Below are positions 1 through 64,000 of a stretch of DNA of 64,000 bases, in pieces; within the stretch, counting starts at the first letter, position 1; the number at the start of each line of letters is the position of its first letter. The position numbers and the translations under genes are program-made. The notes below the pieces were generated by a model that did no database searches, was not told the DNA's origin, and was given only the letters and a program-made list of their open reading frames with translations. The stretch comes from an uncultured Pelagibacteraceae bacterium (GTDB lineage: Bacteria; Pseudomonadota; Alphaproteobacteria; Pelagibacterales; Pelagibacteraceae), in contig CACMPD010000001.1 in NCBI GenBank assembly GCA_902615425.1, positions 1-64,000 of the forward strand, given 5' to 3'.

Positions 1-40
1 AATTTTAGCCTATAAGCATCAAACTTCTCAATAAAAATTA

Positions 41-69
41 TTGTAAAACAATAAAAAACTGAGGATTAT
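41..69 (+). promoter_or_regulatory. weak candidate rRNA operon promoter
   Basis: TTGTAA at 41-46 and GATTAT at 64-69 are separated by 17 bp, each matching four of six consensus positions for a sigma-70 promoter. It is the best-spaced pair I found upstream of the 16S rRNA. In such AT-rich DNA a match of this quality is easily found by chance, and an earlier promoter could lie outside the window. Confidence 0.25.
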
Positions 70-88
70 TGAGCCTTTTTTGCTCAAT
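68..88 (+). other. leader hairpin upstream of 16S rRNA
   Basis: ATTGAGC (68-74) and GCTCAAT (82-88) are perfectly complementary around a seven-base loop of C and T. No T-tract follows, so it is not a normal intrinsic terminator. It may be a leader structure of the rRNA transcript or the end of an upstream unit. The pairing is seen; the role is inferred. Confidence 0.4.
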
Positions 89-110
89 TAGCTATTTAAA
101 ATGTAAAAAT

Positions 111-142
111 TTAAGAAGAGAAGTGTGGACGGTTAAGGTTAC
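111..142 (+). other. 5' arm of the 16S rRNA processing stem
   Basis: This stretch is the near-perfect reverse complement of 1745-1775, just beyond the 16S 3' end: the first ten bases TTAAGAAGAG pair exactly and GGACGGT pairs further on. Such stems looping out 16S are the standard RNase III substrate in pre-rRNA. Part of this arm, GAAGTGTG (120-127), can instead pair with CACACTTC at 157-164, giving a local competing hairpin. A second hairpin, ATATAAATT (171-179) with AATTTATAT (190-198), lies between it and the mature 5' end. Confidence 0.75.
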
Positions 143-221
143 CAAAATTTGTCGTACACACTTCAACATTATATAAATTTTATTCTTAGAATTTATATAG
201 AAGCTAGTGTGCGCCGTTTTT

Positions 222-1697
<1,476 letters not shown>

Positions 1698-1744
1698 TAA
1701 GGATGAATAAAAGTAAAATTTTATTCTAAATAATATACATAGGC

Positions 1745-1775
1745 TAATGTTGACCGTCCTCATTTCTCTTCTTAA
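1745..1775 (+). other. 3' arm of the 16S rRNA processing stem
   Basis: Reverse complement of 111-142, including CTCTTCTTAA paired with TTAAGAAGAG and ACCGTCC paired with GGACGGT. It lies between the 16S 3' end and tRNA-Ile, where RNase III processing stems are found. Pairing is seen in the sequence; cleavage is inferred from known rRNA maturation. Confidence 0.75.
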
Positions 1776-1795
1776 TTAGTGTTTCTCTTGCATGG

Positions 1796-1872
1796 GGGCC
1801 GGTAGCTCAGTTGGTTAGAGCACACCCTTGATAAGGGTGGGGTCGAAAGTTCGAGTCTTTCTCGGCCCACCA
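1796..1872 (+). tRNA. tRNA-Ile (GAT)
   Basis: Seventy-seven nt with an encoded CCA end. Acceptor stem GGGCCGG pairs with TCGGCCC (one G-T), the anticodon loop is TTGATAA giving anticodon GAT, and the T loop is TTCGAGT. It sits in the 16S-23S spacer directly before tRNA-Ala, the usual alphaproteobacterial arrangement. Confidence 0.96.
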
Positions 1873-1884
1873 ATTTAAGATTAA

Positions 1885-1960
1885 GGGGGATTAGCTCAGC
1901 TGGGAGAGCGCCTGATTTGCATTCAGGAGGTCAGCGGTTCGATCCCGCTATCCTCCACCA
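1885..1960 (+). tRNA. tRNA-Ala (TGC)
   Basis: Seventy-six nt with an encoded CCA end. The acceptor arms GGGGGAT and ATCCTCC pair over seven positions with one G-T, the anticodon loop TTTGCAT gives TGC, and the T loop is TTCGATC. Second tRNA of the rRNA spacer, 12 nt after tRNA-Ile. Confidence 0.96.
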
Positions 1961-2016
1961 AACACTTAGTTATAAAACATTGTAAATAAAAATAATTAAT
2001 ATCAATATCTATATCC

Positions 2017-2046
2017 GAACATTAGTAATGTTATTAGCTAATGTTC
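2017..2046 (+). other. spacer hairpin before 23S rRNA
   Basis: GAACATTAG (2017-2025) and CTAATGTTC (2038-2046) form a perfect nine-base stem with a 12-base loop. A second stem, CACAGAA (2063-2069) with TTCTGTG (2075-2081), follows immediately before the 23S 5' end. The nine-mer GCTAATGTT also occurs at 1743-1751 in the first spacer. They are probably transcript folding or processing elements; no specific function can be read. Confidence 0.55.
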
Positions 2047-2085
2047 AAAAAATTTGATTCAACACAGAATTTTTTTCTGTGCATA

Positions 2086-2306
2086 AATCAAGCGTTTAAG
2101 GGCGTGTGGCGGATGCCTTGGCACTGAAAGCCGAAGAAGGACGTGATATACTGCGATAAGTTTCGGGGAGCTGTATGTAAGTTTTGATCCGAAAATTTCC
2201 GAATGGGGAAACCCACCACTTTATGTGGTACTTTAAATTGAATACATAAGTTTAAAGAGAAAACCTGGAGAACTGAAACATCTAAGTAACCAGAGGAAAA
2301 GAAATC
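2086..2306 (+). rRNA. rrl: 23S rRNA, 5' fragment only
   Basis: About the first 220 nt of 23S rRNA, recognised by conserved domain I blocks: GGATGCC at 2111, GAAGGACGTG at 2136, TTTCCGAATGGGGAAACCC at about 2197-2215, and GAACTGAAACATCTAAGTA at about 2270-2288. The match runs to GAGGAAAAGAAATC at about 2293-2306 (E. coli position about 224). Then the expected continuation (AAC...GAGATTCCC and the GCGAGCGAACGGG block) is missing, and the sequence becomes protein-coding. More than 2.5 kb of 23S and any 5S rRNA are absent. A cell cannot live on this fragment, so either the gene is intact elsewhere or the join is an assembly artefact. Confidence 0.93.
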
Positions 2307-3482
2307 TTTAATAACTACTCAAATTTATTAGATAACGTCTACTTCAAAAAATCATTCAACCAAATATTGGACAACTTAGAACCAAGATTTAAAAAAATTG
2401 AGCATGAGATTAATGTAGGTGAAACATTCGATAAAATTTTAGAGGAATACTTAGTAGAAAAGTCTGAAATAGAACAAATTAAAAAAGAGTTGGGTAAAAA
2501 AATAAATTTAAATAAACTAAATATTAATCAAAAGTTTAGTTTTACAATAGATCAAACAAGCTCTCTAATTAAAGAATTTGTATTTCAAGTATCAAATACA
2601 GAAAAGATTTATCTTACAAGAAAGAAAGAGACGGATAAATTTGATCAGCGGATTTTAGTGACTAAACTGAATAAAAGTATAGTTTATAATGAAAGTATTA
2701 TATTAGAAAGTCTTTATAGATCAGCTTCAAACCAAAAAATCCCAGCAGGAATCATAGTTGAGTTTGCTAGAATTTATGGCTTTCAAGTGGATTTTCAAAG
2801 AGATATTAGGAAACGAGATAGTTTCCAAATTATGTATGAAGTTTTTTTAGATGATAAAAAAAATATAATTGAAACAGGTAATATTCTCTATGCAAATCTA
2901 AAACTAAGTGGTGAAGATAATTCTTTATATTACTTTGACTCAAAAAGCAGTGAGGGACATTATGATAAAAGCGGAAAAAGTGTTCAAAAGGCATTGATGA
3001 AAACACCAATAAATGGTGCGAGACTATCTTCACCTTTTGGAATGAGAAAACATCCAATTGATGGTTTTAACAAAATGCACAGAGGGACAGACTTTGCTGC
3101 ACCAATGGGAACGCCTATTATGGCATCTGGTAATGGAGTGATAAAAAAAGCAGGATGGTGTGGAGGTGGTGGCAATTGTGTTGTCATAAAACATAATTCT
3201 ACTTATCAAACTGTTTATGCACATATGTCAAAATTTGCTAAAGGCATCAGAAAAGGAACGAGGGTAAAACAAGGACAGACTATAGGCTATGTTGGGTCTA
3301 CTGGGAAATCAACTGGACCACACTTACATTATGAGGTGATAGTCAATGGGAAAAAAATAAATTCCCAAACATTAAAGCTTCCATCAGGAAAAGTTTTAAA
3401 AGGAAATGAAAGAAAGATTTTTGAAACAAAAAGAATAAAATTGGATGTATTAAAGTCCGAAAAAATAATTGGTCTTAATTAA
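2307..3482 (+). pseudogene. M23 (LytM-type) peptidoglycan metallopeptidase, 5'-truncated
   Basis: Zinc endopeptidase predicted to cut peptidoglycan cross-links in the periplasm. The C-terminal M23 domain is intact: SPFGMRKHP, then HRGTDFAAP (His and Asp zinc ligands, near residue 238 counted from the TTG at 2367), VYAHMSKF and GPHLHYEV (HxH, near 319). The N-terminal half resembles the OapA/LysM-like region found before such domains. No proper start exists: the frame is open upstream of the TTG through about 2307 and reads plausible protein (FNNYSNLLDN) right up to where the 23S rRNA match ends, with no signal peptide. The 5' end of the gene therefore seems cut off at the rRNA junction rather than starting at 2367. 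Its stop overlaps the converging DUF4167 gene by 8 bp. Confidence 0.8.
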
Positions 3483-3888
3483 TTTCTGAATGTTTATCTT
3501 CAGCAACATCTTTGTCATTTGACATAGAGTTTTCTTTATTTTCTCTATTTTCATTTGTGTCAGTGGTTTCGTCTAAATCCTTATTTTTAAAACTCATTTT
3601 TCTTTGTATCTCTCTCTCATTTAATATTCTCGTAAAATGATCTGCATGTTGAAAGTAATTTTCTGATAAAATTTTGTCCCCAGTTGATAAGGCTTCTCTA
3701 GCTAAATTATTATATTTCTCAATTAATTTAGGCGCATTGTGATTATTTCTCCCTGGAGATTTTCTTTGAAAATTTTCAGAAGTTGAAAAATTATTGTTAA
3801 ATTTATTTCTGTCACCATTAGCCTTAAAATTTCTGTCATTTCTTCGAAAATTGTTTCTTCGACCATTATTATTTCTAAATGTAACCAT
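3475..3888 (-). CDS. DUF4167 domain protein, Asn/Arg-rich
   Basis: 137 aa. The first 50 residues are low-complexity Asn, Arg and Phe (for example RNNNGRRNNFRRNDRNF), suggesting a flexible nucleic-acid-binding tail. Residues about 50-100 form the DUF4167 core, with YNNLAREALSTGD and ENYFQHADHFTRIL; the C-terminal tail is acidic and polar. This family sits beside prmC in many alphaproteobacteria, as here (4 bp gap), but its function is unknown to me. Identification rests on the YFQHADHF block and the neighbourhood. Confidence 0.8.
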   Translation of the reverse strand: MVTFRNNNGRRNNFRRNDRNFKANGDRNKFNNNFSTSENFQRKSPGRNNHNAPKLIEKYNNLAREALSTGDKILSENYFQHADHFTRILNEREIQRKMSFKNKDLDETTDTNENRENKENSMSNDKDVAEDKHSEIN

Positions 3889-3892
3889 CTTA

Positions 3893-4735
3893 TTAAGTTT
3901 TAATACTTACTATGCAGCGATCATGATTTGATAGATCTTTAATAGTTTTTTTAATATAAAACCCCTTATCACGTAATATTTTCTTTACTTTAATTTTTTG
4001 ATCAAAACCTATTTCAATTATGAAATGACCACTTCTTTTTATCAGTTCAGACGATTTATTTATAACTTTCCTGATTTCTGATAAACCATCTAATCCGCCG
4101 TCTAATGCTTGTTTAGGCTCAAAACCAATATCTTTTTCCAAACATTTTAAATTAATTTTTTTAATGTAAGGAGGATTAGATATAATTAAATCATATTTGC
4201 CTATATTAAAATTGTCAATATTTGATTTAAATAATCTAAATCTGTTATTTAGTCTCAATTTTTGACCATTAACCTTACTTATTTGCAATGATTTATTGCT
4301 TATATCAATGCCAGTTCCAACAAAATTTTTCTTTTCTTTCAAAATTGACATTAAAATGCAACCAGATCCAGTTCCAATATCTAATATTTGCAGCCTATTT
4401 TTATTTTTTACTATTTTAAGAGCTTGTTCAATCAAAATTTCTGTATCTGGTCTTGGTATTAATACATTATTGTTTACGATAAATTCATATTTCCAAAAAT
4501 CTTTTTTTTTTATGATTTGCGCTATCGGCTTACTTTTGGCTCTTTCTTGAATTAAATTGTCAAAGTAGTCAAGATCCCTTTTTTTTATTTGTTTGTTTAA
4601 ATTTAAAATTATAAATTCTTTATTCTTTCTAATTGCTTGAGACATTAAAATTTCACTATCTAGTTTTGCTGAAATGATATTATTATCTATTAAAATTGAT
4701 TGTCCTTTTTTTAATGCGCTGTGTATATCCATCAT
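3893..4735 (-). CDS. prmC: release factor glutamine methyltransferase
   Basis: 280 aa. S-adenosylmethionine-dependent enzyme that N5-methylates the glutamine of the GGQ motif of peptide release factors. Seen: PRPDTE (94-99), the SAM-binding LDIGTGSG (118-125) and the signature NPPY (187-190) that holds the target glutamine. The start codon abuts the prfA stop (TAA then ATGATG), so the second Met could equally be the start. Gene order prfA-prmC puts the enzyme directly behind its substrate, as in most proteobacteria. Confidence 0.95.
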   Translation of the reverse strand: MMDIHSALKKGQSILIDNNIISAKLDSEILMSQAIRKNKEFIILNLNKQIKKRDLDYFDNLIQERAKSKPIAQIIKKKDFWKYEFIVNNNVLIPRPDTEILIEQALKIVKNKNRLQILDIGTGSGCILMSILKEKKNFVGTGIDISNKSLQISKVNGQKLRLNNRFRLFKSNIDNFNIGKYDLIISNPPYIKKINLKCLEKDIGFEPKQALDGGLDGLSEIRKVINKSSELIKRSGHFIIEIGFDQKIKVKKILRDKGFYIKKTIKDLSNHDRCIVSIKT

Positions 4736-5806
4736 TTAAAGTTTGCTCAAACTTTCCTCTTGTGCTTTTAAGGATAAAGACTCAATTATTTCATCAAATG
4801 CTTCTCCTTCCAAAAATTCTTCTAACTTATGTAAAGTTAGATTGATTCTATGATCTGTGACTCTTCCTTGTGGAAAATTATAAGTTCTAATTCTTTCAGA
4901 TCTATCTCCGGTGCCAATCTTACTTTTTCGATCCGCTGATCTTTCTTGGTCTATTCTGGTTCTCTCTAACTCATATAATCTTGCTCTCAATATTTTCATT
5001 CCCTTTGCCTTATTTTTATGTTGAGATTTTTCATCTTGCTGTGAAACACTTAAGCCAGACGGTATATGAGTTATTCTTACTGCACTATCAGTTGTATTAA
5101 CAGATTGACCACCAGGACCACCAGCTCTGAAAACATCAATTCTTAAATCTGTCTCATTTATTTTTAAATCAACCTCCTCTGCCTCAGGTAATACAGCAAC
5201 GGTCGCAGCTGAAGTGTGAACTCTACCTTGAGTTTCTGTATCTGGAACTCTTTGAACTCTATGAACACCGCTTTCATATTTTAAAGTAGAATAGATATTG
5301 TTACCCTTAATAGAGGCTATAACTTCTTTTAATCCGCCCGCATCACTTCTGGAAATAGATATTAATTCTAGAGACCATTTTTTTTTACTACAAACTTTTT
5401 CATACATTTTAAATAAATCTCCTGCAAATAAACTTGCCTCCAGACCGCCAGTTCCAGCTCTTATCTCTATAATGGCATTTTTTTTGTCAGCCTCGTCTTT
5501 TGGTAGTAAAAATAATTTTAATTTTTTTTCATTTTTCTCAAATTGTGAGTTTAACTCACTTAATTCAGTATGAGCCATTTTCATTAACTCCTCATCAGAA
5601 TTTTTATCATTTAGAATTTTTTCTAGTTCAATTTTATCATTTTTAAATGAAGCATATTTCTTTGCGCTATAAACAATTTCATTCAAATCAGAATATTCTT
5701 TTGATTTTTCTGCAAACAACTTCTTGTCTACCTTTCCTGATGCTAAATCTTTTTCTAGAGATGAATGTCGAGTAATTAATTCCTCGATAGTTTTTTCTGG
5801 TATCAT
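4736..5806 (-). CDS. prfA: peptide chain release factor 1
   Basis: 356 aa. Recognises UAA and UAG and triggers peptide release. Seen: the catalytic GGQ (232-234) in [11 protein letters not shown], and the stop-codon-reading tripeptide PDT (188-190) in the place of E. coli PAT, which marks RF1 rather than RF2. There is no programmed frameshift, as expected for RF1. Its first bases overlap the end of ispG by 4 bp, and prmC follows with no gap, so ispG-prfA-prmC-DUF4167 are likely one transcript. Confidence 0.97.
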
Positions 5807-6906
5807 TTTGAATCGTTCTCTAATTCGGAAGCTTTCTTTTCAACTTCATGAATCACTCTCGTTATCATTTCATCTGTCATAACTTTTTCACTTTGAACAC
5901 CAGAGAGGTAAAGCATATTACTTCCTTTTTGCCCACCTGTAATTCCTACATCTGTCATCGCAGCCTCCCCAGGACCATTAACAACACATCCGATAATTGA
6001 GAGAGTGATTGGTGTCTTAATATGTGATAATTTTTCCTCTAAGATCTTTACAGTATCAATTACTTGAAAACCTTGTCTTGCACAGGATGGACAGGAAATA
6101 ATCTTTACTCCTCTATTTCTAAGATTCAATGATTTAAGTATCTCATTTCCAATCGCCACCTCCTTTACTGGATCATCAGAAAGAGACACTCTTATTGTAT
6201 CTCCAATTCCCTCTTTAAGGAGAATTCCTAGCCCAATTGAGGATTTAATACTCCCTGATATAAAACTACCAGCTTCAGTGATTCCCAAGTGAAGTGGATA
6301 ATCTATTTTCTTTGAAAGTTGACGATAAGCCTCTACGGATAAAAAGACGTCAGAAGATTTTACGCTTACTTTTAAATTTGAAAAATCCATATCCTCTAAA
6401 ATTTCAATATTTCTTATTGCACTTTCTACCAATGCTTCCGGACAAGGTTCTTTAAATTTTTCCAGTATATCTTTCTCTAATGAACCAGCATTGACTCCTA
6501 CTCTGATTGAACAATTATTATTTTTAGCAGATTTAATTACTTCAACAATTTTTTTTTTATCTCCAATATTTCCTGGATTTATTCTTAAACAACTCGCTCC
6601 ATTTTCTGCAGCTTCAATTGCTCTCTTATAATGGAAATGTATATCTGCAACTATAGGAATATCAACGTGTTTTGTAATTTCTTTAAGTGCTTTAGATGAT
6701 GACTCATCAGGACAAGAAACTCTAACAATGTCAGCTCCTTCAGATTGTATTTCTTGAATTTGTTTAATTGTACTCTTAACATCTGATGTTAAGGTATTGG
6801 TCATTGATTGTACAGTTATAGGATTTTCACCTCCAACTTTAACATCACCAACATTGATAGTTTTGGTTTTTCGTCTTTTAATATCCCTAAAAGGTCTGAG
6901 GCTCAT
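5803..6906 (-). CDS. ispG: 4-hydroxy-3-methylbut-2-enyl diphosphate synthase
   Basis: 367 aa. Iron-sulfur enzyme of the non-mevalonate isoprenoid path, converting the cyclic diphosphate MEcPP to HMBPP. Seen: N-terminal [14 protein letters not shown], the barrel segment VRVSCPDE, and the [4Fe-4S] cysteines in SCPSCARQG and CVVNGPGEA near the C-terminus. Length is that of the bacterial one-domain form. Lies 4 bp downstream of lysC on the same strand and overlaps prfA by 4 bp. Confidence 0.96.
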
Positions 6907-6910
6907 TTTT

Positions 6911-8125
6911 TTATTCTTGTAGTTTAAATTCTTTATGCAATGTAGCTAAGGCTTTTTTAGCATCTTTTTTATTAATCAAAACAGAAATTTTAATTTCAGA
7001 TGTTGATATAACTTGGATATTAATTTTTTTATTTGCAAGAGCTTGAAACATTCTAAAAGTAACACCAGGAGTTGTTATCATTCCGACACCAATTATTGAT
7101 ATTTTAGAAACTCCTTTTTGGAATAACACTTTTCTAAATTTTATATTTTTGTTATCTTGGATAATCTTTTTTGTTTTGTTGAGGTCTTCGGCTTTAATCG
7201 TAAAAGTTAAATCAGTTTCTTTTCCATTCGGTGAAATATTTTGTACTACCATATCAACATTTATAGAATTGATTGATAGTGGTTTAAAAATTGATGCTGC
7301 CACACCTGGTCTATCTTTTACACCAACTAAAGTAACTTTTGCATCATTATGTGTTGAAGAAATTCCTGTAATAATTCTATTATTATTTAAATTTGTTCTT
7401 TTTGTAATTAGTGTTCCAGATTTTTTTATAAATGAAGATTTTACTTCAATATTAATTCTATTTAATCTTGCATCTTGAATTGAAACAGGCTGCATAACTT
7501 TAGCGCCCAAAGATGCCATTTCTAACATTTCCTCATAAGAAATTACTTTAATTTTTTTTGCTTTTTTTAATTTATTTGGATCTGTGGTGTATACACCTTC
7601 TACATCTGTATAAATAATACATCTTTGTGCTTTAAAGGATTTTGCTATCATAATTGCACTTGCATCTGAACCTCCTCTACCTATCGTAGTTACTCTCTCG
7701 TTCATATTTACCCCTTGAAAGCCAGTAATAATAGGAGTCCCTCCTTCTTTAAGAAATCTTAATAGTTTATGTTTATTCACTTGTTGAATTCTTGAGTTTG
7801 TGTAAGGACCATTAGTGAAAATCGGTATTTGCCAACCTAGCCAAGATCTTGATTTGAAACCTTTGTGGTTTAATCTTCCGGCTATTAAGGAGCATGCGAC
7901 CTGCTCACCTGATGATACTAAAACATCATATTCGGAATCAATGAAATTGTTACTAATCTGTTTTGATTTTTTGATCAAATCATTTGTCACACCACTCATA
8001 GCTGAAGAAACAACTATTACTTTGTTTTTTTTCTTTTTATGTTCAATGATAATATCAGTAACTTTCTTAATTTTTTCAATTGTACCAACTGATGTTCCAC
8101 CAAATTTTAATACTACAATTTTCAT
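6911..8125 (-). CDS. lysC: aspartate kinase
   Basis: 404 aa. Phosphorylates aspartate, the first step to lysine, threonine and methionine. Seen: KFGGTSVG at residues 7-14, the substrate segment GRGGSDASA, and two C-terminal ACT-type repeats ([13 protein letters not shown] and [14 protein letters not shown]) that usually bind lysine or threonine for feedback control. Same size as other alphaproteobacterial LysC proteins. Divergent from ubiG across 63 bp. Works with dapD and dapE, also in this window. Confidence 0.96.
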
Positions 8126-8188
8126 GATAAATTTTTTAAATTAAAATTTATTGATTAAATACATCTTCAATATATTGTTAATCTTGTA

Positions 8189-8917
8189 ATGAAAACTAGC
8201 ACAATAAATAAAAAAGAAATAGAAAAATTTTCTAGAATTGCAGAAGAATGGTGGGATCCTACTGGTAAATTTAAACCATTACATAAATTTAATCCTATTA
8301 GAATTTCATATATAAAGGAAAAAATAATTAATAGTTTTAAACTTGAAAATTCAGATAAGCCATTACAAAAAATAAGATTATTAGATATTGGGTGCGGTGG
8401 TGGCTTACTATCAGAACCTATGAGCAGATTAGGAGCTGAAGTAACTGGCATAGATGCATCAGAAAAAAATATACAAGTTGCAAAACTTCATGCAAAAAAG
8501 AATAATTTAAAAATTAATTATCTAACTGCCTCACCAGAAAATTTAAAAATAGATAGAAAATTTGATGTAATTTTGAATATGGAAATTATTGAACATGTTG
8601 AAGACGTTGATATTTTTTTAAAATCATGTTCATCACTATTAAAAAAAGAAGGTATAATGTTTGTTGCAACAATAAACAAAACTTTAAAATCTTATCTATT
8701 TGCAATAATTGGTGCAGAGTATATTTTAAGATGGCTACCGATTGGGACTCACGAATGGGATAAATTTATAAATCCAAATGACTTAATTAAAATTTCTAAA
8801 AAATATAATCTTCAATTACAAAATCTAGACGGAATGAAGTTTAATATTATTACCGACAAATGGTCGATAAGCTCAGATAAATCCATTAATTATATTGGAA
8901 AATTTAATAAAGTTTAA
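8189..8917 (+). CDS. ubiG: ubiquinone biosynthesis O-methyltransferase
   Basis: 242 aa. SAM-dependent O-methyltransferase acting on two hydroxyl groups of the ubiquinone ring. Seen: the family N-terminus with FSRIAEEWWDPTGKFKPLH, the SAM motif LDIGCGGGLLSEPM near residues 68-81, and the downstream ITDKW segment. Divergent from lysC, a neighbour pair common in alphaproteobacteria. The stop overlaps the converging DUF1178 gene by 4 bp. Confidence 0.95.
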   Translation: MKTSTINKKEIEKFSRIAEEWWDPTGKFKPLHKFNPIRISYIKEKIINSFKLENSDKPLQKIRLLDIGCGGGLLSEPMSRLGAEVTGIDASEKNIQVAKLHAKKNNLKINYLTASPENLKIDRKFDVILNMEIIEHVEDVDIFLKSCSSLLKKEGIMFVATINKTLKSYLFAIIGAEYILRWLPIGTHEWDKFINPNDLIKISKKYNLQLQNLDGMKFNIITDKWSISSDKSINYIGKFNKV

Positions 8918-9342
8918 TTACTCTTATCTTCAATCCATGGTATCATTTCAGCTTCAACTCCTTCTTCTTTAAGTTCTTGAATTTCATTTTTTGTAGCTGT
9001 GCCATAAATACCTTTTTTCTTACTTTTTTTGTTATAGTGTAATGATCTTGCTTCGTAAGCAAAATTTTCACCCACATAATCAAAATTACTTTTGATAAAT
9101 TTTTGATACTCTTTAATCTTGTTTTTTATCTCATTTAATTTCGTGTTTTTTTTTTCAATATTATCGATACTATTTCTATTTATTAATTGAGGAGCCATTA
9201 AAGTTTTTTCAACTTTTTGAGAATTACATTTATGACAATTTAAAAAATTTTTACTTTTGAGTTTTTCATATTCTTTAGATGAAGCAAACCAGCTATCAAA
9301 TGAAAAATCACAATTTTTGCAAATCAACTTATATTTGATCAT
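8914..9342 (-). CDS. DUF1178 family zinc-ribbon protein
   Basis: 142 aa. Two Cys-x-x-Cys pairs, CKNCDFSFDSW near the start and CHKCNSQKVEKTLMAPQ near residue 36, form a probable zinc ribbon. A charged central region follows, then the conserved end EGVEAEMIPWIED. This matches the alphaproteobacterial DUF1178 family, whose role is not known. Converges on ubiG with a 4 bp overlap. Confidence 0.85.
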   Translation of the reverse strand: MIKYKLICKNCDFSFDSWFASSKEYEKLKSKNFLNCHKCNSQKVEKTLMAPQLINRNSIDNIEKKNTKLNEIKNKIKEYQKFIKSNFDYVGENFAYEARSLHYNKKSKKKGIYGTATKNEIQELKEEGVEAEMIPWIEDKSN

Positions 9343-9386
9343 GATAATTATTTAGTAATAGTTCCATAAATTTCAATAGAACAAAT

Positions 9387-10688
9387 CTAACTTCGATAAT
9401 CTCCATTAATCTCAATGTATTTTTTTGTCAAATCCATCGTGTAAACTTTAAAACTTTTGGAACCGCAGGAGATATCAACATTAATATCAATGCTATCACT
9501 TTTCATATATTCCGATACTTCATCCTCATTATAATTAGAATTCAGCTTTCCATTAGAAACAACACTTATCTCACCAAATTTAATAGACAATTTTTCATGT
9601 TTAATTTGTACACCTGCTTTCCCTATTGCCATTACCACTCTTCCCCAGTTGGCATCTTCGCCTGAGATAGCTGTTTTTACTAAAGGTGAATTTGCAATTG
9701 AGAAAGCTATTTTTTTTGCATCATCTTCATTTTTGCACCCTTGAATATTAACAGTTATAAATTTTGAGGCACCTTCGCCATCAGCTACAACTCTTTTAGC
9801 TAAATTTAATAAAACCTTATTTAAAGCTAAATCAAAGTTTTTAATTTTTTCATCATTAGCATTTTTAATTTTAGGATGTTTTGATTTACCTGTTGAAAAA
9901 ATTGAAACCATATCATTAGTGCTAGTATCACTATCACAGCTGATAGCGTTAAAAGTATTAGAAATATTTTTCTTTAAAAGTTTTTTAAGTATATCATTTG
10001 GTAAATCTGCATCAGTAAAAATATATGCTAAGGTTGTAGCCATATCAGGTTGTATCATGCCTGAGCCTTTTGCAACCCCAAATATCTTTATATCACTTCC
10101 ACCAATTGAACATTCTTCCATCGCCATTTTTGGTTGAGTGTCGGTAGTCATTATCCCTAATGCGGACTTCATCCAGATATACTTATTTTGTGTATATTTT
10201 ATTTTCTCAATCAGTTCAGGAATTTTATTGATTATTTTTTCCTCAGGAAAAATCTCACCAATAGTTCCCGTACATCCAAAAATTATTTCCTTTGAATTAA
10301 TTTTTTTTGGTTGATCCTCGTCCTCTTTCTGTTTTTGTGTTAATTTTTGAGAGATAATTTCTGCAATTTTTTCGAGACTTTTATAACCTTGTTTTCCAGT
10401 GAAACAATTAGCATTTCTTGTGTTCACTATTAATGAAAAAATTTTTTTAGCTTTTTGATTTAAATTCCACTTTATATTTTCAGAAATAATTTTAGATTGG
10501 GTATAAACAGAAGCATAGTTAACTCCATCTCTAAAATAGAACATGACTAAATCATCTCGAGAACTATTATATAAGTCAGCACTAATCGTAGAAATCGCTA
10601 GACCATCAATATGATCAAGATCTTGAAATTCGTTTAATCTCTTGCTTTTTGATTTAGATGATAGAAAATTTGTTAAATTAATACCCAT
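9387..10688 (-). CDS. argJ: bifunctional ornithine acetyltransferase / N-acetylglutamate synthase
   Basis: 433 aa. Moves acetyl from N-acetylornithine to glutamate (cyclic arginine path) and may also use acetyl-CoA. Seen: KGSGMIQPDMATTLAY around 208-221; the family self-cleaves before the threonine of this block (T218) into two chains, T218 becoming the nucleophile. Also SGEDANWGRVVMAIGKA and ending NGDYRS. Slightly longer than the usual 400-410 aa because of a Lys/Gln/Asp-rich insert near 115-130. Divergent from secA across 65 bp. Confidence 0.95.
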   Translation of the reverse strand: MGINLTNFLSSKSKSKRLNEFQDLDHIDGLAISTISADLYNSSRDDLVMFYFRDGVNYASVYTQSKIISENIKWNLNQKAKKIFSLIVNTRNANCFTGKQGYKSLEKIAEIISQKLTQKQKEDEDQPKKINSKEIIFGCTGTIGEIFPEEKIINKIPELIEKIKYTQNKYIWMKSALGIMTTDTQPKMAMEECSIGGSDIKIFGVAKGSGMIQPDMATTLAYIFTDADLPNDILKKLLKKNISNTFNAISCDSDTSTNDMVSIFSTGKSKHPKIKNANDEKIKNFDLALNKVLLNLAKRVVADGEGASKFITVNIQGCKNEDDAKKIAFSIANSPLVKTAISGEDANWGRVVMAIGKAGVQIKHEKLSIKFGEISVVSNGKLNSNYNEDEVSEYMKSDSIDINVDISCGSKSFKVYTMDLTKKYIEINGDYRS

Positions 10689-10753
10689 TCTATTTAAAAT
10701 AATTATTTAATGATTATATAAATGGTTATAAGTAAATAATAAATCAAAAACTG

Positions 10754-13312
10754 ATGCTAAATCCACTTAACTTTTTCTCAAAACTAATTAAATCCAATAA
10801 TCAAAGAGAACTTGATAGAATTGCTAAAATTGTAAACAAAATTAATTCGTTAGAAGAAGAAATCAAAAATTTAAAAGATGAGGACTTTCCAAAAAAAACT
10901 ATCGAATTTAAAGAAAAAATTAAAAAAGGAGAAAAAATTGAACAGATATTGCCTGAAGCTTTTGCATTAGTCAGGGAGGCCTCAAGAAGAAAAAGAGGAG
11001 AAAGACATTTCGATGTACAATTAGTAGGCGGAATAGTCCTACAAGAGTCTAAAATTGCTGAAATGAAAACTGGTGAAGGAAAAACGCTTACTATTACTCT
11101 TGCTGCATATCTTAATGCTCTTCATGAAAAAGGGGTTCATATCGTAACTGTAAATGATTACCTTGCTAAAAGAGACTCTCAAGAAATGGGTGAGATTTAT
11201 AACTTTTTAGGATTAACATCTGGTTACATAAATAATGGTCAAGACGACTCTCAAAGGAAGCAAAATTATAATTGTGACATTACTTATGCAACTAATAGTG
11301 AATTAGGTTTCGATTATTTAAGAGATAATATGAAATTTTCAAAAAACGAAATGGTACAACGGGAACACTTTTTTGCTATTGTTGATGAAATAGACTCCTG
11401 TTTAATTGATGAGGCCAGAACACCACTAATTATTTCTGGAGCAGCAGAGGATAGAACAACACAATATTTAGCAATTGATAAATTAATCAAATTTTTGAAA
11501 GAAAAAGATTACGAAATTGATGAAAAAGACAAAAATGTACTTTTAACTAATGAGGGAATAAATAATATTGAAAATATATTTTCAAATGCAGGGATTTTAA
11601 AAAATAATAACTTTTACGATCCTGAAAATTTGAACTTGGTCCATCATGTTAATCAAGCTTTGAGAGCAAATCATTTATTTCAAAAAGGCAAAGATTACAT
11701 CATTCAAAATGATGAGTTGAAAATTATAGATGAATTAACTGGTAGAATTCTTGAAGGAAGAAGATTTGGTGATGGACTTCATCAAGCCTTGGAAGCAAAA
11801 GAGAGAATTCCCATAAAAGTTGAAAATCAAACTCTAGCTTCAATTACTTATCAAAATTATTTTAAATTATATGATAAGATTTCTGGTTGTACTGGAACTG
11901 CAGTAACAGAATCTCAAGAATTTTACGAAATATATAATCTTCCTGTAGTGGTTATTCCAACTAATAAAAAAATGATAAGAAATGATTTTAATGACCAAAT
12001 ATTTAGAACAGAGACTGAAAAAAATGATGCTATCATTAGAAAGATAAAAGAGTGCCATCAAAAAGGTCAGCCTTTATTGGTTTTTACCTCTAGTATTAAT
12101 AAATCTGAAATATATTCAAATCTATTAAACAAAGAGAGTATTAAACATGAAGTACTTAATGCTAAAAATCATGAAAATGAAGCTGAAATAATCGCAAACG
12201 CTGGTAAAGAAAATTCTATAATTATAACTACCAGTATTTCTGGTAGAGGAGTAGACATTCAGCTTGGTGGAAAGAAAGGCTCAATTCCAGATGAAGAATT
12301 AAAGTTGAATAAAGAAAAAATTAAATCACTTGGTGGATTGTTTGTAATTGGAACCGAAAGAATGGAGTCTCGAAGAGTTGACAATCAAGCAAGAGGTAGG
12401 TCGGGACGTCAAGGTGATGAGGGAAATTCAATCTTTTATGTAAGTCTTGAAGATGATTTAATGAGAATTTTTGGATCAGACTCAATGAATAATATATTAC
12501 AAAAACTTGGTCTTAAAGATGGAGAAAGTATTGATCATCCTTGGATAAATAAAGCTTTAGAGAGAGCTCAGCAAAAGGTAGAGGCTAGAAATTTTGACAT
12601 AAGAAAAACATTAATTAAATTCGATAACGTTTTAAATGACCAAAGAAATGTAATCTTCAGTCAAAGAGAAGATGCCATGAATAGTGACACCATTTTTGAT
12701 TATTCTAATAGTTTCTTAAACGAAATAATTGATGACCTTATAAGACTTAAAATAAAGAAAAAGTCCAATCCTAAAAGCACTGATTTTGAAAATAAACTTA
12801 AATCAATTCTAGGAAAAAATTTTATATATTCATATCTAGAGGAACTTGCAAATTGTAGTGATAAAGACTTAAGAGATTCATTAAATAAGAAATTTCAAGA
12901 CTCAAGGGAGGAAAGAATAAAATTGTTAGGTAAAAATCAATCTCAAGATATAGAAAAAAGAATTTTTTTACAAACTATTGATATAAATTGGAAATCCCAC
13001 ATTCAGTATTTAGAACAACTTAGACAAGTTATCGGGTTAAGATCTTACGGTCAAAGAGATCCTTTAGTGGAATATAAAAAAGAAGCATTTCACTTATTTG
13101 AAAGTTTGTTAAATAAATTGAAACTTGATTTAACAACAATATTAATGAATCTTACCTTGGTTCAATCACAAACAAAAAATTTACAAGAAACTAAAATAAA
13201 ATCTGATAACCCAAAATGCTTATTGGCCTTAAATAATGACAGAAAAATTTCAAGAAATGAAAAATGTGAGGCTACAGGAAAAAAATTTAAACATTGTTGT
13301 GGAGCTTTATAA
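10754..13312 (+). CDS. secA: preprotein translocase ATPase SecA
   Basis: 852 aa. Motor that pushes unfolded precursors through SecYEG. Seen: Walker A MKTGEGKT (104-111), the DEAD-like box VDEIDSC, FDYLRDNM, helicase-core blocks TTSISGRGVDIQLGG and RRVDNQARGRSGRQGDEG, and the scaffold segment WKSHIQYLEQLRQVIGLR. The C-terminal SEC-C zinc motif is degenerate: it reads NEKCEATGKKFKHCCGAL, with only one Cys where CxC is expected, though KKFKHCC is kept. The tail overlaps the 3' end of the opposing accA gene by 6 bp. Confidence 0.97.
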   Translation: MLNPLNFFSKLIKSNNQRELDRIAKIVNKINSLEEEIKNLKDEDFPKKTIEFKEKIKKGEKIEQILPEAFALVREASRRKRGERHFDVQLVGGIVLQESKIAEMKTGEGKTLTITLAAYLNALHEKGVHIVTVNDYLAKRDSQEMGEIYNFLGLTSGYINNGQDDSQRKQNYNCDITYATNSELGFDYLRDNMKFSKNEMVQREHFFAIVDEIDSCLIDEARTPLIISGAAEDRTTQYLAIDKLIKFLKEKDYEIDEKDKNVLLTNEGINNIENIFSNAGILKNNNFYDPENLNLVHHVNQALRANHLFQKGKDYIIQNDELKIIDELTGRILEGRRFGDGLHQALEAKERIPIKVENQTLASITYQNYFKLYDKISGCTGTAVTESQEFYEIYNLPVVVIPTNKKMIRNDFNDQIFRTETEKNDAIIRKIKECHQKGQPLLVFTSSINKSEIYSNLLNKESIKHEVLNAKNHENEAEIIANAGKENSIIITTSISGRGVDIQLGGKKGSIPDEELKLNKEKIKSLGGLFVIGTERMESRRVDNQARGRSGRQGDEGNSIFYVSLEDDLMRIFGSDSMNNILQKLGLKDGESIDHPWINKALERAQQKVEARNFDIRKTLIKFDNVLNDQRNVIFSQREDAMNSDTIFDYSNSFLNEIIDDLIRLKIKKKSNPKSTDFENKLKSILGKNFIYSYLEELANCSDKDLRDSLNKKFQDSREERIKLLGKNQSQDIEKRIFLQTIDINWKSHIQYLEQLRQVIGLRSYGQRDPLVEYKKEAFHLFESLLNKLKLDLTTILMNLTLVQSQTKNLQETKIKSDNPKCLLALNNDRKISRNEKCEATGKKFKHCCGAL

Positions 13313-14404
13313 AAAGTAAAGCATTAATCCTATAACAAAAATTGCAAGTCCAGCACCTACAACAAATATTTTTTTGGATTTTAAAAAGTGATTAAAATTA
13401 CTTTTTTCTAAATTTAGCGAACTTAATTCATTTAAATTACTCATAAATCCTTTACCTCTACCTATTTTTAAAAATTTATTTTTTCTACCATCAAATATTT
13501 CCTCTGGGGACATTTGTTTAAAATTTTCTAAATTTTTATTTAAAGCATTTCTAACATTTTCTAGTATCAAATCTTTGTCTCTATGCGCACCTCCAGATGG
13601 CTCTGGTATAATTTCATCTATTATCTCAAGCTCTAGTAAATCTTTAGCCGAAAGCTTCATTGCTTTAGCTGCATCTAGCATTTTTTTTGGATCTCGCCAT
13701 AAAATTGTTGCACATCCCTCAGGAGAAATAACTGAGTAAATTGCATTTTCTAACATTAAAACTTTATTAGATGATGCAAGAGCGATTGCACCTCCCGAGC
13801 CACCTTCCCCAATAACAATTGCAATCGTTGGAACTTTTAATTTCATACAACATTCTATTGATTTTGCGATGGCCTCTGCCTGGCCTCTTTCCTCTGCACC
13901 AACACCAGGATAAGCGCCCGGAGTATCAATAAATGATATGATTGGTATATTAAATTTATCAGCCAGCTGCATTAGTCGAATAGTCTTTCTGTAACCTTCT
14001 GGTCTCATCATGCCAAAATTTCTTTTGATTCTTGAATCTAAATCCTCTCCTTTTTCCTGTCCGATAACTAAAACTGATAAACCATTAAACTTCGCAAACC
14101 CACAAAGCACTGAAAGATCCTCGCCATAAAAACGATCCCCTGATAAAGGGATGAAATCTTCAAACAAATTATCTATAAAAAATTTTGACTTCGGCCTATC
14201 CTCATGTCTAGCTACCATTGTAGTTTGCCAAGGATCTAAGTTTGCATATACCATTTTTAATTTTTCATCTAACTCGTTTTGTATCTGAGAAATTTTTTGT
14301 GTATCTACTTCTGAAAGTCCACTTTGATTATATGGATCTTTAAGTTTATCTAATTCATCTTCTAAATTCTTTATATCACTTTCAAAGTTGAGATAATTTT
14401 TCAT
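13307..14404 (-). CDS. accA: acetyl-CoA carboxylase carboxyltransferase subunit alpha, with C-terminal membrane tail
   Basis: 365 aa. Forms the carboxyltransferase with AccD (also in this window) and makes malonyl-CoA for fatty acids. Seen: N-terminal coiled coil, then NLDPWQTTMVARHEDRP, GDRFYGED, DTPGAYPGVGAEERGQ, GEGGSGGAIALA and SVISPEGCATILWRD. Bacterial AccA normally ends near 320 aa. Here an extra segment of about 45 residues ends in a run of 20 hydrophobic residues (IFVVGAGLAIFVIGLMLYFL) up to the stop, looking like a single tail-anchor helix. The ORF is continuous, so no frameshift is needed to explain it. Confidence 0.95.
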   Translation of the reverse strand: MKNYLNFESDIKNLEDELDKLKDPYNQSGLSEVDTQKISQIQNELDEKLKMVYANLDPWQTTMVARHEDRPKSKFFIDNLFEDFIPLSGDRFYGEDLSVLCGFAKFNGLSVLVIGQEKGEDLDSRIKRNFGMMRPEGYRKTIRLMQLADKFNIPIISFIDTPGAYPGVGAEERGQAEAIAKSIECCMKLKVPTIAIVIGEGGSGGAIALASSNKVLMLENAIYSVISPEGCATILWRDPKKMLDAAKAMKLSAKDLLELEIIDEIIPEPSGGAHRDKDLILENVRNALNKNLENFKQMSPEEIFDGRKNKFLKIGRGKGFMSNLNELSSLNLEKSNFNHFLKSKKIFVVGAGLAIFVIGLMLYFL

Positions 14405-14408
14405 ATTC

Positions 14409-14445
14409 TATAATATTAACTATGGAAATTGACAACAAAATGTCA
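14409..14445 (+). promoter_or_regulatory. short glcB leader: candidate -10 and small hairpin
   Basis: The 93 bp between accA and glcB hold TATAAT at 14409-14414 and an inverted repeat ATTGAC with GTCAAT around 14428-14447. No glycine riboswitch core (GGGAGAG-type purine block, GGACACCGCC) can be seen, although SAR11 glcB is known to be controlled by a glycine riboswitch in cultured strains. The -10 match is good but there is no convincing -35. Confidence 0.3.
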
Positions 14446-14497
14446 ATGCTGCTATTAATTATTTGACTTAGTTTTATGGGGGTTTTAGTAATTATTT

Positions 14498-16657
14498 ATG
14501 TCTAAAAATTATCAAAATGTTAACAATTTAAAAATTTCAGATGAATTGCTGTCATTTGTAAATAAGGAATTACTAAAAGATTTAGATATTTCTTCTGAAA
14601 AATTTTGGGAGGGTTTTGATAATGCTGTACATGATTTGGCACCTAAAAATAAAGAACTGATCCAAATTAGAGAAAATTTACAAAAAAAAATAGATGATTG
14701 GCATATAAAAAATAAAGGAAATAAAATCGAAATTGAGCAATATAAAAAGTTTTTAAGCGAAATCGGTTATTTAAAGGAAGAGGGATCAGATTTTAAAATA
14801 GAGACTAAAAATGTAGATGATGAAATTACTCAAATTGCTGGACCTCAACTAGTCGTTCCAATAATGAATGCTAGATACACTCTCAACGCAGCTAATGCTA
14901 GATGGGTAAGTTTATATGATAGTTTGTATGGTACAAATATTATTGAGTCAGAGGAAGGGGGGAGTGAAAGATATGACCCAAATAGAGGACAAGAAGTAAT
15001 AAAATATGTCAGAGAGTTTTTTGATAAATATATTCCAATTGATGGGACTAGTTGGAAAAATATATCTGCACTCAAAATAAAAGATAAAAATCTTATAATT
15101 TTAAAAGAAGATAAAGAGTATAAACTTAAAGATGAAAATAAATTTGTAGGTCACAGAGGTGATGTAAATAAGCCATCAGCAATAATTATAAAAAATAATA
15201 ACTTACATTTTGAAATTATAATTAATCCAAAAGCTTTCAGTGCTGCTCATGATATAGCTGGAATAAGTGATGTAATAGCAGAGTCTGCTGTTTCGACTAT
15301 TTGTGACAATGAAGATAGTGTTGCGGCGGTTGATGCTGAAGACAAAGTAGCATGTTACAGAAACTGGCTAGGTCTAATGAGGGGAGATCTAAAAGTACAA
15401 TTTGAAAAAAATGGAAAAAAATTAGAGAGAAAACTAAATCCTGACAGAAGCTACATTTCTAAAGAGGGAAAAGGTCTTAAATTACACGGAAGAAGTTTGC
15501 TTTTAATAAGAAATGTTGGTCACTTAATGACCAATTCATCAATAATTCTAAATGATGGTAGCGAAGTGCCAGAAGGAATAATGGATGCTTTTATAACAAC
15601 CACTGCTGCGTTACACGATTTTAAGAAAAAGAAAAATTCAAGAACTGGATCAATCTATATTGTTAAACCAAAAATGCATGGACCAGATGAAACAGCATTT
15701 ACCGACTCAATTTTTTCGAAAGTCGAGGAATTACTTGGCTTACCAAAATACACTTGCAAAATAGGTATTATGGATGAAGAAAGAAGAACTTCTGCAAATT
15801 TAAAGGAGTGTATAAGAACTTTGAAAAATAGAGTTTTTTTTATAAATACTGGATTTTTAGATAGAACTGGTGATGAGATGCATACCTCCATGGAAGCTGG
15901 TCCAATGATTAAAAAGGGGGATATGAAATCATCCAAATGGATTTCTGCTTATGAAAATAATAATGTTGATATTGGTCTTAAATGTGGTTTTTCAGGTAAG
16001 GCACAAATAGGTAAAGGTATGTGGGCAATGCCAGATAAAATGAAGGAAATGTTAGATGAAAAAATCAGTCATTTAAAAGCTGGTGCAAATTGTGCCTGGG
16101 TTCCTTCCCCGACTGCAGCATCATTACATGCTCTACACTACCATCAAATAAATATTTTTGATGAACAAAAAAAGATTATGAAAAGAGAACAATCTAAATT
16201 AGATGATCTATTGACGATTCCTGTGGCTGATAGACCTAATTGGTCAGTTGATGAAATCAATAAGGAAATTACTAACTCAGCACAAACGCTACTAGGTTAT
16301 GTTGTGAGGTGGATTGACCAAGGAGTGGGTTGTTCAAAAGTCCCTGACATAAATAATATTGGACTTATGGAAGATAGAGCCACCTTAAGAATATCTTCAC
16401 AACATATTACTAATTGGATACATCACGGGATCACAACAAAAATTCAAGTTATGGAAATCATGAAAGCCATGGCAAAAGTTGTAGATAAACAAAATGAGAA
16501 TGATAGGAACTATGTAAGGATGTCAGATAATTTCGAAAATTCTTTAGCATTTAAAACAGCTTGCGACTTGATATTTAAAGGAAAAGATCAGCCATCAGGT
16601 TATACAGAGCCTCTTCTGCATTTAAACAGAATAGAAAAAAAATCTAGCTTGAATTAA
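14498..16657 (+). CDS. glcB: malate synthase G
   Basis: 719 aa. Condenses glyoxylate with acetyl-CoA to malate; in SAR11 it is tied to glycolate and glycine use. Length fits the single-chain G form (about 720 aa), not form A. Seen: GPQLVVPIMNARYTLNAANA near the N-terminus, VKPKMHGPDE, KIGIMDEERRTS with the catalytic acidic residues, GFLDRTGDEMHTSMEAGP and KAGANCAWVPSPTAA. Converges with recR, overlapping by 14 bp. Confidence 0.97.
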   Translation: MSKNYQNVNNLKISDELLSFVNKELLKDLDISSEKFWEGFDNAVHDLAPKNKELIQIRENLQKKIDDWHIKNKGNKIEIEQYKKFLSEIGYLKEEGSDFKIETKNVDDEITQIAGPQLVVPIMNARYTLNAANARWVSLYDSLYGTNIIESEEGGSERYDPNRGQEVIKYVREFFDKYIPIDGTSWKNISALKIKDKNLIILKEDKEYKLKDENKFVGHRGDVNKPSAIIIKNNNLHFEIIINPKAFSAAHDIAGISDVIAESAVSTICDNEDSVAAVDAEDKVACYRNWLGLMRGDLKVQFEKNGKKLERKLNPDRSYISKEGKGLKLHGRSLLLIRNVGHLMTNSSIILNDGSEVPEGIMDAFITTTAALHDFKKKKNSRTGSIYIVKPKMHGPDETAFTDSIFSKVEELLGLPKYTCKIGIMDEERRTSANLKECIRTLKNRVFFINTGFLDRTGDEMHTSMEAGPMIKKGDMKSSKWISAYENNNVDIGLKCGFSGKAQIGKGMWAMPDKMKEMLDEKISHLKAGANCAWVPSPTAASLHALHYHQINIFDEQKKIMKREQSKLDDLLTIPVADRPNWSVDEINKEITNSAQTLLGYVVRWIDQGVGCSKVPDINNIGLMEDRATLRISSQHITNWIHHGITTKIQVMEIMKAMAKVVDKQNENDRNYVRMSDNFENSLAFKTACDLIFKGKDQPSGYTEPLLHLNRIEKKSSLN

Positions 16658-17255
16658 TTTCAGATCTGTTTTTGAAAGCAGAGAATAATGTTCCATCATC
16701 AAGAGTTTCTATTTCACCACCAACAGGTAAACCTTGTGCTAATCTTGTAACTTTAGTTTTTGTTTCTTTAAGACTATTTTGGACGTAAAAAGCTGTAGTT
16801 TGGCCTTCTACAGTAGCACTCGTAGCTAAAATTACTTCTTCAATTTTGTTTTTCTTAACCCTTTCTACTAAAGAATTAATCAATAAATCCTCTTTGTTTT
16901 GTCCAATAGAGGAAATGGTTCCTCCTAGAACATGAAAATAACCTTTATATATATTTGAACTTTCTATGCTCCATTGGTCAGAAATATTTTCGACTACACA
17001 GATTCTTGCATATTTTTCTTTTTCAATTTTACAAAGATCATAATTACACTCAATCGAAGTAGCCTTTAAGATCCCACAAATTTTACACCTAGAGATGTTT
17101 TTGTATACATCTACGAGTGATTTGGTTAAAGGTTTTACCAACTCATCACGATTATTTATTAACTTTAAAACAATTCTTTTAGCTGATTTTGGTCCTAAAC
17201 CTGGCAACTTTGAAATTAATTTTATTAGCACGTCAATTTCACTTGTATTTTGCAT
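16644..17255 (-). CDS. recR: recombination protein RecR
   Basis: 203 aa. Works with RecO and RecF to load RecA on gapped DNA. Seen: helix-hairpin-helix LPGLGPKSAKRI near 17-28, a four-cysteine zinc site (C57, C60, C70, C75), and a Toprim domain starting RICVVENISD with the FHVLGG block. Third gene of the conserved dnaX-ebfC-recR cluster, 3 bp after ebfC. Confidence 0.96.
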   Translation of the reverse strand: MQNTSEIDVLIKLISKLPGLGPKSAKRIVLKLINNRDELVKPLTKSLVDVYKNISRCKICGILKATSIECNYDLCKIEKEKYARICVVENISDQWSIESSNIYKGYFHVLGGTISSIGQNKEDLLINSLVERVKKNKIEEVILATSATVEGQTTAFYVQNSLKETKTKVTRLAQGLPVGGEIETLDDGTLFSAFKNRSEINSS

Positions 17256-17258
17256 TTA

Positions 17259-17576
17259 TTATAATGGCCATTTAAAGCCAGGAATTCCAAATCCTCCAGC
17301 TGTTTTAGAAATTTCTTCGTTAGTTTTTTCTCTCAATTTTGATTTTGCATTATTGTGAGCAGCGGCAATTAAATCCTCTAAAACAGATTTATTTTCTTTT
17401 AATGTTTCATCTGAGATTTCTATTTTTTGCATTACGCCCTCTCCATCCAAAATAACTTTTACTGAATTGGCTCCTGATATACCTTCTACTCTAATCTTTT
17501 TTATATTTTCCTGACTTTCTTTCATCTTTGCTTCAAGTTCTTTAGCCTTATCTAATATTTTAGTAAAATCTGTCAT
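17259..17576 (-). CDS. ebfC: YbaB/EbfC nucleoid-associated protein
   Basis: 105 aa. Small DNA-binding dimer of the YbaB family. Seen: N-terminal helix rich in Lys/Glu (DKAKELEAKMKESQENI), the beta segment VKVILDGEGVMQKIEISDE, and the end GFGIPGFKWPL, close to the usual GGLPPGMKLPF-like tail. Lies directly between dnaX and recR, which strengthens the call. Confidence 0.93.
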   Translation of the reverse strand: MTDFTKILDKAKELEAKMKESQENIKKIRVEGISGANSVKVILDGEGVMQKIEISDETLKENKSVLEDLIAAAHNNAKSKLREKTNEEISKTAGGFGIPGFKWPL

Positions 17577-19244
17577 CTAATCATTTTCTTCTTTTGGGTT
17601 GACATCGATTAAATCTGCATCAGGAAATTTTTCTATTAAATTTTTATATAATTTAGATTGTTTGGCAGAATTGATATTTTTAATTTTTTTATTTTGTTGC
17701 TTGTCTTTTATTGATAACTCACCTTTTGATTTACTTAATGTGATAATCCATCTGTCTCCAGTCCATTCAAAGAGTTTTAAAGATAAATCTTTAATAAAAT
17801 TTTTATCTAGATTATCATTAAAAGATATTTCAATACGATTGTTTTCAAAATGAACTAAATTTACATTTTTTTCTAGTTCATACTTAAGTTTAATCTCTTT
17901 TTTTTCATTACAAATTTTTAAAAGTTGGTCGAATGAATTTATATCTAGCTTTTCCTCTGCTTTAACTCCTTTATTATTTTCAATTTTTACTTCTTGCTCT
18001 TGTGAAATATTTTTAACCTGACTAATTGTTTCATTTTTTTTTTCGTTCACTATGATTTCTTCATCAGCTTTCTTTTTTAATTGATCGATTTTATCCACAC
18101 TCAAAGGCGAGTGCTCTTTTATTGTTGAGGATTTTAAATACATTAATCTTATTAGAAACATTTCAATTGATAGACTTTGATTGTTAACAATTTCTAACTC
18201 TCCAAGAGTTTTTAAAGTAAACTGCCAAAATAATATTAATGTTTCATCACTAACTTCGTTAGCAATTTTCTTTATTTTTGAAAACTCCTCATCATTCAAA
18301 GTAAAATTCGTACTCTCCATATTTAATGAATTAATATTTTTAAAGTAATACACCAGCTCTAAAAAGTCATTTATAAATACTTTCGGTTCAACCCCTTGCT
18401 CATAAATTTTTCTGTAAATTTCTATGGCTTTTTTTTCTTCTCCCTTTAAGATTAATTCAAATAAATCGATTAATTGTGATTTATCAAAATATCCAAAAAT
18501 TTTTTGAGCGGAATTTAAATCTAGTTCTTCATCTTTGTCCAAACTTAATAAAGCTCTATCGAGTAAAGATAATGCGTCTCTAACAGAACCCTCTGAAATT
18601 TTTACAATTAGTTTTAAAGCATCATCTGATATTTTTCCCTTCTCTTTATCTTTTATTTTTTTTATAAATTCAAACAATTCACCCGATTTAACTCTTGATA
18701 AGTCAAATCTCTGACATCTGGAAACCACAGTAATAGGAATTTTTTTAATTTCTGTAGTAGCAAAAATAAATTTTAACCCCCCTCCATTCTCATATTGTGG
18801 AGGTTCTTCTAAAGTTTTTAACAAAGCGTTAAATGCCTGTTTGCTTAACATATGTACCTCATCAATAATGAAAATTTTATATTTAGCTGAAGATGGTCCA
18901 TATCTTGAAAATTCAATTAAATCTCTAACATCATCTACTCCTGTTTTACTAGCTGCATCCATTTCAAGCACATCTATGTGACTTGAATTGGTGATCTCAT
19001 CACAATTATCACACTTAATTTTACATTTGTTTTCTACACCATTTGTGCAATTAAGAGCTTTAGCAATAATTCTTGCTATTGTGGTTTTTCCAACTCCCCT
19101 TATTCCGGTAAACAAATACGCATTAGGTATTTTGTTTGCCTTAATTGAGTTTACAATAGTTTGTGTAACAACTTCTTGACCAATTAAATCATCAAAATTT
19201 TGTGGCCTATACTTCAGAGCTAAAACTTTAGAATTTTTATTCAT
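17577..19244 (-). CDS. dnaX: DNA polymerase III subunits gamma/tau
   Basis: 555 aa. Clamp-loader ATPase. Seen: YRPQNFDDLIGQE, Walker A GIRGVGKTT (47-55), a zinc site with cysteines in the CTNG...CKIKCDNC segment, Walker B/DEAH-like FIIDEVHML, and the sensor segment ATTEIKKIPITVVSRCQRFDL. After residue 360 the tail is Lys/Glu-rich and low in complexity, like a short tau. The start codon is only about 8 nt from the 3' end of the SRP RNA upstream. Confidence 0.96.
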   Translation of the reverse strand: MNKNSKVLALKYRPQNFDDLIGQEVVTQTIVNSIKANKIPNAYLFTGIRGVGKTTIARIIAKALNCTNGVENKCKIKCDNCDEITNSSHIDVLEMDAASKTGVDDVRDLIEFSRYGPSSAKYKIFIIDEVHMLSKQAFNALLKTLEEPPQYENGGGLKFIFATTEIKKIPITVVSRCQRFDLSRVKSGELFEFIKKIKDKEKGKISDDALKLIVKISEGSVRDALSLLDRALLSLDKDEELDLNSAQKIFGYFDKSQLIDLFELILKGEEKKAIEIYRKIYEQGVEPKVFINDFLELVYYFKNINSLNMESTNFTLNDEEFSKIKKIANEVSDETLILFWQFTLKTLGELEIVNNQSLSIEMFLIRLMYLKSSTIKEHSPLSVDKIDQLKKKADEEIIVNEKKNETISQVKNISQEQEVKIENNKGVKAEEKLDINSFDQLLKICNEKKEIKLKYELEKNVNLVHFENNRIEISFNDNLDKNFIKDLSLKLFEWTGDRWIITLSKSKGELSIKDKQQNKKIKNINSAKQSKLYKNLIEKFPDADLIDVNPKEEND

Positions 19245-19252
19245 AATTAAGT

Positions 19253-19337
19253 GAGGAGACTAGACCCGTTCCACTTTTAGTTCGGCTGCTGAATTTCTTC
19301 CCTGACCGGTTCCATGAAGCAAACGCCCTAGCCCCCA
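19253..19337 (-). ncRNA. ffs: signal recognition particle RNA, small bacterial (4.5S) type
   Basis: The minus-strand transcript starts GGGGGCTAGGGCG and carries the conserved SRP domain IV: GGTCAGG at about 19299-19305 on the other strand, GGAA-type symmetric loops and AGCAGCC. Its end GGAACGGGTCTAGTCTCC pairs back with the 5' half. About 85 nt. It guides ribosomes making membrane proteins to the membrane with Ffh. It stands directly upstream of dnaX, the usual alphaproteobacterial position, with no terminator between them. Ends are placed by the helix and may shift by 2-4 nt. Confidence 0.93.
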
Positions 19338-19342
19338 AAACT

Positions 19343-19372
19343 ATTATAGCAGGTATAATTTCTAGTCTACAA
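19343..19372 (-). promoter_or_regulatory. promoter of SRP RNA (and probably dnaX)
   Basis: On the minus strand, a perfect -10 TATAAT (19348-19343) lies about 6 nt before the RNA 5' end. A TTGTAG (19372-19367) lies 18 bp upstream as a four-of-six -35. The position relative to a structured RNA with a well-defined 5' end makes this more reliable than most AT-rich matches. Confidence 0.65.
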
Positions 19373-19385
19373 GAAAAGATTATTT

Positions 19386-20216
19386 TTATTTTCCTCTTAT
19401 TTTGTCCGCCTCAAAAACACCTAAGACGTGAAAATCTTGGCAATGTAATCCTAATTCCTCTAAGGATTTTTGAACTTTTATATCCTCAATATGACCATCA
19501 AGATCACACAAAAAAAAGAAAGAGTCGAATGTATTTTTTTCTGGATAACTTTGCAGTTTTGTTAAATTCACTCCATTAATAGCAAAACCACCTAAAGATT
19601 GATATAAAGCTGCAGGTTTGCTTTTAAGCTTAAATAAAAAAGACGTAATATATTTTTTATTTCCAAATTCTGGTTGAGATATATTTTTTCCCATAATTAA
19701 GAATCTTGTTAGATTACCTTTTTCATTTTCAATATTTTTTTTAATAATTTCTAAATCATATGTTTTAGCGCTTAAGGATGAAGCTATTGCAGCTTTTGTC
19801 TTATCTTTTGTTTTTGAAACCATTTCTGCAGAGCCAGCTGTATCAGCTCTCACATGTTCAATTAAGCTATTTGATTTAATAAATTTAGAACATTGAGAAA
19901 GTGCTTGTCCATGAGAATAAACGTCCTTTATGTCTGAAATTTTCGTACCTGGTAAACCTAATAAGTTATGTTCTATTTTCTGAAAATATTCAGAATAGAT
20001 ATTAAGTCTATATTTAAAGATTAAATATTCAATTCCAATATTTCCTGTAATTCTATTAGACTCTGGAATAATAATTTTTGAATTATCATCTTTTGAGGCT
20101 TTTAAAAAACATTCATCAAAAGTTTTACATGGAATAATCTCAGCATCTTTGAAAATTGATAGTGCAGCAAGATGTGAATAGGCTCCGAATGTACCTTGAA
20201 AATAAATTTTACTCAT
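19386..20216 (-). CDS. pheA: prephenate dehydratase
   Basis: 276 aa. Converts prephenate to phenylpyruvate in phenylalanine synthesis. Seen: N-terminal FQGTFGAYSHLAA, the NRITGNIGIEYLI substrate segment (family NSxxGxV), a central RADTAGSAEMV, then a C-terminal ACT domain beginning TSFLFKLKSKPAALYQSLGGFA with NLTKLQSYP, which usually binds phenylalanine. There is no chorismate mutase domain, as in other alphaproteobacteria. Overlaps kdsB by one base; same strand. Confidence 0.95.
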   Translation of the reverse strand: MSKIYFQGTFGAYSHLAALSIFKDAEIIPCKTFDECFLKASKDDNSKIIIPESNRITGNIGIEYLIFKYRLNIYSEYFQKIEHNLLGLPGTKISDIKDVYSHGQALSQCSKFIKSNSLIEHVRADTAGSAEMVSKTKDKTKAAIASSLSAKTYDLEIIKKNIENEKGNLTRFLIMGKNISQPEFGNKKYITSFLFKLKSKPAALYQSLGGFAINGVNLTKLQSYPEKNTFDSFFFLCDLDGHIEDIKVQKSLEELGLHCQDFHVLGVFEADKIRGK

Positions 20217-20950
20217 TAAGATTTGTCTTCCATGATTTTTTTAATAGCTTCTAAATCCTCTTCTGTGTCTACACCTATAGGGGCAAACTTCGCAAAAGCA
20301 ACATTAATTTTTATATTATTATCTAGTGCCCTAAGTTGCTCAAGTTTATTTTTGATCTCACTATTAGATTGATTTAAAGAAACAAATTTCTCAAGAGTAT
20401 CTTTATTATATGAATATATACCTAGATGATGATATATGTTTTCTTTTTCTTCAGTAACTTTTCTCATAAAATTTAATGCCTCTGGAAAATTTGTTTGATT
20501 TAAATTTTCTTTGGTCAAAACCTTAACTACATTTGGATTTTCTAATAGGGCTTTGTCCAGAATTCTGGAGGCTAACGTTCCTAATTTTGAAGAACTTTCA
20601 ATCATCTTTTTATTCAAGTATCTAATATCATCTATATCAATTAAAGGTTCATCACCTTGAAGATTCATTACTAAATCAATATTTGTAGAATTGATTTTTT
20701 GAAACACCTCATAAATCCTATCTGTACCTGTTTTATGCTTATTTTTTGTTAAAATTGCCTGTCCACCATTTTGTTTAACATCATCAACTATCTCTTGGTC
20801 CTCTGCTGCAACTATTACCTCTCCAATATTTGCTTCCTCTGCTTTTTTAAAAACATGCGAAATGATTGACAATCCATTAATTTTCATCAAGGGTTTACCC
20901 GGCAATCTCTGAGCAGACAATCTAGAGGGAATTATTACCAAAGTTTTCAT
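20216..20950 (-). CDS. kdsB: 3-deoxy-manno-octulosonate cytidylyltransferase
   Basis: 244 aa. Activates Kdo as CMP-Kdo for lipid A core assembly in the cytoplasm. Seen: nucleotide-binding IIPSRLSAQRLPGKPL at the N-terminus, VVAAEDQEI, the metal-binding MNLQGDEPLID, and IYHHLGIYSYNKDTL. Length is normal. Complements kdsD (25957) and the Lpt genes in this window. Confidence 0.96.
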   Translation of the reverse strand: MKTLVIIPSRLSAQRLPGKPLMKINGLSIISHVFKKAEEANIGEVIVAAEDQEIVDDVKQNGGQAILTKNKHKTGTDRIYEVFQKINSTNIDLVMNLQGDEPLIDIDDIRYLNKKMIESSSKLGTLASRILDKALLENPNVVKVLTKENLNQTNFPEALNFMRKVTEEKENIYHHLGIYSYNKDTLEKFVSLNQSNSEIKNKLEQLRALDNNIKINVAFAKFAPIGVDTEEDLEAIKKIMEDKS

Positions 20951-21056
20951 TATTTATTTTACTATGAGCACAATATAAACAGAGGCAAAATTGTACATCA
21001 AAATATATGAGCAATTTTAAATTTATAGTGTTATATGTTCAAAATATTTTAATTAA

Positions 21057-21599
21057 ATGGATTCATTTGAACTAAACAAGATAATAGCTGCTGTTTTATT
21101 AGTTGCTCTAATTATTATTGGTATTGGAAAACTTTCCGATGCTATTTTTTATGTGGAAAAACCTAAAACCCCAGGTTATGTCGTTGAGGTGGAACAAGCA
21201 GTAACAGCCAACACAGAAACTAAATCAGATACATCAATAGAAAAAGTTGATATTGCAGCTTTAATGGCCATGGCAGATCTTGCTCATGGAGAAAAAGTTT
21301 TTAAAAAATGTGCTGCATGTCACTCGATTGTCAAAGGGGGGAAAAATAATATTGGACCTGCACTTTACAATGTAGTTAATAGACAAGTTGGTGTTGTCTC
21401 CGATTATAAATATTCTAAAGCACTTACTGAATATGGAAAAAATTGGACCTTTGAAGAATTAAATGGTTACCTAATAAGACCAGCAAAATGGATTAAGGGA
21501 ACTAAAATGGCTTTCGCTGGATTGAAAAAAGAGAAAGATAGAGCCTCAGTTATTTTATATTTGAATCAAAATTCCGACAACCCAATCCCTTTACCTTAA
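21057..21599 (+). CDS. membrane-anchored class I cytochrome c (CycM/c552 type)
   Basis: 180 aa. A hydrophobic anchor (residues about 9-24) is followed by a periplasmic linker and a c-type domain with heme site CAACH (85-89) and a Met ligand in GTKMAF near 155. It resembles the alphaproteobacterial CycM electron carrier that links the bc1 complex to cytochrome oxidase. Divergent from kdsB by about 106 bp; its stop overlaps the converging argF by 9 bp. The exact redox partner is inferred. Confidence 0.92.
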   Translation: MDSFELNKIIAAVLLVALIIIGIGKLSDAIFYVEKPKTPGYVVEVEQAVTANTETKSDTSIEKVDIAALMAMADLAHGEKVFKKCAACHSIVKGGKNNIGPALYNVVNRQVGVVSDYKYSKALTEYGKNWTFEELNGYLIRPAKWIKGTKMAFAGLKKEKDRASVILYLNQNSDNPIPLP

Positions 21600-22517
21600 T
21601 TTCCCAAGACAATAAAGTAGTATCGATTTTTGTACGTGAACTCTATTTAAAGCCTGTAGCCAAACTTTTGATTGTTTACTTTTAAAAACATTTTCATCAA
21701 CTTCGCTTCCTCTTGGAAGACAATGCAAGAATATAGCTCTTGGACATTTTTTTAGAAGATTTTTATTAATCTTAAAATTTTTAAAATCCCTTAATTTTTT
21801 TTTTTTGTTAACTTTATCATTCATTGATATTACTTTATCTGAAAAAATTACATCTGCTCCTTCAACTGCTTTTTTTGGATCATTATAAATTGTAATTTTA
21901 TTTTTGTTTTTTTTAATATAATTCATGATGTTCTTGTTAGGTTGATATTTTTTCGGACAACCAACTTTTAATTTAAAAGAAAATTTAATTGAAGCAGCAA
22001 TCAAAGAATTTAGAACATTATTTGAGTCTCCAATCCAAGTAATATTTAATTTTGATATTTGTTTTTTTTTTATTTCCTCAACAGTGAATACATCTGACAA
22101 GATTTGTGTTGGGTGAGAGGACGGACTCAATCCATTAATAATTGGAATTGTTAAATGCTTTTTAAATTCCTCCAACTTTTCATCATTATCAGTTCTTAAC
22201 ATGAAAGCATCACCAAAACTTGACAATATTTTAGCGGTATCTTCAATACTTTCACCTCCTTTTGATAAATGCAGTTCATCTGGTCTAAGTGTTAAAGTCC
22301 GACCAGAGAGTTGGGAAATAGCCAAGAAAAAGGACAAGCGAGTTCTTAAACTTGATTTTTCAAACATTTGTATCAATAATTTTCCTTTTAGAGGCATGCC
22401 TTTATCGTGGTCAAGATTGTTAAGTTTCTTTCTTTCTTTTTTTCTTTTTTTTGCATCAATCAAAATTCTTCTGAGATCCTTCGCTGGAATATCTTTTAGG
22501 TTAATAAAGTGTTTCAT
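21591..22517 (-). CDS. argF: ornithine carbamoyltransferase
   Basis: 308 aa from the chosen start. Makes citrulline from ornithine and carbamoyl phosphate. Seen: FEKSSLRTRLSF (carbamoyl-phosphate site; usual STRTR), the ornithine-side segments GLSPSSHPTQILSD and VIFSDKVISMND, and the conserved HCLPRG. The start at 22517 (KHFINLKDI) is preferred because its ATG overlaps the argD TGA as ATGA; a longer frame opens at 22532 but would lie inside argD. Confidence 0.95.
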   Translation of the reverse strand: MKHFINLKDIPAKDLRRILIDAKKRKKERKKLNNLDHDKGMPLKGKLLIQMFEKSSLRTRLSFFLAISQLSGRTLTLRPDELHLSKGGESIEDTAKILSSFGDAFMLRTDNDEKLEEFKKHLTIPIINGLSPSSHPTQILSDVFTVEEIKKKQISKLNITWIGDSNNVLNSLIAASIKFSFKLKVGCPKKYQPNKNIMNYIKKNKNKITIYNDPKKAVEGADVIFSDKVISMNDKVNKKKKLRDFKNFKINKNLLKKCPRAIFLHCLPRGSEVDENVFKSKQSKVWLQALNRVHVQKSILLYCLGKLR

Positions 22518-23677
22518 TTTAGTTTCGCACAAACTTTATCGATTATTTTGAGAGCTTGATCTAACTCATTTTTTTTGACATTTAACGGAGGTAAAATACG
22601 TATAACATTTTCTGCAGCTCTAATTGTTAATAACTTTTTATCCATAAGTTTTTGAATAAATTTTGTTTGATCCTTGTAAAGTTGAATTCCTATTAAGTAA
22701 CCTCTCCCTCTTACATCTTTTATAATTTTGGGATACTTTTTCTTAAGAAGGTTTAAATTTGATAAAAAGTATTTGGATAATTTGTTAATGTTATTTAAAA
22801 ATTTCTTACTTGAAACTATATCCATTACAGCATTTCCAACTGCCATAGCTAATGGATTTCCACCAAAAGTAGAGCCATGAGTTCCAGGAGTCATTCCCAG
22901 AGCAACTTTTCTATTCATCAAAACTGCTCCGATTGGGAACCCACCCCCAATACCTTTTGCAATTGGTACTATATCTGGGATACATTTTGATTTTTCAAAT
23001 GCAAAAAAATTACCTGATCTTGAAATACCAGATTGCACCTCATCTAAAATAAGTAATATTTTCTTTTTATTACATAATTTTCTCAATTCTTTTAAACACC
23101 AATCTGGGACAACTTTAATACCTCCCTCACCCATTATAGGTTCAATCATAATTGCAGCTGTATTTTTGTTTATCTTTTTTTTTAAAGATTTGTGGTCTCC
23201 AAAAATGAAATGATCAAAACCACCCACATGTCCAAATCCTTCTGTCATTTTCTTCGATCCACTTGCAAAAATTGTAGCCAAAGTTCTTCCATGAAACGAG
23301 TTTTTTACACACAAAATTCTTGTTTTGTTTGGTTTGCCTATTGAATAAAAATATCGTCTAGCAACTTTGATAGCAGCCTCTGTTGCCTCTGCACCACTAT
23401 TTTGAAACATTACATAGTCCGCAAAAGTCTTCTGACATAATTTTTTTGCTAATTTTTCTCCTTCGGGAATTTGAAAAGCATTAGAAACGTGCCAAAGTTT
23501 TTTTGATTGCTTTTTTATAGTTTCAACTAATTTTGGATGAGAGTGACCTAGACAATTCACTGCTATACCTTGTACAAAATCTAGATACTTGGCTCCACTA
23601 GTTGTATAAAGATAAGATCCTTTACCTTTTACAAATGAAATTTTTTTTCTATTGTAATTTTTTACTAAATAACTCAT
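22514..23677 (-). CDS. argD: acetylornithine aminotransferase
   Basis: 387 aa. PLP enzyme that transaminates N-acetylglutamate semialdehyde; often also serves as succinyl-DAP aminotransferase, which would fit dapD and dapE here. Seen: GIAVNCLGHSHP, QNSGAEATEAAIKVAR, the FHGRTLATI loop, LDEVQSGISRSG, and the Schiff-base lysine in PIAKGIGGGFP. Translationally coupled to argF through ATGA. Start chosen at the first Met before the YLVKNY block. Confidence 0.96.
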   Translation of the reverse strand: MSYLVKNYNRKKISFVKGKGSYLYTTSGAKYLDFVQGIAVNCLGHSHPKLVETIKKQSKKLWHVSNAFQIPEGEKLAKKLCQKTFADYVMFQNSGAEATEAAIKVARRYFYSIGKPNKTRILCVKNSFHGRTLATIFASGSKKMTEGFGHVGGFDHFIFGDHKSLKKKINKNTAAIMIEPIMGEGGIKVVPDWCLKELRKLCNKKKILLILDEVQSGISRSGNFFAFEKSKCIPDIVPIAKGIGGGFPIGAVLMNRKVALGMTPGTHGSTFGGNPLAMAVGNAVMDIVSSKKFLNNINKLSKYFLSNLNLLKKKYPKIIKDVRGRGYLIGIQLYKDQTKFIQKLMDKKLLTIRAAENVIRILPPLNVKKNELDQALKIIDKVCAKLK

Positions 23678-23748
23678 ATATTTTTTATTAGTTAAAACTT
23701 TTTATAAACAATAATATTTAATACAAGTTAGGATTGAATATTTTTATT

Positions 23749-23795
23749 TTACTTGTTAAGTAATATTTGTTGATAACTCAGAATAATTACTTGTT
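23749..23795 (+). promoter_or_regulatory. repeats and a DnaA-box-like site upstream of gcrA
   Basis: In the 182 bp between argD and gcrA, TTACTTGTT occurs twice in the same direction (23749-23757 and 23787-23795), and AAGTAAT/ATTACTT (23758-23764, 23786-23792) form an inverted pair. Between them the minus strand reads TTATCAACA (23776-23768), one mismatch from the DnaA box TTATCCACA. DnaA controls gcrA transcription in Caulobacter. Such short matches are common in AT-rich DNA, so the regulatory role is only a suggestion. Confidence 0.3.
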
Positions 23796-23859
23796 TAAAT
23801 TAAATTTATATCAGTATATTGTGTAGAAGTTATATTTAAACACTAAATATAGACTTATT

Positions 23860-24354
23860 ATGAGTTGGACAGAAGAAAAAGTAGCAAAACTTAAAGAATT
23901 ATGGGGTAAAGGCAATACCGCAAGTCAAATTGCAGAGATTATAGGTGGTATTAGCCGAAACGCAGTTATTGGCAAAGCTCATAGATTAAACCTCTCAGCA
24001 AAAATAAAAACTCGGTCTGCAACTTCTAATGAAAATTTTGAAAACTCAATTGATAATAAAAATATAAAATTAAAAAAAGGAAGAAGAAGTAAATTTAAAT
24101 CCCTTATAATCGAAAAAGATTTTGAGCCAGAAAATCCTAAAACACTAGAGGAGTTGGATGAAAACTCTTGTAAATGGCCAATTGGTCATCCAAATGAAAA
24201 AGGGTTTTATTTTTGTGGAAGGACATCATTAAAAGACTTTTCTTACTGTAAACTTCATTTACTTTATGCTTATCAACCCAAAGGTAAAAAGGATGATGTC
24301 ACCGATAAAGATGAAGTGCCAGAATTTATAGAAAAAAAAATAAAATCAGCTTAA
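23860..24354 (+). CDS. gcrA: GcrA family cell-cycle regulator
   Basis: 164 aa. Sigma-70 cofactor of alphaproteobacteria that acts at promoters carrying methylated GANTC. Seen: the N-terminal DNA-binding block SWTEEKVAKLKELWGKG, ASQIAEIIGG and SRNAVIGKAHRLNLS. A Lys-rich linker follows, then the C-terminal sigma-interacting block CKWPIGHPNEKGFYFCG with FSYCKLH. Both halves are intact. No methyltransferase gene (ccrM) is in the window. Monocistronic by position; converges on the NDUFA9-like gene. Confidence 0.94.
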   Translation: MSWTEEKVAKLKELWGKGNTASQIAEIIGGISRNAVIGKAHRLNLSAKIKTRSATSNENFENSIDNKNIKLKKGRRSKFKSLIIEKDFEPENPKTLEELDENSCKWPIGHPNEKGFYFCGRTSLKDFSYCKLHLLYAYQPKGKKDDVTDKDEVPEFIEKKIKSA

Positions 24355-24363
24355 AAAGCCTCA

Positions 24364-25326
24364 TTAACTTTTATTAAGAAATATTTTTTTTGAAAATTGT
24401 CCACCTTCCCTCCACATATAACAATATTTTTCTACTTCTTTTTCAAATAAACATTTAGCTGGTAAACCAATGTCTGAATTGGTTTTATATTTACCTGATA
24501 AAATATTATCATATTTTAAAAGCTTCAGCTGATCTTCTGTAAGTAATGGTTTGGGAAATAATTGAAAAAATTTTGCTGATAATTTTCCAAAAAACAAAGG
24601 GACAGGTAATAAAATTCTTCGTTTATCTATTAGACTAAGTAATTTTTCAATTATTTCTTTTAGTGTTAATGTTTCGGTTCCTACACACTCAATTATCTGT
24701 GAATAAATATTTTTAGAGATGATATTATAAATAATACTGACTAAATCAGAGGAATGAATAGGCATGAATTTTGTTTGTCCATTATAATAAAGTGGGAATA
24801 CTGGAAGCCTATTTAAAAGAGTCATAAAGCTAGTCGTAAAATTATCATCTACTGAGTAAACAACTGATGGTCTTAAAATAGTAGACAAAGGAAAGTTTTT
24901 TAATATTTCTTTTTCACCATTTAGCTTACTTTTAGCATATTTAGATTCTATCGCCTCGCTAACACCTAATGCTGATAAATGTATAAAATGTTTCAAATTA
25001 TTTTGTTTACAAAGTTTTGCTAGGAGAGATGGGAATAAAGTATGAATATTTTTAAAAGAACTTCCTTTTTTTTCATATAAAATACCAATTAAATTTATAC
25101 AAACATCTGCCTTTTCAAATAGACCTTTAATTTTATCTTCTTCAAAAATGTTTGCCTCAACAATGTCAATATAACCAGCATTACCCTGAGTTTTAATAAT
25201 GTGGCCTTTTTGGTGGATGTTTCTGGTAACCACAATAACCTTATAGTCATTTTGTGTTAACTTTCTTATTAGATGACGTCCAATTTGACCGCTTCCACCA
25301 AAAATTAGACAATTTTTTCCTTTCAT
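24364..25326 (-). CDS. NDUFA9-like NAD(P)-binding protein of complex I
   Basis: 320 aa. Atypical short-chain dehydrogenase fold: N-terminal Rossmann motif FGGSGQIGRHLIRKL, VNLIGILYEKKGSSF, a YAKSKLNGE block (YxxxK) and RPSVVYSVDDNF. It matches the alphaproteobacterial relatives of mitochondrial NDUFA9, which bind NADPH in complex I but do not catalyse. Which complex it belongs to here is inferred from family. Its start lies only 18 bp from the divergent start of rnd. Confidence 0.8.
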   Translation of the reverse strand: MKGKNCLIFGGSGQIGRHLIRKLTQNDYKVIVVTRNIHQKGHIIKTQGNAGYIDIVEANIFEEDKIKGLFEKADVCINLIGILYEKKGSSFKNIHTLFPSLLAKLCKQNNLKHFIHLSALGVSEAIESKYAKSKLNGEKEILKNFPLSTILRPSVVYSVDDNFTTSFMTLLNRLPVFPLYYNGQTKFMPIHSSDLVSIIYNIISKNIYSQIIECVGTETLTLKEIIEKLLSLIDKRRILLPVPLFFGKLSAKFFQLFPKPLLTEDQLKLLKYDNILSGKYKTNSDIGLPAKCLFEKEVEKYCYMWREGGQFSKKIFLNKS

Positions 25327-25344
25327 ATATAAGACTTAAAAAAA

Positions 25345-25956
25345 ATGAATATTGATATCAAACTCCACAAAAATGATTTACCAGATGATTTAGATTTAGG
25401 CAATGTAATAGCTGTTGATGGAGAGTTTATGGGTCTAAATGTCAGAAGAGACCCATTGTGTTTAGTACAAATTTCATCGGGTAATTCTGATGCACATATA
25501 ATTCAACTAGATAGATCAAGTTATAAAGCTCCTAATTTAATAAAAATATTAGAAGATAAAAAAATCACAAAAATCTTTCATTATGGTAGAGCAGACATGG
25601 CTCATATAAAGTATTACTTAAAAACAGATACAAATAATATCCTTGATACAAAAATTGCGAGTCGTTTAGCAAGAAGTTATGCAGATAACCACTCACTAAA
25701 AACATTGATAAAGGAATTTGTAAATGTAGATATTAGTAAACAATTTCAAAATTCAGATTTCGGGGGTAATTTAACAACTGCTCAAATGAAATATTGTGCT
25801 AATGACGTAATTTATCTTCATAAAATTCATAATGAATTAAATAAAATTTTAGAGAGAGAAAAAAGAATTGATTTATATAAAGATTGTCTTAAGTTTTTAA
25901 AAACAAGAGTAGAACTTGATTTGGCATTATTTAAGGATGATATATGGTCCCACTAA
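25345..25956 (+). CDS. rnd: ribonuclease D, short form
   Basis: 203 aa. 3'-to-5' RNA exonuclease of the DEDD family, used in tRNA 3' maturation. Seen: VDGEFMGL (first Asp and Glu), FHYGRADMAHI (second Asp), and YCANDVIYLHKI with the final Asp/Tyr pair. Only the nuclease domain is present; the C-terminal HRDC domains of E. coli RNase D are missing, as in many alphaproteobacteria. Head of the rnd-kdsD-lptC-lptB group; kdsD follows with no gap. Confidence 0.9.
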   Translation: MNIDIKLHKNDLPDDLDLGNVIAVDGEFMGLNVRRDPLCLVQISSGNSDAHIIQLDRSSYKAPNLIKILEDKKITKIFHYGRADMAHIKYYLKTDTNNILDTKIASRLARSYADNHSLKTLIKEFVNVDISKQFQNSDFGGNLTTAQMKYCANDVIYLHKIHNELNKILEREKRIDLYKDCLKFLKTRVELDLALFKDDIWSH

Positions 25957-26925
25957 ATGAAAAAAAAAAAATTTATTAAAGTTGCTAGAGAAGTAATTGA
26001 TCTTGAAATCAAAGCATTAGTAAAATTAAAGAAAGGTATCAGTAACTCTTTTAATTTAGCAGTTCAACAAATTCTAAAATGTCAGTCAAAAGTAATTTTA
26101 TGCGGTGTAGGAAAAAGTGGATTAATTGCAAATAAGATTGCATCAACTTTTTCATCAGTTGGCACCCCATCATTTTATTTATCTGCAAGTGACTCGTCAC
26201 ATGGAGACCTAGGGAGTATTTCGAGGAAAGATATTTTAATTTTAATTAGTAACTCTGGAGAAACAAATGAGCTAAAAAATATAATTCAATTCGCTAATAG
26301 AAATAAAATTTTACTCATTGGTATAGTATCACAAAAAAGTTCTGTCCTTTATAAATCAGCTGACATTAAGCTTTTAATACCAAAAGCAATTGAAGCAGGA
26401 AGTATTATACCAACTTCAAGTACAACTTCTCAATTAGCATTAGGTGACGCTTTAGCCATAGCAACGATGAAGCAGAGAAAATTTAATAAAAAAGATTTTA
26501 AACAAATCCATCCAGCAGGAAGTTTAGGCGCACAATTAAAAACTGTTGAAGATATTATGCTTAGAGATAGTGCAATTCCTTTTGTTAAGGAGAACTTAAA
26601 AATGAAATATGCCTTAAAAATTTTGACTTCCAAAAAATTAGGCTTCTTATTAGTCAGAGATAAAAAAAACAACACAAAAGGTATAATCACTGATGGAGAA
26701 CTAAGACGATTTGGTCAAAAAAATCAGAATATTCACAATACTCTTGTAAAAGAAATAATGACAAAAAATCCCATTGGCATAAATAAAAATGAGTTAGCAG
26801 CAAAAGCCTTGTCTCTTATGAATAGAAAAAAAATCACTTCTTTATGTGTATACGAAAAAAAAAATAAATCCAAAACAATTGGAGTACTTCATATTCATAA
26901 CATATTGCAATCAAATATTTCTTAA
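25957..26925 (+). CDS. kdsD: arabinose-5-phosphate isomerase (KpsF/GutQ family)
   Basis: 322 aa. Makes arabinose 5-phosphate from ribulose 5-phosphate, the first step to Kdo. Seen: an SIS domain with CGVGKSGLIANKIASTFSS, SSHGDLGSI and ILISNSGETNE, then HPAGSLGAQL, then two CBS repeats (from about residue 195 to the end). Immediately after rnd and one base overlap with lptC, so it is part of an LPS operon. Confidence 0.94.
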   Translation: MKKKKFIKVAREVIDLEIKALVKLKKGISNSFNLAVQQILKCQSKVILCGVGKSGLIANKIASTFSSVGTPSFYLSASDSSHGDLGSISRKDILILISNSGETNELKNIIQFANRNKILLIGIVSQKSSVLYKSADIKLLIPKAIEAGSIIPTSSTTSQLALGDALAIATMKQRKFNKKDFKQIHPAGSLGAQLKTVEDIMLRDSAIPFVKENLKMKYALKILTSKKLGFLLVRDKKNNTKGIITDGELRRFGQKNQNIHNTLVKEIMTKNPIGINKNELAAKALSLMNRKKITSLCVYEKKNKSKTIGVLHIHNILQSNIS

Positions 26926-27527
26926 TGAAAAAAAAAATAATTTTTGGGACACTAATTACAATCTTTTTTTTTTCTCTTTTAATTTACTTCTATTTTAAAT
27001 CCTCTAATGAAAAAAAACTAATTGAGAAAAAGAGAGAAATAGAACTAGTAGAAAAGAAAGATGCAGAAATAGATCAAGAAAAAATAGAGAGTTCTAATAT
27101 AATTGAAGATGTAAGTTATTCTGCAAAAGACACAAAGGGTAATGAGTATTTTTTAAAGGCAAGTGAAGGAAGAATAGATCAAAACGATAATAATTTTATT
27201 TTTTTAAAATCAGTTAATTCAATCATAAATTTAAAAAATTACAAACTAATTGAAATTTCATCCGATTTTGGAAAGTATAATATCAATAATTCCGATACTA
27301 TTTTTTCAGAAAATGTAATAATTAAATATCTAGAGAATAAAATTACAGGTGACCATCTGGATTTTTCGTGGGATAAAAATTTAATGATAATTTCCAGAGA
27401 TGTAGCTTTAAATAATGAAAAAAGTTCTCTTCAAGCAGATGTAATTGAGGTAAATATTAAGACAAGAGATATTAAAATATTTATGTATGAAGAAGAAAAA
27501 AAAGTTAATATAAAATCTTTAAATTAA
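26925..27527 (+). CDS. lptC: LPS export protein LptC-like
   Basis: 200 aa. Single-pass inner-membrane protein of the LPS bridge. Seen: an N-terminal membrane helix (residues about 4-23), a charged coil, then a beta-rich LptC/DUF1239-type domain starting VSYSAKDTKGNEYFLKASEG. Its position between kdsD and the lptB ATPase supports the call, since sequence conservation in this family is low. The OstA/LptA gene normally found between lptC and lptB is not here; only 4 bases separate them. Confidence 0.8.
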   Translation: MKKKIIFGTLITIFFFSLLIYFYFKSSNEKKLIEKKREIELVEKKDAEIDQEKIESSNIIEDVSYSAKDTKGNEYFLKASEGRIDQNDNNFIFLKSVNSIINLKNYKLIEISSDFGKYNINNSDTIFSENVIIKYLENKITGDHLDFSWDKNLMIISRDVALNNEKSSLQADVIEVNIKTRDIKIFMYEEEKKVNIKSLN

Positions 27528-27531
27528 AAAA

Positions 27532-28308
27532 ATGGCTTTGATAAAAAAATTTAGAATAAAATCTTTTAAAAAGATTAAAACAATCATTGAATTTGAAAAC
27601 GTAACATTGGCCTACGGAAATAGAATAATTTTAGATAATATAAGTTTTAAAATTAATGAAGGTCAAATTTTCGGAATGCTTGGTCCAAATGGTGTAGGAA
27701 AATCGACAATTTTTAATTTAATTACAGGACTAATAAATCCCAAGCATGGAAAAATCAAAATAAATGGTGAAGATGTTTCTACATACCCAATATACTTACG
27801 AACTAAGAAGTTTAAAGTTGGGTACGTACCTCAATATGGTGGGTTTATTAGTGACTTAACTCTTCACGATAATTTAAAAGCAATTAGTGAGGTTGTAATA
27901 GATGACAAAAATTTAAGAGATGAGAAAATTAACTATTTGTTATCAAAATTTGAACTTGAAAATGTTAAAAACATCAAAGCAAAGTTTTTGTCAGGTGGAC
28001 AAAAAAAGAAATTAGTCATTTCTTTATCACTTCTAAGTGATCCAAAAGTACTTTTATTAGATGAATGTTTTGCAGCCTTAGATGTTTTAACAATAAAGAT
28101 GTTGCAAGAAATAATTGTAAATTTACAACAAGAAAGTCAAATCAGTATAATAATCTGCGATCACCAAGCCCGAGATTTATTAGCATGTGTTGATGTTGCA
28201 ATGATTTTAAGTAATTGTAAAATAATTGCGCAAGATACACCTTCAAATCTTGTAAAAGACATTGATGCTAAAAATGCATATTTTGGTAATAGTTTTAAAT
28301 TTAATTAA
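27532..28308 (+). CDS. lptB: LPS export ABC transporter ATPase
   Basis: 258 aa. Cytoplasmic ATPase that powers LPS extraction through LptFG. Seen: Walker A GPNGVGKST, Q-loop VGYVPQYGG, signature FLSGGQKKKLVIS, Walker B LLLDECFAALD with the catalytic Glu, and CDHQ with the switch His. The DECFAALD form differs from the usual DEPFAGVD by a Cys for Pro. About 15 extra basic residues precede the first beta strand. lptF and lptG are not in the window. Confidence 0.92.
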   Translation: MALIKKFRIKSFKKIKTIIEFENVTLAYGNRIILDNISFKINEGQIFGMLGPNGVGKSTIFNLITGLINPKHGKIKINGEDVSTYPIYLRTKKFKVGYVPQYGGFISDLTLHDNLKAISEVVIDDKNLRDEKINYLLSKFELENVKNIKAKFLSGGQKKKLVISLSLLSDPKVLLLDECFAALDVLTIKMLQEIIVNLQQESQISIIICDHQARDLLACVDVAMILSNCKIIAQDTPSNLVKDIDAKNAYFGNSFKFN

Positions 28309-28314
28309 AACTCA

Positions 28315-29634
28315 ATGCCAAAAAAAATTATTTTAAAAGATAAAATTTTAAGCTTTGATAAAAAAATTTCAATTCCTGGGGATAAAAGTATCAGTATTAG
28401 ATGGGTGCTCATTTCTTCTCTTGCTGATGGAATTTCACAAGCCAAAAATTTGTTAATATCAAAAGATGTTTTAGCAACTATTCAAGCAATTAAAAAATTA
28501 GGAGCAAAAGTTATTTTAAATAAAAATATTTGCAAAATTTATGGTGTAGGTATTCAAGGTTATAAGTACAAAAAAAACCTTGTGATAAATGCGCAAAATT
28601 CTGGAACACTTGGAAGATTAATTTCAGGAATTTTAATTGATACGCCTTTTCCAATAAAAATTATTGGTGATAAAAGCTTATCAAAAAGAGACTTTAAAAG
28701 AATAGCAAAACCTTTGAGTAAATTTGGTGCTTCATTTCAACTTCGTAATAATTTTAACTTACCTTTAGTCATCAAGGGATCAAAAAAATTAGTGCCAATC
28801 AAATTTTTTGAAGATAAAGGCTCAGCGCAATGTAAGAGTAGTGTTATACTGGGAGCAATCAAAGCAGAGGGAAAATCTATAATTAAAGCAAAAAAATCTA
28901 GAGATCACACTGAACTTTTATTTAAACATTTAAGATTACCAATTAAGATTAAAAAGAATAAAAATTTTGACCTAATTGAAATTAAAAAAGTAAAAAAAAT
29001 TAAACCAATTAATTATAATATCCCCTCAGATATAAGTTCAGGAGCATTTTTCATTGCACTGACAGTACTTTCAAAAAATTCTCAACTTATTTTAAAAAAT
29101 GTAAATATAAATCCAACCAGAGTTGGAATTATTAAAATTTTAAAAAATATGGGAGTAAATATTTTATTTCTTAATAAAAAAATTTACAAGGGAGAAGCGA
29201 TAGCAGATATTTTAGTAAAAAGTCCGAAAAAATTGAAAGCCATAAATTGTCCATCAAAATTAAATAGCGAAGCTATAGATGAATTTTTAATAATATTTTT
29301 AATTGCTGCTAAAGCAAAAGGTGTATCTATCTTTAAAAATTTGGATGAACTTAATAAAAAAGAAAGTCCAAGATTAAAATGGGGTTCAAAAATTTTAAAA
29401 ATGATGGGTGTTAAAGTTATAACAACTAAAAACTCTATTAAAATATTTGGTAATCCAGAGCTTATAATAAATAAAAAAATTGTTATCCAAAACTATTTGG
29501 AAGATCATAGGGTTTTTATGACAAGTGTTATAGCTGCGCTATCATATGGTGGCGAATGGCATATTCATGACTGCAACAGCTTCAAAACATCCTTTCCATC
29601 ATTCTTAAAAATTATAAATACATTTAGAAAATGA
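28315..29634 (+). CDS. aroA: 3-phosphoshikimate 1-carboxyvinyltransferase (EPSP synthase)
   Basis: 439 aa. Joins shikimate 3-phosphate and PEP on the way to chorismate. Seen: PGDKSISIRW, NSGTLGRLISG, GDKSLSKRDFKRI, SAQCKSSVILGA, RDHTELLFKH, NPTRVGIIKILKNMG (a block typical of the CP4-like class), and DHRVFMTSVIAAL. The usual KESDRL reads KESPRL. The Gly of the NSGT loop, which is Ala in glyphosate-resistant CP4, is kept. Overlaps cmk by 4 bp, as is normal for aroA-cmk-rpsA in alphaproteobacteria. Confidence 0.95.
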   Translation: MPKKIILKDKILSFDKKISIPGDKSISIRWVLISSLADGISQAKNLLISKDVLATIQAIKKLGAKVILNKNICKIYGVGIQGYKYKKNLVINAQNSGTLGRLISGILIDTPFPIKIIGDKSLSKRDFKRIAKPLSKFGASFQLRNNFNLPLVIKGSKKLVPIKFFEDKGSAQCKSSVILGAIKAEGKSIIKAKKSRDHTELLFKHLRLPIKIKKNKNFDLIEIKKVKKIKPINYNIPSDISSGAFFIALTVLSKNSQLILKNVNINPTRVGIIKILKNMGVNILFLNKKIYKGEAIADILVKSPKKLKAINCPSKLNSEAIDEFLIIFLIAAKAKGVSIFKNLDELNKKESPRLKWGSKILKMMGVKVITTKNSIKIFGNPELIINKKIVIQNYLEDHRVFMTSVIAALSYGGEWHIHDCNSFKTSFPSFLKIINTFRK

Positions 29635-30287
29635 AGAATAAAAAAAAAATTATTAAAATTGCAATTGACTCTCCTGCGGCAGCTGGAGCAGGAACTTTAG
29701 CCAAATCTATATCTAAACATTATAATCTTCTACATTTAGATACTGGAAAAATTTATAGATTGTTAGCATTTATAAAGATTAATCAAAAAAAAGATTTTAA
29801 TAAAAAGTTTTTAAAAGCAAAAATCAAAAATTTAAATTTAAAAAGTCTTCAAAGTAATAAATTATTGACTGATGAAATCGGTACTGAAGCCTCTTTGATT
29901 GCAAAAGATAAGAATATAAGAAAACTTGTTCATTCTTTTCAAATTGATTGTGCTTACAGGCCGCCAAAAAGATTCAACGGTTCTTGTTTAGACGGTCGTG
30001 ATATAACCTATAAGATAATACCTGATGCTGACTTAAAATTTTTTATTACTGCTGATACACGAACAAGAGCTGAAAGAAGATATAGGGAATTAAAAAAACT
30101 TAAAAAAAAAGTTTCATATTCTGATGTTCTAAAAAGTATCAAAAAACGTGACAAAAGTGACTATAATCGGCGAATATCACCTTTAAAGAAAACTAAAGAT
30201 TCTATATTGATAAATACCTCAAATTTATCTAAAAGGTCGTGTTTTTTAAAAATAAAAAAAATTATAGATAGGAAAATAAACAATTAA
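29631..30287 (+). CDS. cmk: cytidylate kinase with altered P-loop
   Basis: 218 aa. Should phosphorylate CMP and dCMP. Family features seen: LHLDTGKIYRLLAF, LDGRDITYKIIPDADLKFFITA and a Lys/Arg-rich lid with DKSDYNRRISPLKK. The N-terminal P-loop, normally GPAASGKGT, reads SPAAAGAGT (residues 14-22): the phosphate-binding lysine is alanine and the first glycine is serine. The rest of the fold looks intact and the gene sits in its normal aroA-cmk-rpsA place, so it is probably expressed. Whether it is active cannot be told from sequence. Confidence 0.9.
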   Translation: MKNKKKIIKIAIDSPAAAGAGTLAKSISKHYNLLHLDTGKIYRLLAFIKINQKKDFNKKFLKAKIKNLNLKSLQSNKLLTDEIGTEASLIAKDKNIRKLVHSFQIDCAYRPPKRFNGSCLDGRDITYKIIPDADLKFFITADTRTRAERRYRELKKLKKKVSYSDVLKSIKKRDKSDYNRRISPLKKTKDSILINTSNLSKRSCFLKIKKIIDRKINN

Positions 30288-32014
30288 TGGAAATTTATAA
30301 AACTCCACTTGACTCAGCGTCAAAAGAATTTGAAAAATTACTCAACTCAAGTCTATCAAAAACTCAAATTGAAGAAGGTAAAATTATTAAAGGTAAAATA
30401 AACAAAATTACTGAAAAGTATGTGTTCCTCCATTGTGATGGACTAAAGTCTGAGCCAGTATTAGATATCAATGAATTAAAGACCATGGGTCTATCAGAGA
30501 AAATAAAAATTGGAGAAACAATTCCCGTTTTGTTAGAACGTTTGGAAGATAAAATGGGCGAAGTTGTAGTTTCTGCAAGTAAGGCAAAAAAAATTGTTGG
30601 TTGGGAGTCCTTAGTTAAGAGTTATGAAAAAGATGAAACTGTAATGGGACGTATAACACAAACTTGTAAAGGTGGGGCAATTGTCGAACATATTGATACG
30701 GGTTCTTTAATGTTCTTACCTGGCTCACAAATAAGCGATTCTCCTTTAAAAAGTAAAGATATTTCAAACCTTATGAACCAACCAATGAAATTTAAATTAA
30801 TAAAACTTGATCGTCAGCGAGGTAATATTTGTTGTTCTAGACGAGAAGTCATTTCATCATTTAAAAAAGAGGATAAAGCCAAAGTGGTTTCTAAGTATAA
30901 GGTTGGAGATATTATTAAGAATGCTCAAGTAAAGGGGTTTAGTAGCTTTGGGGCATTTTTCTCTACTGGAGATTTAGATGTTCTCACCCACTTGCAAGAG
31001 TTGAGTTGGTCTAGAATCGACTCACCAGATCAAATCTTAGAGATTGGTCAGATTGTTCCAGAACTCAAAGTGATCTCAGTTGATATGGATAAGCTCCAGG
31101 TCGGTACAAGTTTGAAACAAATGACCGAGGATCCTTTTAACAACATACAAAACTATGAATTAAATAAAATTTATAAATGTAAGGTTATGAAGCTTGCAGA
31201 TTTTGGTGCGTTTGTAGAGCTAGAGCCTGGTCTTACAGCGTTGCTACACCAAAGCCAACTTTCATGGACAAAGAAAAATGCTTCTGCAAAAAAAATGTTT
31301 AAACTTCATGAAATAATTGAGGTCGTTATTCAAGAAATTGATGAGACAAAACGTAGGATAGCGGTTTCATATAAATTAACTCAAGAGAATCCTTACCAAA
31401 AAATATCTGAACTTTATCCTGTGGGCTCTGAGGATGAAGCTGAAGTTGTAAACAAAAATGAATATGCATTATTTGTTAAATTTAAAAACTCGGATATAGA
31501 ATGTTTCCAGCATGTAAATGATCTAACATTTTCAAATAATGCTGATGAAGAATTAGCTAAATACAAAAAGGGAGATAAAATAAAGGTTCAAGTTATGGAA
31601 ATTCAAATGGAGGAACAAAGAGTTAGAGTAAGTCATAGAGCGACCCTTCAAGACCCTTTTGATTGGTTTAAAGACAAAAAAATTAATCAGGCAATAACTG
31701 TAAAAATCATTTCAACAGATTCTAAAGGTTTAATTGTTAGACCTGAAGGATGTGAAATGGATTTCCCGATAAAGAAATCAAATATTGCAATAAATGCCGC
31801 CGATACAAGAACTTCTAGATTTACTGGAGGGGAACGGATAGATTGTGCCATTGCAGATTTGTCGATTGATAAAAGAAAAGTATCCTTAAGTATTAAGCTC
31901 TTAGAAGAGATAGAAAAAAAAGAGGCTTTGGAGAAATATGGTACAGAGGGTTCAGGAAAAAATTTACCATTTTCATCATTATCTGAGGATTTAAAAAAAA
32001 AAGACAAAAAATAA
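30287..32014 (+). CDS. rpsA: 30S ribosomal protein S1
   Basis: 575 aa. Binds mRNA on the small subunit. Seen: six S1 (OB-fold) repeats, for example VMGRITQTCKGGAIVEH, KVMKLADFGAFVELEPGLTALLHQSQ and VQVMEIQMEEQRVRVSHRA. The first repeats are weaker in sequence (ribosome-binding type) and the middle ones canonical. Length matches alphaproteobacterial S1. Starts on the last base of the cmk stop; ihfB follows after 20 bp. Confidence 0.97.
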   Translation: MEIYKTPLDSASKEFEKLLNSSLSKTQIEEGKIIKGKINKITEKYVFLHCDGLKSEPVLDINELKTMGLSEKIKIGETIPVLLERLEDKMGEVVVSASKAKKIVGWESLVKSYEKDETVMGRITQTCKGGAIVEHIDTGSLMFLPGSQISDSPLKSKDISNLMNQPMKFKLIKLDRQRGNICCSRREVISSFKKEDKAKVVSKYKVGDIIKNAQVKGFSSFGAFFSTGDLDVLTHLQELSWSRIDSPDQILEIGQIVPELKVISVDMDKLQVGTSLKQMTEDPFNNIQNYELNKIYKCKVMKLADFGAFVELEPGLTALLHQSQLSWTKKNASAKKMFKLHEIIEVVIQEIDETKRRIAVSYKLTQENPYQKISELYPVGSEDEAEVVNKNEYALFVKFKNSDIECFQHVNDLTFSNNADEELAKYKKGDKIKVQVMEIQMEEQRVRVSHRATLQDPFDWFKDKKINQAITVKIISTDSKGLIVRPEGCEMDFPIKKSNIAINAADTRTSRFTGGERIDCAIADLSIDKRKVSLSIKLLEEIEKKEALEKYGTEGSGKNLPFSSLSEDLKKKDKK

Positions 32015-32034
32015 TTTTAATTAATTGAATTAAA

Positions 32035-32328
32035 TTGGCTATTGTAAAATCGAAGCTTATTAAAGAATTAAAAAAATCTTACCCCAATTTTTTAACTCGA
32101 GATCTTAATAAAGTAGTAGAAATTATTCTTAGAGAGATTAGAGAAACACTAAAAAGAAATGAAGGAGTGGAGCTAAGGGATTTTGGAATTTTCAGAGTAA
32201 ATATTCAAAAAGCTTCAATAAGACGAAATCCAAAAACAGGGGAGAAAGTAAATGTTCCAAAAAAAAGAACAATAAAATGGAAAATGTCTAAAGATCTGTT
32301 TAAAAAGTTAAATAATGAAAAAGAATAA
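32035..32328 (+). CDS. ihfB: integration host factor beta-type subunit, TTG start
   Basis: 97 aa. DNA-bending HU/IHF family protein. Seen: VKSKLIKELKKSYPNFLTRDLNKVVEIIL helix pair in parts, GVELRDFGIFRV, and the DNA-arm RRNPKTGEKVNVPKK. The only start that gives the full N-terminal helix is TTG at 32035; no clear Shine-Dalgarno precedes it. Located after rpsA and before pyrF, the usual place of ihfB. Its end overlaps pyrF by 14 bp. Confidence 0.92.
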   Translation: MAIVKSKLIKELKKSYPNFLTRDLNKVVEIILREIRETLKRNEGVELRDFGIFRVNIQKASIRRNPKTGEKVNVPKKRTIKWKMSKDLFKKLNNEKE

Positions 32329-32989
32329 AATTTTTGTAGCTTGTGATACAATTAATATTCCAAAAGTAAAAAAAATAATTGATAAAACACAAAATTCAAA
32401 AATAAAAGTAGGTTATAAATTTGGACTTGAATTTCTTAACTCAAAAGGTGGCAGACATTTTCTATCTAAATTAAAAAATAAGACAATATTTGCAGATCTA
32501 AAACTTCACGATATTCCAAATACTTGTGTATCAACAGTAAAAGCTATAAAGGATTTAAAAGTTAATTATTTAACTATACATATAAGCTCTGGCTTAGAAG
32601 CTTTAAAGGCAACCAAGAAAGTTTCGGGAAGAGTAAAGTTAATTGGGGTGACTATTCTTACATCATTAGACAATAAATCATTAAAAGATATTGGATTTAA
32701 TAAAGATGTAAAAAAATTAGTTCTTCAACAAGCAAAAATTGCAAATAAAGCAAAATTAGATGCTTTAGTATGTAGCGCTAAAGAAGTAAAACTAGTTAAA
32801 AAAGTATTTAAAAAAGAAATTATAACTCCAGGTATAAGATTTAATTCTAAATTAAATGATCAAAAAAGAGTTGTAACTCCTAAACAAGCTTATAAAAATG
32901 GTAGTGACTGGCTTGTAATGGGAAGACCCATAACCCAGGGGAATATAAAGAAAAATATTCAAAATTTAATCGATCACTTAGGTAAATGA
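32315..32989 (+). CDS. pyrF: orotidine 5'-phosphate decarboxylase
   Basis: 224 aa. Makes UMP in pyrimidine synthesis. Seen: FVACDTIN (family ALD), VGYKFGLEF with Lys, the catalytic ADLKLHDIPNT (DxKxxDI), and the phosphate-binding TPGIRF. TIM barrel of usual length. Overlaps ihfB by 14 bp and trpF by 4 bp, so translation is probably coupled along this run. Confidence 0.95.
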   Translation: MKKNKIFVACDTINIPKVKKIIDKTQNSKIKVGYKFGLEFLNSKGGRHFLSKLKNKTIFADLKLHDIPNTCVSTVKAIKDLKVNYLTIHISSGLEALKATKKVSGRVKLIGVTILTSLDNKSLKDIGFNKDVKKLVLQQAKIANKAKLDALVCSAKEVKLVKKVFKKEIITPGIRFNSKLNDQKRVVTPKQAYKNGSDWLVMGRPITQGNIKKNIQNLIDHLGK

Positions 32990-33603
32990 TCAAGGGTTTA
33001 AAAATTTGTGGGGTCTCAGATCCTGAAACTTTAAATTATATTTTAAATCATAATCATAAACCAACAATGATAGGTTTCATTACAAACTATGAGAAAAGTA
33101 AAAGGTTTGTTAAACTTGAAAAATTAAAAGATTTAATAAATATAGATAAAAAACAGGTTAAATTTGTTTCTGTGCTTGTAAACCCTAATGATGAAATACT
33201 GGAAAAAATAAAAGATTTAAATTTTGATTACTATCAGCTTTACGACGTAAACCCGGCTAGAACAAAGGAAATTAAATCTAAATTCAAAAAAAAAATAATC
33301 ACTGCTATTAATGTTTCTAGTAAAGATGATGTAATTAAATATAAGGGTTATACGGAAATTTCAGATATAATTTTATTTGACTCGAAAGGTTACCATAAAT
33401 CTGAAAGTTTTGATCATAGTTTACTAGATGATGTACCTAGTGATTTAAGTAAAATGATTGCAGGAAATATTCAAATAAATGATATACCTAACTTCAAGAA
33501 CAAAGAATTTATTGTTGATCTCAGCGGAGCATTAGAAGACCAATATGGAAAAAAAGATATTAATAAAATTAATAAATTGTTAAATTTACTTAAGAAAATA
33601 TGA
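32986..33603 (+). CDS. trpF: phosphoribosylanthranilate isomerase, divergent
   Basis: 205 aa. By position and fold the third step from anthranilate to tryptophan. Kept: KICG with the catalytic Cys (C8), an Asp in ILFDSKG matching the general acid, GFITNYEKSKRFV (usual GFxFxxxSPRxV) and VDLSGALED...GKKD near the end. Altered: the QLHG block reads QLYD, the phosphate-binding GGTG region reads YHKSES, and LAGGL reads IAGNI. It is therefore an unusual TrpF, matching the divergence of the two genes downstream. A different sugar-phosphate isomerase role cannot be excluded. Confidence 0.82.
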   Translation: MIKGLKICGVSDPETLNYILNHNHKPTMIGFITNYEKSKRFVKLEKLKDLINIDKKQVKFVSVLVNPNDEILEKIKDLNFDYYQLYDVNPARTKEIKSKFKKKIITAINVSSKDDVIKYKGYTEISDIILFDSKGYHKSESFDHSLLDDVPSDLSKMIAGNIQINDIPNFKNKEFIVDLSGALEDQYGKKDINKINKLLNLLKKI

Positions 33604-34844
33604 AACTTAAAAAAAGAGTTCCAGTTATCGATCAAGGAAATTCACTTGGATTTTGGGGTGGTAAATTTGGAGGAAACTTCGTTCCTGAGACTTTAAAAAA
33701 ACCAATCGAAGATTTGGAAGTTTTATTCAATAAACTTAAAAAGGATAAAAAATTTATCTCAGAGAGAGATAAATATTTTCAAAATTGGGTTGGGGCTCCC
33801 ACAAGATTTATAAAACTAAAGAATCTCACAAATTACATTGGTGGTGCTCAAATTTGGTCTAAAGTTGTATCAGATGCAAATGGAGGGGCACACAAAATTT
33901 ACAACGCAACTGTTCATTGTTTGCTTGCAAAACGATCAGGTAAAAAAATTATATGTGGTGATACTGGTGCTGGCTATGCAGGTAAAATGTTAAGTATGGC
34001 AGCTAAAAAGTTTGGTTTAAAATGTAAGATATTTATGGGTGCAAAGGATATTGCCAGACAACAGCCAAATGTAAAAGCAATGAAAAAAAATGGTGCGGAA
34101 GTAATACCTGTCTACTCTGGAAGTCAAACACTTGTAGATGCTGTCTCAGAATGTATGAGATTCTGGGTTGCTAACTGTGATACAACAGCAATGTGTGTTG
34201 GTAGTACTGTTGGTCCAGCAGTTTTCGTTCGTATATGTGGATGGAGTACAAGCCAAATTTCAAGAGAGTTAAAAGTACAGCTAATTAAAGAATTTGGATC
34301 AATTCCAAAAAAACTTAAGTTATACAATTGTGTCGGGGGTGGAAGTTCGAGCTTTGGGTTTTGGAATGAATTTATGGATTATGATAAAAAACAAGTTGAG
34401 TTTATTGGGGTAGAAGCTGGTGGACCTGCAAAAAGTAAAAAACATGCAGCACCTTTAACCTATGGTTCAAAGATTGGAATTCTACATGGCGCAGCTCAAT
34501 ATGTTAATCAGAACTCAGATGGACAAATAGAAGAGACGGAGTCAATTTCTGCAGGACTTGATTATCCTGGAATTTCTCCGCTTCATTGTTTTTTAAAAGA
34601 TACAAAAAGAGCTAGATACACAGCTGCAAGTGATGAAGAAGCTTTAAGTGCCTATAAGCTTGTTACTAAATTTGAAAAATTAAGACCCTCCTTAGAGCCA
34701 AGCCATGCTTTTTTTGTTGCACTTAAAGAGGCAAAAAAACTAAGTAAAAATACAGTGGTAGTAATTAATAGTTGTGGTGATGCTTACAAAGATCGTGGAA
34801 TTTTAGAGAAAAGATTAGGCAAAAAATATGTTAAATCCAATTAG
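33600..34844 (+). CDS. trpB: tryptophan synthase beta chain, divergent
   Basis: 414 aa. PLP fold-type II enzyme joining serine and indole. Kept: FGGNFVPETL, GGAHKI with the Schiff-base Lys (K99; Salmonella K87), GGGS, ISAGLDYPG, LEPSHA with Glu366 (E350) and Ser391 (S377). Altered: the usual KREDLxHxGAHK start reads KVVSDANGGAHK; AETGAGQHG reads GDTGAGYAG, so Glu109 is Asp121, Gln114 is Tyr126 and His115 is Ala127; the domain-contact Lys167 is Val179; GPHPYP reads GPAVFV; and SGRGDKD reads SCGDAYKD. It is a real open gene between trpF and trpA in the expected order. Altered substrate or weakened alpha-beta coupling is inferred. Confidence 0.87.
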   Translation: MKLKKRVPVIDQGNSLGFWGGKFGGNFVPETLKKPIEDLEVLFNKLKKDKKFISERDKYFQNWVGAPTRFIKLKNLTNYIGGAQIWSKVVSDANGGAHKIYNATVHCLLAKRSGKKIICGDTGAGYAGKMLSMAAKKFGLKCKIFMGAKDIARQQPNVKAMKKNGAEVIPVYSGSQTLVDAVSECMRFWVANCDTTAMCVGSTVGPAVFVRICGWSTSQISRELKVQLIKEFGSIPKKLKLYNCVGGGSSSFGFWNEFMDYDKKQVEFIGVEAGGPAKSKKHAAPLTYGSKIGILHGAAQYVNQNSDGQIEETESISAGLDYPGISPLHCFLKDTKRARYTAASDEEALSAYKLVTKFEKLRPSLEPSHAFFVALKEAKKLSKNTVVVINSCGDAYKDRGILEKRLGKKYVKSN

Positions 34845-35628
34845 TGTTGCATTTAAAAAAGCAAAAGCAGAAAATAGACCAGCGTTATTAACCTACACTG
34901 TTGCTGGTGATAGTTCAAAAAAACAATCTTTAGATATATTAAAATCTATATCTAAAAATGTAGATATTTTAGAAGTAGGTGTGCCTCACAATACTCCTGT
35001 TGCAGATGGAAGCCAAATTCAAACCAGCGCATACAGAGCAATTAAAAAAGGTATTAAAATAAATGATATATTTGGGATTGTTAGAGATTTCAAAAAATTT
35101 AAAAAAAACAAACCTATTATATTAATGGGTTACTATAATATGATTTTTCAATATGGAGAAAACAACTTTTTAAACAAATGTAAAACTTCGGGAGTAAATG
35201 GACTAATAGTTGTAGATTTACCTTGGCCAGAAAATAAAGATTTCGCAAAAAAATGTAAAAAAAAATCAATTTATTTTATTCAACTTTTATCACCTACAAC
35301 AACAAGTAAAAGACTTAAAAAGATTATACAAAACTCTCATCCAATGAATTATTTTATATCAATGCTGAGTACTACGGGTGGCAAATTAAAAGTATCACCT
35401 CGGGAAATACTTAAAAATTACAATAGGATTAAAAAAATTAATCCAAAAAAAGAGATTGTGATTGGTTTTGGAATTACAGATAAGACAATTGGAAAACTTA
35501 AATCTGCTGATGGATTAGTAGTGGGAAGTGCTATTTGTAAAGAAATTACGAGAAGTTTAAATAGTAGACAAAATCCTGTCACAAATGTAGGTAAGTTAGT
35601 AAGAAAATTAAAAAATAAAATAAAATGA
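34828..35628 (+). CDS. trpA: tryptophan synthase alpha chain, divergent
   Basis: 266 aa. TIM barrel that cleaves indole-3-glycerol phosphate. Both catalytic acids are kept: Glu49 in LEVGVP and Asp60 in VADG; a Tyr stands in the YFISMLSTTG segment, and GFGI and DGLVVGSAI are kept. The loop normally FSDPLADG reads HNTPVADG (54-61), so the Asp56 that contacts TrpB is Thr. The GVTG phosphate loop reads STTG. Overlaps trpB by 17 bp and accD by 4 bp. Confidence 0.88.
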   Translation: MLNPISVAFKKAKAENRPALLTYTVAGDSSKKQSLDILKSISKNVDILEVGVPHNTPVADGSQIQTSAYRAIKKGIKINDIFGIVRDFKKFKKNKPIILMGYYNMIFQYGENNFLNKCKTSGVNGLIVVDLPWPENKDFAKKCKKKSIYFIQLLSPTTTSKRLKKIIQNSHPMNYFISMLSTTGGKLKVSPREILKNYNRIKKINPKKEIVIGFGITDKTIGKLKSADGLVVGSAICKEITRSLNSRQNPVTNVGKLVRKLKNKIK

Positions 35629-36551
35629 ATTGGATCACTAAAATAATCAAAGCGGGTGAAAAAATAAAATCTGCAATCCATAAAAGAGCGTCCAAAGAAG
35701 ATATTGCTAATAGCGATTGGACATCTTGTTGCAAAGGTCCAATATTAAAAAAAGATTTAGAAGAAAATTTATGGGTTTGCCCTGATTGTAATAAACACCA
35801 CAGAATTAAACCTAAACAAAGATTTGATATCTTATTTGGAAAAGACAATTATGAAATATTTCAAACACCCATCCCAAAAGACGACCCTTTGAACTGGACA
35901 GACTCAAAATCCTATAAAGATAGATTAAAATCTGCCAGAAAAAAAACAGGTATGGATTGTGGAATGATGGTTGTAAGTGGTGAAATCAATGATGTTAAAA
36001 TTACCGCGGTTGCATCTGATTTTGACTTTTTAGGTGCATCAATGGCAGCTGCAGAAGGAGAGGCTTTCTTATACGGCATCCAGCATGCAATTGAAAATAA
36101 AACTCCTTTTTTATGTGTAAGTGCAGGAGGTGGAATGAGAATGATGGAAAGTCTGATTTCCTTATCTCAAATGACAAGAACCACACTAGCAATAAATGAA
36201 CTAAAAAATAATAATCTTCCATATCTTGTTTGTATAACAGACCCAACTGCAGGGGGTATCACGGCTTCCTATGCAATGTTAGGTGATATTCATATAGCTG
36301 AGCCTGGGGCATTAATCGCTTTTGCTGGAGCAAGAGTAATTCAAGGAACTGTTAAGGAAGAATTACCAGAAGGTTTTCAAAAGAGTGAATATGTTGAAAA
36401 AACAGGCTTTGTTGATTTAATTGTTGAAAGAAAAGATCTAGCTGAAAAAATTGGAACTTTATTGTCAATATTGTTAAAGAAAAATTCTGTTATAAGCACT
36501 GAAAATGATGAAACTACAGAAAATAGTCAGTCGCTTTCTAAAATTGCATAA
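35625..36551 (+). CDS. accD: acetyl-CoA carboxylase carboxyltransferase subunit beta
   Basis: 308 aa. Partner of AccA. Seen: LEENLWVCPDCNKHHRI, FDFLGASMAAAEGEAF, SAGGGMRMMESLISLSQM, TDPTAGGITASYAMLGDI and FAGARVIQGT. The first half of the zinc ribbon is odd: instead of CxxC it has adjacent C35 and C36 followed by Lys-Gly, with C52 and C55 normal, so the fourth ligand is shifted or lost. Some alphaproteobacteria lack the ribbon altogether. The 3' end overlaps folC by 47 bp. Confidence 0.95.
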   Translation: MNWITKIIKAGEKIKSAIHKRASKEDIANSDWTSCCKGPILKKDLEENLWVCPDCNKHHRIKPKQRFDILFGKDNYEIFQTPIPKDDPLNWTDSKSYKDRLKSARKKTGMDCGMMVVSGEINDVKITAVASDFDFLGASMAAAEGEAFLYGIQHAIENKTPFLCVSAGGGMRMMESLISLSQMTRTTLAINELKNNNLPYLVCITDPTAGGITASYAMLGDIHIAEPGALIAFAGARVIQGTVKEELPEGFQKSEYVEKTGFVDLIVERKDLAEKIGTLLSILLKKNSVISTENDETTENSQSLSKIA

Positions 36552-37773
36552 AAAAGAAATTGATCTAAGCTTAGATCGAATTATTCACCTTTGCGAAAAA
36601 CTGGATAATCCTCAGGACAAAATCAAAGCCATCAGTATTGTTGGGACAAATGGTAAAAACTCTACAATTCAAGCTTGTTACTCAATTTTAAAGGAGGCAG
36701 GAATTAAGTGTAATGTTTATACCAGTCCTCATATTCAAAAAATAAATGAAAGATTTGTTTTCAACAACCAACAACTTGGAGATGATGAACTGGCCTCTTT
36801 GTTTGAGGAAGTTGAGAAAGTAAATGAGAATAATCCAATAACATTCTTTGAAATTTTGACTGCATGTTATTTTTATAAAGCAGCTCAATATCCTAATAAT
36901 CTTAATCTCATTGAAGCAGGTTTATTTCATAGGTTTGATGCAACAAATATCTTAAAAAATAATCTTGCAAGTATTGTAACTTCTATATCGAGGGACCATT
37001 TAGACTGGCTTCCAGAAAATGAGAGAACTATTGATAAGATCATTTTTGAAAAAACCTCAAAACTTTTAAATTCAAATATTATTGTTGCAAAACAATACCC
37101 TATTCCAACATTAGAAAAGATTAAAAAAACTATTCATCAAAATCAATCTAATAAGTATTTTTTTAATGATGATTTTTCATTCTCAAATGGAGAAAATGAA
37201 TTCTTTTATTATAAAGATAAATTTGGTGGATTAAAACTACCAAAACCAAATGTATTAGGTCAATTTCAACAGGAAAATATTTCAACAGCTATTGCAACCT
37301 TACGAATTTTAGATCTGGGTATTGAAGACCATCATATAAAAAAAGGTATTCAAAAAATCGATAATATTGCGAGACTTCAAAAAATTGAGTCAGGTAAATT
37401 AAAAGATTTAGTTAAAGACAATCTTTTTTTGATATCTGGAGATCATAATGAAGATGGAGCAAGAGTATTAAATGAATATTTAAAAAGTCTAGATTGTAGA
37501 AAACATATCATTATTGGTATGATGGATAATAAAGAACACGAAAAATACATTAACCACTTTAGAGATATCACCTCAATAACAACGGTAGATATTAAAAACC
37601 AGCCAAATGCAATTAGTGGACTTAAATTAAGAGAAAAATTTAAAAATATGCCAAATGTAACTTATAAAGAAAGTATTGAAGATGCGATTAAAAGCATAAA
37701 TCTAAATCAAGGAGATCTACTGCTAATAACCGGATCTTTATATCTTTGTTCTGAAGTTTTGAATTTAAATTAG
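36505..37773 (+). CDS. folC: folylpolyglutamate / dihydrofolate synthase
   Basis: 422 aa. ATP-dependent ligase adding glutamate to folates. Seen: KEIDLSLDRI near the N-terminus, the P-loop GTNGKNS (family GTNGKGS), YTSPHIQKINERF, a central FEKTSKL, and the C-terminal domain with HNEDGARVL. Two adjacent Met codons (36505, 36508) give starts that lie inside accD; the alphaproteobacterial N-terminus aligns with them, so the long overlap is probably real. Converges on trxA with a 4 bp overlap. Confidence 0.92.
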   Translation: MMKLQKIVSRFLKLHKKEIDLSLDRIIHLCEKLDNPQDKIKAISIVGTNGKNSTIQACYSILKEAGIKCNVYTSPHIQKINERFVFNNQQLGDDELASLFEEVEKVNENNPITFFEILTACYFYKAAQYPNNLNLIEAGLFHRFDATNILKNNLASIVTSISRDHLDWLPENERTIDKIIFEKTSKLLNSNIIVAKQYPIPTLEKIKKTIHQNQSNKYFFNDDFSFSNGENEFFYYKDKFGGLKLPKPNVLGQFQQENISTAIATLRILDLGIEDHHIKKGIQKIDNIARLQKIESGKLKDLVKDNLFLISGDHNEDGARVLNEYLKSLDCRKHIIIGMMDNKEHEKYINHFRDITSITTVDIKNQPNAISGLKLREKFKNMPNVTYKESIEDAIKSINLNQGDLLLITGSLYLCSEVLNLN

Positions 37774-38087
37774 ATATTTTTTTCTAAAAATTCTTTCATG
37801 TGACTTTCGGGTACACCTCCAACTTTTCTATCTACTTCGACACCTTTTTTATAAATAATAACAGTTGGCACCCCTCTTATTCCAGCGGCACTCCCAGTAT
37901 TTATTCCACCCTCTTCAATATCAGCATAATAAAATCCTGCTTTATCTTTATATTCAACAGCGAGTTTATCCATAATTGGTTTTAAAGCTTTACATGGTCC
38001 ACACCACGCAGCCGAAAATTGAATTACTGAAATATCCTCTTTTTTAATTTTGTTATCAAAATCTTCGTCTTTAAAATCTGTTAGCAT
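37770..38087 (-). CDS. trxA: thioredoxin
   Basis: 105 aa. Small cytoplasmic disulfide reductase. Seen: FSAAWCGPCKAL with the WCGPC active site (near residues 28-32), the cis-proline segment GVPTVIIYKKG, and a C-terminal helix. Lacks a signal peptide. Sits after folC as in many alphaproteobacteria, on the opposite strand here. Confidence 0.94.
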   Translation of the reverse strand: MLTDFKDEDFDNKIKKEDISVIQFSAAWCGPCKALKPIMDKLAVEYKDKAGFYYADIEEGGINTGSAAGIRGVPTVIIYKKGVEVDRKVGGVPESHMKEFLEKNI

Positions 38088-38121
38088 TAAATCTTTCTAT
38101 AATTTACTAATACAAAGTCAA

Positions 38122-39558
38122 CTATGCAATTTCATATTTTTTTTCAATTGACATTATAAATTCGTTTATTTCATCTAACTTTTTTAATTCTTCCTCATCA
38201 TCTCTATTAGAAGCTTGATCTCTTAAATAGTCAATTTCAGTATAAGCCATATTAACAGTTTGCCACTTTTCCTTATTTTTACTCAAAATTCTTCTAGCAA
38301 TTTCACTTTTGATATTTTTGTAAAGATCAGGTGGTAAAATTTGTGGTGCTTCTTGATAAATAATTTTTTGGCCGAACCAGCTACATCTTTTATCTTGAAA
38401 TTTATCTAATAATCTCAATTTGTCTTCCCAAGATGAACTATGCCAAGTTTTAAATAATGCAGTATCTTTATTTGGAATAAATTTCTCATAAAGAGTTTCC
38501 TCCGGTAATAAATCTTCTTGAGTTTTTGTTTGTTCCTTTTCCTCTGCAGCTTCTCTATTTATGATTTGAATATTTTTACAAAAATTTTCATTTTCCCTAA
38601 CAAGTTTAGCCCTTTTTTGAATTGTTGCTAAATCTAGCTCTGAATAAGGCTTTTGTTTAAGAGCAAATTGTTTATCTAAAATTACTGGAGCTTTATTAGT
38701 TTTTAAAACTCTTAAAGCCTTGGGGCTATATTTTTTTAATACGTCTCGTAATTGATTTACTGGTAATTTTAACAATGGTTCTGGATCCCTTCTTAGGTCC
38801 CAAACATATCCCCAAGATGCATAAGAAGGGTGAAAGCAATGATTAGGATGTAGCGTACCAGTAAGATACATCATATTTCGACCCTTCACATTTTCAAATA
38901 TTGAGTAAATACCCTCATTTTTTAAAAATGTTTCGACGCTAGTCTTTGTTGATGTCTTTAAAAATGTATCCCAATTTTCTTTATGTTTGTCTTTTATAAT
39001 TCTTAAAACCTTCAGTGAATTCTGAGCATCAACATAGGCTGTATGGCTAGCTGAAGTGTCAAAACCCTGCATTCTAGACAAAGATTCCAAGGCAAGACTT
39101 GGATTACCTGCTTCGGTTAGCTCTGTTTTTAGGGTCTCTGAGTTTAATGTTTGGGCTGCTCTAGCTATATGTAAACCATCATGTTCACTATTGGGCGATG
39201 AGTGCGTGGCATAAGGATACCTATTTCCCTTAAAAAAATTAAAGTGGAACATTCTTCGATCAAAATTTAAATTTGACCAACCCATAAATACTGCTGGAGC
39301 ACACTTTGTAAAAAAATTTTCAACAGCACCTAAAAAATCGTAATGTGAATAATTGCCTTTGGTAAGTAAATCAATGCTGGTTGAATTAACAAGTAAAGCC
39401 TTTGCACTGGGCACCTCTCCTTCTGGCATTCTGCCTCTGATATTTAATTTTCCAATCTCTTTAAGATTTTTATCAACTACGACAGCACCTACTTCAATTA
39501 TTGATCCCCAAATAGTGCTATTGGTTGTTTCGGTATCATAGATTACTATTTTATCCAT
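38122..39558 (-). CDS. sbcB: exodeoxyribonuclease I
   Basis: 478 aa, the length of E. coli ExoI. Single-strand 3'-to-5' exonuclease. Seen: IYDTETTNS (first Asp, Glu), GWSNLNFDRRMFHF (second Asp), HTAYVDAQNS (His/Asp of the DEDDh set), then SH3-like and helical C-terminal parts with LRRDPEPLLKLP and ERIL-like segments. ExoI is typical of gammaproteobacteria, so its presence here is of interest. Followed upstream by an MGME1-like nuclease (8 bp gap) and RmuC on the same strand, which suggests a DNA-processing operon. Confidence 0.88.
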   Translation of the reverse strand: MDKIVIYDTETTNSTIWGSIIEVGAVVVDKNLKEIGKLNIRGRMPEGEVPSAKALLVNSTSIDLLTKGNYSHYDFLGAVENFFTKCAPAVFMGWSNLNFDRRMFHFNFFKGNRYPYATHSSPNSEHDGLHIARAAQTLNSETLKTELTEAGNPSLALESLSRMQGFDTSASHTAYVDAQNSLKVLRIIKDKHKENWDTFLKTSTKTSVETFLKNEGIYSIFENVKGRNMMYLTGTLHPNHCFHPSYASWGYVWDLRRDPEPLLKLPVNQLRDVLKKYSPKALRVLKTNKAPVILDKQFALKQKPYSELDLATIQKRAKLVRENENFCKNIQIINREAAEEKEQTKTQEDLLPEETLYEKFIPNKDTALFKTWHSSSWEDKLRLLDKFQDKRCSWFGQKIIYQEAPQILPPDLYKNIKSEIARRILSKNKEKWQTVNMAYTEIDYLRDQASNRDDEEELKKLDEINEFIMSIEKKYEIA

Positions 39559-39566
39559 TATTTACA

Positions 39567-40253
39567 TTACTCCAAATTTGTGAGTTCATTAAATTTTTTA
39601 AGTCTTCCAAGAAATAAATTTTGATAAGTTACTAATTCAGGTCCTTGAATTTTAAACTCTTGAAACAAATTATCTACTGTGCAAACAAGAATAACGCAAG
39701 CATTGATATTTGAATTATAAACAACATTATGAGCTAAGGAATAAGCGGCTGTTTGAAGGAACCAAGAATCAATATATTCAGCTTTTTTTGGTTTATTGGA
39801 TTGTTTGAAATCAATAATAGTTTCTTTTCCCTCATAAACACCAACGCAATCTGCTGTACCTGCATATCTTTCAGGATAATGCATTGTACATTCCACACCA
39901 TATATTTCCTCCAACCTATTTGTTAAACCTTTATCAATTATTTCTTTTGCCATTTTTTTATATTGTTCATTATCCTCAAAGAAACTTAAATTTTCTCTTC
40001 CTAAAAGAAATGATTCTAAATAGCTGTGCATCTGAGAACCTCTACTGCTGGCTGCTTTTGTAATAGCTTCAGCTTCTTTATGACCAGTTCTTTCTCGCCA
40101 ATTTGCTAAGGCTGCTTTATCTTCTTCTGACTTTGTTGCATCAAGTATTGACGTTACACTTGGTAATTTTGCTTCTCCTAAAACATATCTTCTTATTCCA
40201 TCTTCGGTTGCTCTTGAACTTGAGGGATAGTTGTATTTTTTGTTCCAACGCAT
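39567..40253 (-). CDS. PD-(D/E)XK exonuclease, MGME1/phage-type
   Basis: 228 aa from the preferred start. Seen: LPSVTSILDATKSEED, WRERTGHKEAEAI, SRGSQMHSYLESFL (the RGxxxH helix), YAGTADCVGVYEGKETIIDFK with the Asp-x16-Asp-Phe-Lys metal site, and SWFLQTAAYSLAH (QxxxY motif). This set is that of RecB-type nucleases related to mitochondrial MGME1 and to proteins common in marine T4-like phages. A start at 40331 would overlap rmuC by 41 bp and adds an unconserved-looking stretch. Substrate is probably single-stranded DNA, by family. A phage origin is possible but not shown. Confidence 0.82.
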   Translation of the reverse strand: MRWNKKYNYPSSSRATEDGIRRYVLGEAKLPSVTSILDATKSEEDKAALANWRERTGHKEAEAITKAASSRGSQMHSYLESFLLGRENLSFFEDNEQYKKMAKEIIDKGLTNRLEEIYGVECTMHYPERYAGTADCVGVYEGKETIIDFKQSNKPKKAEYIDSWFLQTAAYSLAHNVVYNSNINACVILVCTVDNLFQEFKIQGPELVTYQNLFLGRLKKFNELTNLE

Positions 40254-40290
40254 TTGATTTCTTATAGTCGGTAATATGTGAAAAAAGAAA

Positions 40291-41388
40291 TTATTTTTTA
40301 AGCTGTTTATTTCTCTCAATAAATTTCTCAACGTTCTCTGTCAGTACAGCTTTTTCAACTTGCTCGGGATCTTTAATATTTTCTAAAGTTCTAGTGATTG
40401 ACCTTGCATCAGTTCCAAACTTATCGACTACATTCATAGCTTCTTCTAGCTTTTTTCTTAAAACTATGACGTTGTCAAAATGCTTTGCAAATCTTGTGCT
40501 GATTGTTTTTAAGTGGTTATAAATTTCTGTTGCACCCTTTTGAACCTTAAGAGATTGAAATCCCATGTGTAAAGACTGTAAATAAGCTGAGAGAGTATTT
40601 GGGCCACAAATTACTATTTTATATTTTTTCATTAATTCTTGGGTTAATAATTCTTTTGTGCTTGGATCTTGATACTCAGTTAATTCTTTATAAAGACTTT
40701 CGGTTGGTGCGTACACTATTGCAAAATCAGTTGTTTTTGGCGGAACAATGTATTTTTCCATGACACTTTTTGCTTTGGCCTTAAATGCACTTGCTAATTT
40801 TGTTCTAGCATCTGCAACTGCTTTTTTATCATCTGCATCATATGCATCAGTGATGGTTTTGAATTTTTCTACTGGAAAATGAGAGTCTACTGGAACCAAG
40901 ACATCTCCTTGAAGCTTGATTGCAAATTCTACGTTTTCACTAGTGTCCTCTTTCATTTTGACATTTGTCATAAATTGAGATGCTGGTAACAAATCTTTGA
41001 TTAAAGCATCCAAAGAATATTCAGCCAAAGTTCCATACTTTTTAACCCCTGCTAAAATTTTAGTAATCCCCTCTTGGCTTTGATTTAATAATTTAACTTG
41101 CTCATTAAAGTTACCAACCTTCTCATCTACTTTGGTTAAAGCCTCAGTCATATCCTTTGTAACCCCGGTTGATAAAGAATTAAATGAAGTAGACATTGAA
41201 CTAAGCGATGTATTGATTGTAGAATTAAGACTATCTTTTAACCTCACTATTTCAGCGTTTAAATTAGCTAATTCCTCAGCTTCTTTATTCTCATTCTCAT
41301 CTTTAGGTTTTGACCATAAATTTAAGTATAAAATACCTAAAGTTGCACCAAGTAGTATAACTAGAATTATTAATAGAATCGTATCCAT
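40291..41388 (-). CDS. rmuC: DNA recombination protein RmuC
   Basis: 365 aa. Seen: an N-terminal membrane helix (residues about 3-22), a long coiled-coil (about 35-115), then the RmuC domain with VDSHFPVEKF, PPKTTDFAIVYAPTESLY, ICGPNTLSAYLQSLHMGFQSL. The domain is a predicted PD-(D/E)XK-like nuclease that limits DNA inversions in E. coli; the mechanism is not well known. Last upstream member of the run rmuC, nuclease, sbcB. Confidence 0.93.
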   Translation of the reverse strand: MDTILLIILVILLGATLGILYLNLWSKPKDENENKEAEELANLNAEIVRLKDSLNSTINTSLSSMSTSFNSLSTGVTKDMTEALTKVDEKVGNFNEQVKLLNQSQEGITKILAGVKKYGTLAEYSLDALIKDLLPASQFMTNVKMKEDTSENVEFAIKLQGDVLVPVDSHFPVEKFKTITDAYDADDKKAVADARTKLASAFKAKAKSVMEKYIVPPKTTDFAIVYAPTESLYKELTEYQDPSTKELLTQELMKKYKIVICGPNTLSAYLQSLHMGFQSLKVQKGATEIYNHLKTISTRFAKHFDNVIVLRKKLEEAMNVVDKFGTDARSITRTLENIKDPEQVEKAVLTENVEKFIERNKQLKK

Positions 41389-41487
41389 ACTTTTAAAGAT
41401 ATACGTGTTTTAATGGAAATCAACTTATTACTAGATTACTATGAGATACTAAGATTGGTTATTATTTTTAAAAAATAATTAATAAAT

Positions 41488-41619
41488 ATGGATTTTTTTT
41501 TGGTTTTAAAAATATTGTTTGTTATTGGAGTGATGATCGCTCTATATATGATAATTAGAAATTTAAATATAATAAAGATTATTTTAATTTACTTTAAAGA
41601 TAAATTACTTGGAAAGTAA
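41488..41619 (+). CDS. possible 43-aa membrane protein
   Basis: Open frame of 43 codons starting ATGGATTTTTTTTTG, with one predicted membrane helix (residues about 3-23) followed by a basic tail with a second hydrophobic stretch. It fills the gap between rmuC and hisG and overlaps the hisG stop by 15 bp in the opposite direction. I do not recognise it. AT-rich DNA makes hydrophobic ORFs by chance, so confidence is low. Confidence 0.35.
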   Translation: MDFFLVLKILFVIGVMIALYMIIRNLNIIKIILIYFKDKLLGK

Positions 41620-42291
41620 TTTAATTAAATTGTTTAATCGCTTTTTCTTTACATTTTTTTTTGAAGTTAAAAGACAAGCTTCAGATTTTAAAATTTCGCC
41701 ATCCTTTAAGATACGTAGATTATTTGCTTTTAAGGTCTCACCTGTAGATGTAATATCAGTAATCAATTCAGCAGATCCAGTAAAAGGATAAGCCTCAGTA
41801 GCTCCTAGACTTTCAACTAACCTAAATTGTGTAACACCTTTTGAGAACAAAAAATCTTGTGTTAAATTTGGATATTTAGTTGCAACCCGAATTCTTTTTT
41901 TTTTAATATCTCTAAATTCAAAAGCAATTTCCTCAAGATCAGCAATAGTCTGAACATCAATCCAAGGATCTGGAATTGCTACCACTAAATTTGCTCTTCC
42001 AAAATTAAGTTTTTTGGCAACATTTATTTTATTTTGAACATTTATTCCGCTTTCTTTTAATAAATCAAAACCAGAAAAACCAATATCTAAAGAGCTATCA
42101 CCTAGTCTTTCAATAATTTCTCTAGCATGTAGATATAAAATCTTAACATATGGTTTATTTTTAATTGATCCAATTAAATCTCTTTCGCCTCTTTCAGATA
42201 TAATTCGTAATTTTTTTTTCTTAAAGATTTTTAAAACATCTGACCTAAGTCGACCTTTGCTTGGAATACCTATATTGATTAAATTATCCAT
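41605..42291 (-). CDS. hisG: ATP phosphoribosyltransferase, short form catalytic subunit
   Basis: 228 aa. First step of histidine synthesis. Short-form HisG lacks the C-terminal feedback domain and needs HisZ, the gene directly upstream (8 bp overlap). Seen: IGIPSKGRLRSDVLKIF, DIGFSGFDLL, FPFTGSAELITDITSTGETLKANNLRIL in parts, with the PRPP-binding TGSAELITDITSTG loop intact. Confidence 0.95.
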   Translation of the reverse strand: MDNLINIGIPSKGRLRSDVLKIFKKKKLRIISERGERDLIGSIKNKPYVKILYLHAREIIERLGDSSLDIGFSGFDLLKESGINVQNKINVAKKLNFGRANLVVAIPDPWIDVQTIADLEEIAFEFRDIKKKRIRVATKYPNLTQDFLFSKGVTQFRLVESLGATEAYPFTGSAELITDITSTGETLKANNLRILKDGEILKSEACLLTSKKNVKKKRLNNLIKLLSK

Positions 42292-43345
42292 TTAAATAAA
42301 CTAAATTTAAAGCAGCACCAACTGCTGGAGTTTGTTTTTTTGAACCAAGGTCGGAAATCAATTTGTCATATCGACCGCCATTGCAACAATTAATAATTTT
42401 TGATTTGGACTTAATATCTATTTTAAAAACCATACCCGTGTAATACTCAAGCTGTCTGCCAAAAGCAGCTGAAAAAGTCACATTTAATTTATTAATTTTA
42501 TTTTTTGAGATTGGAAAATATCTCTGGTCTACTAATAAATTAATTTTATATTTCTTGAAAAACTTATTTAATACCTTGGCTGCATTATTAATTGGACATT
42601 TAATTTTCAAAAACTCCTTAATAATTTTTGAAATATTTCGTCCTTTACTAGGTCTCCTTGGATCTTTAATCTTTTTATCAAATCTACTTAAAATTTCGTC
42701 AATTGTTCTATTTGCTATAATGGTTGATTGATCATTTTTTAACATTCTAAAATATCTTTTTTTATCGATCTCAACTATTGTTGGATCAACATCTGAATTG
42801 GTCTCTAATCTTTTGAGAAGATCATTAAAATAATCTTCTCTCCAAAAATGTCTTGAAAGTCTTAATTTCCATCTTTTAGGGATATCTAATTTAGATATAA
42901 GAAGATTAAATATTTCTACATTGCCAATTGTGATCTCACCTGATGAATGATTAAAATTTTTTAAACATTTTAATGAAGTATTTATTATTTCCTTATCATC
43001 ATTTTTCTCATTTCGTGACCCTATTATTTCAAAACCAACTTGATTTCTTACAATGGAGTCCTTTTTGTTTTCAGATTTACGATATGCTTGACCATTATAA
43101 AATATCTTCTCCTTGCCCTTTAGATTATTTTCTAAGTATCTAAGACAAGATACAATTGTAAGATCTGGCCTTAAACAAAGTTCATTTCCTCCTTGGTCAG
43201 TAAATGAGAAAATAAATTTTCGAAAACTTTCACCAGATCTTTGTACTATATGGTTAGCCTCAATTACTGAGGGTAATTCAATATATTTAAAACCATTTGA
43301 TTTAACAGTTTTAAGTATGCTGTCAGATAAGTTTTTTAATTTCAT
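42284..43345 (-). CDS. hisZ: ATP phosphoribosyltransferase regulatory subunit
   Basis: 353 aa. Catalytically dead relative of histidyl-tRNA synthetase that completes short-form HisG and carries histidine feedback. Seen: a class II synthetase-like core with LCLRPDLTIVSCLRYL, YNGQAYRKSENKKD (motif 2-like), and the end FGRQLEYYTGMVFKI...GGRYDKLISDLG. Sits between hisS and hisG, overlapping both, so the three are likely made together. Confidence 0.92.
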   Translation of the reverse strand: MKLKNLSDSILKTVKSNGFKYIELPSVIEANHIVQRSGESFRKFIFSFTDQGGNELCLRPDLTIVSCLRYLENNLKGKEKIFYNGQAYRKSENKKDSIVRNQVGFEIIGSRNEKNDDKEIINTSLKCLKNFNHSSGEITIGNVEIFNLLISKLDIPKRWKLRLSRHFWREDYFNDLLKRLETNSDVDPTIVEIDKKRYFRMLKNDQSTIIANRTIDEILSRFDKKIKDPRRPSKGRNISKIIKEFLKIKCPINNAAKVLNKFFKKYKINLLVDQRYFPISKNKINKLNVTFSAAFGRQLEYYTGMVFKIDIKSKSKIINCCNGGRYDKLISDLGSKKQTPAVGAALNLVYLNG

Positions 43346-44720
43346 TTACTAAATTTTCTTTTGAAAAGGTGATTTGATTATTTTCTCCCTTAACACTTAG
43401 GAGGTTCTTAAGTGTAATTTTGTTATCTTTAAATTCATTTTCTCCACAAATAACTGCAATCGGGCACCCTCTTTTATTTGCATATGTCAGTTGTTTCCCA
43501 AGATTTTTCTTACTATCTAAAAAAATTTCTGAATTAATATTATTTTTTCTCAAGATATCTAAAATTTCGTAATAATTTTTTAAATATTTTTCATCCATTA
43601 CGCAAACAATGACTGGTTTTTGATCATCTAATCGGACTTGATTTATTTGAGACATAGCAAACAAAAGTCTATCAACCCCGATGCTAACACCTGTTCCAGG
43701 TATATCGACACCTTTAAATCTTGAAATCAACTTATTATATTGCCCACCAGAGCATACGCTGCCAATATCAATTTCTTTACCTTTACTATTTGTTGTTTTA
43801 AAATTTAGATTGGTCTCAATACAAAAACCATCATAATACGCTAATCCTCTAACTATTGTGAAATTTGTTTTGACTAACTCAGAATAATTTCCAAAATCTA
43901 GCATCTCAAATAAATCCTCAAGCTCTTTAATCCCTTCTTGTGTAAGAGTATTTTTAAAATCTTGTTTGAGTTTTTTTAAATCTTTAATTTTTAAAAAGTT
44001 TAAAATTTTTGAAACTTGATCATCATTAAGATCAGCTCCTTTAGTTATCGCACCGCTTTTATCTTTTCTCTCTTTTTTTAGTAGATCTTCAACTCCTTTT
44101 ATTCCAAAATCTGGTTTATCTAATTTATCAATAGCTCTCATCACCTTGATCTCTTTATTTGCAGGAATTTTCAGATCTTGAATTAAACCTTGAATAATCT
44201 TTCTATTACTTACATTAATTGTAAATTGATCTTTTTTTAAACCACATTCAATTAGAGTACTTGCAACCAGATTACATAATTCAGCATTTGCTTGTGCTCG
44301 ATTTACGTTGCCTACAATATCGCAATCGGCTTGAGTAAATTCTCTGAAACGTGCATTACCAGACTTTTCATTTCTAAATACATTTTGAATGGCGTATCTT
44401 TTATAAATTGATGGAAGTTCCTGATTATTTTGGGCAACAAATCTTGCTAAAGGACTGGAAAGATCGTATCGAAGAGTAATATTCTTTTCACCATCATTAA
44501 AAGAAAAAACATCAGACATAGGATTACTGTCATCCTCTGCAAGAAAGGATCCTATATTTTCTGCAATTTCAAATGATGGGGTTTCTAAAGGATCGAAACC
44601 ATATTTAATAAAATTATTCTCAATGACTTTTAATAGTCTTTTTTTGAGAATTAATGTTTTATTCCATCTATCTTCAAAACCTGAGGGTAATCCAGGAATT
44701 AATTTATTTTTTTCACTCAT
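43323..44720 (-). CDS. hisS: histidyl-tRNA synthetase, alphaproteobacterial divergent type
   Basis: 465 aa from the chosen start. Class II synthetase charging tRNA-His. Seen: PGLPSGFEDRW, LRYDLSSPLARFVA, motif 2 IQNVFRNEKSGNARFREF, VRGLAYYDGFCIET, GGQYNKLISRF and GVSIGVDRLLFAM, plus a C-terminal anticodon domain. The motif 2 loop EKSGNARF resembles the divergent alphaproteobacterial form rather than the E. coli RPQKGRYRQF. The start at 44720 is chosen because the frame further upstream runs through the tRNA-His gene. Only 4 bases separate that tRNA from the ATG. Confidence 0.93.
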   Translation of the reverse strand: MSEKNKLIPGLPSGFEDRWNKTLILKKRLLKVIENNFIKYGFDPLETPSFEIAENIGSFLAEDDSNPMSDVFSFNDGEKNITLRYDLSSPLARFVAQNNQELPSIYKRYAIQNVFRNEKSGNARFREFTQADCDIVGNVNRAQANAELCNLVASTLIECGLKKDQFTINVSNRKIIQGLIQDLKIPANKEIKVMRAIDKLDKPDFGIKGVEDLLKKERKDKSGAITKGADLNDDQVSKILNFLKIKDLKKLKQDFKNTLTQEGIKELEDLFEMLDFGNYSELVKTNFTIVRGLAYYDGFCIETNLNFKTTNSKGKEIDIGSVCSGGQYNKLISRFKGVDIPGTGVSIGVDRLLFAMSQINQVRLDDQKPVIVCVMDEKYLKNYYEILDILRKNNINSEIFLDSKKNLGKQLTYANKRGCPIAVICGENEFKDNKITLKNLLSVKGENNQITFSKENLVNEIKKLI

Positions 44721-44724
44721 TTTT

Positions 44725-44798
44725 TGGTACCTTGAGTAGGTTACGCTCCTACGACTTCGGATCCACAAACCGACGTGATACTATTTCACCATCAAGGC
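44725..44798 (-). tRNA. tRNA-His (GTG), divergent, directly before hisS
   Basis: Seventy-four nt on the minus strand with encoded CCA. Acceptor GCCTTGA pairs with TCAAGGT (last pair G-T), D stem GTGA/TCAC, anticodon stem TCGGT/TCCGA (one mismatch) with loop TTGTGGA giving anticodon GTG and G37, T stem GTAGG/CCTAC. Oddities: the D loop AATAGTA has no GG pair, the T loop AGCGTAA lacks the TTC and A58 of normal tRNAs, the base before position 1 is T, not G, and position 73 is A. Lack of G-1 with A73 is known in an alphaproteobacterial group. It could be the true tRNA-His or a tRNA-like leader controlling hisS. Confidence 0.78.
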
Positions 44799-44867
44799 AT
44801 ATCCTTTTTTGTTTTATCTTATTTTTTTATTATTTAAAATTATAATATAAATGATTATTCGCTAGCT

Positions 44868-44969
44868 TTAGCCAGCATGGAAGTGAGCGTGCGCAACTCT
44901 ACTAATTCCTTTAAAAGCTTTTCTTAAAGTACTTTTTATTGCCAATTTGTTTATCTCAAGTTTTTTCAT
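44868..44969 (-). CDS. possible 33-aa basic protein
   Basis: ORF of 33 codons beginning MKKLEINKLAIKST and ending RVAHAHFHAG. A basic, probably helical first half leads to a His-rich end. It is the only sizeable ORF I see in the 270 bp between the cspA terminator and tRNA-His, and it uses fewer AT-only codons than random local sequence (CAC, GCT, GGC). A weak AAAAAG lies about 8 bases before the ATG. Function unknown; conservation would decide. Confidence 0.4.
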   Translation of the reverse strand: MKKLEINKLAIKSTLRKAFKGISRVAHAHFHAG

Positions 44970-45014
44970 TGAATGCTTTTTAAACAAAAAAAATGATAAT
45001 GCAACCCCTTAAAG

Positions 45015-45055
45015 AAAAAGGACGTATATCCAGTAAAAGATATATCGCCCTTTTT
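45015..45055 (-). terminator. intrinsic terminator of cspA
   Basis: In the minus-strand RNA, AAAAAGGGCG-A-TATATC (45055-45039) pairs with GATATACGTCCTTTTT (45030-45015): 16 base pairs with one bulged A and a loop of eight. The 3' arm ends in five U residues. It starts 14 bp after the cspA stop. One of the few strong terminators visible in the window. Confidence 0.75.
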
Positions 45056-45069
45056 ATGATTTTAGAAAA

Positions 45070-45282
45070 TTAGTCTAATTTTTTTAAATTTACTGCTGAT
45101 GGACCTTTAGGACCATCTTCAAGGGTAAATTCTATTTTATCACCCTCATTAAGATATCTCATGCCCGCTGCTTTAACAGCGCTTGCATGTACAAACGCAT
45201 CTTTTTCTTTATCGTCTCTCTCTATGAAGCCGTAACCCTTTTTGCCGTTAAACCACTTTACTTTTCCTTGTATTGTACTCAT
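45070..45282 (-). CDS. cspA: cold-shock protein
   Basis: 70 aa. Single-strand nucleic-acid-binding OB fold acting as an RNA chaperone. Seen: [10 protein letters not shown] (RNP1-like; usual KGFGFI), DAFVHASAV (RNP2) and [11 protein letters not shown]. Flanked by its own probable promoter (TATAAT at 45314-45309 on this strand, about 27 bp before the ATG), an AAAGGA ribosome-binding site and a strong terminator, so it is a stand-alone unit. Which csp paralogue it is cannot be told. Confidence 0.93.
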
Positions 45283-45308
45283 CTTATTTACTCGTCCTTT
45301 TGTTATTT

Positions 45309-45314
45309 ATTATA
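45309..45314 (-). promoter_or_regulatory. candidate -10 of the cspA promoter
   Basis: Perfect TATAAT on the minus strand, 27 bp before the cspA start codon, with AAAGGACGAG downstream as ribosome-binding site. No convincing -35 is seen. The same bases read TATAAT also on the plus strand, shifted by two, so direction rests on the position relative to cspA. Confidence 0.45.
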
Positions 45315-45357
45315 ATATGAGGTTAGGTTCTTTTAAATTAATTTCAAGATGTTTTGA

Positions 45358-45432
45358 TGGTGCCTCGGGAAGGATTCGCACCTCCGACACAAGCCTTTTC
45401 AGGGCTCTGCTCTACTCCTGAGCTACCGAGGC
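45358..45432 (-). tRNA. tRNA-Phe (GAA)
   Basis: Seventy-five nt with encoded CCA. Acceptor GCCTCGG pairs exactly with CCGAGGC, anticodon loop CTGAAAA gives GAA with A37, T loop TGCGAAT, discriminator A. It begins 6 bp after the infA stop and is probably transcribed with infA. The T loop has G at position 55 in place of the usual T, a milder form of the oddity seen in tRNA-His nearby. Confidence 0.93.
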
Positions 45433-45438
45433 AAAAGG

Positions 45439-45654
45439 TCAACCTCTAAAGATTATTCTGCCTTTTGTGAGGTCATATGGAGTCATTTCGACCGTCACAT
45501 TATCACCTTGTAATACTCTAATTCTGTTTTTTCTTAATTTGCCCGCTGTATGTGCCGTTACAACATGACCGTTTTCAAGTTGAACTCTAAACATGGCATT
45601 TGGAAGTAAATCAGTTACCTTGCCTTTGAATTCAAGTAAGTCTTGTTTTGACAA
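45439..45654 (-). CDS. infA: translation initiation factor IF-1
   Basis: 71 aa. OB-fold factor that blocks the ribosomal A site during initiation. Seen: [38 protein letters not shown] and [16 protein letters not shown]. Length and sequence are canonical. Lies 2 bp after hisD on the same strand and just before tRNA-Phe. Confidence 0.97.
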
Positions 45655-45656
45655 AT

Positions 45657-46940
45657 TTATTTTCTCCTTATTCTTTTTTTTACAGATTGAGCATGTCCTG
45701 CTAACCCTTCATAATTTGCAAGAGTTATAACTGATGGACCAAGACTTTCAATACCCTTTTTTGATAAGTTTATGTAAGAAATTCTTTTATAAAATTCATT
45801 AACACTTATACCACTCGAATATTTAGCAGAGCCATTAGTTGGCAATATATGATTTGATCCAATGTTGTAATCTGTCATTGCCATAACAGCATATTTTCCT
45901 AAGCATATTGAACCAGAATTTTTAATTTTTGGTATAAAAGATTTATAGTTTTTAACATTTAATTCCAAGTGTTCAGGTGCAATTTTATTTACGATATTAA
46001 TTATTTTACTATCTTTAGCTACATACATTAAAATTCCATTTCTCTTTAAACTTTTTTTTGCCACAGACTCTCTAGGAATATTTTTTAATTGTTTTGAAAC
46101 TTCCATCTGGACTTTACTAATTAGTTTTTTGTCTTTTGAAATCAATATACATTGTGCTTGAGGATCATGTTCTGCTTGACCAATTAAATCACTTGCAGCC
46201 CATTCAGGATTTGAGAATTTATCACAAACAATAGTTATTTCAGAAGGCCCTGCAGTCATGCCTTCGATTCCAACATCTCCAAAAACCTCTTTTTTTGCAG
46301 CTGCTACATATGAATTCCCAGGTCCAACAATTTTATCAACTCTTTTAATTTTTTTAGTTCCATAAGAAACAGCTGCTATAGCAGATGGACCACCAATAGA
46401 GTAAATTTCTTTAATTTTACATTTTCTTGCTGCGTATAAAACAGCCGGATTTTGGTTTCCCTTGAAACCTGGGTTTATCATTACAATTCTTTTAACTCCT
46501 GCAACAATTGCTGGTATAGCATTCATAAGCACACTTGATGGATAAGATACAAGTGAACCAGGAACATAAATTGCCACAGATTCTAATGGTAAATATTTAT
46601 ATTCAAGTTTGTTTTTAAATTTATCCGTATAAGAAATATTCTTAAATTTTTGCAAAGAATGAAATTTGTAAATTCGATTATAGGCTGTGTCGATCGCTTT
46701 TTTGACCTTAGGATTTAAAGACTTTATTAACTTAAAAATTTTTAAAGCACTAGGAATGATTGTAGAATTTTGATTAAATTTCTTTTCATATTTAATCAAT
46801 GCTTTATCACCATTTTTTTTTACGTCATTGATAATATTAGTTACAGAGACTTTGTCAGATTTAATGCTTTTTCTCCTCTTAAAAAGTAAATAATCCAAAT
46901 TTTTATCGAAATTTTTAGTTTTACTATTTAATATTTTCAT
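45657..46940 (-). CDS. hisD: histidinol dehydrogenase
   Basis: 427 aa. Zinc- and NAD-dependent last two steps of histidine synthesis. Seen: [69 protein letters not shown] and APEHLELN with a metal His. Lies next to the DUF2948 gene and 2 bp before infA. The other his genes in the window (hisG, hisZ, hisS) are 1 kb away on the same strand. Confidence 0.96.
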
Positions 46941-46942
46941 AA

Positions 46943-47335
46943 TTATTTAATTTCGTTTTGATCCTCAAGCCGCGCCTCGATAGTTTCTGTTGTTAAAGCT
47001 ATGTGGGCATTATTATTAAAAATAAGATTTATTTCATAATCATCATTATTTTTCAAATAATCAATTCCAATTAATTCTAAAACTAAATCTTTGTTTGATT
47101 GATTGATATTTTTTGATCTTACTTTATCAACAAAATCAAATCGACAGATACTATTGATTTTCTTACCTTCTTGATCAGTTTCAATTTTAGTTCTTTCAAT
47201 TGATAACAAAAAAACCTTATTAGATGCCAGATACTTTATATCTGTCACTTTAACTTTTGCGCCAGAACTACAAGCAGAAATCATTTGTAGCCCCTCTTGA
47301 TCATTCGCAATTATTTTTGCTAAATATTTACTCAT
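46943..47335 (-). CDS. DUF2948 family protein
   Basis: 130 aa. Matches a conserved alphaproteobacterial family (DUF2948) that stands between murA and hisD, as here, with murA overlapping by one base and hisD 2 bp away. Seen: DQEGLQMISACSSGAKVKVTDIKYL near the N-terminus in parts, FLLSIERTK, LELIGIDY and a C-terminal LTTETIEARLEDQNE. Function unknown. Confidence 0.8.
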   Translation of the reverse strand: MSKYLAKIIANDQEGLQMISACSSGAKVKVTDIKYLASNKVFLLSIERTKIETDQEGKKINSICRFDFVDKVRSKNINQSNKDLVLELIGIDYLKNNDDYEINLIFNNNAHIALTTETIEARLEDQNEIK

Positions 47336-48594
47336 TATTTCAATCTTTTAATTTTAACACCAATTTTTTGTAATTTATTTTCAATATTTTCATATCCTCT
47401 CTCCAAGTGATAGACTCTTCCAACAATACTTTTACCATTCGCCACTATTGCGGCTAATACTAAAGCAACACTGGCTCTTAAGTCACTAGACATTAATTCA
47501 GCACCAATAAATTTGGTATTGCCCTCAATCAACGCTTTATTATTTTGAATATTTATTTTCGCACCTAGTCTTTGCAACTCAGCAACATGCATAAATCTAT
47601 TCTCAAAAATACTTTCAGTTATAGAACTTTTCCCAACGCTCTTGCACATTAGAACCATTAATTGAGCTTGAAGATCTGTTGGAATGCCTGGAAACTCTTT
47701 AGTTTTAATATTTTTAATAGGTTTGATTTTGTCAGGTCCTTTTATAAAAATTTTGTTACCCGAAGTTTTGATCTTTGCACCAACTTTTTTTAATAGCTCT
47801 ATTTCGGTATTAATTATATTTGGGTCTAAATTTTTAATTTGTAAATTACCTTTAGTAAGCGTTGCCGCTACACAAAAAGTTCCCGCCTCTATTCTATCAG
47901 CCATAACTGTGTGACTTGTTTGATTGAGAGAATTAACTCCTATGATGGTGCAGGTTCTTCCAGACCATTTTATATTTGCACCTGCTTGACTTAAGAATTT
48001 TGTTAAATCTTTAATTTCAGGTTCCACAGCACAATTTTTTAAAATTGTTTTGCCTCTAGCTAAACATGCAGCTATTATAGAATTTTCTGTAGCGCCAACA
48101 CTAATTTTAGGAAAATTTATTTTTTTGCCTTTAAGTCTTCCATTTGATTTGGCTAAAATATAACCATCTTGTATTTTATATTCCATTCCCAACTTCTTTA
48201 ATGCACTGAGGTGATAATTTACAGGTCTCGCACCTATAAGACATCCACCAGGCAAAGATGTTTTAGATTTGTGGAATTTAGAAATTAATGGACCCAACAC
48301 TAATATTGAACCTCTCATTGTTTTTACAAGTGAATAACTTGCAAAAGTTTTCATATTCTTTTTATTAATAATTTTTGCAGTTTTTCTGTCTTTAGATAAA
48401 ATTATTTTTGATCCAAGAGATTTTAATAAATTAAGCATAGTATCTATATCTCTTACTCTAGGTAAATTTTTAATAATTACTGGTTTGTCAAATAATAAAG
48501 TTGCTGCAAGAATTGGTAGAGATGCATTTTTAGAACCCGAAATAGAGACTTTACCCTTGATTTTACAAGGACCATTGATCAGAAATTTATCCAT
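47335..48594 (-). CDS. murA: UDP-N-acetylglucosamine 1-carboxyvinyltransferase
   Basis: 419 aa. First committed step of peptidoglycan synthesis, in the cytoplasm. Seen: SGSKNASLPILAATLL, MRGSILVLGPLIS, LPGGCLIGARPV with the active-site Cys (matching E. coli Cys115, the fosfomycin target), VGATENSIIAACLARG, DRIEAGTF, FPGIPTDLQAQLM and SSDLRASVALVLAA. All key residues present. Followed by DUF2948 and hisD; dcd lies 3 bp upstream. Confidence 0.97.
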   Translation of the reverse strand: MDKFLINGPCKIKGKVSISGSKNASLPILAATLLFDKPVIIKNLPRVRDIDTMLNLLKSLGSKIILSKDRKTAKIINKKNMKTFASYSLVKTMRGSILVLGPLISKFHKSKTSLPGGCLIGARPVNYHLSALKKLGMEYKIQDGYILAKSNGRLKGKKINFPKISVGATENSIIAACLARGKTILKNCAVEPEIKDLTKFLSQAGANIKWSGRTCTIIGVNSLNQTSHTVMADRIEAGTFCVAATLTKGNLQIKNLDPNIINTEIELLKKVGAKIKTSGNKIFIKGPDKIKPIKNIKTKEFPGIPTDLQAQLMVLMCKSVGKSSITESIFENRFMHVAELQRLGAKINIQNNKALIEGNTKFIGAELMSSDLRASVALVLAAIVANGKSIVGRVYHLERGYENIENKLQKIGVKIKRLK

Positions 48595-48597
48595 AAA

Positions 48598-49158
48598 TTA
48601 CTTTTTTATTTTAGCAACCTGTATGGTGGTTTGTCCCTGATATTTTCCGTTTTTTGATTTATATGTCGTTTCTGGCTGGGTATCTGATTTAAAAAATAAA
48701 AATTGAGCAATACCCTCGTTTGAATAAATCTTTGCAGGATTAGGAGTTGTATTGCTTAATTCGATAACAATATTACCCTCAAATTCATTTTCAATTGGGG
48801 TTACATTACAAATAATTCCTGTTCTCGCATAAGTACTTTTTCCAACACAAATACAAAGGACATCCTTTGGAATTCTAAAATATTCAATGGTTTTTGCCAA
48901 AACAAATGAATTTGGTGGAATTATACAGTATGGCCCCTTTCGCTCAATAAAGTTTTCATCAGAAAAGTTTTTTGGATCCACTAGCGAACTATTAACATTT
49001 GTAAATATTCTATACTCATCAGAAATTCTGACATCGTAACCCATGCTACTTAGTCCATATGATATTTTTCCCTCTGAGACTTGATGATCCAAAAATGGTT
49101 CGATCATCTTATGCTCTTTACACATTTTTTTTATCCAAGAGTCTGGCTGAATGGACAT
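48598..49158 (-). CDS. dcd: dCTP deaminase
   Basis: 186 aa. Makes dUTP for thymidylate synthesis. Seen: [63 protein letters not shown] with the catalytic Glu, and [11 protein letters not shown]. Closest to the alphaproteobacterial Dcd of about 185 aa. Its ATG overlaps the stop of the 33-aa gene upstream as TAATG, so translation is probably coupled. Confidence 0.95.
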
Positions 49159-49259
49159 TATTTTGTTTTCTTTTTATTTTTTTTTTGAAAAATTTTTCTC
49201 TTTTTTAAATTTTTCCTAAGCGCAACGCTCAAGCGCTCATTTTTATTTTTAGTAATCAT
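49158..49259 (-). CDS. 33-aa lysine-rich conserved-type small protein
   Basis: ORF of 33 codons: starts [18 protein letters not shown], then [13 protein letters not shown]. The core resembles the small alphaproteobacterial proteins of the form DRLAAALRANLKRRKAQ. It is fixed on both sides: its ATG overlaps the TGA of the 66-aa gene upstream (ATGA) and its TAA overlaps the ATG of dcd (TAATG). That double coupling makes it a real gene despite its size. Likely a basic nucleic-acid- or ribosome-associated peptide, but the function is unknown. Confidence 0.72.
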
Positions 49260-49456
49260 TCTTTATTTGGATTGGTAAGGAAATCTAAAGTTATTGGTTT
49301 AGATGCATCTAAAACTTTATCCTTATTATCATCTTTTTTAGGGCCTTCTTTTGCTAATCTTTTTGCTTTTTTTTCAGCAAGTTTTCTTTCCCTTTTCGCT
49401 TGCTTTTCCATGAGCTTGGCACTTTTGGTTGATTTATAATCGTAATGAATACCCAT
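49256..49456 (-). CDS. small charged protein, 66 aa
   Basis: 66 aa, strongly helical and charged: starts MGIHYDYKSTKSAKLMEK, then repeats of Lys/Arg/Ala/Glu (RERKLAEKKAKRLAKEG), then a polar linker and the end [12 protein letters not shown]. Small proteins with a similar DYxxSTKxAxxMEKQAKRERK start are familiar in alphaproteobacteria. Function unknown. Coupled to the 33-aa gene downstream by ATGA. Confidence 0.72.
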   Translation of the reverse strand: MGIHYDYKSTKSAKLMEKQAKRERKLAEKKAKRLAKEGPKKDDNKDKVLDASKPITLDFLTNPNKE

Positions 49457-49556
49457 AAAATTTCCTTGGTAAGATATAAATCATATTAATCAAAAAATTA
49501 AGGCAATAATTTGGAAAAAATGCTCTATTATCAATAAAAATAGAATTGATCCAAAT

Positions 49557-49630
49557 GCTCCTATAGTTAAATGGCATAACGTGTCCATGGTAAGGATAAA
49601 TTCCAAGTTCGATTCTTGGTGGGAGCACCA
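49557..49630 (+). tRNA. tRNA-Thr (GGT)
   Basis: Seventy-four nt with encoded CCA. Acceptor GCTCCTA pairs with TGGGAGC, anticodon stem TGTCC/GGATA around loop ATGGTAA gives anticodon GGT with T33 and A37, T stem CCAAG/CTTGG with loop TTCGATT. Its last base touches the stop codon of the TVP38 gene on the other strand (49631). A 65-codon minus-strand ORF running through it is spurious. Confidence 0.88.
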
Positions 49631-50356
49631 CTAATTTTTATAAAAAGACTTTCTAAGAAAAATTGTAATCAAGACTAAACTAAAAAATGCTAAAATTGGA
49701 ATATATATTTCAGGTGAAAAAATTATATCCGTAATTTTAGGAACTTGTGAATTTTGTTCTATTACTTTTTCCAGACCACTACCTATAGAAACAGCTAAAA
49801 AAATTTGAGGTATAATTCCTATTAATGATGCGAAAAAAAAATTTTTTACCCTTACATCAAAAATTGTAGGCAAAATGCAGCTAAGTTGCCAAGGTATTCC
49901 TCCAATAAATCTATATATTAATAGATAATAAAATTCAGACTTTTTAAATTTTCTGTCTAGATTTTGATATCTATTTAAAAATTTATCTCTAATTAAATCT
50001 TTTAAAAAATAGTTTCCAAAAATATATAGAAATGTTGCACCAACACTCATACCTATGACCACAATTATAGTACCCAGCCATTTGCCAAAAATAAATCCTC
50101 CTAGTAATGCAATTGGTGAACCAAAACCTAAAAATGGGAAAACCCATAATATTGTGAAAATTAAAAAAATTATGGATATTAAAAACAAATTAGAATTTTT
50201 TAATTTTAGAAAATACAATCTGTTTTCTTTAATGAAGTCATAAGAAGTAATTTCTTGGATACTAAATTTTGAAAAAAACAATAACACAAATATAGTAAGT
50301 AAAACTAAGTATGATAAACCTATTATTATTTTAGTTTTCTTAGCTTTTTCCATCAT
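49631..50356 (-). CDS. TVP38/TMEM64 (SNARE-associated/DedA-like) membrane protein
   Basis: 241 aa with about five to six membrane helices. Seen: the family block FPFLGFGSPIALLGGFIFGKWLGTII with SVGATFLYIFGNYF, then RFIGGIPWQLSCILPTIFDVRVKNFFFASLIGIIPQIFLA in parts (usual R..P..PxxxxNyxxG). Members are implicated in lipid scrambling or undecaprenyl-phosphate handling; no specific role can be assigned. Stands alone between tRNA-Thr and rpmH. Confidence 0.87.
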   Translation of the reverse strand: MMEKAKKTKIIIGLSYLVLLTIFVLLFFSKFSIQEITSYDFIKENRLYFLKLKNSNLFLISIIFLIFTILWVFPFLGFGSPIALLGGFIFGKWLGTIIVVIGMSVGATFLYIFGNYFLKDLIRDKFLNRYQNLDRKFKKSEFYYLLIYRFIGGIPWQLSCILPTIFDVRVKNFFFASLIGIIPQIFLAVSIGSGLEKVIEQNSQVPKITDIIFSPEIYIPILAFFSLVLITIFLRKSFYKN

Positions 50357-50444
50357 GGTTCATGGTATTTATAAATCTTCTATTTGCTATTTATATATTT
50401 AATTATTATAAAGGGCGAAATTTTATATAAATTTAACCGCTTTT

Positions 50445-50606
50445 ATGAAAAGAACATATCAACCATCTAGGAAAAAAAGAAGCCGAACCCATGGTTTTAG
50501 ATCAAAAATGAAAACCAAGAGAGGCAGAAAACTTTTAAAAAGAAGAAGAGCTAGAGGAAGAAAAAATTTAACAGTATCCTCAACTGTTAAAAGAAGAAGA
50601 AAATAA
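50445..50606 (+). CDS. rpmH: 50S ribosomal protein L34
   Basis: 53 aa, too short for many gene finders. Seen: [19 protein letters not shown] at the start and [13 protein letters not shown], both canonical. The usual protein ends near residue 45; here STVKRRRK is added at the C-terminus. First gene of the standard rpmH-rnpA-yidD-yidC run; rnpA starts 10 bp later. Confidence 0.96.
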
Positions 50607-50616
50607 AGCCAACTCA

Positions 50617-50955
50617 ATGAAAAGCAAAATTGTTGCTCTTTCAAAGAATGAAGACTTTAAAACTTTGCTCAAAAAGAAAAAAGTATCAAACAGATATGTA
50701 ACAATTTTTTTTGGTAATATTAATAAAAAAAATAATCAGAAACTTAATATTTCTTTTGTAACTAAGAAGAAGATAGGAAATGCTGTAAAGAGAAACAAGA
50801 TAAAGAGGAGACTAAGGAATATTATGAATGATGCTGTTAAAGAAATATCTCTAAAATATCACTATTCATATCTTGTTATTGCTAAGTCAACTATGCTAAA
50901 TAATGAATTTAAAATTATAAAAGAAACCTTATTTCAGGATTTTAAAAAAATTTAA
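50617..50955 (+). CDS. rnpA: ribonuclease P protein component
   Basis: 112 aa. Protein partner of the RNase P RNA in tRNA 5' maturation. Seen: the RNR-box region [20 protein letters not shown] and YLVIAKSTM near the C-terminus, basic throughout. Sequence outside this box is variable in the family, and position between rpmH and yidD settles the identity. Confidence 0.93.
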
Positions 50956-50957
50956 TA

Positions 50958-51197
50958 ATGAACATTTTTACAATTATATTTATAAAATTAATTCAGACTT
51001 ACAAATACCTAATAAGTCCATTACTAGGTAACTCTTGTAGGTACTTTCCATCTTGTTCCGATTATAGCATTGAGGCATTAAAAACTTATGGTTTTTTTAA
51101 GGGTGGATATTTAAGTTTAAAAAGGATTCTTTCATGCCACCCTTTTAAGGAAGGTGGGATTGATCCTGTAAAAAAAGAAATAAAAGTTAAAAAATAA
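50958..51197 (+). CDS. yidD: membrane protein insertion efficiency factor YidD
   Basis: 79 aa. Small membrane-associated protein that aids YidC. Seen: [30 protein letters not shown] with the conserved CRxxPSCSxY, and [23 protein letters not shown], both canonical. Its last base is the first of yidC. Confidence 0.95.
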
Positions 51198-52873
51198 TGG
51201 ACTCTAAAAATACAATAGCAGCTATAGCTTTATCATCTGCTGTAATTGTTTTATGGGCATTATTCTTTGTTCCAGAAAAATCAACAGTAGATCAAAATAT
51301 TGTTGAAAAAAAAATTGAACAAAGCGGTGATGCACCAAGTTTAGAACAAAAGGAAACACAAATTACAATTTCACGAAATGATGCATTAAAACAAAGTGAA
51401 AGAATTCAATTTGAAAATGAAAATATTATAGGTTCAATATCATTAAAAGGTGCATCAATAGATGATTTAACTTTCAAGAATTATAAAGTAACCCTTGATA
51501 ATGAAAAAAAAGTAACTTTATTAGGACCTCGAAATATTAAAGAAGGATATCTAATAGATAGTGGTTTTGTTACTTCTGATAAAAATGTTGATGTTCCTAA
51601 CTCAGATACAATTTGGTCAATAGAAGGTAACAACAAACTCACAGACGGGTCTCCAATAAAACTATCATGGTCCAACGAACAGGGCCTAAAATTTGAAAAA
51701 ATGATATCGTTAGATGATAAATATCTTTTTACAGTTAAACAAAAAATAATTAATGAGAGTAATAACAAATATGATTTTTACTCATACGGACAAATAATTA
51801 GAAATGAAATTCCGGAAATAATTGACTTTTTAATTCTTCATGAGGGACTCATTGCAACTTTAGATGATGAATTAATAGAGGAGGATTATGATGATATTCA
51901 AGAAAAGAAGTTTACTAAAGTAGCTAATAAAGGGTGGTTAGGAATAAGTGATAAATATTGGATTACTTCCTTAATACCACCAAAAGATAAAGAGTTTAAA
52001 ACAACATTCGACTATAAAAATAAATTTAGAGCAAATTTTATTTCTACAGATCCTTTGGCATTAAATGAAAAAAGTTCAATTGAAGAAGAATTACAAATTA
52101 TCGTTGCTGCAAAAAGAGTGGATGTGATAGACGGTTATGCTGAAAAACTCAACATAGATAAATTTGATTTAGTTATTGATTGGGGATTTTTATACTTCAT
52201 AACCAAACCTCTATTTTATGGAATTGATTATTTCTTTAAACTACTTGGAAACTATGGTTTGGCAATTATAGCTATCACTATTTGTATTCGTTTAGTTTTT
52301 TTCCCATTAGCTAATTTCTCATTTAAAAGCATGGCAAAAATGAAAGTTCTTCAACCAGAAATGGTTCGTTTAAAAGAGCTGCACAAAAATGATAAAATGA
52401 AACTTCAACAAGAAATGATGGCTCTTTACAAAAAGGAAAAAGTAAACCCTATGTCAGGTTGTTTGCCTATTCTTGTTCAAATACCTGTATTTTTTGCATT
52501 ATATAAAGTTTTGTTTGTCACTATTGAAATGAGACAAATGCCATTCTATGGATGGATTCATGATTTAAGTGAGAGAGATCCTACAAGTATATTTAATATT
52601 TTTGGTTTATTACCTTACGACGTTCCTAGTTTCTTGGTTATTGGAGCTTGGCCAGTAGCAATGGGAGTTTCGATGTGGGTGCAACAAAAATTAAATCCTG
52701 CACCTACTGATCCAATGCAGGCTAAAATTTTTGCTTTCTTCCCGCTTTTCTTAACTGTAATACTCGCACCATTTCCAAGTGGGTTAGTTATTTACTGGAC
52801 TGTTAATAATATTTTAACAATGGCTCAGCAAGTATTTATTATGAGAAGAACAACAGTCAAAACGACAACCTAA
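51197..52873 (+). CDS. yidC: membrane protein insertase YidC
   Basis: 558 aa. Inserts and folds inner-membrane proteins with or without Sec. Seen: N-terminal helix NTIAAIALSSAVIVLWALFF in part, a large periplasmic domain (to about residue 330), then the Oxa1-type core: FLYFITKPLFYGIDYF, GLAIIAITICIRLVFFPLANFSFKSM, MSGCLPILVQIPVFFALYKVL, FFPLFLTVILAPFPSGLVIYW. The engB GTPase gene that often follows yidC in alphaproteobacteria is missing; argB comes 22 bp later. Confidence 0.96.
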   Translation: MDSKNTIAAIALSSAVIVLWALFFVPEKSTVDQNIVEKKIEQSGDAPSLEQKETQITISRNDALKQSERIQFENENIIGSISLKGASIDDLTFKNYKVTLDNEKKVTLLGPRNIKEGYLIDSGFVTSDKNVDVPNSDTIWSIEGNNKLTDGSPIKLSWSNEQGLKFEKMISLDDKYLFTVKQKIINESNNKYDFYSYGQIIRNEIPEIIDFLILHEGLIATLDDELIEEDYDDIQEKKFTKVANKGWLGISDKYWITSLIPPKDKEFKTTFDYKNKFRANFISTDPLALNEKSSIEEELQIIVAAKRVDVIDGYAEKLNIDKFDLVIDWGFLYFITKPLFYGIDYFFKLLGNYGLAIIAITICIRLVFFPLANFSFKSMAKMKVLQPEMVRLKELHKNDKMKLQQEMMALYKKEKVNPMSGCLPILVQIPVFFALYKVLFVTIEMRQMPFYGWIHDLSERDPTSIFNIFGLLPYDVPSFLVIGAWPVAMGVSMWVQQKLNPAPTDPMQAKIFAFFPLFLTVILAPFPSGLVIYWTVNNILTMAQQVFIMRRTTVKTTT

Positions 52874-52895
52874 ATTTTAATTTAAAAATAAATTA

Positions 52896-53744
52896 ATGGA
52901 CTTAAAAAAAATTCTTCCTGAAAACGGACCCCCAATAAACGAGGTTAATAAATACATAGAAAAATATAAAAATGACTTGATTGTCATTAAATATGGAGGA
53001 AATGTTTTAATTGATAGAAATATCTTTGATAATTTTATTACTGATTTAAGTATCTTAAATAAATTAGGTCTTTCAGTTATTGTAGTTCATGGTGGAGGTC
53101 CAAGGATCAAGAGAGAATTAGATAAATCTAATATTCAATCAAAATTTATAAGAGGGTTAAGAGTCACTGATGAAAAAATTATAAACATTGTTGAGTCAGT
53201 CTTAATAGATTTTAACAATGATATTGTAAGCTCTTTGAACAAAAAAAATACAAAAGCGGTCTCTATCCACACTAAAAAAGATAATATTATTGAGGTCGTA
53301 CCAGAGGCAAAAGAACTAGGTTTTGTTGGTCTACCGAATAAGATTAATAACGATATTTTATTGGATATAATTCGACAAAATAAAATACCGATTATTTCAC
53401 CACTAGGCTTAGATAAGAACAATCAAACACATAATATTAATGGTGATACTGCGGCAATGGCTGTCGCCAAATCTGTCAAATCAAGGAGATTACTATTGAT
53501 GACAAATGTTGATGGTGTTTTAAATAAAGAAAAAAAACTTATAGATGAAATATCCTCATCCGAAATATTAGATATGGTAAAAGATAAAACAATCACTGAA
53601 GGAATGATACCCAAAATAAATGCTTGTCTAGATGCTGTTAATAATGGAGTTACAGCAGCAGGTATAATTAATGGTACAAAACAGCATTCTTGTTTATGGG
53701 AAATTTTCTCAGACGAGGGATCAGGTACATTAATAAGAAAATGA
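52896..53744 (+). CDS. argB: acetylglutamate kinase
   Basis: 282 aa. Phosphorylates N-acetylglutamate in arginine synthesis. Seen: VIKYGGNVLID, VVHGGGPRI, FIRGLRVTDEKI, NINGDTAAMAVAKSV, LLLMTNVDGVLN, and EGMIPKINACLDAVNNGV. The N-terminal helix of arginine-sensitive hexamers may be present but is short. Coupled by ATGA to the HAD gene downstream. Confidence 0.96.
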   Translation: MDLKKILPENGPPINEVNKYIEKYKNDLIVIKYGGNVLIDRNIFDNFITDLSILNKLGLSVIVVHGGGPRIKRELDKSNIQSKFIRGLRVTDEKIINIVESVLIDFNNDIVSSLNKKNTKAVSIHTKKDNIIEVVPEAKELGFVGLPNKINNDILLDIIRQNKIPIISPLGLDKNNQTHNINGDTAAMAVAKSVKSRRLLLMTNVDGVLNKEKKLIDEISSSEILDMVKDKTITEGMIPKINACLDAVNNGVTAAGIINGTKQHSCLWEIFSDEGSGTLIRK

Positions 53745-54430
53745 ACTTAAAAGAAAAAAAATATTTGCTACTTGATCTTGATGGTGTTTGTTATGGAAAG
53801 CACAATAACTATTCTTTAGAGCGTGTATTTGGTCAAGTTTCTATGAGGATGACTCAATTTATATCTGAAAAACTTAAAATTGATAAAGATAAAGCTAAAG
53901 AATTACAAACAAATTATTTCTATAAATATAATACATCATTAAGAGGATTAATGGTCCATAATGGAATATCACCAGATGAATTTTTATCTTACGTCCATGA
54001 AATTGATTTATCATTTATGAAAGAAGATAAAATTATGAGAAATGAGCTTAAACAATTAGATATGGAAAAATTTATCTTCACCAATGGTAGTGCTGAACAT
54101 GCTGCTAATATTTTAACTCACTTGGGTGTGTATGATTTGTTTGGAAGAGATAAGGTTTTTGATATTAAAGACGCTGGTTATGTACCTAAACCAGAAGCAG
54201 AAACATTCGACTTAATGGTAAAAAAATTTGGTATAAATCCAAAAGAGACTATTTACATTGAAGATATAGCTAAAAATTTAAGTATAGGTCACGAACGAGG
54301 TTGTACAACCGTTTGGTTAATTAATGATGAGCATTTTGGAAAAATGGATGCAGACAAAGATTTTATTTCACACAAAATTGAAAATCTGTCTTTATTTCTA
54401 AAAGAAATAAGGCTATTAAAAAGTAATTAA
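53741..54430 (+). CDS. HAD-family pyrimidine 5'-nucleotidase-like phosphatase
   Basis: 229 aa from the ATG that overlaps the argB stop (ATGA). Seen: motif [12 protein letters not shown] (usual DLDNTLY), a helical cap with [20 protein letters not shown] typical of the pyrimidine-nucleotidase subgroup, motif [11 protein letters not shown], and motif [19 protein letters not shown]. Alphaproteobacteria carry this gene next to argB and dapD. Real substrate not known; a nucleotide or a house-cleaning role is inferred from family. Confidence 0.85.
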
Positions 54431-54432
54431 TT

Positions 54433-55260
54433 ATGTCTTTAGAAAAAATAATCAATGATGCTTGGGAAAACAAAGATCAGGTAAACCAAAATTCTGATCA
54501 AAATTTAAAAGATGCTATTAACCAAGTTATTGCTGATTTAGATAGTGGTAAATCAAGAGTTGCTGAGAAAATAAATGGAGAATGGGTAACTCATCAGCAC
54601 CTTAAGAAAGCTATAATGTTAAGTTTTAGAATTTACCCAATGGAAAATTTAAATGGTCCTTATAGTAGTTGGTACGATAAATCACATTTATTGAAAGGTA
54701 AAACTGCAGGATGGACCAAAGCTGATCATGAAAAAGCAGGTTTTAGAATGGTTCCGAACTCACCAGTAAGAAAAGGTTCATTTGTCGGAAAAAACGCTGT
54801 TCTTATGCCATGTTATGTAAACATTGGAGCATATATTGACGAAGGAACGATGATAGATACTTTTGCAAGAGCTGGTAGTTGTTGTCAGATAGGTAAGAAT
54901 TGCCATATTTCTGCAGGTTCGGGTGTTGGTGGAGTTCTAGAACCTGCGCAAGCTTTACCAACAATCATAGAGGATAATGTATTTCTTGGAGCGATGTCAG
55001 AGGTAGTTGAAGGCGTAATTGTTGGAGAAGGTTCAGTTTTAAGTATGGGTATGTATATCGGTCAATCAACAAAAATAGTTGAAAGGAAAACTGGGAAAAT
55101 TACTTATGGTAAAATACCACCTTATTCAGTTGTAGTTCCAGGCTCATTGCCTGACAAAAATAATTCTTCTGCACCCTCCTTGTATTGTGCAGTAATAATT
55201 AAACAAGTTGATGAAAAAACAAGATCTAAAACTTCTATTAACGACCTCTTAAGAGACTAA
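54433..55260 (+). CDS. dapD: tetrahydrodipicolinate N-succinyltransferase
   Basis: 275 aa. Succinylates the ring-opened tetrahydrodipicolinate in lysine/DAP synthesis. Left-handed beta-helix built of hexapeptide repeats from about residue 105 to 230. Seen: the family blocks [46 protein letters not shown] and GVGGVLEP. Same operon as argB, the HAD phosphatase and dapE. Confidence 0.96.
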
Positions 55261-55262
55261 AA

Positions 55263-56420
55263 ATGAAAACTTTAAATGAGTTAAAATTAGCTAAAGAGCT
55301 AATCAGATTTCCTTCCATCACCCCAGTTGATGCTGGAGTAATGAAATTTTTAGAAAAAAAATTAAAAAAATTAGGTTTCAAAACAAAAATATTGGAATTT
55401 AAAGAAAGAGGATTTCAGCCTGTGAAAAACTTGTATGCAAGATTAGGATCTAAGAAACCGAATTTTATGTTTGCAGGACATGTTGATATTGTCCCTCCAG
55501 GAAACATTAAAGATTGGACAGTAAATCCATTTAAGCCATCTATCAAAAAAGGCCATTTAATTGGGAGAGGTGCAAATGATATGAAAAGCTCTGTTGCAGC
55601 TTTTGTATCTGCTGTAAGCACTTTTTTATCTAAAAATAAAAAATTCAATGGATCAATAAGCTTACTCATTACAGGTGACGAAGAAGGTGATGCAGTAAAT
55701 GGCACCAAAAAAGTTGTAGATTATTTAAAAAAAAGGAAAGAGAAAATTAACTTTTGTCTTGTTGGTGAACCAACAAATCCAAATAAATTAGGTGAAATGA
55801 TAAAGATTGGACGTAGGGGTAGTATAACTGGTAAATTAAATATTTTTGGTCAACAAGGCCATGTTGCATATCCTCATAGAGCTAATAATCCCTCAACTAT
55901 AATTGTAAAAATTTTAAAAGAATTAAAAGATATTAAATTTGATAGAGGATCAAAAAACTTCCAACCAACAAACTTAGAGGTTACAAAAATAAATATAAAT
56001 AATAACGCTGATAATGTTATCCCGGCTATGGCTGAGGCAACATTTAATATAAGGTTTAATAATAAACATTCGTCAAATTCTATTAAAAATAGACTTAATA
56101 AAATTTTTAAAAAAATAACCAAGAAAAATAAATCAAAATTTAAAATTGATTATAGAGTTTCAGGTGAGGCGTTTCTAACAAAGCCAAATGAAACAACGCA
56201 CATGATACAAAATATTATAAAAAAAGTGACCAAAATTAAACCAAAGCTATCTACTACAGGTGGAACCTCAGATTTGAGATTCATAAAAAAAATATCACCT
56301 GGATTAGAGTTTGGGCTTGTTGGAAAAACAATGCATAAAGTTGATGAAGCAGTATCTTTAAAAGATTTGAAAAATCTTAAGAAAATTTATGAAAACATTT
56401 TAATAAATTATTTTAAATGA
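55263..56420 (+). CDS. dapE: succinyl-diaminopimelate desuccinylase
   Basis: 385 aa. Zinc hydrolase removing succinate from succinyl-DAP. Seen: the metal-site blocks FAGHVDIVPPG (His, Asp), GRGANDMKSS (Asp), TGDEEGDAVNGTKK (catalytic and metal Glu), LVGEPT, and the C-terminal GLVGKTMHKVDEAV with the last His. Directly after dapD; overlaps the HDAC gene by 4 bp. Confidence 0.95.
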   Translation: MKTLNELKLAKELIRFPSITPVDAGVMKFLEKKLKKLGFKTKILEFKERGFQPVKNLYARLGSKKPNFMFAGHVDIVPPGNIKDWTVNPFKPSIKKGHLIGRGANDMKSSVAAFVSAVSTFLSKNKKFNGSISLLITGDEEGDAVNGTKKVVDYLKKRKEKINFCLVGEPTNPNKLGEMIKIGRRGSITGKLNIFGQQGHVAYPHRANNPSTIIVKILKELKDIKFDRGSKNFQPTNLEVTKININNNADNVIPAMAEATFNIRFNNKHSSNSIKNRLNKIFKKITKKNKSKFKIDYRVSGEAFLTKPNETTHMIQNIIKKVTKIKPKLSTTGGTSDLRFIKKISPGLEFGLVGKTMHKVDEAVSLKDLKNLKKIYENILINYFK

Positions 56421-57340
56421 AAACAGCGATCATAAATTCTGACTCCTATGAGAAACATAACACTGGCGATGGTCATCCTGAGCAGCCTAAAAGAGTAATT
56501 GCTATAAAAGAAAAGTTAAAAAAAAGAAAAGACCTAATCTGGGATAAGCCAGATAATGTTCCTGATGATATATTGTCTATGACACATTCAAAAGACTATA
56601 TAAATAATTTAAAAGATTCTTTTCCTCAAAAAGGTCTTAGATTTCTAGATGGTGATACTGTTGTATCGCCTGAAAGTAAAAAAGCAGTTTTTGATGCTGC
56701 AGGCTCAACAATAAGAGCAATAGATGGAATAGAGAGTAATCAATTTAAAAATGCATTCTGTTTGGCTAGACCACCTGGGCACCATGCTGAAAAAAATAAA
56801 GCTATGGGATTTTGTTGTATATCAAACGCGGGAGTAGCAACAAACTATTTAGTGACAAAATATAAATACAAAAGAATTGCCTGTGTAGATTTTGACGTGC
56901 ACTGGGGCAATGGAAATTATGATGTCATGCGTAATAATAAAAATTCATTATATATTTCTACGCATCAATATCCCTTTTATCCTGGGGGTGGAACAGATAA
57001 AGATAAAGGAGACTTTAATAATTCATTGAATATCCCTTTGCCCGCTGGGACAAACTCCGAAGAATACTTTAATGCATTTGATAGGGTGTTAGAAAGATTA
57101 GTTCAATATAAACCAGATTTTCTCATATTTTCAGCAGGTTTTGATGCACATAAAGATGATCCTTTAGCTCAATTTCAACTTAGTTCAAAAGATTTTTATG
57201 AAATTACCAGAAGAACATTAGCGGCTACTAATAAGTTTACCGCAGGTAAAGTTGTTTCTATACTTGAAGGTGGATATGATTTAAATGCTTTAGCAGAAAG
57301 CGCTAACGAACATGTTAATGCATTGGTAGAATTCAATTGA
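56417..57340 (+). CDS. histone-deacetylase-family zinc deacetylase
   Basis: 307 aa. Zinc hydrolase of the arginase/HDAC fold, class II-like. Seen: GHPEQPKRV at the N-terminus (substrate entry), RPPGHHAEKNKAMGFCCISN with the His pair (122, 123), metal ligands D160 and H162 in DFDVHWGNG, GGGTDKDKG, D243 in SAGFDAHKDDPLAQ, and LEGGYDL near residue 285 carrying the catalytic Tyr. All key residues are present. Bacterial members act on acetylated lysines or polyamines. It is coupled to dapE by ATGA, and a SET-domain gene follows 30 bp later. The true substrate is unknown. Confidence 0.9.
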   Translation: MKTAIINSDSYEKHNTGDGHPEQPKRVIAIKEKLKKRKDLIWDKPDNVPDDILSMTHSKDYINNLKDSFPQKGLRFLDGDTVVSPESKKAVFDAAGSTIRAIDGIESNQFKNAFCLARPPGHHAEKNKAMGFCCISNAGVATNYLVTKYKYKRIACVDFDVHWGNGNYDVMRNNKNSLYISTHQYPFYPGGGTDKDKGDFNNSLNIPLPAGTNSEEYFNAFDRVLERLVQYKPDFLIFSAGFDAHKDDPLAQFQLSSKDFYEITRRTLAATNKFTAGKVVSILEGGYDLNALAESANEHVNALVEFN

Positions 57341-57370
57341 TAAATATCTAGCCCATCATAAATCGACTTC

Positions 57371-57865
57371 ATGAAACTATACAAAATAAGAAAATCAAAA
57401 ATTGATAACAAAGGTCGTGGACTTTATGCTACTCAAAATATCAAAGAAGGTACAAAAATTATTAATTACTTAGGAAAAATAATTACAAATAAAGAAGTTG
57501 AAGAGTCAGATAAATATGACAATAAAAAACCTATTTATCTATTTACTCTAAATAAAAAATATACCTTAGATGGTGATTTCTCATTTAATATTGCTGGATT
57601 GGTAAATCATAGTTGTAATGCGAACGCACGTTATGATGGTAAGGGTTTAAAAATTTGGATAACAGCTGATAGAGATATTAAAAAGGGCGAAGAGATAACT
57701 TGTGATTATGGTTTTAGTTTTGATAAAGAAGATTACAAGCAATTTCCTTGTAAATGTAAATCAAAAAATTGTTGTGGTTTTATAATTCGTGAAGAAAGTA
57801 GATGGCGAATACACCGTAAATTTGCAATGAGTAATAAAGAAAAATTAATAAATAACTCTCATTAA
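57371..57865 (+). CDS. SET-domain protein lysine methyltransferase-like
   Basis: 164 aa. Seen: SKIDNKGRGLYATQNIKEGT (SET-I start), NIAGLVNHSCNANARYDG with NHSC at 79-82 (SAM and knot residues), ITADRDIKKGEEITCDYGF with the DYG at 112-114, and a post-SET cysteine cluster C127, C129, C134, C135 in CKCKSKNCCGF, which usually binds zinc with the SET Cys81. The complete SET plus post-SET layout is that of eukaryotic histone methyltransferases and is known from some bacteria. Acceptor unknown. Next to the HDAC-like gene; its end overlaps the converging truA by 21 bp. Confidence 0.88.
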   Translation: MKLYKIRKSKIDNKGRGLYATQNIKEGTKIINYLGKIITNKEVEESDKYDNKKPIYLFTLNKKYTLDGDFSFNIAGLVNHSCNANARYDGKGLKIWITADRDIKKGEEITCDYGFSFDKEDYKQFPCKCKSKNCCGFIIREESRWRIHRKFAMSNKEKLINNSH

Positions 57866-58585
57866 ATAGAGACCTTGAGGTGGTGCAGGTGGAGCACATA
57901 ATTCTCTTTTTTTGGACTGCATTACATTTACAAATCTTTTTAATGTCCATTTTTCTTCCCCAACATATTTTAAACAACCAACCATAGACCGAACTTGTTG
58001 TTGTAAGAAAGATTGAGATCTGAATTCTATTTCAATCTTATTTTTTGTAGATCTAATTTTTACAGATTTCATAGTCTTTATTGGACTTTTAGCCCTACAA
58101 CTCGATTTTCTAAAAGTACTGAAATCTTTAGTGCCAATCAATTTTCTTGCAGCACCTTTCATCAATTTTAAATCAAGATCTTTTATAATATGCCAGCCTC
58201 TATTTTTATCTAAAACTGGTCCACTAATCCGATTAATAATCACATAATTATAAACTCTCATTTTAGCTGAAAATCTAGCATGAAAATTATTACCTCTTTT
58301 TGTAATTTTAAGTATTGCTATTCCATCTTTATTTAAAAAATGATTGATTGATTTTAAAAACCTATCAATTTTGATAATCTTATTTTTACAATCAAAATGT
58401 GCTGACTGTTCTTTGGCATGTACACCAACATCTAATCTTCCAGCCCCATGTATTATGATTTTTTCTTTTAAAAGTTTTGAAATTTTCTCTTGTAATAACC
58501 CTTGGACAGTTTTTCCTTTTTTTTGAATTTGCCACCCCCTAAAATTAGTGCCCTCATATTCAATTAATATTTGATACCTAAACAT
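57845..58585 (-). CDS. truA: tRNA pseudouridine(38-40) synthase
   Basis: 246 aa. Modifies U38-40 in the anticodon stem of many tRNAs. Seen: YEGTNFRGWQIQ, GAGRLDVGVHAKEQSAHFD with the catalytic Asp, RVYNYVIINR, FLQQQVRSMVGCLKYVG and the end CAPPAPPQGLYLMRVIY, all typical. Overlaps fmt by 8 bp; part of the def-fmt-truA operon. Confidence 0.96.
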   Translation of the reverse strand: MFRYQILIEYEGTNFRGWQIQKKGKTVQGLLQEKISKLLKEKIIIHGAGRLDVGVHAKEQSAHFDCKNKIIKIDRFLKSINHFLNKDGIAILKITKRGNNFHARFSAKMRVYNYVIINRISGPVLDKNRGWHIIKDLDLKLMKGAARKLIGTKDFSTFRKSSCRAKSPIKTMKSVKIRSTKNKIEIEFRSQSFLQQQVRSMVGCLKYVGEEKWTLKRFVNVMQSKKRELCAPPAPPQGLYLMRVIY

Positions 58586-59510
58586 TTGATAACTTTGAGC
58601 CCTTTTTAATTTGAGAGCCCAACATGAATTCGCTAATTTTTTGTGGTCTTTTTCCTTGTCTTTGAATTTCGAGAATCTTAATAGATTGGTTTTTATTACA
58701 TGCTACTTCCAGCTGATTTGAAATTATTTCTCCAACTTGACCTATGCCATTACCAATTTCGGCTTTCAAAATTTTATATCTTTCACCATTAAAACTAAAA
58801 GAAGCACCTGGGGAGGGAAATAATCCATTTATTTTTCCAATTATTTTAGAGGCATCCTCGTCCCAATCAATCCGTGACTCCTCCTTATCAATTTTTTTTG
58901 CATAAGTAGCTTTTGAATGATCCTGATCAATAAACTTCGCTTTATCTTCAAGTATATCATCCACATTATCTAAAATTTTTTCAGCAGCTAAAGCGGATAG
59001 TTTTTCTGAAATTTCTTGAGCATTTTGGTTTTGATCTATTTTGATTTTATAAATATTACTAACTGGTCCACTATCCAATTCTTTTTTGATCTTCATAATA
59101 CTTATGCCCGTTTCAGGATCTAAATTCATAATTGATCTCTGGATTGGCGCTGCGCCTCGCCAACTAGGAAGAATTGAGGCGTGAATATTCACAAAACCTT
59201 TTTTAGTTAAGTTTAAAAAATTTTCAGGAATTATTTGTCCATATGCACACACTATTGCAAGATCAGCATTTAATTCTTTTAAAAATTCATACTCTTCTTG
59301 ATTATCCTTAAGTGTCTTAGGTGTTCTATAATCTATATTTAAAGTTTCAGAGATACCCTGAATTGGACTTTTGTTAATTTTTTGTCCTCTATGAGATTTT
59401 TGCGGTGGTTGAGTAAAAACCACAGAAATATTATAACCATTTTGATATAGAGATTTTAAGATAGGAACACAAAATATTGGTGTACCCATAAAGATAATCT
59501 TATTTGCCAT
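58578..59510 (-). CDS. fmt: methionyl-tRNA formyltransferase
   Basis: 310 aa. Formylates initiator Met-tRNA. Seen: IIFMGTPIFCVPIL, VVFTQPPQKSHRGQKI, INIHASILPSWRGAAPIQRSIM with the SLLPxWRGAAPI signature, and DSGPVSN. The C-terminal OB domain is present with INGLFPSPGASFSF. Lies between def and truA, all on the minus strand. Confidence 0.96.
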   Translation of the reverse strand: MANKIIFMGTPIFCVPILKSLYQNGYNISVVFTQPPQKSHRGQKINKSPIQGISETLNIDYRTPKTLKDNQEEYEFLKELNADLAIVCAYGQIIPENFLNLTKKGFVNIHASILPSWRGAAPIQRSIMNLDPETGISIMKIKKELDSGPVSNIYKIKIDQNQNAQEISEKLSALAAEKILDNVDDILEDKAKFIDQDHSKATYAKKIDKEESRIDWDEDASKIIGKINGLFPSPGASFSFNGERYKILKAEIGNGIGQVGEIISNQLEVACNKNQSIKILEIQRQGKRPQKISEFMLGSQIKKGSKLSNV

Positions 59511-59512
59511 CT

Positions 59513-60034
59513 TTAAACTACTATTCTGTCTGGATTTTTTTTAATTTTTGAAATTTTTTTTATGATAAAATCTTTCTTTAATTTTGATAAATGGTCAATA
59601 ATTAATTTTCCATCTAAATGATTTATTTCATGTTGAATACAAGTGGATAAAAGCCCATCACATTTAAGATTTTTCTTCTCCCCCTTTTCGTCAACATATT
59701 CCACCTCACAAATTTTTGGTCTCTCAATTTCAATAAAAGTTTCAGGTATTGATAGACAACCCTCCTCGTACACCGATGTCTCTTCACTTAAGTTTTTTAT
59801 TACAGGATTGATTAATGCAATTGGCTTATTTTCTTCATCCTTATTTGAAACGTCAACAACCAAAACTCTTTTTAATATACCTACTTGAACTGCAGCAAGA
59901 CCAATTCCCTTGGAGTGGTACATTGTTTCAAATAAGTCTTCAATTAATTTTTTTTCATTAATTCCAACTTTTTCAATTGGATCAGAAATTTTTTTTAATA
60001 TTTCATCTGGAACAGTAACAATTTCTTTAAGCAT
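59513..60034 (-). CDS. def: peptide deformylase
   Basis: 173 aa. Removes the formyl group from new proteins. Seen: GIGLAAVQVG (motif 1), EGCLSIPE (motif 2 with metal Cys), and QHEINHLDGKLIIDHLS (motif 3, HEINH with the two metal His and the catalytic Glu; the usual form is HExxH). Normal length. Fmt lies 2 bp downstream. Confidence 0.96.
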   Translation of the reverse strand: MLKEIVTVPDEILKKISDPIEKVGINEKKLIEDLFETMYHSKGIGLAAVQVGILKRVLVVDVSNKDEENKPIALINPVIKNLSEETSVYEEGCLSIPETFIEIERPKICEVEYVDEKGEKKNLKCDGLLSTCIQHEINHLDGKLIIDHLSKLKKDFIIKKISKIKKNPDRIVV

Positions 60035-60055
60035 AATAAATAATTAAACTAATTT

Positions 60056-61831
60056 TTAAACTTTTAAAGGAAGAACTTTAAGCAATATTTTATTTCTCAT
60101 CCAATCAATATTAAGCTTATTGAGAGCTGTGATTATAAAATAAATTGTATCCTCATCTATTCTGTCAATTTCATCTTGTCCAATCACTTCAGCAATTCTC
60201 AAAAGTGCTAAACCAGTTTCACTATTATTAATCATAATTTGTATATCTGTAGGAATTTCATTTTCATTAATTTGGTACAAATCATCATATTTTTCTGAAA
60301 TTTCAATTCCATCATATCTTAACGACTCTAAAAATATTATATCTTTTTTAGATAAAAAATATTTTTTGTTTTTTTTTATCTTTTTTAAAAAATTATTTAT
60401 TTCTTTAGAAATTTTGGAACTAGCATAATCACCGTTAAAGTAATTAATTAGTTTTGATTGATGCATTATATCATTATTAAACTTAATTTTTTTATCTTTA
60501 TCCTTTTCAATTTGAATATTTGTATAATAAAAACTGGTTAAATTATCTGGTATATCCAATGGATTAATTTTCTCGAGAAAGATTTTCAATTCTAAATCAA
60601 ACGCTTTGTTCAAATCATCATCTTTAAAGGAATTTTTTAATACTTTTAATAACTTCAATTTTTCTACCATTTCTGACTCGAGTAAAATTTTCTGATAAAT
60701 AAGAGCTCTGCCTTCAATTTTAGAGAGTTTTTTATATTCATTTTGAGCATTGAGAAGTTGATTAAAATTAAATTGAAATCTTTTATATAAATTAAATAAT
60801 TCTTTTTCTGGATAATTTTTATCATGAACAGCTTTTTCAATGGTTCCTATTTTCTCAATTTCTGAAACATCAATTTGTTTAAATGAACCAAGTAAATTTG
60901 CAGATGAAAGATATTTCCAAATTATTTTTTTAGTTTTATCGTTAGGTTCGAAATTAAAATCAGGATTTGTTTGATGGGCTAAATAAAAATCAAATATTGA
61001 TTTTTCAGATACTGTGTCATCTACTTTTTTTGTGTATTTTAGTAAATAATTTATTTTTTTTTCAAAATATTCATCTTTAAAACCTGTTTCTTTTTTTAAA
61101 TCTAAAATTAATTGAGCTTCATCTCTTTTATTATTTTTAATCAAACAATAAATGTTAAATTTGGATAAATACTCATCTGTAATTAATTCATTATTTTTTG
61201 AAAATACACTGCAAGCTTTGTCAATTTTTGAATTAGAGAGATGCTCATCCACAAGATATTTTGTGAGTTCTGGGTGTAAATTAATTATTTGATTTTGAAT
61301 TAAATATTCTTCGATTAAATCTAGGTTTGAGTTTTTTATAAACCAATCTGACTTTAATTTTAGAAATTCGTTATCTGATATATTTTTTTTGGGACTATGA
61401 GCATTAATTAAGAGTGAAGTATTAATGATTTCAATTGCATCATTAGAAAGATCCATCTTATTTAGTTTTGTAAGCAAATTTTCTAATTGGTCTCCATCTG
61501 AATTAGCCCACATATCTACATTGAGACCATAATCTTCAGGGTCATATAATCCGATTATTTTAATTTCTTTTGTATCAAACTTTTCATCAAGATTAATAAT
61601 TGATTTTTGATTTTGATTTTGCATTCCAAATACACTTGGCTCAATACTCTCTTCAAATATATTTTCTCCATTTGAAATTTCTGAATTGTTAGTTGTATTT
61701 TTTTCTTCAATTTCTTTTTTATCTATATTCCAAATATCAACTGGTTTTTCCTCTGCATTAGAAATAGAAGTGAAAAATAAAAAAAATAAAATTAAAAAAT
61801 TTTTTTTATTTAACAATTTTAAAATTTTCAT
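60056..61831 (-). CDS. exported protein of unknown function, 591 aa
   Basis: 591 aa with a clear signal peptide: basic start, hydrophobic core (residues about 10-23) and a probable cut after SNA (26). The rest is soluble, rich in Lys, Asn, Asp and Ile, and looks mostly helical, with repeated short Leu-Lys-Asp segments reminiscent of TPR-like hairpins but no clear motif. A region near 545-580 reads like a helical repeat end. I do not recognise it. It follows a 59-aa membrane protein whose end it overlaps by 26 bp. Confidence 0.75.
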   Translation of the reverse strand: MKILKLLNKKNFLILFFLFFTSISNAEEKPVDIWNIDKKEIEEKNTTNNSEISNGENIFEESIEPSVFGMQNQNQKSIINLDEKFDTKEIKIIGLYDPEDYGLNVDMWANSDGDQLENLLTKLNKMDLSNDAIEIINTSLLINAHSPKKNISDNEFLKLKSDWFIKNSNLDLIEEYLIQNQIINLHPELTKYLVDEHLSNSKIDKACSVFSKNNELITDEYLSKFNIYCLIKNNKRDEAQLILDLKKETGFKDEYFEKKINYLLKYTKKVDDTVSEKSIFDFYLAHQTNPDFNFEPNDKTKKIIWKYLSSANLLGSFKQIDVSEIEKIGTIEKAVHDKNYPEKELFNLYKRFQFNFNQLLNAQNEYKKLSKIEGRALIYQKILLESEMVEKLKLLKVLKNSFKDDDLNKAFDLELKIFLEKINPLDIPDNLTSFYYTNIQIEKDKDKKIKFNNDIMHQSKLINYFNGDYASSKISKEINNFLKKIKKNKKYFLSKKDIIFLESLRYDGIEISEKYDDLYQINENEIPTDIQIMINNSETGLALLRIAEVIGQDEIDRIDEDTIYFIITALNKLNIDWMRNKILLKVLPLKV

Positions 61832-61985
61832 TAGGAATAATTTTATCTATATCTTTTTTAGGAGCTGGAAAATCAATCTTGTTCAGTAAAAAAATAATTA
61901 AAAAAAAGACAAGCAAAAGTAAAACTAATTTAGTTACAATACCCACAATACTTCGGCTTGAACTTGTTTTTTTTATAAATTGCAT
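61806..61985 (-). CDS. 59-aa single-pass membrane protein
   Basis: ORF of 59 codons: basic start MQFIKKTSSSRSIVG, one long hydrophobic helix (residues about 16-36), then a short polar tail ending NENFKIVK. The polar tail extends over the start of the 591-aa gene (26 bp overlap, different frame), suggesting translational coupling. Divergent from aroK, 57 bp. Function unknown; it may help the exported protein downstream. Confidence 0.62.
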   Translation of the reverse strand: MQFIKKTSSSRSIVGIVTKLVLLLLVFFLIIFLLNKIDFPAPKKDIDKIIPNENFKIVK

Positions 61986-62042
61986 ATACTTTTAACTAAT
62001 TTCAAATTAAGACATATTTGTGGTTTTTCAATAAAGAAAATT

Positions 62043-62546
62043 ATGAAATCTGATAGAAATATTGTTTTTTTAGGTATGATGGGATCCGGTAAAACATCTA
62101 TCGGATTTTTAGTTTCAAAAAAACTAAAATTAGATTTTTATGATGTTGACCATTACATAGAAAATAAGCTTAAAATGAAAATTTCAAATATATTCAAAAA
62201 CAAAGGTGAAAAATTTTTCAGAGAATACGAGGAAAAAATTACTTTAGAACTCATGAAAATTAAAGGAATAGTAGTGTCTCTGGGTGGTGGCGCTTTTTTA
62301 AATAAAAACATAAGAAACGAGGTTTTAAAGAACCACATATCTTTTTGGCTTAAAACCAAGGATGATATTTTAATCCAAAGAATAAGAAAAAGTGCTAAGA
62401 GACCATTAGCTTATAATGTTTCTAATAGTGATCTTCAAAATATGATAAAAAATCGTAATAAATATTATGCAAAAGCGCAAAATAAAATTGATTGTCACAA
62501 TAAAACTAAAAAAGAAATTGTAGATAGAATTTTAGATATTATATGA
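62043..62546 (+). CDS. aroK: shikimate kinase
   Basis: 167 aa from the chosen start. Phosphorylates shikimate. Seen: FLGMMGSGKTSIG (P-loop), DFYDVDHYIENK with the shikimate-binding Asp, FREYEEKITLELM, VVSLGGGAFLN, and the lid RIRKSAKRPLAYN. The frame is open from 61980, but the ATG at 62043 gives the normal length and removes 21 residues without family likeness. Overlaps aroB by 4 bp. Confidence 0.95.
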   Translation: MKSDRNIVFLGMMGSGKTSIGFLVSKKLKLDFYDVDHYIENKLKMKISNIFKNKGEKFFREYEEKITLELMKIKGIVVSLGGGAFLNKNIRNEVLKNHISFWLKTKDDILIQRIRKSAKRPLAYNVSNSDLQNMIKNRNKYYAKAQNKIDCHNKTKKEIVDRILDII

Positions 62547-63649
62547 AACCAATTAAATTGATAATTAAGACTAATTCTGAAAAATATCCGATATTTATTG
62601 GAAAAAATCTTATTACAAAAATATCAAGTTTGATGGTCAATAATTCCATTAAATCAAAAAAATGTTTATTGGTAGTTGACAGAAAAGTTCCTAAAAAATT
62701 TATTTCTGAAATTAAAAAAAAACTACGGAATAAAAAAATATTTTTATTCAATTTTAATGCCAACGAAAAAAATAAGAACCAAACTACTATAAATTCAATT
62801 TTAGAAATTTTATTGAATAAAAATTTTTCTAGAGAGGATAGTTTATTAGCAATAGGGGGAGGTATAACTGGAGACGTTGGTGGTTTTGCTGCAAGTTTAT
62901 TTAAAAGAGGATTACATTTTATAAATATTCCCACAACTCTTTTGGCTCAAGTAGACTCATCGATTGGTGGCAAAACAGGAGTAAATTCTAAGTATGGAAA
63001 AAATCTCATTGGTAGCTTCTATCAACCAAAATTAGTCATAAGTGACATAGATACTTTAAAAACACTTAATAGAAGAGAGATTGTTTGTGGGTATGGTGAA
63101 ATTCTAAAACACTCTATAATCTCTAAAAAGAAATTCTTTAAATATTTAGATCAGAATTTTGATGACGTTATTAAACTTAAATCTCCTTATATAGAAAAGG
63201 CGATATTTGAGAGTTGTAAAATTAAAAAAGATGTAGTTGAAAAAGATGAAAAAGAGAGCAACTTAAGAAAAAAATTAAATTTTGGTCACACTTTTGGTCA
63301 CTCATTTGAAGCTTCATTAGGATATTCAAAAAGATTAAATCATGGTGAAGCTGTCATTTTAGGAATGATGATGGCTGTAAAATTTAGCAATAAGAATAAA
63401 TTCCTAAACATTAATGATTATAAATTGATTTCTGATCATTACAAAAATTCAAAATTACCCTCGGATATTAAAAAATATTTTAAAAGTAAAGATCTTGATA
63501 AAATTATTAAATTTATGAAAACTGATAAAAAAAATAATTCTGACAAAATAAAGTTGGTATTATTAAAGAAAATGGGACAAACAATTTTAAATCAAGAATA
63601 CTCAGTAAAAAATTTAAATGGATTCTTAAAAAATGAATTAATTGATTAA
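62543..63649 (+). CDS. aroB: 3-dehydroquinate synthase
   Basis: 368 aa. NAD- and zinc-dependent ring closure of DAHP to dehydroquinate. Seen: LAIGGGITGDVGGFAASLFKRG (NAD site), PTTLLAQVDSSIGGKTGVN, YGEILKHSII, KLNFGHTFGHSFEA with the metal His pair, and LNHGEAVILGMMMA. All catalytic residues present. Follows aroK as in most proteobacteria; the end overlaps bolA by 12 bp. Confidence 0.96.
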   Translation: MKPIKLIIKTNSEKYPIFIGKNLITKISSLMVNNSIKSKKCLLVVDRKVPKKFISEIKKKLRNKKIFLFNFNANEKNKNQTTINSILEILLNKNFSREDSLLAIGGGITGDVGGFAASLFKRGLHFINIPTTLLAQVDSSIGGKTGVNSKYGKNLIGSFYQPKLVISDIDTLKTLNRREIVCGYGEILKHSIISKKKFFKYLDQNFDDVIKLKSPYIEKAIFESCKIKKDVVEKDEKESNLRKKLNFGHTFGHSFEASLGYSKRLNHGEAVILGMMMAVKFSNKNKFLNINDYKLISDHYKNSKLPSDIKKYFKSKDLDKIIKFMKTDKKNNSDKIKLVLLKKMGQTILNQEYSVKNLNGFLKNELID

Positions 63650-63898
63650 AATTTGTATAGAATGAATATATTTTTTTAATTCTTCATTTAAAATTTTGTA
63701 AATCTTTTTATCACTATCAATTCTTTTCATTTGCTTAAGTTCCTTTGATACTAAAGAAATTTTAAGATGAAATTTACCTGCCTGGTTTCCAACGTGATTT
63801 TTATGGAGAAAAGATTTATCTTCAACTAATATACTCTCCAAAGCAATTTGATTTTTTAATTTTTTTTTTACGATTGCAATTAAATCATTTATATTCAT
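63638..63898 (-). CDS. BolA family protein
   Basis: 86 aa. Small class of iron-sulfur/stress-related proteins partnering monothiol glutaredoxins. Seen: KSFLHKNHVGNQAGKFHLKISLVSKELKQMKRI in parts; the S-x-x-H-x-G-H segment and the conserved central His are present. Lies beside the J-domain gene, a common alphaproteobacterial pair, divergent by 18 bp. Confidence 0.85.
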   Translation of the reverse strand: MNINDLIAIVKKKLKNQIALESILVEDKSFLHKNHVGNQAGKFHLKISLVSKELKQMKRIDSDKKIYKILNEELKKYIHSIQILIN

Positions 63899-63916
63899 AA
63901 ATGTAATTATATTATC

Positions 63917-64000
63917 ATGAAAAATATTTGCGACTGGAATAATTGTAAAGAAATTGGTGAATATAAAGCACCTGTTGAAAAGGATAATAGTAAAAAATAT
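63917..64000 (+). CDS. J-domain protein, N-terminal part (cut by window end)
   Basis: 28 codons remain: starts MKNICDWNNCKEIGEYKAPVE and runs to the last base. The CxxxxC-type start with GEYKAP resembles the N-terminus of alphaproteobacterial J-domain proteins (MxxxCxxxxCxxxGxxxAPx) that neighbour bolA. The J domain itself would lie beyond the window, so the call rests on this start and the neighbour. Confidence 0.55.
   Translation, partial: MKNICDWNNCKEIGEYKAPVEKDNSKKY

Follow-up and report, generated by a model that had tools for sequence, protein, structure and literature searches.

In the tryptophan synthase of Salmonella, Asp56 of the alpha subunit and Lys167 of the beta subunit form a salt bridge. 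A first-pass annotation of the window, that is, the 64,000-nucleotide stretch of DNA from an uncultured Pelagibacteraceae bacterium analysed here, proposed that both partners of this bridge have been lost together from its trpA and trpB genes, which raises the question of whether the encoded enzyme has decayed, has been uncoupled or works with another kind of junction. Both residues sit near beta Tyr279 (PMC8187860), and the loop alphaL2 and the COMM domain form most of the alpha–beta interface (PMC9512447). Our comparisons suggest that the window trpBA pair probably encodes a SAR11-type working alpha–beta enzyme, in which the Asp56-Lys167 pair has given way to a small/aliphatic pair and beta Glu109 to Asp. 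Of the possible readings, a functional variant whose junction has been rebuilt is the likeliest, ahead of decay.

The trpBA locus and its altered residues

The plus strand of the window carries the genes pyrF-trpF-trpB-trpA-accD, followed by a folC-like frame, whose label comes from the frame's own sequence and from the accessible text of Kagan et al. (PMC2395257); the other genes were named by family searches and alignments. The SAR11-type beta subunit is encoded by trpB (33600..34844, plus strand; 414 aa) and the SAR11-type alpha subunit by trpA (34828..35628, plus strand; 266 aa), both identified by family match and phmmer alignment, and the start of trpA overlaps the end of trpB by 17 bases. 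In the same gene string, a divergent trpF (32986..33603, plus strand) was recognized by its open reading frame, family match and alignment; the GGxG loop is absent from it, as from the trpF of the genus (five sequences aligned), in which QLHG has become QLYD or QIYD, and the Cys of the ICG motif and a later Asp are retained. The pyrF-trpF-trpB-trpA-accD block (window 32315-36551) is a mosaic across SAR11: for each gene, accD and pyrF included, there are several alleles, far diverged from one another, and genomes of a single genus combine them in different ways. The best 80 loci of the 546 relatives scanned all belong to Pelagibacteraceae assemblies, which places the organism in SAR11.

Residue positions were fixed by phmmer alignment to solved TrpB and TrpA and by multiple alignment with TrpB and TrpA of E. 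coli MG1655; all codons given below lie on the plus strand and were read from the sequence and these alignments. The beta segment SGSQTLVDA aligns over SGSATLKDA without gaps, so that residue 167 is Val (34134..34136), and the alpha segment PHNTPVADG aligns, also ungapped, over PFSDPLADG, so that residue 56 is Thr (34993..34995). The Thr56 and Val167 read by the first-pass annotation therefore stand in both the pairwise and the multiple alignments. A shift in the alignment, which it had named as one way of overturning its reading, was examined and the position matches hold; this and a sequencing artefact are ruled out by the ungapped motifs in separate alignments and by the same residues in many separate assemblies, and we give such an origin next to no credence. 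The alpha Glu49 (34972..34974) and Asp60 (35005..35007) and the PLP lysine, beta Lys87 (33894..33896), are retained, as had been stated from the first reading. Also kept are beta Arg141 (34056..34058) and Asp305 (34560..34562), which form a salt bridge with each other and stabilise the closed beta state (PMC9512447).

A larger change, absent from the earlier reading, is at beta Glu109, the residue that activates indole (PMC9512447): this catalytic carboxylate is Asp in the window (33960..33962; GDTGAGYAGK for AETGAGQHGV). In addition, the window beta subunit has Tyr for Gln114, Ala for His115, GGGSS for GGGSN and GDAYKD for GRGDKD. Beta Ser377 was dropped as an oddity, since Cys occupies that position in 65 of 124 sequences from outside SAR11.

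By homology, the window TrpB is best assigned as a divergent TrpB1 variant. It scores 374.3 bits against TIGR00263, below the cut-off of 392.45, which is exceeded in 29 of 61 genomes (its own included), 26 of these 29 carrying the same form; against the TrpB2 model TIGR01415 it reaches 93.0 bits, below the cut-off of 518.85, and its homology to TrpB2 (TIGR01415, COG1350) is distant only. The window TrpA, with 209.7 bits, is over the TIGR00262 cut-off of 102.35. The canonical TrpA–TrpB1 alpha2beta2 enzymes of Salmonella, E. coli and P. furiosus share with the window the gene pair, the sequence families, the PLP Lys87, alpha Glu49 and Asp60 and both Arg141 and Asp305, but the window has no 56–167 salt bridge, has Asp for Glu109 and GGGSS for GGGSN, and the SAR11 form has a rewritten beta loop 190-210 (9 of 11 strictly conserved positions). 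A true TrpB2 over the cut-off was observed in 3 of 31 SAR11 genomes tested (G023 at L053, G024 at L054, and G261; 624-636 bits), beside a SAR11 TrpB1 in G023 and with no TrpB1 detected in the incomplete assemblies G024 and G261.

A related lysine loss is known from the laboratory: going by its title, PDB 7lt4 is the solved structure of the Salmonella beta K167T mutant in the aminoacrylate form. The same lysine is lost as in SAR11, though here by engineering of the canonical enzyme; this structure suggests that loss of the lysine is compatible with the aminoacrylate step and does not end the chemistry.

Distribution of the forms within and outside SAR11

Both genes were read in 216 SAR11 loci, with one gap at alpha 56 and one at beta 167, and removal of partial and identical loci left 187 distinct pairs, the residues being read in fetched loci only. 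The alpha56-beta167 pair is Thr-Val in 139 of these, Ala-Val in 21, Cys-Val in 13 and Thr-Ile in one, which together make up the common SAR11 form (174 of 187); the remaining pairs are Glu-Lys (8), Thr-Leu (4) and Asp-Lys (1). The sequences from outside SAR11 (124, from E. coli, Alphaproteobacteria and further Pseudomonadota) were a non-random set taken from the best-scoring matches, and Asp-Lys occurs in all 123 readable pairs, the alpha sequence of one being masked. Mixed pairs are found in none of the 187 SAR11 pairs and in none of the 123 from other Pseudomonadota, although, SAR11 sequences being related, these are not independent counts. The joint loss claimed at the outset is thus confirmed, the two residues co-varying without exception in the loci read, and the alignment of SAR11 trpB and trpA, which the first-pass annotation had proposed as a check, shows that both changes mark the main SAR11 form and not the window alone.

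The common form is highly uniform at the positions considered here. Residue 167 of beta is Val in 173 of 174 sequences and Ile in one; Lys87, Arg141, Asp305 and alpha Glu49 are each kept in 174 of 174, and alpha Asp60 in 173. Beta 109 is Asp in every one of the 174, against Glu in all 124 sequences from outside SAR11 and in all 13 of the other SAR11 pairs, and beta 114 is Tyr or Met and 115 mostly Ala. The rarer forms combine the residues differently: G012 and six further distinct loci have Glu56-Lys167 and Glu60, with Asp305 replaced by Gln or Thr; G050 has a Glu-Lys pair with Leu141 and Asn305; G017, G154, G210 and G260 have Thr-Leu with Lys141-Asp305; and G039 has the canonical pair at 56 and 167. 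In none of the 187 SAR11 loci read have both bridges (56–167 and 141–305) been lost together. In two loci, L246 (in G306, a single-contig genome) and L007 (in G052), trpA matches lie in two frames, meeting around residue 90 and around residue 140, the gene being interrupted by a frameshift or a sequencing error.

Each of the 61 genomes searched among relatives, the window's own included, has a TrpB family match, seven of the matches being weak (E 4e-6 to 7e-10) and two, in G020 and G024, having the size and score of TrpB2. In the genus, the window TrpB was matched in 215 of 218 genomes, weakly in 10 of the 215, and most of the 218 match it at 73-98% identity among the matches listed; neither TrpB1 nor TrpB2 was found in 13 of the 218, which incomplete assemblies could explain. 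In the class search (386 genomes, 298 matching), identity of at least 74% was seen only in the window's own genome and four others of the order, and the best identity outside the order was 46% among the matches listed, so the occurrence of the variant outside the order was rejected. Similarly, outside SAR11 nothing close to the Thr-Leu type turned up, the best identity being 39% among the matches listed from 397 genomes of the phylum, and 50 pattern matches on viral contigs included no relative of the common-form trpB.

Function and joint inheritance of the pair

Purifying selection on both genes is evident: in 40 close pairs for each gene, each locus being used once, trpB has a median dN/dS of 0.032 (range 0.006-0.10) and trpA one of 0.073 (range 0.03-0.25). 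These low values reject a pseudogene, and together with the presence of the form across the order they uphold the view, held from the first reading, that the changes are not random decay. On its contig C7 the same genome has trpE, trpD and trpC grouped together, all scoring over their cut-offs. A normal trpBA pair elsewhere in the genome, which would have spoken against the original claim, was looked for; in this assembly, which is 80% complete and may therefore lack a copy, one match of TrpB scale was found, the next scoring 27.7 bits, with no second TrpB1 and no TrpB2.

The common SAR11 form of TrpBA is also carried by G269, which we take to be HTCC1062, and no TrpB2 was found in that genome. 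HTCC1062 has a single trpB, which was concluded to be necessarily functional (Kagan et al., PMC2395257), and it grows on a defined medium of pyruvate, methionine and glycine with salts, trace metals and vitamins (PMC6589437), from which we infer that it makes tryptophan from indole and serine; another strain, HIMB114, did not grow in that medium, which speaks against extending this to SAR11 in general (PMC6589437). Taken together, the low dN/dS, the presence of trpE, trpD and trpC and the sole TrpB of G269 argue for a working enzyme. A structure model of the window TrpA recovered the TrpA fold with a mean pLDDT of 73.7 (weakest at 58-64 and 171-187), and the TrpB model, built from 14 close sequences, had a mean pLDDT of 38.1.

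The two genes are inherited as a pair. The nearest type of TrpB and that of TrpA agree in all 187 distinct SAR11 loci, and neighbouring genes mix, as in the seven G012-like loci, where identity to the window ranges from 44% to 89% for accD and from 48% to 77% for pyrF. In the 172 loci that hold the complete five-gene block, the correlation between trpB and trpA pairwise distances is 0.94, against 0.53-0.76 for other gene pairs of the block. With a 45% distance cut-off the clusters of the two genes coincide completely; at finer cut-offs the margin is narrow (adjusted Rand 0.59-0.63, against 0.56-0.61 for the best of the other pairs listed). Among the 159 loci of the common form, raw correlations are 0.905 for trpB-trpA and, not much lower, 0.855 for trpF-trpA, and partial rank correlations are 0.77 for trpB-trpA, -0.02 for trpF-trpB, 0.27 for pyrF-trpF and 0.35 for trpA-accD. 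The matching types and the tight correlation of distances argue that the two proteins probably still depend on each other, and the earlier idea of a different partner for one of them finds no support here, the types matching in 187 of 187 loci while neighbouring genes mix. Part of this joint inheritance could come from the overlap of the genes and their transfer together, and not from contact, since the 17-base overlap also favours joint transfer and pair inheritance is not proof of mutual dependence.

Alternative explanations and the meaning of the variant

The weight of the double loss depends on how far both proteins have diverged. Among positions conserved in at least 90% of 50 canonical alphaproteobacterial sequences, 90 of 211 in TrpB and 22 of 74 in TrpA are changed in the common form (in most of 35 representatives); by stricter cut-offs (conserved at 95% in 122 sequences from outside SAR11, replaced in more than 95% of the 174), the counts are 41 of 137 and 6 of 44. 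The probability of the joint loss of one named pair is then about 0.13 or 0.04, assuming independent sites, so that the double loss is mildly unusual given this divergence (about 4-13%). Replaced positions are not enriched in the COMM domain (11 of 39 inside, 30 of 98 outside, p 0.84), in alpha loop L2 (2 of 6, positions 54 and 56, p 0.18) or in alpha loop L6 (1 of 3, p 0.36); the one enriched region of the seven tested is beta loop 190-210 (roughly window 34200-34270; 9 of 11, p 0.0003).

In addition, the joint loss of Asp56 and Lys167 may have been one event. On TrpB, for which a quick tree was used, a single clade of the Val/Ile form and the Thr-Leu group was not rejected (p-AU 0.71), a result that led us to give up the idea of the bridge having been lost twice independently; the TrpA tree places the Val/Ile form and the Thr-Leu group together with a support of 58. 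The trees resolve little, because for TrpA even a grouping of all three unusual forms was not rejected (p-AU 0.67). The argument from a matched loss in two genes therefore stands as far as it speaks against decay, and is weaker than first claimed in that the loss was possibly one event, many other conserved positions are replaced and the COMM domain is not enriched.

The main rival to a rebuilt junction, though an unlikely one, is that the subunits are functionally uncoupled, TrpA releasing indole into the cell and TrpB working alone, so that the signalling bridge is unneeded; a slow oligotroph with few regulators would perhaps need no tight gating. The lost alpha–beta contact, the two replaced positions among six in loop L2 and the 41 of 137 in TrpB would fit such a state, but the agreement of trpB and trpA types, the correlation of their distances above that of neighbouring genes and the universal retention of Arg141 and Asp305 in the common form tell against it. 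Plain drift in a small, A+T-rich and fast-evolving genome, by which a dispensable bridge was lost with no compensating contact and the second residue relaxed after the first, seems to us rather improbable: the high background of replaced conserved positions, the lack of interface enrichment and a possible single event speak for it, but residue 167 is constrained to Val (or, once, Ile) and dN/dS is low. We regard as very improbable a neofunctionalised TrpB, in which Asp109, Tyr or Met at 114 and mostly Ala at 115 would serve another nucleophile or product. The uniform Asp at the indole-activating position, against Glu in all other sequences compared, and the many replaced TrpB positions give it some ground, but the partner alpha subunit keeps Glu49 and, with one exception, Asp60, the tryptophan pathway genes are present, and this is the sole TrpB of a strain (G269, taken to be HTCC1062) that grows without listed tryptophan.

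We propose that, in the rebuilt junction, the salt bridge between alphaL2 and the COMM domain has been replaced by Thr, Ala or Cys on the alpha side against Val or Ile on the beta side, always paired. The subunits would still form a complex, residues 56 and 167 would remain in touch by an apolar contact, and the beta subunit would now rely for its closure on the retained Arg141-Asp305 bridge and on other contacts. The lack of interface enrichment, the TrpB score below the TIGR00263 cut-off and a covariation that may reflect one event are points against this proposal.

A distinct SAR11 trpB cluster was already published in 2008, when SAR11-like trpB1 was separated by tree and identity (Kagan et al., PMC2395257), and the accessible text of that account mentions no interface or catalytic residues, no matching alpha changes and no exchange of the pair. 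The genome G269 bears the same residues as the window. The residue-level changes, their covariation and the paired exchange of SAR11 trpBA were not found in the open-licence literature searched, and by sequence the SAR11 trpBA encodes a known enzyme in a form that marks the lineage as a whole. More tentatively, SAR11 might hold several long-diverged tryptophan synthases at one site, each a locked trpBA pair that moves within a mosaic block of housekeeping genes, and parts of the allosteric circuit would have been taken down differently from lineage to lineage. Asp56-Lys167 and Glu109 would be gone from the common form, with Arg141-Asp305 retained; the G012-like form would have held on to Glu56-Lys167 but not to Asp305, and G050 to Glu56-Lys167 but to neither Arg141 nor Asp305, while a fourth form has Thr56-Leu167 with Lys141-Asp305. 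If this is true, the two bridges would be interchangeable rather than obligatory, and SAR11 would offer a natural series for asking which one is needed.

SAR11 has been called the most abundant heterotrophic bacterioplankton (PMC10030771), and its main form of TrpBA does without residues that are familiar from a model enzyme for allostery and channelling, the Asp56-Lys167 pair and Glu109. The natural Asp-Lys, Glu-Lys, Thr-Val and Thr-Leu pairs, swapped as two-gene cassettes, would make the need of the bridge for coupling testable.
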